Shown here one piece after another: positions 1 through 35,588 of a DNA stretch of 35,588 nt. The stretch comes from Frankia sp. R82 (lineage in GTDB: Bacteria > Actinomycetota > Actinomycetes > Frankiales > Frankiaceae): the NCBI RefSeq assembly GCF_023716925.1, contig NZ_JAMQQG010000294.1, positions 1 through 35,588 on the forward strand. The letters run 5' to 3'. How positions within the stretch are numbered: position 1 is the stretch's first letter; every line of letters starts with the position of its first letter. Below the pieces are notes generated by a model. That model was not told the origin of the DNA. It saw only the letters and a program-made list of their open reading frames with translations, and did not search any database. A program made the position numbers and the translations under genes.

Positions 1-6730
<6,730 letters not shown>

Positions 6731-6731
<1 letters not shown>

Positions 6732-9700
6732 TGGCCACGTCGACGGAGAAGGTCGTCCAGGCACTGCGGACGGCGTTGCTGGACAACGACGCGCTGCGCG
6801 AGCGCAACCGCGACCTCGCGGACGCCGCGGGTGAACCGATCGCGATCGTCGGCATGGGCTGCCGGTATCCGGGCGGGGTGCGGTCCCCCGAACAGCTGTG
6901 GCGCCTGGTCGTCGACGGCGTCGACGCGGTTGGGGCCTTTCCCACCGACCGGGGCTGGGACGTCGACGCGCTGTTCGACCCCGACCCGGACCAGCCGGGC
7001 ACCCTGTACGCGGCCGAGGGCGGTTTCCTCGACGACGCCGGCGCCTTCGACCCCGACTTCTTCGGCATCTCGCCGCGGGAGGCGCTCGCGATGGACCCCC
7101 AGCAGCGGGTCCTGCTGGAGATCGCCTGGGAGGCGGTCGAACGGGCCAACATCGATCCGCACAGCCTGCGGGGCTCCGCCACCGGGGTGTTCGTGGGCGT
7201 GATGGCGACCGACTACGCCGCGCGCCTGCCCGCCGTCCCCGCCGACGTCGAGGGTTTTCTCGGCACCGGTACGGCGTCGAGTGTGGCGTCCGGACGGATC
7301 GCCTACGAGCTGGGCCTGGAAGGTCCGGCGCTGACCCTGGACACGGCCTGCTCGTCGTCACTGGTGGCCCTGCACCTGGCCTGCCAGGCCCTGCGCCGCC
7401 GGGAGTGCGGGCTCGCCCTCGCCGGGGGAGCCACGGTCATGGCGAGCCCGGGGCTGTTCATCGGGTTCAGCCGGCAGCGCGGGCTGTCCCGCGACGGCCG
7501 GTGCAGGTCGTTCGCCGACGCGGCGGACGGCGCCGGGTTCGGGGAGGGAGCCGGTCTGCTGCTGCTCGAACGGCTGTCGGACGCCCGCCGGGCCGGACGG
7601 CCGGTGCTCGCGGTGCTGCGCGGCTCGGCGGTGAACTCCGATGGGGCCAGCAACGGGCTGACCGCGCCGAACGGCCCGTCCCAGCAGCGGGTGATCCGGG
7701 CCGCGCTCGCGGACGCCCGCCTGGACCCGGCCGAGGTCGACGCCGTCGAGGGGCACGGGACCGGGACGACCCTCGGTGACCCGATCGAGGCCCAGGCGCT
7801 GCTGGCGACCTACGGTCGGGACCGGGACCCGCAGCGGCCGCTGTGGCTGGGGTCGCTGAAGTCCAACGTCTCCCACACGCAGGCCGCCGCCGGGGTCGGC
7901 GGCGTCATCAAGATGGTCATGGCGATGCGCCACGGGCTGCTCCCGCGGACCCTGCACGTGGACGGGCCCAGCCGCACCGTCGACTGGTCCGCGGGCGCGG
8001 TCCGACTCCTCACCGAGGCGACGCCGTGGCCGGCCGATGACCGTCCGCGCCGCGCGGGGGTCTCCTCGTTCGGGGTCAGCGGGACGAACGCCCATCTGAT
8101 CGTCGAACAGGCACCGGTGGACGGCCCGACGGACGGCCCGCTCGGCCCGTCACCCGCCCGCGGCACCGACGGCACCGACGGGACCGACGTCGCGTCCCCC
8201 GTCCCGCTGGTCCTGTCGGCGCGCGACGACGAGACGCTGCGGGCCCAGGCCGAGCGGCTGCGGGCCCGACTGGCCGACGCGACGTCCTGGCGTCCGGCCG
8301 ATGTCGGGCACACGCTGGTGACGGCCCGGGCGCGGCATCCGCACCGGGCGGTCGCCGTCGGCGCGGACCCGGGCGGGCTGCTCACCGCGCTTGCCGCGCT
8401 CGCCGACGGGCGTCCCACCCCGATGGTCGTCACCGGCGTGGCGGATGCCGCCCGGGCACCGGTGTTCGTCTTCTCCGGTCAGGGGGCCCAGTGGGCGGGG
8501 ATGGCGCTGGAGCTGGCGGAGTCCTCGGCGGTGTTCCGGTCCTGGCTCGACCGGTGCGCACAGGCGCTCGCCCCGCACGTCGACTGGTCGCTGTGGGATG
8601 TCCTGCGCGGCGCTGCCGGCGCGCCCGGTCTGGACCGGGCCGGCGTCGTCCAGCCGGCGCTGTTCGCGGTGATGACGGCGACGGCCGAGCTGTGGCGGAC
8701 GTTCGGGGTCCGGCCGGCGGCGGTGGTCGGACATTCCCAGGGTGAGATCGCCGCGGCCTGCGTCGCCGGGGCGATCAGCCTGCCCGACGCGGCGCTCGCC
8801 GTCGCGCGCCGTGGTGCGGCGCTGGAGGCGGAGCTCGGCGGGCGGGGCGGGATGGTCGCGGTGGCACTGTCCCGGGCCAAGGTCGAGGCGTTGCTCGCAC
8901 CCTGGGGTGGGCGGCTAGCCGTCGCCGCGGTCAACGCGTCGGACTCGGTCGTCGTCTCGGGGGAGACCGCCGCCCTGGGCGAACTGGTGCAGCGCTGCGC
9001 GAGGGACGGGACGCGGACCCGGTCCATCGCCGTCGACATCGCCTCCCACTCCCCGGCGGTCGACCGGGTCCGCGACCGGCTGCTGGCCGGGCTCGGGCCC
9101 GTGCGGCCGGTTTCCGTCCCGACGCCGTTCTACTCCACGGTGGACGGCGAACGGATCGACACCGCCGCCCTCGACGCCCCCTACTGGCTGCGTAACACCC
9201 GCCAGAGCGTGGAGTTCGAGCGGGCGGTCCGCGCCCTGCTGGCCGACGGGCACCGGACGTTCGTCGAGATCGGTCCGCATCCCGTCCTGACCGCCGCGAT
9301 CGGACAGATCGCCCTGGACGCCGGGCTCGACCTCGCGGGCGTGGCCGGAGCCGGGCCGGACGCCGTCCTGACCATCGCCTCGGGGCGGCGCGACGCGGGT
9401 GGTCTCGACCAGTTCCTGCTCGGGGTGGCCGCGGCGCACGTCCACGGGGTGCCGGTGGACTGGACCGCCGCGTTCACCGGCACCGGTGCGCGGCTCGTCG
9501 ACCTGCCGACCTACCCGTTCCGGCGGCGCCGCTTCTGGCTGGAGGCGGACCGCGGTGCCGGCGGCGACGCCTCGTCGGTCGGTCTGGCCGCCGCCGATCA
9601 TCCGCTGCTGGGGGCGGCCGTCGACTGGCCGGACGCCGGCCCGGTGGCGCTCACCGGCCGCCTGTCCCTTCGCAGCCACCCGTGGCTCGCCGACCACGCG

Positions 9701-12700
9701 GTCACCGGTGTCGTCCTGCTGCCCGGGACGGCGCTGGTGGAACTCGCGATCCGCGCCGGCGACCAGGTCGGACTCGACCAGGTGGCGGAACTGACCCTGG
9801 CGGCGCCGCTGATCATCCCGGCCGATGCGGCGATCCACCTGCAGGTTCTCGTCGGTGCGGCCGACCCGTCGGGGCGGCGCGGCATCGACGTCCGGTCCCG
9901 GGCCGAACCGGCCCGATCCGGCTCGGTGCCCGGCCCTGGCGACCTGGACACCGACGAGCGCACCCCGTGGACGACGCACGCGACCGGGGTGCTGTCCGGC
10001 CGGGCCACCTCCCGGCCGGACGCCGACGAGATCGGGGTGTGGCCGCCGACCGGCGCGCAGCAGGTCGACCTCGACGGCTGCTACGAGCGGTTCGCGGAGT
10101 CCGGCTTCGGCTACGGTCCGGCCTTCCAGGGACTGCGGGCGCTGTGGCGCCGGGACGAGGAACTGTTCGCCGAGGTCGTCCTGCCACCGGAACAGCACCC
10201 CGACGCCGGCCGGTTCGGTGTGCATCCGGCGCTGCTCGACGCGGCGTTCCAGGCCGTCGGCTTCCTCGGCGGGCCGGTTCCCGCCGGAGCACTCGGCCGG
10301 CTGCCGTTCTCGTGGTCCGAGGTCCAGCTGCACGCCACCGGCGCCACCACCCTGCGGGTCCGGCTCACCCCGCAGGAAGGCGACGCGGTGTCCCTGCTCG
10401 CCGTCGACGTCGCCGGCCGGACCGTCGTCTCCGTCGGCGCGCTGACCCTGCGTCCGGTGCCCGCGGGGGCGCTGGCGCGGGCGGCGGACGACGCCCGCGC
10501 CACCCCGTTCACCAGAAGCGACTGCCTGTTCCGGACCTGGTGGGCGCCGGTGACGGCGGATCTCGCGGTCCGGGGTGGATCCGACCCACCGACCGTCGCG
10601 GTGCTCGGCGCCGCGCAGGACGGCCTCGTCGAGGGGCTCGCCACCGGGCTCGTCGCCACCGGCACGCCGGCCCGGCTGGCCGAGGGGCTCGCCGACGTGG
10701 CGGCACCGGGCGTTCCCGGCCCGGATCTGGTGTTCACCTCTGTCCCCGGCGGGGACCCGGACACGGATGTTCCGGGTGCCGTCCGGGCGGCCACCGCCGC
10801 CGCGCTGGCGCTCGTCCAACGGTGGCTGGCCGACGAGCGGTTCACGTCCAGCCGGCTGGTGTTCGTGACCCGGGGCCTGGTCGCCGCGGACGGCGGCCCC
10901 GGGGCGTCGGGGCGGCCCGGGCGGGATCTCGCGACCGCCGCGGTCCGCGGTCTGGTCCGCTCGGCCCAGTCGGAGCACCCGGACCGCTTCGTCCTGGTCG
11001 ACCTGGACGATCACGTCGAGTCGTACGCGGTCCTCCCGGCGGCGCTGGCGACCGACGAGCCGCGGCTCGCGGTGCACGCCGGGATGGTCCGCGCCGAACG
11101 GCTGGTCCGGCTCACCACCCCGGCCAGCGCGGCGTACGGCGGCCTGGCGGCAGACGGCACAGCGGCAGACGGCACAGCGGCAGACGGAGCCACGGGAGGT
11201 GCGCCGGTCTGGGCGACGCACGGGACGGTGCTGGTCACCGGGGCCACCGGAACGCTCGGTCGGCTGGTCGCCCACCACCTCGCCACCGCCCACGGGGTGC
11301 GGCGACTGCTGCTGCTCAGCCGGCAGGGTGCCCAGGCGGCCGGCGCGGCGGAGTTGCTCGCGCGGCTCGCCGCCCTCGGGGTCGACGCCACCCTCACCGC
11401 CTGCGACGTCGCCGACCGGGATGCGCTCGCCGACGCGCTGGCGTCCGTCCCGGCCGAGTTTCCGCTCACCGGCGTGGTGCACACGGCCGGTGCGGTCGAC
11501 GACGGGGTCATCGCCGCGCTGACCCCGGCGCGCCTCGACGCGGTGCTGCGCCCGAAGGCGGACGCCGCCTGGCACCTGCACGAACTGACCCGCGACGCGG
11601 ACCTGACCGCCTTCGTGCTGTACTCGTCGGCGGCGGGGGTGTTCGGCAGCGCCGGGCAGGGCAACTACGCCGCGGCCAACGCCGTCCTCGACGCCCTGGC
11701 GCTCCGGCGCCGGGCCGCGGGCCAGCCGGCGACGTCACTGGCCTGGGGAATGTGGGAGCAGCGCAGCGCGCTGACCGCCCACCTGGGCACCGCCGACCTG
11801 GCCCGGATGTCGGCCAGCGGGTCGCGACCGCTGTCGAACGAGCAGGGGCTGGCCCTGTTCGACGCCGCCCTGGCGACCACCGTGCCGGTGGCCGTGCCGA
11901 TCCAGCTGACCCCCGTGGCCCTGCGCGCACGCTCCGGCCGATCGACGACCGGGGAGCGGGCCGCTGGGACAGGTATCGCTGTTGGGGCAAACATCGTGCC
12001 ACCGCTGCTGCGCGGCCTCGTCGACGGCCCGGACCCCACCCGCCGGGGCCCCACCCGCCGAGTCGTCGACGCCGCTGTCGAGCGTGGCGCGTTCGCGCGC
12101 CGGCTGGCCGGGCTCGCCGAAGCCGACCGGGAGACGGCGCTGGTCGAGCTGGTCCGCGCCGATGTGGCGGCGGTGCTCGGGCATGCCAGCACCGACGAGG
12201 TGACGGCGCACCGCAGCTTCCTGGAGCTGGGATTCGACTCGCTGACCGGCATCGGCCTGCGCAACCGGCTGGCCGACGCCACCGGGCTGCGGCTGCGGCC
12301 CACCGTCGTGTTCGACCATCCGACCCCCGTCGAGCTCGCCCGGTACCTGTCCGCAGAGCTGGCCCGGGCGGCCATGGACGACGAGCAGAGCATCGACGAG
12401 CAGAGCATCGGGGTGAGCACGCCGTCGCCGGATCCCACCCACCCGGGATCGTCCGCTCCGGCGGCGCAGGCGAGCGCCGAACCGGCCACCGCGCTGTTTC
12501 GCCAGGCCACCGCCGCCGGCAAGATCAAGGTCGGGTTGGATCTCCTGCGGGACGCGGCGCTGCTGCGGCCGATGTTCACCGGCGTCGACGACCTCGCCCG
12601 GATTCCCGAACCGGTCCGCCTCGCCCGCGGGCCCGCCCGCCCGCCGGTCATCTGCTTCTCGTCCTTCGTCGCGCTCGGTGGGATCCACCAGTTCCTGCGG

Positions 12701-13339
12701 TTCGCGTCGTTCTTCCGCGGCGAACGGGACGTGTCCGTGGTGGCGCTGCCCGGCTTCGAGGACGCCGAGCCGCTACCGGTGAGTGTCGATGCCCTGATCG
12801 ACCTGCTGGCCGAGACCGTCGCCGTCCACGGCGGCGCGGTGCCGCCCGTCCTGCTGGGCGCGTCGTCCGGTGGCCTGCTGGCCGTCGCCGCGGCGCGGGC
12901 GTTGGAACGCCGGGGACTCGACCCGGCGGCGGTCGTCCTGCTCGACACCTACCTGGCCAGCGACCAGGCCATCGCCCAGTTCCAGGACGTGCTGGTCGGC
13001 GGGATGTTCGAGCGGGAGGGGGCGTTCGTCGCGATGAACGACACCCGGCTGACGGCCATGGGCTGGTACTGCGATCTGTTCGCGGACTGGGTACCGGAGT
13101 CGATGTCGACGCCGGTCCTGCTGGTGCGGGCCTCCGAACCGCTGGTCGACGTCGCGCCCGAGGAGCTGGCGACGGACTGGCGTTCCTCCTGGGCGGGCGC
13201 CCACACCGTCCTCGACGTGCCGGGGAACCACTTCACCATCGGCGAACAGCACGCGGAGGTCACCTCCGGCGTCGTCCGGGACTGGCTCCAGAACATCCTC
13301 GGTGAGCCGGCGGGACACATCCGGGCCGAGCGCTCGTGA
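6731..13339 (+). CDS. Terminal modular type I polyketide synthase (PKS-2): docking-KS-AT-DH-KR-ACP-TE
   Basis: Final chain-extension and release protein, 2202 residues. The ATG overlaps the PKS-1 stop as TGATG and has a GGTGGAG ribosome site six bases upstream; this start keeps the charged docking helix (residues 5-30). Order: KS 34-460 (DTACSSS, Cys207; HGTGT; the NIGHT motif reads NVSHT), AT about 576-890 (GHSQG, Ser669), DH about 955-1240 (His989 in HxxxGxxxxP, Asp1170 in DxxxQ), KR about 1500-1690 (GATGTLG from 1504, VDD, SYN residues present, no A-type Trp), ACP about 1805-1880 (Ser1837), TE about 1970-2190 (GASSG, Ser2045; LLDTYL Asp; GNH, His2167). The AT specificity motif is IASH instead of YASH or HAFH, so it is probably methylmalonyl or a larger branched unit, not malonyl. 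With DH and B-type KR intact, an E-alkene is expected. The TE releases the chain as a lactone or acid. Confidence 0.97.
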
Positions 13340-13382
13340 ACGGTGTCGACGGCCATCCTCCGACGACGAAGAAAGGCCGACC

Positions 13383-14165
13383 ATGACCGACATCGCTGTC
13401 CTCGAAAGCCTGTGGTTCCGCCGGTTCGCCGCCGCGCGGAACACCGGGATCCGCCTGGTCTGCTTTCCCCACGCCGGTGGATCGGCGACTTTCTACCAGC
13501 CTTTCGCGCGGGCCCTGGAATCCGTCGCCGACCTGTGGGCGGTGCAGTATCCGGGCCGCCAGGACCGGCGGTCGGAGCCGGCCTTCGAGAGCATCGACGA
13601 CGTCGCCGACCAGGTGGCCGGGCTGCTCGGATCCACTGCCGGCCCGCCACTGGCGTTCTTCGGCCACAGCATGGGCGCGGTCGTGGCCTTCGAGGTGGCC
13701 CGCCGACTCGAGCGGGCCGGTCGGCCCGGCCCGGTCGCCCTGTTCGTCTCCGGCCGCCGGGCTCCCTCGGTGGCCCGGATCGAGCTGGTCCACCAGGGAA
13801 CCGATGCCGACATCCTGAACGCGCTGCGCGAACTCGCCGGGACGGACGCGAGGATTCTCGGCGACGAGGAGATCCAGCAGATGATCCTGCCCGTCGTGCG
13901 CGGCGACTACCGGGCTGTCGAGCGGCACCGCCACATTCCCGGACCCCCACTGACCTGTCCCGTCGTCGCCTTCGGCGGGGACGAGGACCCGCACGCCTCG
14001 GTCGCGGACCTGCACGCCTGGGCCGACCACACCACCGGCGCTTTCGAGGCACACGTCTTCTCCGGTGGCCACTTCTATCTGGTGAACGAGCGCGATGGCG
14101 TTACGGCCGCCGTCGCGGAAAACCTGGCCGCCCTTACCGGCCCGGTCGGCGGTAGCCGGAAATAA
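13383..14165 (+). CDS. Type II (editing) thioesterase
   Basis: A stand-alone alpha/beta hydrolase of 260 residues that normally removes wrong or stalled acyl groups from carrier proteins. Seen in the sequence: PHAGG oxyanion-loop motif near residue 24, YPGRQDR, GHSMG nucleophile elbow near residue 97, the acid loop FGGDEDP and the catalytic His in GGHFYL near the C-terminus. These are the standard type II TE motifs and the usual length. The ATG at 13383 was chosen because GAAAGG lies about seven bases upstream and the family starts here. It sits 43 bases after PKS-2 on the same strand, so it belongs to the PKS operon. Confidence 0.93.
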   Translation: MTDIAVLESLWFRRFAAARNTGIRLVCFPHAGGSATFYQPFARALESVADLWAVQYPGRQDRRSEPAFESIDDVADQVAGLLGSTAGPPLAFFGHSMGAVVAFEVARRLERAGRPGPVALFVSGRRAPSVARIELVHQGTDADILNALRELAGTDARILGDEEIQQMILPVVRGDYRAVERHRHIPGPPLTCPVVAFGGDEDPHASVADLHAWADHTTGAFEAHVFSGGHFYLVNERDGVTAAVAENLAALTGPVGGSRK

Positions 14166-14220
14166 GCACAGTTCCGTTGTTGACGCCGCCCCGGGCGGCG
14201 CCGAACGAAAGGATGACACG

Positions 14221-15183
14221 ATGAGCATCGGTTACATTCTCGGCGGCGGAATCAGCCACGATCCGGGTGCCGGATCCGAGCTGTACGACGCCTTCGAGGT
14301 GATGCGTGCGCTCTATGCGGACATCAGCGGATGGACCAGTCTGACGCCGGCACAGATCCGCACCGAGGAACTGCCCGAGGAGCAGGAGGCCCGGCAGTCG
14401 ATCGGCGCCATCCGCCAGGCGGCGCTCGCCCTCGGCATCCATGACATCCTCGCGGAGCAGGGAATACGCCCCGGCGCGGTGGGTGGGCTGAGCCTCGGCG
14501 CGATGAGCAGCAGCTGCCTGGCGGGTTCGATCGACCGGGAGGCGTTCTTCGGTCTGCTGTGGCAGACCCGGCACACGCCGCCCCCGGCGCCGGACGCCCC
14601 CGCACAGGGCCTCGCGCTCGCCTTCGTGCCGATCGGGGAGAGCACCGAGAGCTACCACGAGCCGGCCCGATCCGGAGTCCACCTCGCCGGCGACTTCGGT
14701 ACCGCCTTCGACGGCACGAAGGCCATGCTGATGCTCGCCGGCTACCAGGACGCACTGGAGGCGCTGTCCGCTCAGGTTCCACCAGGGACGGTGGTGATCC
14801 TGCCCGGCGTGACGACGGCGGTGCACAGCCCGCTGCGGCAGGCGGCCAACGACTTCCTGGCGCCGTACATCGAGGCGGTCGAGTTCCGCGCGCCCACGAT
14901 CCCGCTGGCATCCTGCCTGGAGGCCAAGGCGTTGACCACCGGCGACCAGGTCCGCGATCTGTTCCTGCGCAACGCCGTCACCCCGATCAGCATGGTCCAC
15001 CTGATCTCCGGCCTCGCGCTCAGCGGCACCCGGCTTGGAGTCGTAGTGGGCCCGGCAGTGCCGGAAGGTGTCATCGCCTTTCCGTTCCCGGTCGTGCATG
15101 TGGACAAGCCGGAGCACCTCGCGGATCTGACCACCGCCATCTACGACCTCGGTATCGACCTCGCGCTCCCACAGGAAGCCTGA
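14221..15183 (+). CDS. Divergent stand-alone FabD-like acyltransferase
   Basis: Protein of 320 residues with a malonyl-CoA:ACP transacylase-like layout. Ser91 lies in GLSLG, Arg117 follows 26 residues later and His202 lies in AVHSP, matching in order and spacing the Ser92, Arg117 and His201 of E. coli FabD. The C-terminal FabD pattern (VRDLFLRNAVTPISMV, then VVVGPAVPEG) is also recognisable. However, the N-terminal GQG oxyanion loop is replaced by GGGISHDPG, and the His and Glu flanking the nucleophile (GHSLGE in FabD) are Leu and Ala. So it may act on an unusual acyl group, work as a hydrolase or editor, or be altered in catalysis. GAAAGGA sits before the ATG. It lies 55 bases after the TE gene and one base before the next gene. 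A trans-acting AT is not obviously needed because both visible modules carry their own AT. Confidence 0.8.
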   Translation: MSIGYILGGGISHDPGAGSELYDAFEVMRALYADISGWTSLTPAQIRTEELPEEQEARQSIGAIRQAALALGIHDILAEQGIRPGAVGGLSLGAMSSSCLAGSIDREAFFGLLWQTRHTPPPAPDAPAQGLALAFVPIGESTESYHEPARSGVHLAGDFGTAFDGTKAMLMLAGYQDALEALSAQVPPGTVVILPGVTTAVHSPLRQAANDFLAPYIEAVEFRAPTIPLASCLEAKALTTGDQVRDLFLRNAVTPISMVHLISGLALSGTRLGVVVGPAVPEGVIAFPFPVVHVDKPEHLADLTTAIYDLGIDLALPQEA

Positions 15184-15184
15184 G

Positions 15185-16279
15185 GTGCCCGCGACGGTGG
15201 GGTCGGCGGCGAGGTCGCGGTACACGGCGCTGACCGAGCAGTGGCTGGCCGAGGACCTCGACGCCTGGACGGCGCGGGTCGTGCGGCGCCACTTCGACCC
15301 CGAAACCGGCAGTCCCTACTGGCTCGCCCGCGCCGCCGACCTGCCGTTCGACCCGCGCGACATCACCCGCTACGACGAACTGACCAGCTTCGGGCCGTTC
15401 CCCCTCGACGTCCTGCGCGAGGCGGATCCGACCGGGTTGGTGCCCCGCACCGTGCCCAGGCCGTTGGCCGGGCGGATCTGGGAGTCCGGCGGCACGACCG
15501 GCAGCCCGTGCCGGGTCTTCTACACCCCGGAGATGATCCTGCACCGGGGAGTGTGGCGGCGCTGGTCCTTCGTGACCGAGGGATTCGAACCCGAGCGCCG
15601 CTGGCTGCACGCCACCCCGACCGGCCCCCACCTGATCGGCAACGGCGCCTGGGAGATCTCCGAGCTGTACGCCTCGCTGGTCTACGGCATCGACATGGAT
15701 CCCCGCTGGGTCAAACGGCTGATCCGCGCGGGACGGCTCAAGGACGCGGCCGACTACACCGACCATCTGCTCGAACAGATCAGTACGGTGCTGGCCACCC
15801 AGCCGGTCGACTACCTGAACACCACCCCGGCACTGTTCGCGGCGCTGAGCCGGCGCCACCGGGACCTCGCGGGCCGTCTGGCCGGGGTCCGGCTCAGTGG
15901 CACCCAGCTCAGCGGGGACATGTACCGCGAGTTCGTCGCGGTCCTGGGCGGCGGCCCGTGCGGGGTCAGCTACGGCAACACCTTTGGCAACGCGGCCAGC
16001 CTGCCCGCCGAGCGCGACGGTGACCTGCTGCCCTACGTGCCCAACTATCCGCAGGTGACGATGGCGGTGGTCGACAAGGCCGACTGGCGGCGGACGGTCG
16101 GCTACGGCGAGGGTGGCCAGGTGCGCCTCACCGTCCTGCACGACGACCTGTTCCTGCCGAACGTGCTGGAGCGCGACCAGGCCGTCCGCTACGACACCGG
16201 CGACGGCTGGCCCTGTGACGGCGTGGCCAACGTCCGTCCGTTGCAGATCGCCCAGTCGGCGCCGGAGGGACTGTACTGA
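15185..16279 (+). CDS. EhpF/PaaK-like adenylate-forming enzyme lacking the C-terminal subdomain
   Basis: Protein of 364 residues, GTG start, one base after the acyltransferase stop and so translationally coupled. The phosphate-binding loop ESGGTTGSP is at residues 100-108, and an aromatic-Gly motif SYGNTFGN near 257-265 fits the adenine-binding loop of the ANL superfamily. The N-terminal pattern (HFDPETGSPYW, then FDPRDI) resembles the 'phenazine antibiotic biosynthesis protein' group that includes EhpF, recalled from family knowledge and not searched. Like that group, it stops after the GYGEGGQVRLTV region and has no C-terminal lid carrying the second catalytic Lys. It probably activates a carboxylic acid as an acyl-adenylate, perhaps a starter or tailoring acid for the polyketide; the substrate cannot be read from the sequence. 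It is the last gene of the operon. Confidence 0.82.
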   Translation: MPATVGSAARSRYTALTEQWLAEDLDAWTARVVRRHFDPETGSPYWLARAADLPFDPRDITRYDELTSFGPFPLDVLREADPTGLVPRTVPRPLAGRIWESGGTTGSPCRVFYTPEMILHRGVWRRWSFVTEGFEPERRWLHATPTGPHLIGNGAWEISELYASLVYGIDMDPRWVKRLIRAGRLKDAADYTDHLLEQISTVLATQPVDYLNTTPALFAALSRRHRDLAGRLAGVRLSGTQLSGDMYREFVAVLGGGPCGVSYGNTFGNAASLPAERDGDLLPYVPNYPQVTMAVVDKADWRRTVGYGEGGQVRLTVLHDDLFLPNVLERDQAVRYDTGDGWPCDGVANVRPLQIAQSAPEGLY

Positions 16280-16292
16280 CGAGTCCACGTGG

Positions 16293-16309
16293 CGCTGCCG
16301 TCGGCAGCG
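16293..16309 (+). terminator. Candidate terminator hairpin of the PKS operon
   Basis: A perfect 7-bp stem, CGCTGCC and GGCAGCG, with a 3-base loop begins 14 bases after the stop codon of the last PKS-operon gene. There is no T tract, as is common for actinomycete terminators. Confidence 0.5.
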
Positions 16310-16754
16310 AGATGCTCTCCCGCGCCGTCACCGGGACTTCCACAGCGACAGCACGTAGTGACACCGTCCGGTGGTGCCGTGACATCGTGCTGACCCTGTT
16401 GTCCCGGCGGCACATTGCTCTCTGGTGCCGGGTCGTGGCCACCGGGCGGGACCTGTCCGGCCTGACAAGCTCCTTCGACCACCTCGGATAGTGCGCTACG
16501 ACGCATGCGGCCACGGCGAGGTGACGGGTACGCCGACCCCCGCGTCGTACACCTGGCCGCATCTCGCCTTCTGAATGGCGTCCTTCCCACTCCACCTGTC
16601 GGCCAGGGGACACGGTCATTCGTTCTTCGTGCGGTCACGGTGCTGATGGCCCGTGTTGTGGCGTTGGGCTTCCTGCTCGGGCCGGGCGGCGGGTGGGCGC
16701 TGGGCATCCGGCTTGCGGCGACCGGCCTGCCGCCGGCGGATGTGTGTCAGCGTC
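16310..16754. other. Intergenic stretch without a recognisable gene
   Basis: Several short open frames cross this 445-base stretch on both strands, but none has a convincing start, family resemblance or consistent codon bias. It separates the end of the PKS operon from a convergent gene on the minus strand. Old mobile-element remains are possible, but none could be identified. Confidence 0.5.
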
Positions 16755-18005
16755 TCAGTCTTCCTCGTCGTCTCCGCGCCGGCGGTGCGCTCGCTCGGCG
16801 ACCCCGCTTGAAAGTTTGTCCGCCACCGATCTGGCCCGGCCGAAGGTCGCGCTACCAAGACGCCTGGCGGCATCGACGCCCTCCACTCCCGTCTTGAGTC
16901 CCGTCTTGAGCGCCTTACCCTTTGCCTCCGTGGCCGCGTCCACCCATCGTTTCGCGTCCAGGGACTGTCGACCGCGTTCGATCCCGAGCCGTTCGTGGAA
17001 GTCGACGACGGCGATCGTGACCTGGTTGCTCGCCTGCACCACGGCCGGGGAGGCGGTCGGGTGCAGCAGCACCTTCGTGTTGGCTGTGCTGACAGCGGCG
17101 TCCATCCGAGCCAGCAGTCGCTCGGTGCTGCGTGAGAGGATCTCCATCCGGTTCTGCCGGGCAGCGCGAAGTGCGAGGCGATGCCGGTCGAGCTCATCCG
17201 GAGAGGAATCCAGCACGCGGTCGAGTTCGAGCACGGCGACCGCGTCCTGCAGTTGCCAGCAACGAGCCAGAACGGCGAGCCACTCCCGAACCGTGACCTC
17301 GGCGTCCCTGGATGCCTTGGCGAGATCACCAATCTTGGTCCTGTGCTCCAGCCGCTCGGTGAGTGCGTCGAGCTGACGCAACGCGTAGGCCTGGGTTCGC
17401 GCGATCGTCATCGACGTGGCCTGCGTCTTCGCCCACGTGATCTCGGAGACCCGACCCACCTGCTCTCGGATGGTCAGGGCCTCCTCGATGACGAAGCCCG
17501 CTCCGATCATGTCCGCCACCACCGCGTCCTTCTGGGCGCGCAGCACGTCATCGAGCTTCTCGTCGATCGCCGCGAGATAATCGGTGATCTCGTTCATGCT
17601 CTGCTGCATCGCAAGCTGCGCCATGAGCCCCGCGGCACCGGCCAGCAACGCGGGGTTGGTCAGAAACGATCCGGGCGTCCTCGTCAGTTCGAGAAATCCC
17701 TTGATCCTGCCGTTCTCGGTCAGGACGGCACGGCTGGCACCAGGCGTCGAACCTTCCATCAGCCCGTACTTCTTGAGAGCCTGCGCGGACTCCTTGGTCA
17801 ACTTCACCCAGCGACCCGAGCCGGCCGATATCGCGGAACCTGCGTGCGCGGCTCCAGCCGCGGTTCTGAGGGCTGATCCAAGCCTTGGCAGTCCGAGGTC
17901 CTTCGACGGCAGCCCTTCGGAGACGAGGAAGCGTTCGACGGCCTGCGGACTTCCGATGACCGCCAGGCCGTCACCATCGCTGATCAGTTCGATCTCGTCA
18001 TCCAT
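16755..18005 (-). CDS. Uncharacterised actinobacterial protein, helical, 416 residues
   Basis: I recognise this as a conserved actinobacterial hypothetical type (start resembling MDDEIELISDGDGLAVIG) but no function is known to me. The ATG at 18005 has GGGAG six bases upstream. The N-terminal 30 residues look like a small mixed alpha/beta domain. A Gly/Ala-rich hydrophobic segment (TNPALLAGAAGLMAQLAMQ) follows near residue 140, then long Ala/Glu/Arg/Gln-rich helices with likely coiled coil, and a basic-acidic tail ending RRRGDDEED. The open frame continues 87 codons upstream to a GTG at 18266 with plausible codon use, so a longer form or a fused upstream fragment cannot be excluded. It converges on the PKS operon and is not obviously part of that pathway. 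Confidence 0.75.
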   Translation of the reverse strand: MDDEIELISDGDGLAVIGSPQAVERFLVSEGLPSKDLGLPRLGSALRTAAGAAHAGSAISAGSGRWVKLTKESAQALKKYGLMEGSTPGASRAVLTENGRIKGFLELTRTPGSFLTNPALLAGAAGLMAQLAMQQSMNEITDYLAAIDEKLDDVLRAQKDAVVADMIGAGFVIEEALTIREQVGRVSEITWAKTQATSMTIARTQAYALRQLDALTERLEHRTKIGDLAKASRDAEVTVREWLAVLARCWQLQDAVAVLELDRVLDSSPDELDRHRLALRAARQNRMEILSRSTERLLARMDAAVSTANTKVLLHPTASPAVVQASNQVTIAVVDFHERLGIERGRQSLDAKRWVDAATEAKGKALKTGLKTGVEGVDAARRLGSATFGRARSVADKLSSGVAERAHRRRGDDEED

Positions 18006-18707
18006 CGTCGGCTCCCGAAGTGGCGCTTCATGGTGGAGAGCCTGGGCGCTGTGCGCCGCGATGACCGGGTAGGGGTCAAGGTCTCCTCCGATGACGGAGA
18101 TTCTCCCAGTGCCTATCCGGACGACCTCGACGTGCCCGCCGCTGCCATCGCCTGCCCAGACCTGAAAACGTTCTGTCGCTCCGACGAGCTCGGCTTGGCG
18201 GTGACCGGCCAGCGTGCAGAGCCGGATCGGTCGGTCCTTGCCTGCCGCTTGCCGTCGTTGAGGCACTGCGGGCTGTCGGTTATCCGGCGCCTGTCATCGA
18301 GCGGGCGGTCCAGATCGGTCCGGCCGTCGCGGTCGTCCAGGAACTCCTGCCCGGGAGAAGATCGACCATTTCACGCACCGGCACGTGGACCGGCCGTTGG
18401 ATCTCAACGACCGTCAGGAAGGCATGCTGTCCGGGCGACCGGAGGTACCGCCGGTCCGGCTCCACCGTCGCGAGGCCCGACAGGGCGCTGATCGAGCTAC
18501 GGTAGCTCGGAGCAGGTTGAGCTCTGGTGTGACTACTCAACGCTACGAACGTTAGCGGGCGGCTGTCCTGCTGGTACCACCGCAGCCAGCTACCGGTTGT
18601 GTCGGCACTTCCTGTTTCGCGGCGGATGCACGGCTCCTGGTCACAACCGTCCCCAACGCCAGGCACGGAGACGCGAAGAGGGTGCCGGCGGTCAGCGGTG
18701 AGTGAGG
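18006..18707. other. Intergenic stretch, no confident gene
   Basis: The first 260 bases hold the in-frame upstream extension of the preceding minus-strand gene. The rest (18267-18707) shows overlapping short frames with no family I can name. A minus-strand frame near 18290-18650 has protein-like composition but no supported start and runs into the IS3 remnant. It may be residue of a gene damaged by that insertion. Confidence 0.4.
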
Positions 18708-19211
18708 TGCCTCTTTTCTTCCGGACAGTGCTCCCTACTAGAATAGGGGCAGCGCGGAAGGGATGACAGTTGACGCAGAAGCGTAGAAGGTTCTCGGCCG
18801 AGTTCAAGGACGAGGCTGTGAAGATGGTGATCGAGACGTCCCGTGCGATCTCCGATGTCGCACGGGAACTTGGCATCCTGGAAGGAACCCTCGGAAACTG
18901 GGTCGCGACCTACCGGCGGGCCCACGCCGGCGAGGCACCACCACCGACCGCGGATGAAAGCGCCCGGCTACGCGAACTTGAACGCAGAACCGTGAGCTGC
19001 GCATGGAGAACAGCTTTTTGAAAAAGCCGCAGCGTACTTCGCCAAGGATCATCGGTGAGCGACACGTTCGAGTTCATCTTCCGCTACAACACGACACGCC
19101 GCCACTCGGCACTCGACTACCGTACCCCACGACAAGTCCACGACGAATACCTGAAAAAACAGCCTGCAGCGTAAATCGGCTTAATAGTGACTGTCCGGAT
19201 TCAAAAGGGCA
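18708..19211 (+). mobile_element. Internally deleted IS3-family insertion sequence with both terminal inverted repeats
   Basis: Left end 18708-18729 and right end 19190-19211 are 22-bp inverted repeats with 17 of 22 matches, sharing an uninterrupted CCGGACAGT core and outer TG...CA ends as in the IS3 family. Between them lie only the head of orfA and the last part of orfB, about 500 bases where 1.2-1.4 kb is usual. It cannot encode its own transposase. No target-site duplication is evident. Its right end lies 78 bases before thyA. Confidence 0.8.
18770..19174 (+). pseudogene. IS3-family transposase remnant (orfA head fused to orfB tail)
   Basis: TTG start. The first 76 codons are an intact orfA helix-turn-helix region (RRFSAEFKDEAVKMV, then DVARELGI, GTLGNWV). 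Near 18980-19040 the frame shifts twice: the expected RELRMENSFLKK and then KAAAYFAKDHR are still readable, but in two different frames. The orfA end with its slippery A-run has lost a base. From about 19063 the sequence jumps to the orfB C-terminus (FEFIFRYNTTRRHSALDYR, ending at the TAA at 19172-19174). The DDE core is deleted, so the gene is dead. Confidence 0.85.
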
Positions 19212-19288
19212 CATCAGTCGGCCGGCTTGGTTCCTGGCCGGTCATGATCGCCGCCCCGGTCGGAGACGGCGCGCCTAGGCTTGCGGGC

Positions 19289-20086
19289 ATGCCCGACACG
19301 CAGTACGAGCAGCTCCTCCGTCACGTGCTGGACACAGGCGCCCGCAAGGCGGATCGGACCGGCACCGGCACCCGGTCGATCTTCGGCCGCCAGTTGCGGT
19401 ACCGGCTGGCCGACGGCTTCCCTCTGATCACAACCAAGAAAGTTCACTTCCGCTCGATCGCGTATGAGCTGCTGTGGTTTCTGCGCGGCGAGGCGAACGT
19501 GTCGTGGCTACGGGAGAACGGCGTCACGATCTGGGATGAGTGGGCAGCCCCGGACGGCAGCCTCGGCCCGGTATATGGAGTGCAGTGGCGGTCTTGGCCG
19601 ACCCCGGACGGCGGACACGTCGACCAGATCAGCGACGTGCTGCGCACGTTGCGCGAGGATCCCGACTCCCGACGGATCATCGTGTCCGCGTGGAACGTCG
19701 CCGACCTTCCACGGATGGCGCTGCCGCCGTGCCACGCGCTGTTCCAGTTCCACGTTGCCGACGGCTTGCTGTCCTGTCAGCTGTATCAGCGCAGCGCGGA
19801 CCTGTTCCTTGGCGTGCCATTCAACATCGCCAGCTACGCCCTGCTCACCCACATGATCGCAGACCAGGTGGGTCTCGGGGTCGGTGACTTCATCTGGACC
19901 GGCGGGGACTGCCACATCTACGACAATCACACCGACCAGGTTCAACGTCAGCTCATCCGCGAGGCGAGGCCGTTCCCGATGCTGCGACTGGCCCCAGCCG
20001 CCAGCCTGTTCGACTACACCTACGCACACCTCACACTCGACGGCTACGACCCGCACCCTGCCATCGCCGCACCGGTCGCGGTGTGA
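19289..20086 (+). CDS. thyA: Thymidylate synthase ThyA
   Basis: Makes dTMP from dUMP using methylene-tetrahydrofolate, yielding dihydrofolate. Length of 265 residues matches E. coli ThyA (264). Visible motifs: DRTGTGT near the N-terminus, the catalytic Cys in [10 protein letters not shown], the dUMP-binding run [15 protein letters not shown], and GDCHIYDNH near the C-terminus. The ATG at 19289 is the family start; an upstream in-frame ATG at 19187 would add 34 residues of IS-derived sequence. There is no ribosome site, and a TAGGCT -10-like element lies about eight bases before the ATG, so a leaderless transcript is plausible (inferred). It overlaps folA by GTGA, so the dihydrofolate made here is recycled by the next product. 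Confidence 0.97.
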
Positions 20087-20541
20087 TCGGGCTCGTCTGG
20101 GCGCAGTCGGCGAACGGCGTCATCGGGCGCGACGGCGCCCTGCCCTGGCACCTACCCGAGGACATGGCGCACTTCCGCGCCCTGACCACCGGCGCGACCG
20201 TGCTCATGGGCCGTCGTACCTGGGAGTCTCTACCGCCCCGGTTCCGGCCGCTGCCGGGCCGGCGCAACCTCGTGCTCTCGCGCACCGCGCAGCCCAGCGT
20301 AGAAGCCTTTCCCGACCTGCCCCGGGCCCTCGCCGCGGCGTCGGGAGACCTGTGGGTGATCGGCGGCGCGACGGTATACCAGGCGGCACTGCCATACGCC
20401 GACCGGATCGTGATCACCGAGATCCGCGAACTCTTCGACGGCGACACCCACGCGCCGGACGTCGGCCGCCCACCGAAAAACCTCGGGGCTTGGCGAAAGT
20501 CGTCGACCGGCCTGCACTACCGGTTCCTCACCTGGGACTAA
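20083..20541 (+). CDS. folA: Dihydrofolate reductase
   Basis: Reduces dihydrofolate to tetrahydrofolate with NADPH, completing the cycle opened by ThyA. It has 152 residues, normal for bacterial DHFR. Motifs: [18 protein letters not shown] with the active-site acid (Asp after LPWHLPE), the [14 protein letters not shown] loop, LVLSR and [18 protein letters not shown]. The GTG start overlaps the thyA stop, so the two are translationally coupled. All key residues are present and it should be active. Confidence 0.96.
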
Positions 20542-20579
20542 CCCCCGTTATTATCAAACTGATATTCTGAGGCATCGGA

Positions 20580-20594
20580 ATTCGCAAAGCGAAT
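20580..20594 (+). terminator. Weak AT-rich hairpin after thyA-folA
   Basis: ATTCGC and GCGAAT form a 6-bp stem with an AAA loop, 38 bases after the folA stop in an unusually AT-rich stretch. The stem is short and lacks a clean T tract, so this is only a possible terminator. Confidence 0.25.
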
Positions 20595-20641
20595 AAATCC
20601 TAGTTTGCTGGCCTTGTTGCCCCGAAATAGTCGTCTCCCGC

Positions 20642-20863
20642 TCACCTGTAGGGGGCGATTTTAACCACCTTCCCGCGCCCCGGAGCTGTGATCATCTGCT
20701 CGTTTCCGATGTAGATCGTGACGTGGTGGATGTTGGTGGCGGTGCCGTAGAAGACGAGATCGCCGATCTGGAGTGGTTCCCCGGGTGGGACGACGGGTCC
20801 GGCTGCATACTGGGTCTGCGCGGTGCGACATTCGCGTCCCCGAGTCGGATACCGAGGCCTCAC
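20642..20863 (-). pseudogene. NlpC/P60 cell-wall peptidase, C-terminal remnant
   Basis: The readable part (QYAAGPVVPPGEPLQIGDLVFYG, HHVTIYIGN, ending KVVKIAPYR) is the C-terminal half of an NlpC/P60 domain with the catalytic His and the DLVFY strand. The preceding DCSG segment with the catalytic Cys is missing. Upstream, related words (LYEA, GLGIRL) appear in other frames, so the gene has been shifted and cut. The 74-codon frame with a GTG start is unlikely to make a useful enzyme. Without a Cys-bearing domain it cannot cleave peptidoglycan peptides. Confidence 0.7.
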
Positions 20864-20914
20864 ACGCCTCGTACAGCTGGTCAGATATCGTCGGTCGGCC
20901 CTCTCACGATCTGT

Positions 20915-21256
20915 TCACGGGCCGACGTACTCGAAGACACCGCCGTCCGGATGTCGCAGCACGGCACGGTGGCCATTGGGAGTCTTGGCCGCGGGAGCCA
21001 CGATCTCAGCCCCAGCCGCCGTGGCCAGCGCAACCGTCGCGTCCACATCCGTGACAACAAGCGTCGCGGCGACGCCAGCCACTATGCGCACCGCCTCTTC
21101 GGGTCCGCTGAACAGCAGAAACGGCCCGACGCTCGCCAGGTGCACCCCCGCGAAGGCGAACCGGGATGAGGAAGCACCGGTCACCTGCTCATAGAAAGGC
21201 ACAGCCGCGTCCAGATCCTCAACCTGTCGCCGAACCACCGCAGACCTGACTGTCAT
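20915..21256 (-). CDS. VOC-superfamily (glyoxalase/bleomycin-resistance fold) protein
   Basis: Intact 113-residue single-domain protein. It follows the VOC pattern: R..V.DLDAAVPFYEQVTG at the start, a central FLLFSGPEE strand, the VTDVDATVALATAAGAEIVAP helix, HRAVLRHPDGGVFEYV at the end with a metal-ligand-like Glu. Members bind small electrophiles or drugs or act as metal-dependent lyases and dioxygenases; the substrate cannot be told. It stands alone between broken genes, so it may be a survivor of a larger lost locus. Confidence 0.82.
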   Translation of the reverse strand: MTVRSAVVRRQVEDLDAAVPFYEQVTGASSSRFAFAGVHLASVGPFLLFSGPEEAVRIVAGVAATLVVTDVDATVALATAAGAEIVAPAAKTPNGHRAVLRHPDGGVFEYVGP

Positions 21257-21325
21257 GATTCCATCATCCCAGACAGCGTCCCCTGACGATCCGTCGCGCT
21301 ACCCGTACTGGAGAACAAAAACCTC

Positions 21326-21505
21326 GTGACCCGCGCGGCTGGCTGCCCCGGCTGGATGCCGCCGGCCGTCTCCGACCGAGCACTGGCCGATATCCACGTC
21401 TGCTATCCCGAGCTGACCCTGCACGGGCTACTGCGCCCCACGGGCAAAGCGGTACTGCTGACGGGCTACTACCACGGCGCCCCTGCCGCGTTAAAGATCT
21501 TCACA
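21326..21505 (+). pseudogene. Truncated N-terminal fragment, kinase-like
   Basis: A GTG-started frame with coding-type composition begins here, with GGAG about 12 bases upstream. The segment GLLRPTGKAVLLTGYYHGAPAALKIFT resembles the Gly-rich loop and the strand with the ATP-anchoring Lys of aminoglycoside-phosphotransferase-type kinases. At about 21505 it runs into the antisense side of the Uma2 remnant and the frame loses meaning. The family call is tentative; the truncation is clear. Confidence 0.4.
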
Positions 21506-21741
21506 GGTCAGTGGCACGTCCTGGAACCGGACGTCGACGTCGACGTCCGGTTCCAGTCGGGCCCGGCGGCAGCCTCCAACGCGACCGCGAGGATTTTGAT
21601 CAGGCGGTTGTGTCGTTTGGACGCGCTGGGGCTGGCGACGACCATCCCGTCCACGATCTCGATGCCCGCGCACTGCTCGGCAGACCAGGAGTCGTACAGC
21701 TCCGCGGTGATCTGCTGATGCATCCAGGCAGGAGCGATCAT
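21491..21741 (-). pseudogene. Uma2-type (DUF820) PD-(D/E)xK nuclease, frameshifted and truncated
   Basis: From the ATG at 21741 the frame reads QITAELYDSWSAEQCAGIEIVDGMVVASPS, then HNRLIKILAVALEAA, which is the Uma2 family N-terminus with its first acidic residue. At about 21550 the family sequence (DVDVRFQDVPLT) continues in another frame, so a one-base shift has occurred in or just before a GACGTC repeat (GACGTCGACGTCGACGTC). The core with the catalytic D-ExK is absent because the gene ends at a junction near 21500. Uma2 genes are abundant in actinomycetes and cyanobacteria, often linked to mobile DNA. Confidence 0.7.
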
Positions 21742-21812
21742 CTCCGCGGTGATGGCGCACCTCCCTCGGACGACCCGACCGACCTGATCCCTGCGCACCG
21801 CCGGTTCCGACG

Positions 21813-22155
21813 TCGGAGTTCGCCGGGTTCCGGTTCCCACCCGAGGCGATCGTCCTGGCAGTCTGCTGATACCTGCGGTACGCCCTGTCGTACCGTGACG
21901 TCGAGGAACTCCTCGCCGAACGTGGCCTCGAGATTGATCACGTCACGGTCTACCGGTGGGTGCGCTGGTTCACTCCGCTGCTGATCGACGCGGCCCGGCC
22001 ATGCCGGCACACACCGGGTGATCGTTGGTTCGTCGACGAAACGTAGGTGAAGGTCGCCGGACGATGGACCTATCTGTACCGGGCCGCCGGCCAGTTCGGC
22101 CAGGTCATCGACGTGCTGGCCGCCGAGAAGCGGGATCTCGCCGCGGCCCGCTCAG
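21813..22155 (+). pseudogene. IS6-family transposase remnant with two nonsense codons
   Basis: The frame reads SEFAGFRFPPEAIVLAV, YLRYALSYRDVEELLAERG, HVTVYRWVRWF, GDRWFVDET and VKVAGRWTYLYRAAG, a clear IS6/IS26-type transposase N-terminal half including the first catalytic Asp (FVDET). A TGA at 21867-21869 stands where the family has Trp, and a TAG at 22044-22046 stands where it has Tyr. The frame ends in AAARS at the junction with the next gene, so the second and third DDE acids are lost. No upstream start was found. The element is inactive. Confidence 0.85.
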
Positions 22156-23114
22156 CCAGTCGATGGCCCGCTGGCGGGACGGTCGGCGACGAGGATGCGG
22201 GTGCCGCGCAGTGACTGACGATGCCGTGCCGGGGTGTCGAACCGCCGGGCCAGGACGAGCAGCGTGTCGTCGCGGGTGACGGTGAAGCCGCCCGCCGCGA
22301 CGGCGCGGCCCATTGCCCGTGGCGTCCACGCGGAGCGGTTCGGCTCCCGTGCCATCGGGTTCTCGCTGCCGGTGAGCCGGCTCAGCACCGCTGCGGTTCC
22401 CCGGCCAAGGGCGAACCCCGGTGTCGGCGAGTGATACTGGATGATCAGCCGGCTGCCGGGTGCGGACCGCGCCGCGATCACCTGCAGCGTCCCGAGCGTC
22501 TGACCGCGGGTCAGATAGGGCACGACGCCCTCCCAGATCCAGACGGTCGGCGCCGACTCGCGGTGCCCCGCGGCGGCCAGCGCGTCGCCGAGGTCGTCCC
22601 GGCTGAAGTCCACCGGGACGTACACCGGCGCCGAGACGGGCTCGGCCAGCCCGCCGGCCCGCTCCCGCTTCTCCCGTTGTGTCGCTGGGTGATCGACTTC
22701 GAACACCGGTATCCCGGCGAGTTCGCGCAGGTGCCAGGCCCGTCCGTCCAGGCCCGCGCCGAGGATGACCACCTGTGTTCCCGGCGCACTGTGGCGCGCC
22801 ACCTCCCGGACGGCGTCATCGATCGTGACGGTCCGCGGGGCCATCGCGTCACCGCAGGCCCGCACCATCTCGAACGCCATCCGTGGCCCGGCGCCGACGG
22901 GCATCGCGTCGGCCCGCACCTGCTCGACGACCACCCGTTCCGCGGGACGCAGCAACGCCAGCGCCGTCGGATCGTCGAACCGCCCGGGCGCCAGCCGGCC
23001 GTGCGCGACCGCCCGCCCCTGACAGACGAGGATCGCGGTTCGACTTGCCCCGCCGGCCCCGCCCATCACCCGGTGCCCTCGCCCACCCGGACGTGCCCAC
23101 CCGAACCGCCGCAT
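22152..23114 (-). CDS. SAM-dependent methyltransferase, TIGR00027/leucine carboxyl methyltransferase-like
   Basis: Protein of 320 residues. Motifs: ASRTAILVCQGRAVAHGR near the start, TVTIDDAVREV, the SAM-binding loop VVILGAGLDGRAWHL, FEVDHPATQREKRE, VDFSRDDL, and the post-motif WIWEGVVPYLT. This is the actinobacterial TIGR00027 group, which includes mycobacterial putative methyltransferases and some polyketide O-methyltransferases; the acceptor is not evident. The ATG at 23114 has GGAGG nine bases upstream, while a later ATG at 23066 has only a weak site. The last few residues (after RILVADRP) and the stop fall in the junction with IS6 debris, so the natural C-terminus may be slightly altered. 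It might tailor the nearby polyketide, but it lies 6 kb away across unrelated genes. Confidence 0.85.
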   Translation of the reverse strand: MRRFGWARPGGRGHRVMGGAGGASRTAILVCQGRAVAHGRLAPGRFDDPTALALLRPAERVVVEQVRADAMPVGAGPRMAFEMVRACGDAMAPRTVTIDDAVREVARHSAPGTQVVILGAGLDGRAWHLRELAGIPVFEVDHPATQREKRERAGGLAEPVSAPVYVPVDFSRDDLGDALAAAGHRESAPTVWIWEGVVPYLTRGQTLGTLQVIAARSAPGSRLIIQYHSPTPGFALGRGTAAVLSRLTGSENPMAREPNRSAWTPRAMGRAVAAGGFTVTRDDTLLVLARRFDTPARHRQSLRGTRILVADRPASGPSTG

Positions 23115-23158
23115 CGTCGCGTACCTCCGCACCGTCCTAGCCGGCCCACGATACCGAC

Positions 23159-23212
23159 CCTCCGCGCGATCCCCGACCTCCGCGCGGTCCCCAACCACCG
23201 CGCGGTCCAGAG
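23159..23212. repeat. Three tandem 18-bp GC-rich repeats
   Basis: Units at 23159-23176, 23177-23194 and 23195-23212 share the core CCGCGCGGTCCC with few changes. They lie 45 bases upstream of the methyltransferase start, between it and the IS256-IS3 chimera. Confidence 0.6.
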
Positions 23213-23373
23213 TGTTTGGATGATCCCGTAGGTTCGCGGAACCCCGGCAGGTTCCGCTTCCCGCACGGCGTCAGCTTGCGGCGTCGGGACTGTTTCAAGA
23301 TCGGTGTTTCCGGCCCGACACGCCGGGCCGAGGTCCGGCGGGATGGGCACTGTGAGTGATCACATCGGGTGGT

Positions 23374-23955
23374 ATGACCCCTCGCAAGGATGATCGTGGG
23401 TTGGGGCGGCAGGTGTCGCCGGAGCAGGCCGCCGCGGTGGCGATGGTCGCGGACGCGAAGGCGCGGGGTCTGGCGTTGACCGGTCCGGACGGCCTGTTGA
23501 AGCTGTTCACCACAACGGCGCTGGAAACAGCCCTGCAGGAGGAGATGGTCGAGTATCTCGGCCATGAGAAGAACCATGCCGATCCGGATCGGGAGAGTAC
23601 GAACATCCGCAACGGTAGTCGGACGAAGACCGTTGTTTCGGAGGTCGCCGGCGATGTTGAGATCATGGTTCCGCGGGATCGGGAAGGAACCTTCGAGCCG
23701 CAGATCGTGAAGAAACGCCGAGAGCTACTGATCAATCATGCCGGAAACACCGTTGGCGACACAGTCCCCACCCCGACGGTCGTCCACCACGGCCAAGCCG
23801 ACAGCGTCCATCAGGCCCGCGCCCAGGTCCTCGACGCCGCCTACGCCGCCCACCCGGAACGGTTCATTCGCCGAGCCCCGACCCCGCCCGAGCTCCCCAC
23901 GCCAGCGTGGATCAAACGACCCGACGAGCAGGAGACCGGCCAGCCAACCAACTAA
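23374..23955 (+). pseudogene. Chimeric transposase ORF: IS256-family head joined to IS3-family tail
   Basis: Residues 1 to about 117 (GLALTGPDGLLKLFTTTALE, EEMVEYLGHEKNHADPDRES, NIRNGSRTKTV, VPRDREGTFEPQIVKKR) are the N-terminus of an IS256/Mutator transposase. At about 23720-23760 this stops and the same frame continues as the C-terminus of an IS3-family orfB (PTVVHHGQADSVHQARAQVL, AAHPERFIRR, PAWIKRP). Neither DDE core is present. A likely IS256 left end (ACTGTTTCAAGATCGG, from about 23289) precedes the head, and the IS3 right end (GCCTCAAACAGCTTGACGG) follows the stop to about 23995. The tail matches the element at the window end, on the opposite strand. Confidence 0.88.
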
Positions 23956-24126
23956 TTTCCCGAAGAACCTGCCTCAAACAGCTTGACGGATTCCGTCCTT
24001 AGCGGGGCTTTCTCGCGTACCGGATCATGGCGGTAAAGACCGCTGGCGCGGCGAGCCGATCGAAAGAGTTCGTACGGCCCGCCGCCACCGGGTGATGGGC
24101 TGCCCGTCGTTGCCGGGCAGTATGGA

Positions 24127-24660
24127 TCAGTATCCAGGGCGGGTGGCCCGCGAGGTCAGCACGTCGTGCAGGATGTTGACGCGGCGCTGCAGGTAGCGAA
24201 CCTGTGAGCCGAACCAGGCGGGTGCCCAGAACCACGCGGTGAAGACACCGACCCGGGTCGGTGAGCCAACGACGGCGTGTGCGGCATTCAGACGCTTGGC
24301 TGTGGCACCGAGGCCGACGAGGGCCCAGAACGGGATGAGCTGGTTCCACCATCGGCTGTTCGCTCGCCGCGGCTCGCCGAGAACCGCGGCCAGCTCGCCG
24401 TTGATCCGGTCATACCAGACGAGGTAGTAGATGGAGAACGTGAGCGCACAGAGCCACCACAGGCCCCAGGCGCCCTGCTTTTGCGGGACGGGCGCAGCGG
24501 CGCCGATCGGCGGACGAGCCGGGGCGCCCGCCCAGCCGGGCTGGGGCGGCAGCGGCGGATTCGGCACGAGCGCCCCATACGAAGCCGGCGCCGGTTGCAC
24601 GTCGGCACGTGATGCGGCCGGATATTCGCTGCCGATCGGATAGTTACCTGCTTCAGCCAT
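24127..24660 (-). CDS. DUF4234-like small membrane protein
   Basis: Protein of 177 residues. The first 60 residues are Pro/Ala-rich and probably disordered and cytoplasmic. Then GLWWLCALTFSIYYLVWYDRINGEL matches the DUF4234 pattern of an amphipathic first membrane helix followed by a charged turn; two more hydrophobic stretches (LIPFWALVGLGATAKRL; GVFTAWFWAPAWFGSQVRYLQRRVN) follow. The ATG at 24660 has AAGG five bases upstream. Function unknown; the family is common in Gram-positive membranes. Neighbours are a dead IS chimera and a phosphatase remnant, so context does not help. Confidence 0.78.
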   Translation of the reverse strand: MAEAGNYPIGSEYPAASRADVQPAPASYGALVPNPPLPPQPGWAGAPARPPIGAAAPVPQKQGAWGLWWLCALTFSIYYLVWYDRINGELAAVLGEPRRANSRWWNQLIPFWALVGLGATAKRLNAAHAVVGSPTRVGVFTAWFWAPAWFGSQVRYLQRRVNILHDVLTSRATRPGY

Positions 24661-24795
24661 CGGACCTTCCCCCCACGGACCATCCTGGATGTCCCCGACG
24701 ACCGAAACGTCGCCGGGGACACCGGAGTGTAGCCCTGTGCTTGGCGACCGCGAAGAACTCGTGGGCCCTCGGGCACCCGGCCACCGAGGATGCCC

Positions 24796-25227
24796 TCATC
24801 GACGGATCAGCCGGCGGCGGATCTGCTCCAGATCAGCAGACGTGACGCCGGCGGCGAGCAGGTAGGTCTCGGCGTCGAAACCGTCGGCGATGTCCAGGAC
24901 GGCTTGGTGGGCGGTGGTGTTGTGGGCGGCGAGCTGGGCGTCGATCAATGGATTCTGGTTGTCGACGCCGACCGTGCCCGCGGCTGCCGTGGCGTTCGGT
25001 AGTCCGGGTCTGATCTCGTCGTCGTTGCGCAGGTCGACGACCGTTCGAAGTCCGGCGGCACGGGCGGCGGCCCAGCCGGCGTCGGTGCCGAACCGCGGAT
25101 CGCCGGACCGGTAGTAGACGCCGTACCGGGTGGCCCCGCCGCCGCGGATCGGCAGGCGGCCGAGATCCCGGGTGTTGACGAACCCCTCCCAGTCGACGCC
25201 CCGCCGGGCCGCTGCACTGTCGGTCAT
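24796..25227 (-). pseudogene. Tyrosine-phosphatase-family protein lacking its catalytic loop
   Basis: The start (VDWEGFVNTRDLGRLPIRGGG, YYRSGDP, DAGWAAARAAGLRTVVDLRNDDEI) and the end (DAETYLLAAGVTSADLEQIRRRL) are typical of the actinobacterial dual-specificity/tyrosine phosphatase family (Y_phosphatase3 type, about 240-260 residues). Here the protein has only 143 residues: about 100 residues in the middle, including the HCxxGKDRT phosphate-binding loop, are missing without loss of frame. It cannot be a phosphatase in the usual way. Internal deletion is the simplest reading. The start is uncertain: ATGs at 25227 and 25239 both have weak ribosome sites. Confidence 0.75.
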
Positions 25228-25487
25228 GGCTGACATCATTCCATTTCGTTGCGGTCGATCCGCCGGTGGTCGGCGCATCGGACTGCCCCTGGCGCCGAAA
25301 AACGACGGCATGACTGCTCGCGACAGTACATTGACGGGATTTTGCCGCACGGCTGCGCCTTCAATTTGACCGGCTAGTCGAAGATATTTCCTACCCCGCT
25401 GATGATCCGTTTTTCCGGACGTGCGGGAACCCGTTAATCTGCCTTCGGCGACGATGAGTTCGCCGTTTTCCATAGGCGGAGGGAATC

Positions 25488-25784
25488 ATGAAAAGGACCG
25501 TACGGATCCGAATTTCCGTGCTCGCCATCGCTGGCGCGACGGCGATGGCGCTGGCGGGGGGTTCGGCCACAGCTGCCAACGCCTCGGACGGCTGGGGCGG
25601 CAAGGACAGGGGCTGGAATAACGACAGCTGGGAAAAGGGTTGGAAGGATGACAGCTGGCACAAGGACGGGTGGGACAAGGATGGTTGGCACAAGGACGGC
25701 TGGGGCAAGGACGGGTCGGATAAGGACAAGCGAGGCGAGGACAGAAAGGACAAGGACAGCTGGGACTGGGACTGGGACTGGTGA
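25488..25784 (+). CDS. Small secreted Trp/Asp/Lys/Gly repeat protein
   Basis: Protein of 98 residues with a strong ribosome site (GGAGGGAATC just before the ATG). Residues 1-32 are a Sec signal peptide: basic MKRTVRIR, a hydrophobic core, and an ANA-S cleavage site at 32/33. The mature 66 residues have no Cys and about 12 Trp, in repeated words DGW, DSW and KDGWxKDGW, then a charged KDKRGEDRKDKD segment and a WDWDWDW end. I know no named family. The alternating aromatic-acidic-basic repeats suggest an extended surface or wall-bound protein or a metal or polymer binder; this is inference. It is monocistronic, followed by a strong terminator. Confidence 0.85.
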   Translation: MKRTVRIRISVLAIAGATAMALAGGSATAANASDGWGGKDRGWNNDSWEKGWKDDSWHKDGWDKDGWHKDGWGKDGSDKDKRGEDRKDKDSWDWDWDW

Positions 25785-25814
25785 TCGTCCGGGACCGGTG
25801 ATCGGAAGAACGCC

Positions 25815-25840
25815 GCCCGGCCATCTTTCTCTGGCCGGGC
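25815..25840 (+). terminator. Strong hairpin terminator of the secreted-protein gene
   Basis: A perfect 9-bp stem (GCCCGGCCA with TGGCCGGGC) with an 8-base pyrimidine loop, 30 bases after the stop codon of the secreted repeat protein. Confidence 0.75.
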
Positions 25841-25946
25841 CGCACTGACCGATTATTGCCGGTAAAAATGGTCGGCCGAATTCTTTGACGACCGTGACCG
25901 CGACCGCAACCGCGACGCCTGCGGCGACGTCGCAGGTATTCATGAG

Positions 25947-25990
25947 ATTGCCCCCGGGGTCGGATCGCGACGCCCGGCCCTGGGGGCAAT
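25947..25990. repeat. Inverted repeat with perfect 9-bp arms
   Basis: ATTGCCCCC (25947-25955) and GGGGGCAAT (25982-25990) are perfect inverted copies around a 26-base GC-rich centre. They lie in the gene-free stretch 25841-26074, downstream of the convergent MFS-AraC chimera. It may be a terminator for that minus-strand remnant or a mobile-element end. Confidence 0.45.
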
Positions 25991-26074
25991 CAGCTGCCTG
26001 CTGCGGCGCGGGGTGTCCGACCCTTCCGATTCCGCGTCGTCCTGGCGGCATGCGGTTGCCCTGCCGCATCGGCG

Positions 26075-26350
26075 TCACGGGTCCCGGAACGCCCTCCGAT
26101 AGGCGCCAGGGGTCGTGCCGAGCCGAGCGCGGAAGCAGCGGCGCAGGTTGACAGCGGAGGCGAGCACCAGCGGGCCAAGCCCGACCAGCCCGGCCAGCCC
26201 CACCCAGGCCGAGGAGCCGGTGATCTCGTAGATCTGCAGCGGAACCGCGACCGCGGTGAGCTGAGCTCCCACTGTGGTGACGACCGTGGACGCCCACAGC
26301 CGCCGGTACGGCTTCACCCGCAACGGACGGAGATCAGCCGTGAACCGCAC
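26075..26350 (-). pseudogene. In-frame chimera: MFS transporter N-terminus joined to AraC-family C-terminus
   Basis: The GTG at 26350 has GGAGG six bases upstream and begins FTADLRPLRVKPYRRLW, TVGAQLTAVAVPLQIYEITGSSAWVGLAGLVGL, the first one to two helices of an EntS-like MFS exporter. Near 26150 the sequence becomes NLRRCFRARLGTTPGAYRRAFR, the last helix-turn-helix end of an AraC-family regulator, and stops. Neither half can do its family's job. A deletion between an MFS gene and an AraC gene explains it. Confidence 0.75.
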
Positions 26351-26484
26351 GCGTCTCCTCCAAATCATCTTCGGAACTCAATGACCCGTCAGTCATCGTG
26401 GCCTACTGCTCCTCGGCATGGGGTCAGTCCCCAGGGTCGCGTGTTCGCCTGTCGCGTGTGCGGCGTGCTCCCCGTATCCGGACG

Positions 26485-27234
26485 TCACTCCATGTGCCGG
26501 TTCGCCTGGGTGCTGGCGGTGTCCCGGCGGCTGGGGGCCCGTCCCCTGGGCCAGCGCAGGACGTGGGGTGCCTCCGGTAGCTCGTGGTCGATCAGCACGT
26601 GGGCGTGATCCCGAGGTGCGGCGGAGGCCTGGTAGAGCTGTTGGCCGGGCAGGTAGCGCGCCTCGTAGCGTTCGCGGACGGCGGCGGGCGAGCCGAACAG
26701 GGCGGCGTCACGCTGCAGTGCGCGGCGTAGCGACTCGGCGGGGCTGATCTGGAGGAACACGGTGAGGTCCCAGCAGTGGCGTAGCTCGTCGCGGAGGAGG
26801 AAGACGCCGTCGACGATGCAGACCGCGTTGCTCGGTGCTTCGCGGGTGGGGCTGTCGAGCGGGGAGTCGTTGAGATGGTCGAATACGGCCGTGCGGTAGC
26901 GCCGGTCACCGGCGGGGCTCAGCGGGTCCAGAAGAAGGCGTCGTAGGGCGGTGTAGTCGAACGCGTCGAGGAAGTAGCCCTGCGGGGACAGTGGCCCTCG
27001 GCGGTGACGCGTGGTCTGGGGCTGGTGGAAGCCGTCGACGCTGGCGCGGATGACGGCTCGGCCTCGGTCGGTCAGTGTGCCCGCGAGCTCGTCCGCCAGT
27101 GTCGTCTTGCCGGCAGCGTCGGGGCCGTCGATCGCGACACGCAGCACCCGGTCCGGGCATGTGCCCAGCAGCAGGTCGGCGAGCGAGCTCAGGACGCGGT
27201 CGCGGGAAGGTTCCGGAGCGGGATCGTTGATCAT
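26485..27234 (-). CDS. Uridine-kinase-like P-loop kinase
   Basis: Protein of 249 residues. Walker A GPDAAGKTT near residue 37, VDGFHQPQ, LDAFDYTALRRLLLDPL, a Walker B-like strand VCIVDGVFLLRDEL, and the lid-type ERYEARYLPGQQLY are the pattern of the phosphoribulokinase/uridine kinase family common in actinomycetes. It likely phosphorylates a nucleoside or small sugar-like alcohol with ATP; the exact substrate is not evident. No ribosome site is visible at the ATG 27234, so it may be leaderless or start elsewhere. The next gene upstream on the same strand is an NTP pyrophosphatase, suggesting a nucleotide-salvage theme. Confidence 0.85.
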   Translation of the reverse strand: MINDPAPEPSRDRVLSSLADLLLGTCPDRVLRVAIDGPDAAGKTTLADELAGTLTDRGRAVIRASVDGFHQPQTTRHRRGPLSPQGYFLDAFDYTALRRLLLDPLSPAGDRRYRTAVFDHLNDSPLDSPTREAPSNAVCIVDGVFLLRDELRHCWDLTVFLQISPAESLRRALQRDAALFGSPAAVRERYEARYLPGQQLYQASAAPRDHAHVLIDHELPEAPHVLRWPRGRAPSRRDTASTQANRHME

Positions 27235-27487
27235 ATGACGTGACGGTAGCGAGGAATCGCCCGGTCATCGGCTGTGCCCGCCGGGGGTGTAGTGAGCCCA
27301 GGTTCCGCCGGCGTCGGCGCGGTACCACTGTGCGTCCTCCCCACGCCCGTGGGGTGATCCGTGAGGGCCCGTACCGCACTGGACGAGATGGATCCTGTCT
27401 ACACCGGTGGACAGCCGCCGGCCGCCCGGATGGACCAGGCCGATGTCCAACGCCCTTGTCCAGGCGTCTCGGCCGGCTGGAAATTGT
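27235..27487 (-). other. Gap with a coding-like remnant of unknown family
   Basis: A minus-strand frame ending at a TGA near 27265 reads GVDRIHLVQCGTG, then EDAQWYRADAGGTWAHY, with protein-like composition but no start of its own, because upstream the frame runs through rdgB. It may be the tail of a lost gene. The same bases hold the CRISPR-repeat-like palindrome listed separately. Confidence 0.35.
27334..27361 (+). repeat. Solitary sequence resembling a type I-E CRISPR repeat
   Basis: GTCCTCCCC, ACGCCCGT, GGGGTGATCCG read in order, with the palindrome CCCCACG...CGTGGGG. It looks like the 28-29-base type I-E repeats of actinomycetes, one G short. There is no second copy at spacer distance on either side and no cas gene in the window, so this is at most a relic. 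Confidence 0.35.
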
Positions 27488-29426
27488 TCAGAGGTTCGGT
27501 GTCGCGAGTGTCTGGCGGAGGGCGTCGATGGCGAGTCGGCGGTGGGAGATCGCGTTTTTCTGTTCGGTCGGCATCTGTGCGAGGGTGTGGACGCTGCCGG
27601 TGGGTGTGAAGATGCTGTCGTAGCCGTGGCCACCGTCGCCATGTGGCTGTGTGGTCAGTGTTCCGTGCAGGGTGCCGGTGACGACGTGGACGCCATTGTC
27701 GTCGGCGTAGCCGAGGGCGGTCGTGGCGATCGCGTGGCGGTCGGTCACGCCGGCGGCCATGTCCAGCAGGCCCTGAATGCCGACCGTGTTCAGGAACCAG
27801 GCGACGAGGGCGCCGGGTAGGCCGTTCCAGGCGGGTAGGGCCAGGCCGGTGTCGTCGACGAGTACCGGGCGTTGCAGCTTCGCGTAGGCGTCCTCGGCTT
27901 TGCGTTCCACCACGGTCGCGACGTCGAGGGACTGGATCTCGATGAGCTTCACCGTGGTGGTGGCCACGGGGACGCCCAGCAGGCTGGAGTATTCGCGAGC
28001 CTTCCCTTCGTTCCCGGTGACGATCGTGACACGGTCGATCATGGGTGCTCCCTGACGTGAGTCCGAACGCGAGCGATCTGGTTCGATCCTGGATCAGGAC
28101 GGTCTTAGGATCTGCCGCTCGTCCTGTATCCGCTGCGGCGTCGTGGCTGAGCCCGAACGTGAGCCCGAACGCGAGCCAGGCCGTGAGCCCGGCCGGGAGC
28201 CCGAACGCGAGCCAGGCCGTGAGCCCGGCCGGGAGCCCGAACGCGAGCCAGGCCGTGAGCCCGAACGCGAGGAATGGGAGTGTTCGTGGCATAGCGCGTT
28301 GCAGTTCCCACCAGGCGAGGCTGGTGGTGTGTAGGCGGTGTTCGAGGTGGCGGGCGAGGAAGGTGAGGTACTGCTCTGCCTGTTGGGGGGTCCAGCGGGG
28401 GGTGGGTTGGTCGGGGTGGGGGCGGTAGGCGGCGGGGATGAACTCGGTGAACAGGTGCTGTTCGATGGCGTCCGGGGTGGGCAGGGTGGTGAGGTCCGTG
28501 GGGTTGGGGAGGCCGAGGGTGGATTCGCGCGGTCGCGGGTTGTAGATCGTGCTGGTGAGGCTGCCTGCGAGTGGGGTCGTGAGCGCCTGGGCGAGCGGTG
28601 AGGTGGGGGTTGCCAGCGCAGCCAGGACGGGTGCCCACCGCACTGATCCATGCGTGCCTGCGTTGGCCAGCAGGTAGTCGCCCATCGCCGGTGCGGTCAG
28701 GGGTGTGAGATGGATGCCGGCGGCGCCAGCAAGGTGGGTCGACGGCCAGTCGGGACGGGGGTGCACGGCGGCGCGGAACTCGCCGGGGCGGCTGCTGACG
28801 ATAAGCCCGACGTTGCCGCGCAGGCCGTCGTTGAGGGCGACGAGTACCTGGTCTCGGCCGTCGGCGAAGATTTCGTCGAGACCGTCCAGGACGGGCAGGA
28901 TCAGGCCGGCGTCGAGAAGCGCACCGGCGCGGGTGCGGCCGGTCGCGGAGTCCACCGCGGCCAGGTGGGCGTACTCCCGCAGGATCTGGGACTCCAACCA
29001 GGTGTAAAGGCTCGGTCCGGTCGGGTTCCAGGCGGCCAGCGGGAGCAGCAGTGGCACCGGATCGCCGGGCTGGCGTCGGTCGAGCAAGTCCAGGACGAGA
29101 CGTACCAGCAGAACCGTCTTCCCCGCGCCAGCCTCCCCGAGCACGACGAGGCGCTTACAGGGGCTGCGCTCGTAGGCCGCCAGCAGCGCACCACCCCCGG
29201 CGAGATCACCCGGGCCGCTGCCTGGCGTTGCGGACGCCGGTCCGTTCCCTCCGCCTGCCGCCTGCCGTTGCAGCTCGGCCCAGGGACTCACCAGGTCGGC
29301 GTCGACCTCCTGCCAGAACACCTTCAGGGACGACCCGCGGACCCTGCGGCGCCTGGCCTCGATGTCCCACTGATCACGCACCAGGTCGGCGAGCCGGTCG
29401 GCGACTGTGGCGATGTCCCAAGTCAC
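27399..29426 (-). CDS. NACHT-family STAND ATPase, C-terminally truncated; ORF reads on through rdgB
   Basis: GTG start; frame of 675 codons, of which about 430 are real. Walker A GEAGAGKT is at residues 97-104 and the NACHT Walker B LPVLDGLDEI at 177-186, followed by SSRPGEF (sensor-like Arg) and the HLTPLTAPAM and YNPRP regions shared with the divergent neighbour. Residues about 385-430 are membrane-like 12-residue repeats (AFGLPAGLTAWL). The family tail (YQFRHIELQRRLA in the neighbour) is missing; after about 28140 the frame crosses junk and then all of rdgB out of frame, giving an Arg/His/Pro-rich end with no sense. So this is a truncated or decaying NACHT gene, or a shortened form with a junk tail. 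Its N-terminal membrane part lies in the overlapping frame at 29374-29625. Confidence 0.7.
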   Translation of the reverse strand: MTWDIATVADRLADLVRDQWDIEARRRRVRGSSLKVFWQEVDADLVSPWAELQRQAAGGGNGPASATPGSGPGDLAGGGALLAAYERSPCKRLVVLGEAGAGKTVLLVRLVLDLLDRRQPGDPVPLLLPLAAWNPTGPSLYTWLESQILREYAHLAAVDSATGRTRAGALLDAGLILPVLDGLDEIFADGRDQVLVALNDGLRGNVGLIVSSRPGEFRAAVHPRPDWPSTHLAGAAGIHLTPLTAPAMGDYLLANAGTHGSVRWAPVLAALATPTSPLAQALTTPLAGSLTSTIYNPRPRESTLGLPNPTDLTTLPTPDAIEQHLFTEFIPAAYRPHPDQPTPRWTPQQAEQYLTFLARHLEHRLHTTSLAWWELQRAMPRTLPFLAFGLTAWLAFGLPAGLTAWLAFGLPAGLTAWLAFGLTFGLSHDAAADTGRAADPKTVLIQDRTRSLAFGLTSGSTHDRPCHDRHRERREGSRILQPAGRPRGHHHGEAHRDPVPRRRDRGGTQSRGRLREAATPGTRRRHRPGPTRLERPTRRPRRLVPEHGRHSGPAGHGRRRDRPPRDRHDRPRLRRRQWRPRRHRHPARNTDHTATWRRWPRLRQHLHTHRQRPHPRTDADRTEKRDLPPPTRHRRPPPDTRDTEPLNNFQPAETPGQGRWTSAWSIRAAGGCPPV
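27488..28042 (-). CDS. RdgB/HAM1-family non-canonical purine NTP pyrophosphatase
   Basis: Protein of 184 residues that hydrolyses ITP, dITP or XTP to the monophosphate and PPi, by family. Motifs: VTGNEGKAREY at the start, VERKAEDAYAKL, VDDTGLALPAWNGLPGALVAWFLNT (the conserved DDSGL/G.PG region), GYDSIFTP, and SHRRLAIDALR at the end. GGGAG lies five bases before the ATG at 28042. Variation from the housekeeping rdgB suggests a second, accessory copy. It lies on the same strand immediately downstream of the truncated NACHT gene, whose reading frame passes through the whole of it in another frame. Confidence 0.9.
   Translation of the reverse strand: MIDRVTIVTGNEGKAREYSSLLGVPVATTTVKLIEIQSLDVATVVERKAEDAYAKLQRPVLVDDTGLALPAWNGLPGALVAWFLNTVGIQGLLDMAAGVTDRHAIATTALGYADDNGVHVVTGTLHGTLTTQPHGDGGHGYDSIFTPTGSVHTLAQMPTEQKNAISHRRLAIDALRQTLATPNL
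28163..28262 (-). repeat. 36-bp tandem repeat coding for membrane segments of the truncated NACHT protein
   Basis: Two perfect 36-base units (28163-28198, 28199-28234) and a partial third (28235-28262). On the minus strand each codes for AFGLPAGLTAWL. Shorter related units (GAGCCCGAACG) flank them, showing growth by slippage or unequal crossing-over. Confidence 0.85.
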
Positions 29427-29625
29427 CGGTGCGGGCAGCGATCTTGTCCGCGAGGAAGGCGGCCACCGGCAGCAGCACGCTCAGGCCAGCGACAAGTGCC
29501 GCGGCCTTGCCCTGCCCGCTCGCCCAGACAACGCCGCCGGCCATCAGGCCGAGCGCACCGGCGATCCACCACACCGGGCGCGATGCCTTCCTATATCCCC
29601 CGTTGACTCTTATGTGAGCAATCAT
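29374..29625 (-). CDS. Short two-helix membrane segment in front of the truncated NACHT gene
   Basis: From the ATG at 29625 the frame gives 83 residues: MIAHIRVNGGYRKASRP, two hydrophobic helices (VWWIAGALGLMAGGVVWASG; AAALVAGLSVLLPVAAFLAD), then a basic end. It overlaps the NACHT frame by about 50 bases, with ACC GGT GAC read here and GTG ACT there. The complete NACHT neighbour has two such helices fused at its N-terminus. So this is either the real N-terminus separated by a one-base frameshift near 29430, or a coupled anchor peptide. A frameshift is the simpler view. Confidence 0.5.
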   Translation of the reverse strand: MIAHIRVNGGYRKASRPVWWIAGALGLMAGGVVWASGQGKAAALVAGLSVLLPVAAFLADKIAARTGDLGHRHSRRPARRPGA

Positions 29626-29781
29626 CAACCCTGCGCCACCTCGCACCGATATGTGGACCGGCGTCGCGGCTCCAGGGCTCGACCTCGCCACCGCGCGGCA
29701 CGCCCGTTCATTCGGCGACCGCGTGTGCCCAACCGCACACCCAGGCGACATTGCGGGCGCTACACGCACGATGATGAGCAC

Positions 29782-31974
29782 ATGGGGAGATCGCGGACGA
29801 GACGGACAGGGGTCATCGCGCTTCTGCTGTTGCTCGGGTCGACGGTGGCCGCGCTCGTGCTGTACCGGCGCTATCACCTGACCAACGGGGCGGCGCTAGT
29901 CGGGCTGGTCGGTGGCGTCACGGGGCTGACGGGACTATGGCTGACCTGGGCCGCGTTCAAAGCGGACCGCGAGGAGACCGCGGAAGTCGCGGCCGGGAAC
30001 CTGACCTTGCCCGCGATCGCCGACCAGCTGGCGATCGCGGTGCGCCGTCAGTGGGAGGACGAGGCGGCGCTGCGCCGGTTGAACGACCCGTACCCGCTGC
30101 CGGTGCGCTGGGCGCCGGCCGACAACACGCTGGTGGACGACTGGGGGTCGCTGGTCCGCCTGGCGACTTCCGGGGCGGGCTGGCCGCCAGCGGCGCAGCC
30201 GGTGGCCTGGGCGACCGGACCGGGCGGGCTCGCCGGAGGTGACGCCGAGCTGGTGGGCCTACTCGACCAGGTACCGACCGGGCGGCTGGTCGTGTTGGGC
30301 GAGCCTGGGGCGGGCAAGACGATACTCATCGTCCGCCTGGTACTGGGCCTGCTCGCCGAGGGCCGACGAGCTTCGGGTGGACCGGTACCGGTCCTGGTCA
30401 CGTTGGCGTCCTGGAATCCCCGGGAGCAGACCCTGTACCAGTGGCTGGAACAGCGGCTGGTCGCCGACTATCCCGGCCTCGCCGAGCTTGCCCCGGGCGG
30501 TACCGGGGGCAGCCGGGCACGGGCACTTCTCGACGCCGGGCTGATCCTTCCCGTTCTCGACGGTCTCGACGAGATCCCCGACCCGGTCCGCGGGGCCACG
30601 ATCGCCCGGATCAACGACGCGCTGCGCCCCGGGCAGCGCGTCGTCCTGAGCTCCCGCACCGTGGACTACCAACAGGCCATCTCCCCACCCGGCAGGCCCG
30701 AGATCCGCCTGACCGGGGCCACCGGCATCGACCTGCTCCCGCTGGACGTGGCAGTGGTCGCCGACTATCTTCGCGGCTCCGCGGGCGGCCCGGCCGGCGT
30801 CGCCCGCTGGGACCCGCTGCTGGCCGCCTGGCCGCCGCCGGTCGCCCAGACGCTGACCACCCCGCTGATGGCCACCCTCGCCCGCACCATCTACAACCCC
30901 CGCCCCGGCGAACCCGCCCTCGCCGCCGGACGCACCCCGGCCGAACTCCTCGACCCGACCCGCTTTCCCACTTCCACCGCCGTCGCGGAGCACCTGTTCG
31001 ACGCCTTCATCGCCGCCGCCTACCGCCCCCACCCCGACCGGGCCCAACGCTGCCCCTGGCCGGCCGCTGACGCCGAACGCTGGCTGATCTTCCTCGCTCG
31101 CCACCTCGAACACCTCGGCACCCCCGACCTCGCCTGGTGGCAGCTTCCCCACGCCCAGCCCCCCAGGCGACGTCGCCTTCTGTTCACGATCGCGGGCGGG
31201 CTCGTGGTCGGGCTCGCGGCCGGGCTCGTGGCCGGGCTCGCGGCCGGGCTCATGGACGGCTTCGCGACCGGGCTCGCCATGGCGCTCATAGCCGTGCTCA
31301 CGTTCGGGCTCACCGGCGGGCTCACAGTCGGGCTCGCGGGCGGGCTCACGGGCGGAGTTCAGCCACCCAGGCGGGCGATACGGTGGCGTGCCCCCTCAGT
31401 AGCCAGGCTCACAGGAGGGCTCGTGATCCCGTTCGTGCTCACGGTCGTGCTCACGGTCGTGTTCCCAACCGTGCTCCCAATCGTGATCGTGATCGTGCTC
31501 CCATTCGTGCTCCCATTCGTGCTCCCATTCGTGCTCCCATTCGTGCTCGTGTTCGTGATCACGGGCGTGCCAGCAGATCTCGCGGAGGCTGCAAGCTCGG
31601 CCTCGATTCTCCGCCGAGATAGAGCCGCATTCCGTTCACTCGTGATCGTGGTCGGGCTCGTGGTCGGGCTCGCGGCCGGGCTCCCGTTCGGGCTCGCGTT
31701 CTGGCTCGAGGCCGGGTTCCCGTTCGGGCTCGTGGTCGGGCTCGCGGTCGGGCTCGCGTTCGGGCTCTCGGGCGGGCTCGCGATCGGGCTGGGTCAGACA
31801 GCGTGGGGCGCCTTCATGCTGACCCGGGTCTGGCTCGCCGCCCGCGGCCGGCTCCCCCGCGACCCGATGGCCTTCCTCGCCGACGCCCACGAGAAACGAG
31901 GCGTCCTACGCCAGGTCGGCGCCGTCTACCAGTTCCGCCACATCGAGCTCCAGCGCCGGCTCGCCAACCGGTAG
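29782..31974 (+). CDS. NACHT-family STAND ATPase with N-terminal anchor and repetitive C-terminal membrane domain
   Basis: Protein of 730 residues, intact. Two N-terminal helices (residues 9-28 and 37-58), then a helical linker with AIADQLAIAVRRQWEDE. The NACHT domain has Walker A GEPGAGKT at 173-180, Walker B LPVLDGLDEI at 256-265, and SSRTVDYQQ downstream. A winged-helix/helical region follows, with YNPRPGEP, YRPHPDRAQ and WLIFLARHLEHL. Residues about 466-673 are almost wholly hydrophobic, made of words such as GLVAGLAAGL and PFVLPFVL. The cytoplasmic tail ends YQFRHIELQRRLANR. By family this is a signal-transducing ATPase; bacterial NACHT proteins include anti-phage sensors, but no trigger or effector enzyme is seen, so the membrane domain could itself be the effector. 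The ATG at 29782 follows no clear ribosome site. Divergent from its truncated paralogue. Confidence 0.88.
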   Translation: MGRSRTRRTGVIALLLLLGSTVAALVLYRRYHLTNGAALVGLVGGVTGLTGLWLTWAAFKADREETAEVAAGNLTLPAIADQLAIAVRRQWEDEAALRRLNDPYPLPVRWAPADNTLVDDWGSLVRLATSGAGWPPAAQPVAWATGPGGLAGGDAELVGLLDQVPTGRLVVLGEPGAGKTILIVRLVLGLLAEGRRASGGPVPVLVTLASWNPREQTLYQWLEQRLVADYPGLAELAPGGTGGSRARALLDAGLILPVLDGLDEIPDPVRGATIARINDALRPGQRVVLSSRTVDYQQAISPPGRPEIRLTGATGIDLLPLDVAVVADYLRGSAGGPAGVARWDPLLAAWPPPVAQTLTTPLMATLARTIYNPRPGEPALAAGRTPAELLDPTRFPTSTAVAEHLFDAFIAAAYRPHPDRAQRCPWPAADAERWLIFLARHLEHLGTPDLAWWQLPHAQPPRRRRLLFTIAGGLVVGLAAGLVAGLAAGLMDGFATGLAMALIAVLTFGLTGGLTVGLAGGLTGGVQPPRRAIRWRAPSVARLTGGLVIPFVLTVVLTVVFPTVLPIVIVIVLPFVLPFVLPFVLPFVLVFVITGVPADLAEAASSASILRRDRAAFRSLVIVVGLVVGLAAGLPFGLAFWLEAGFPFGLVVGLAVGLAFGLSGGLAIGLGQTAWGAFMLTRVWLAARGRLPRDPMAFLADAHEKRGVLRQVGAVYQFRHIELQRRLANR
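31501..31548 (+). repeat. Four tandem 12-bp repeats coding PFVL
   Basis: CCATTCGTGCTC is repeated four times without change, coding PFVL each time, inside the membrane domain of the complete NACHT protein. Degenerate 6-9-bp relatives (GGGCTCGCG, GTGCTC) fill 31190-31800. Confidence 0.9.
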
Positions 31975-31983
31975 CCGCCGGTT

Positions 31984-32301
31984 ATGCGCGACCTTGAGAA
32001 TCGGGCCAGCCACGGTCGCTCCGACTGGAGACTGGAGCGATCATCCTGCGGCGCAGAAGAATCCGCCTACAGTCACCGACCCCTCCGGGCAAGCAATCGC
32101 GCGAGCATCCGCACCGTCCTGGCACCCGGCTGGCTCGAGGCCGCCGCCGAGGTCGGGCATGTCCTGGTCGGCTACGGGCCGAAGATCGGCGTGCGTACCC
32201 CACCGGGTGCCCGGTCGTGGCATGACGCCGACCGCCGCGGCGAGTTCACCGACGCCACCCGCACCGGCCTGGCCGCCGGGGGACTGGTCCGCTGGACCTG
32301 A
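31984..32301 (+). pseudogene. Gene fragment of unknown family after the NACHT gene
   Basis: The last 65 codons (TVLAPGWLEAAAEVGHVLVGYG, IGVRTPPGARSWHDADRR, GLAAGGLVRW) have strong actinomycete codon bias and read like a real C-terminus. The preceding part looks coding in a different frame (VTDPSGQAIARASAP), suggesting a frameshift near 32110. No family is recognised. Confidence 0.4.
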
Positions 32302-32362
32302 CCACCAGCGGCGGCCTACGCGAGGCGGCCGAACAGGTCCCTCATCCACCAGTGGTCTTTGT

Positions 32363-33067
32363 TCACCACTCCAGCTTTTCGTGCTGGTAGAAGAGGTGGC
32401 CTGTCGGCCCGGAGGCAGGCAGGTCGGTGAGCCAGAGAAGGTCGCGTGCTGCTTCTGCGGGGGTGCGGTCGGCGCTGGCAGGGCCGATGCGGGTCTGTAC
32501 GCGGCCTGGGGAGGCGGCGTTCACGAGGATGCCGGTGCCGGCGAGCTCGTCGGCAAGAATGCGGGTCAGTGCGTTGATCCCGGTTTTGGAGATGCGGTAG
32601 GAGGGGCTACCGGATTTCATATCGCGGAGTACGGCCATGTGGGTGGTGAGGTTGAGGATGCGCCCATAGCCGGCGGCGTGCATGTGCGGGATGACGGCGG
32701 CGCACATCCGCCAGGTCCCGAACAGATTCGTGTCGATCGTGCGGTGCGCCGCGTCGAAATCGGGGCTGGCCGCGAGCATGCGGGCGTCGATCGCCACGGC
32801 GGCGTTGTTGACGAGGATGTCGATCCGGCCGAAACGAGCGGCTGTGGCGGTGACGGTCTGGGAGATGGAGTCCTGGTCGGTGAGGTCGATGGCTGCCGGG
32901 TGGACGTGGCTGCCGTGGGTTGAGAGTGCCAGGGCGGCCTCGTCGGCCGCCTGGCGGCTGCGTGCGGCAGCGACGACGTGAACACCAGATCCGGCGAGCT
33001 GCCGGACGAGCTCAAAGCCGATGCCTCTGTTGGCGCCGGTGACGATCGCAACACGGTCCGGGCTCAT
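32363..33067 (-). CDS. Short-chain dehydrogenase/reductase (SDR)
   Basis: Classical SDR of 234 residues using NAD(P)H, substrate unknown. Motifs: TGANRGIG cofactor loop at the N-terminus, AARSRQAADE (a basic residue here favours NADPH), DLTDQ, NNAAV, the SxnY-K set with Tyr and Lys in SYRISK, and NAASPGRVQT. All catalytic residues are present. The ATG overlaps the stop of the upstream regulator gene by ATGA, so the two are translationally coupled and probably co-regulated. Confidence 0.93.
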   Translation of the reverse strand: MSPDRVAIVTGANRGIGFELVRQLAGSGVHVVAAARSRQAADEAALALSTHGSHVHPAAIDLTDQDSISQTVTATAARFGRIDILVNNAAVAIDARMLAASPDFDAAHRTIDTNLFGTWRMCAAVIPHMHAAGYGRILNLTTHMAVLRDMKSGSPSYRISKTGINALTRILADELAGTGILVNAASPGRVQTRIGPASADRTPAEAARDLLWLTDLPASGPTGHLFYQHEKLEW

Positions 33068-34338
33068 GCGCAGGCCGCCAGTTGACGGTCGAGCTCTTCG
33101 ATAGCCGGGTCGGCGCGATGGACTGCGAGGCGGGTCCGCACCTCGGCGATGCGGCTACCGTTGCGTGCCGAGGGCGCCTCTTCGAGGTGGGCCAGGGCGT
33201 CGCGGGCGAAGGCGGTGGCCTGATCGAGGTCGCCGAGGTCGGCTTGGACGGCGGCATGCCGGAGAAGGTAGGTCGCCCGGTCGCGTCCGCGGGCCAGGCC
33301 GTTGTGTGGGTCGAGTGCGAGAGCGAAGTACCGGTCGGCAGGAGCCAGGGCACCCAGTTCCACAAACGTCATCGCGACCTGGGCGCAGTACTCTGCGTCG
33401 TCGAAATACCGAACCCAGACCGGGTCGTTGTCCTGGGGGCCGGCCGCATGGTGAGCTCCGGCCTCGGCGAGGGCGGCGGTGCACTCGCGGTGCTCGCCGA
33501 GCGCGGCGTGTGCGCGAGCCTTGCGAACGGCGAGCATGGCACGGGTGCGAGCGGTCCCGCCTTGCCCTGCGGCCAAGGCGGCGTCGGCGACCGACAGCGC
33601 TTCCGCGCGCCGACCGACATCGAGGAGCTGCAGGGTCATGTTCTTCAAAACATTTGCGCCGAGGACAGGGTCGCCGGCGCTGTGGGCGGAGTGCAGCGCG
33701 GCGCCCCAGTAACGCTGGGCGGCGGCATGGTAGCCGGCGTCGCAGGACGCCCAACCCGCAAGTCGGGCCAGTTCGCCCGCTGCCCCCGCGAGTCGCCGTC
33801 CCTGCGTGTCGGTGTAGGTGGCCTCGTTGAGCAGGTGGGTGACCAGTCGCAGCTCCGCGTCCACAAGGTGGCGGACGGTGGCGCCGCCGAGCTGGTCCTC
33901 CAGCGCGCGAAGCTGGGGCAGCCGGGCCTCGATCTGGGCGATGGTCTTCGCGCCGATGCGACGGCCTGCGGTCTGTTCCAGTCCGGTACCGGGTGGCAGT
34001 GCCTGCCATCCTCCGGCGAGCACGGCGAGGACCGGTCCAGTCTGGGCGACAAATGCACGGCGATCCACCAGCGCGTCCTTCGTGACGTCGTTGAGTACGC
34101 TCCTCGTGCCCGCTGACGTCCAGGGAATAACCGGCCTGGCGTCCGCGAAGGCAATCGCGAGCAGGTCACCGCCGGCGTTCAAGGCACGGTCGAGTGCCGC
34201 GGCGGTTTGTCGGCTGGGTAGTCGCTTCCCAAGTTCGAGGTCGCAGATGTGCGATGTGCTGCAGTGCGCCCGTGCGGCAAGTGCGCGGATGGACGTCTGC
34301 CCGCGCCATCGGCGCAGCGACTCCCCGAACGTCTCCAC
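33064..34338 (-). CDS. XRE-family regulator with C-terminal TPR-like helical repeats
   Basis: Protein of 424 residues. The N-terminal HTH (GESLRRWRGQTSIRALAARAHCSTSHICDLELGKRLPSRQTAAALD) is a classic XRE/Cro domain at residues 4-55. The rest is Ala/Leu/Arg-rich helix pairs with TPR-like spacing (AERYWGAALHSAHSAG-type, MLAVRKARAHAALGE, YLLRHAAVQADLGDLDQA), as in the many actinomycete XRE-TPR regulators that sense peptides or metabolites. GTG at 34338 was chosen because the HTH starts there; the frame is open further upstream, but into the operator region. It heads a two-gene unit with the SDR. The nested palindrome 56-114 bases upstream is its likely binding site. Confidence 0.88.
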   Translation of the reverse strand: METFGESLRRWRGQTSIRALAARAHCSTSHICDLELGKRLPSRQTAAALDRALNAGGDLLAIAFADARPVIPWTSAGTRSVLNDVTKDALVDRRAFVAQTGPVLAVLAGGWQALPPGTGLEQTAGRRIGAKTIAQIEARLPQLRALEDQLGGATVRHLVDAELRLVTHLLNEATYTDTQGRRLAGAAGELARLAGWASCDAGYHAAAQRYWGAALHSAHSAGDPVLGANVLKNMTLQLLDVGRRAEALSVADAALAAGQGGTARTRAMLAVRKARAHAALGEHRECTAALAEAGAHHAAGPQDNDPVWVRYFDDAEYCAQVAMTFVELGALAPADRYFALALDPHNGLARGRDRATYLLRHAAVQADLGDLDQATAFARDALAHLEEAPSARNGSRIAEVRTRLAVHRADPAIEELDRQLAACA

Positions 34339-34393
34339 GCGCTCATCATCGCCCTGTCGGGGCAGGTGTGACGAGTCACTGCCGGTCGCAGCG

Positions 34394-34452
34394 TGTCCGC
34401 AAGTGTCCGCTGTTCGCCGCCGTCGTGCGGACAGCGGACACCGTTGCGGACA
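34394..34452. promoter_or_regulatory. Nested palindromic operator, five TGTCCGC/GCGGACA heptamers
   Basis: Two TGTCCGC (34394-34400, 34404-34410) face three GCGGACA (34427-34433, 34434-34440, 34446-34452). Inner arms GTGTCCGCTGT and ACAGCGGACAC are a perfect 11-bp inverted repeat with a 17-base centre; outer arms TGTCCGCAA and TTGCGGACA are a perfect 9-bp pair. It lies between the divergent XRE-SDR unit and the methyltransferase, where an autoregulatory operator would be expected. Confidence 0.75.
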
Positions 34453-34814
34453 GGCAGGCCTTTCCGAGAACCCCGCGGAGGCGCAACGATGCGACTCGAG
34501 CGTCACGCTTGATTACCAAAAGTCACTTCAGGAATGTTGATCCGGGCAGGGAAATCGATTCGACTACCGAAATTCATTGTAATGATAGATCTAACTACCA
34601 AGAGTGATCGCGGAGAGCTTCATAGCTGGCGCTGCCTCACTGCATCGCTCGGGGACGTGCTGGCCGGGTCGAGGTCCAGGGGCATAGTCGAGCGTCGCCA
34701 CCCGCCATCAGGACCCGTGCAGCGACCCGGACCTATGGCTGGTCACCGACCTGTGGGAATACCAGCGGCCGTCCGATCCACGGCGGCCTGTGCACATCCG
34801 GAGAGGACACCAGG
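34453..34814. other. Intergenic region with an AT-rich core before the methyltransferase
   Basis: About 34500-34620 is far more AT-rich than the rest of the window, fitting a promoter region for the + strand gene at 34815. No convincing ORF is seen; the short frame ending near the methyltransferase start (SDPDLWLVTDLWEYQRP) has no start or known family. Confidence 0.5.
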
Positions 34815-35100
34815 ATGAGCCTTGGCACGATGGGCAGTGAGGGCCTCCGCCGCAAGATGGTCGCCGATCTGGCTGCTGACCATTCGGCGAAGGGGCTTGT
34901 GCTGCGGCCCGAGGTGGAAGCGGCGCTGCTGGCTGTCCCCCGTGAGCTGTTCACACCGGGTCTTCCGCTGGACGAGGCGTACAACCCGAACACTGCTGTC
35001 CTGAAGAAGATGCGCGGTGCGGAGGCCATCAGCTCTGTTTCGGCGCCGTACCTGATCGCGGAGATGATCGGCCAGGCAGCGAACGCGCTCGGCGGCCTGC
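34815..35100 (+). pseudogene. PCMT/FxLD-type methyltransferase, disrupted by IS insertion
   Basis: The ATG at 34815 has GGAGAGG about nine bases upstream. The first 95 residues (LRPEVEAALLAVPRELFTPG, LDEAYNPNTAVLKKMRG, ISSVSAPYLIAEMIGQAANALGG) are the N-terminus of a protein-L-isoaspartate methyltransferase-like enzyme of the kind found in ATP-grasp or FxLD peptide-modifying systems (from family knowledge). The SAM-binding VLEIGSG loop that should follow at once is replaced by the end of an IS3-family element at about 35100. Without it the product is inactive. The rest of the gene may lie beyond the element, outside the window. No FxLD precursor peptide was seen upstream. Confidence 0.75.
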
Positions 35101-35588
35101 GGAACCCGTCAAGCTGTTTGAGGCAGTGTTGTTCGAAAACTAGCTACTTGCCGGTTCCGGGTCTGGCTGCTCCTCGTCGGGTGGCCGGTTGATCCAGGCG
35201 GGTGCCGGGAGCTTCGGTGGGGTCGGGGGCCGGCGGATGAACCGTTCCGGGTGGGCGGCGTAGGCGGCATCGAGGACCTGGGCGCGGGCCTGACGGACGC
35301 TGTCGGCCAGGCCGTGATGGACGACTGCCGGGGTGAGCATCCCGATCCCGGAATGACGATGATGGTTGTTGTAATGGTCGAAGAAGCGCCGGCACCAGGC
35401 CCGGGCCGTCTGCAGGTTCTCGAACGAGCCCGGATAGTCCGGTCGATACTTGAGCGTCTTGAACTGGGATTCACTATAGGGGTTGTCGTTCGATACCCGC
35501 GGGCGGGAATGCAGGGCTGCGGCAAGTTTGCTGGGTAGCGACTTGTGGGTCGTGTCGAGGGTCTGCGGTGGATGTGGGATGTGAGGAC
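35100..35588 (-). mobile_element. IS3-family insertion sequence, orfB end, running out of the window
   Basis: On the minus strand, one frame from the window edge to the TAG at about 35140 reads SRPRVSNDNPYSESQFKTLKY (with the catalytic Glu of the DDE triad), YRPDYPGSFENLQTARAW, FFDHYNNHHRHSGIG, TPAVVHHGLADSVRQAR and AAHPERFIRRPPTPP, a typical IS3-family orfB C-terminus. The sequence just upstream of SRPRVSND is less typical, so possible damage there cannot be ruled out. The right end GCCTCAAACAGCTTGACGG is shared with the fragment at 23970-23995. The outer boundary lies within 35093-35105. The transposase start is outside the window. Confidence 0.85.

Follow-up and report, generated by a model that had tools for sequence, protein, structure and literature searches.

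A tryptophan-rich KDxW-repeat protein family with predicted secretion signals in Frankiaceae

The DNA stretch analyzed here (the window) comprises 35,588 nucleotides of Frankia sp. R82 and carries, at positions 25488 to 25784 of the plus strand, a gene for a putatively secreted KDxW-repeat protein of 98 amino acids (stop codon included in the coordinates). The initial annotation had placed this gene exactly, with the ATG at 25488 and the TGA ending at 25784, and the ribosome-binding site that it reported can be read from the sequence as GGAGG (25478 to 25482, plus strand), 5 bases upstream of the ATG; G-rich sites at a comparable distance from the ATG are also found in relatives of the gene. 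Residues 1 to 32 (25488 to 25583, plus strand) have by eye the features of a signal peptide, with a basic N-terminus followed by a hydrophobic core and an A-x-A cleavage motif, ANA, at residues 30 to 32. Both A30 and A32 are invariant in the 16 sequences of a family alignment (A2), in agreement with the secreted product that had been proposed. The predicted mature chain (residues 33 to 98; 25584 to 25781, plus strand) contains 66 residues, including 12 Trp, 18 Asp, 11 Lys, 3 Arg, 2 His, 2 Glu, 11 Gly, and no Cys, which corresponds to the Cys-free, Trp-rich chain described previously and gives a net charge of -6. Within it lie four tandem xKDG[W/S] pentapeptides (25659 to 25718, plus strand), the last of which ends in Ser (TCG) and the others in Trp (TGG), and the chain closes, as had been noted, with a WDWDWDW tail at residues 92 to 98 (25761 to 25781, plus strand). 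The mature chain is exceptional in its Trp content: among 36,492 segments of 66 residues in six-frame stop-free stretches, the mean was 1.0 Trp, and only the mature chain reached 12. The third-codon G+C content of the gene is 0.83, and its repeats vary in synonymous codons (GGG, GGT, or GGC for Gly and GAC or GAT for Asp).

Downstream of the stop codon, positions 25796 to 25858 (plus strand) can form a hairpin with an inner 9-bp G+C-rich stem (25815 to 25840), a possible terminator that lacks a T-run. The hairpin has a folding energy of -36.2 kcal/mol (z = -2.05), and 8 of 200 shuffled sequences folded equally well or better. The "strong terminator" of the initial annotation is therefore fair for the stem only, since the hairpin has no T-run and does not appear among the sites listed by a consensus terminator scan. 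That scan instead placed a weaker 6-bp stem at 25858 to 25876, one of 3 sites that it listed in 1 kb versus 0.7 expected. No sigma-70-type promoter was found by a promoter scan of positions 25200 to 26200, and an Rfam search of the window at the gathering threshold detected no regulatory RNA near the gene. Far from the gene, the same search returned two minus-strand matches to ASpks (1908 to 1982 and 7787 to 7861) lying opposite long open reading frames (ORFs) that by eye resemble polyketide synthases; these matches probably reflect similarity in coding sequence and not antisense RNA. Elsewhere in the window, an ORF at 23356 to 23955 matched just positions 17 to 97 of the 379 positions of a Mutator transposase model and is thus a truncated transposase, and a partial phosphatase match lies in the same part of the window as the KDxW gene. 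At 27399 to 29426, the C-terminal part of an ORF encoding a NACHT domain overlaps a same-strand Ham1-family ORF that uses a different frame, which suggests that the NACHT reading frame is truncated or shifted.

Relatives of the window protein were assigned to a first type (type I) when individually read ORFs encoded [x]KD[D/G]W repeats behind a signal peptide and had a Trp close to the C-terminal end. The window protein has all three features, with the signal peptide judged by eye, Trp recurring preferentially every five residues in a Lys-Asp context, and a near-C-terminal Trp. Type I copies were present in 24 of 35 Frankiaceae genomes, for a total of 25 copies, two of them in a single genome (G003). 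By genus, the window's own (g1) had them in 12 of 13 genomes, g5 in 6 of 6, g7 in 6 of 8, g6 in 0 of 5, and the remaining genera in 0 of 3. Several kinds of search contributed to this picture. A contig search with the window protein returned two loci, of which L007, from Frankia torreyi CpI1 (genome G011), is a full-length relative, and a single-protein search within g1 matched 12 of 13 genomes at E ≤ 0.1, many of these matches being merely low-complexity stretches. Alignment-based searches of the 35 Frankiaceae genomes matched 22 at E ≤ 0.001 in a first search and 24 at E ≤ 1e-6 in a wider one. In a class-wide sample of 393 genomes that included those 35, with at most ten candidates scored per genome, 28 genomes matched at E ≤ 1e-5, namely, 26 from Frankiaceae and 2 from among the other 358 genomes. 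Both of the latter matches were weak. One of the two (G167, L090) encodes a short secreted-looking protein rich in Trp, Asp, and His that has no KD unit, and the other (G123, L093) is a match in which the script chose an unrelated frame and which was not counted as a member. Among the genomes sampled, type I is thus seen only in Frankiaceae, with no clear member outside. The initial annotation had suggested a search for homologues across actinomycetes; relatives do exist, but the range it envisaged was too wide, as the family is confined to Frankiaceae in this sample.

Several matches were left out of the type I counts, namely, a protein with WADPG repeats and no convincing signal peptide (L021, G012), a Roseiarcaceae record matching residues 8 to 41 only (L008), a locus at which the script gave no family ORF (L054, G026), and two loci on contig 73 of G011 with no readable family ORF (L061 and L103). 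A protein of a different kind in G032 (L092) and one of the anchor type described below in G034 (L091) were likewise not counted as type I, and the remaining weak low-complexity matches of the single-protein searches were kept out of the counts.

The distribution among genera bears on the idea that the protein is a symbiosis-related secreted effector or a signal directed toward actinorhizal plants. The genus includes plant symbionts and the protein is small and apparently secreted. However, type I copies occur in 6 of 8 genomes of g7, which looks to us like the non-nodulating Pseudofrankia, and in none of the 5 genomes of g6, which looks like the symbiont Protofrankia (we likewise take G001, G003, and G028 to be strains ACN14a, CcI3, and EuI1c). 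If these assumed names are right, the pattern is the opposite of that of a symbiosis gene, and presence in non-nodulating strains together with absence from cluster-2 symbionts argues against a symbiosis-specific role, making this explanation a rather improbable one.

Proteins of such biased composition may match one another through composition alone. A profile built from 19 other members scored the window protein at 51.5 bits after bias correction (82.4 bits uncorrected). Shuffling the mature chain, the signal region, or the whole protein (200 times each) gave best bias-corrected scores of 36.2, 43.3, and 4.6 bits, respectively (uncorrected, 65.8, 74.2, and 39.5 bits), and none of the 600 shuffled sequences reached 51.5 bits. 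When the same profile was compared with 507 six-frame stretches of the window, the KDxW gene was the sole match above the threshold (E = 2.6e-15). At the level of sequence comparison, the homology of the window protein to the family exceeds shared composition. Among six orthologues in g1, the first 51 codons gave dN/dS values of 0.08 to 0.41 over 15 pairs, with 4 to 14 nucleotide differences each; these orthologues sit at another genomic place, and the divergent window copy lies outside this measurement. The first 51 codons of these six orthologues are under purifying selection, with small counts that point in the same direction in all pairs.

These results weigh on the alternative that the ORF arose by chance or is decaying low-complexity sequence. 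The truncated transposase-like ORF and the partial phosphatase match in the same stretch of the window, and the location of the window copy outside the usual g1 place, would be compatible with such an origin. Against it stand the family profile score that no shuffled sequence reached, the purifying selection in the orthologues, the third-codon G+C content, and the GGAGG ribosome-binding site. At the family level the sequence comparisons refute a chance ORF, and as an account of the window copy it is hardly credible. An absence of homologues in related genomes had been named beforehand as the finding that would favor chance; the type I homologues in 24 of the 35 Frankiaceae genomes remove that objection. 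Judged by its sequence, the window ORF is a genuine gene that belongs to a conserved family.

Across 20 type I members with 276 Trp-Trp intervals, an interval of exactly five occurred 119 times versus a shuffled mean of 22.0 and an interval of ten occurred 34 times versus 9.5, whereas an interval of two, seen 35 times versus 35.2 in shuffled sequences, was not enriched overall. In these members, the position preceding Trp is mostly Asp and then Gly, position -2 is Asp 206 times, and position -3 is Lys 165 times, versus 53 instances of this Lys-to-Trp spacing in shuffled sequences. The family is built on the unit x-K-D-[D/G]-W, and its Trp residues tend to recur every 5 positions, which supports the "charge-paired repeats" of the initial annotation. 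The window protein by itself contains five Trp-Trp intervals of five, compared with a shuffled mean of 0.93 (P = 0.002). The period has exceptions: one of the G003 copies (CcI3b) prefers six, and no interval of five occurs in G029. The members range from 89 to 190 residues in length; in 19 of 20, Trp falls within the three C-terminal residues, the exception being G008, and 7 of 20, the window protein included, have an alternating W-x-W-x-W or longer end. Repeat codons are nearly uniform in relatives, with 8 of 10 KD[D/G]W units identical in G001 and two kinds of four units each in F. torreyi. This uniformity fits recent duplication at the DNA level or codon bias as well as it fits selection.

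The abundance of Asp raises the possibility that the protein is a cation or metal buffer, in which Asp-rich pentapeptides would retain metals such as Ca2+ or Fe3+ at the wall and Trp would be structural. With 18 of the 66 residues, Asp is the commonest in the mature chain, and some members contain His or Cys, with 16 His in G005 and 7 Cys in G006. Nevertheless, the EF-hand-like pattern D-x-D-x-D-G was seen once in the 20 members versus 5.1 times in shuffled sequences, a looser form of it was seen once versus 9.0 times, and the 20 acidic residues of the window mature chain are offset by 14 basic ones. No metal uptake gene was present among the scanned neighbors; a Na+/H+ antiporter gene was seen near one relative (L067). 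Calcium binding of the EF-hand kind was rejected on the depletion of its motif, and with it the EF-hand form of the metal binding that had been suggested for this protein; metal buffering in general is unlikely. A cationic antimicrobial peptide was also considered and is unlikely because of the net charge of -6 in the window protein and the negative charge of 16 of the 20 type I members (the others being G033 at 0, G031 at +1, G029 at +2, and one G003 copy at +4), with cleavage sites for these counts taken from a simple pattern that placed the G021 site too early.

The same composition could also suit a protein of the LEA/hydrophilin kind that protects against drying or maintains hydration, its charged and disordered chain keeping hyphae or spores hydrated. 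The high charge of the protein and the low order predicted for it agree with this. An AlphaFold model had low confidence throughout (mean pLDDT, 49.6) and was built on an alignment of two sequences only, with DSSP assigning nothing, so that the low pLDDT is weak evidence of a disordered chain. A hydrophilin is disfavored, however, because a Trp content of 12 in 66 residues sets the protein apart from the hydrophilins known to us and because the Trp spacing is the most widely kept feature of the family; we regard this function, too, as improbable.

No named family in the libraries searched accounts for the protein. The best Pfam match to the window protein had an E value of 0.19 and carries no weight, two proteins searched against PHROGs gave no match, and the window protein matched neither PDB sequences nor plasmids; a phage or plasmid origin was rejected on the PHROG result for the two proteins and the plasmid result for the window protein. 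The nearest named family is NCBIfam TIGR02953 (pentapeptide MXKDX repeat), which the proteins resemble at scores below the cutoff. Like the window family, TIGR02953 consists of small proteins with an N-terminal hydrophobic region and pentapeptide repeats with a central Lys-Asp, but its unit is based on Met, whereas the unit here is the Trp-based xKD[D/G]W and the window mature chain contains no Met. The window protein scored 14.5 bits against a curated cutoff of 41, and the type I relatives L007, L041, L045, and L051 scored 25.6, 20.0, 27.7, and 17.0 bits, all below it; L010 had no match at E ≤ 1, and three anchor-type proteins had no match. None of 34 Frankiaceae genomes exceeded the cutoff (best score, 28.6 bits), and none of 14 control genomes matched. 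The earlier statement that the protein belongs to no known family is thus right for Pfam, PHROGs, and PDB, with TIGR02953 similar in architecture and nothing tested passing its cutoff. The literature bearing the TIGR02953 family name, in the portions available, concerns proteins of Asaia bogorensis. No description of the Frankiaceae proteins was found in a literature search that used estimated locus tags and a scope lying outside most subscription journals, and the available portions of PMC2266912, PMC3188489, PMC10520049, and PMC10252897 contain no recognizable mention of them.

In eight g1 genomes (G001 to G005 and G009 to G011), the KDxW gene occupies one common neighborhood. Where the contig extends far enough, the KDxW gene is flanked by a DUF3291 gene and, on the opposite side, by a methyltransferase gene, an ORF resembling trigger factor by eye, or both. 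An L,D-transpeptidase gene or fragment also adjoins the KDxW gene in most of these eight genomes, including at L007, the sole locus of this neighborhood that was checked with Pfam. The gene lies elsewhere in G006, G007, G008, the second G003 copy, and the window. In g5, the copies at L111, L112, and L119 adjoin a DUF456 gene (Pfam checked in L111), and in g7, those at L113 and L115 lie between FAA-hydrolase and dehydrogenase-E1 genes (Pfam checked in L113). A conserved operon was therefore ruled out, and the differing neighbors indicate that the gene is independent of fixed neighbors; among the scanned loci, no neighbor of consistent cell-surface function between genera was found, which counts against the surface role proposed below, although an L,D-transpeptidase gene adjoins the L007 copy. 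The window's genome (G000) retains the g1 neighborhood at positions 4700 to 5650 of L121 (contig C319), with a transpeptidase match at 66 percent identity, and no recognizable KDxW gene is present in that neighborhood. We infer that the gene has moved.

The neighbors also inform the earlier suggestion of a RiPP-like substrate, according to which the protein would be a precursor with cross-linked or otherwise modified Trp. The repeated words Lys-x-x-Trp and Trp-x-Lys recall cross-linked peptides such as streptide, and a cytochrome P450 gene (L067:10740 to 12038) adjoins the G007 copy; cytochrome P450s modify some RiPPs, and this gene is the only contextual point in favor of such a precursor. 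However, the protein has a Sec-type signal peptide in place of a RiPP leader, the P450 gene was found at one of seven related loci, and neighbors are not conserved between genera. A Pfam scan of 10 window proteins and of 17 proteins from the seven related loci detected no radical-SAM, YcaO, or lanthipeptide enzyme. A RiPP precursor is for these reasons very improbable.

A second type of relative, here called the anchor type, combines a similar signal region and KD-rich words with an anchor-like C-terminus. It is represented by 12 copies in 12 genomes (G000, G001, G002, G003, G006, G007, G010, G011, G017, G018, G020, and G034), many of which also carry type I. One copy, L095:556 to 1104 (contig C188 of G000), is encoded in the window's own genome, and the others are L062, L097, L098, L099, L101, L102, L109, L052, L056, L064, and L091. 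The C-terminal motif is LP[LIV]AG in 9 of the 12, IPLAG in two (L062 and L101), and APLVG in one (L091), and in all 12 it is followed by a hydrophobic stretch and then RRR. This arrangement resembles that of sortase-type wall-anchored proteins (Pfam PF00746, Gram_pos_anchor, and the NCBIfam sorting domain NF058571), which likewise end in a motif, hydrophobic stretch, and basic residues, but of three copies scanned, matches to these models were below threshold in two and absent in one. L095 scored 13.1 bits for Gram_pos_anchor (cutoff, 20) and 15.1 bits for the sorting domain (cutoff, 29), L052 matched only the sorting domain at a subthreshold 14.2 bits, and L062 matched neither model. The window protein, in contrast to sortase-anchored proteins, ends in WDWDWDW and has no LPxTG-like motif, hydrophobic stretch, or basic tail. 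The anchor-type genes at L052, L056, L062, and L064 are preceded by a nearly identical upstream stretch with the palindrome TCACTCGCAGTGA, which does not occur in the window when one mismatch is allowed.

With about even odds, in our estimate, the window protein is a Sec-exported, mostly disordered, low-complexity surface protein of Frankiaceae that self-associates into a coat on the hyphae, perhaps tethered by the anchor-type paralogue. The signal peptide would direct export through Sec to the cell surface, after which the regularly spaced Trp residues may act as stickers through Trp-Trp stacking and Lys-Trp cation-pi contacts, with the Lys-Asp pairs serving as soluble, largely self-neutralizing spacers. 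Self-association could then produce a condensed, adhesive, or hydrated coat, and the anchor-type protein, whose words are of a like kind, may fasten this coat to the envelope. The surface adhesion suggested in the initial annotation is likewise a putative role. Aromatic sticker-and-spacer disordered proteins have a comparable layout, with aromatic residues placed at regular intervals along a charged chain whose predicted order is low. To our knowledge, the known examples in the condensate literature are intracellular. The window protein differs in being bacterial and, as read from its sequence, secreted, and the likeness measured here is one of spacing and composition.

A more far-reaching and rather speculative version of the hyphal coat is that these proteins form an undescribed extracellular material of Frankiaceae, in which a secreted polymer of Trp stickers and Lys-Asp spacers and an envelope-anchored partner would condense into a protein coat on hyphae, a natural secreted condensate or glue. 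The polymer in question has the preferred period of five, and in several members its end tag alternates Trp and Asp. What had seemed an odd single ORF belongs to a conserved, lineage-specific family of apparently secreted proteins that is unnamed in Pfam, NCBIfam, and PHROGs. If the sticker-and-spacer arrangement is correct, these proteins would offer a simple, naturally occurring plan for secreted coats or adhesives, as well as a new candidate mechanism for the contact of Frankia hyphae with soil, with one another, and with hosts.

A third type of small, secreted-looking protein was observed at L096 (G001) and L060 (G009). These proteins are built of NWDRQ-like pentapeptides with Trp at period five and carry Arg, Gln, and Asn where type I has Lys and Asp. 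An ORF at L100 (G003) is similar to this third type and has no regular repeat.
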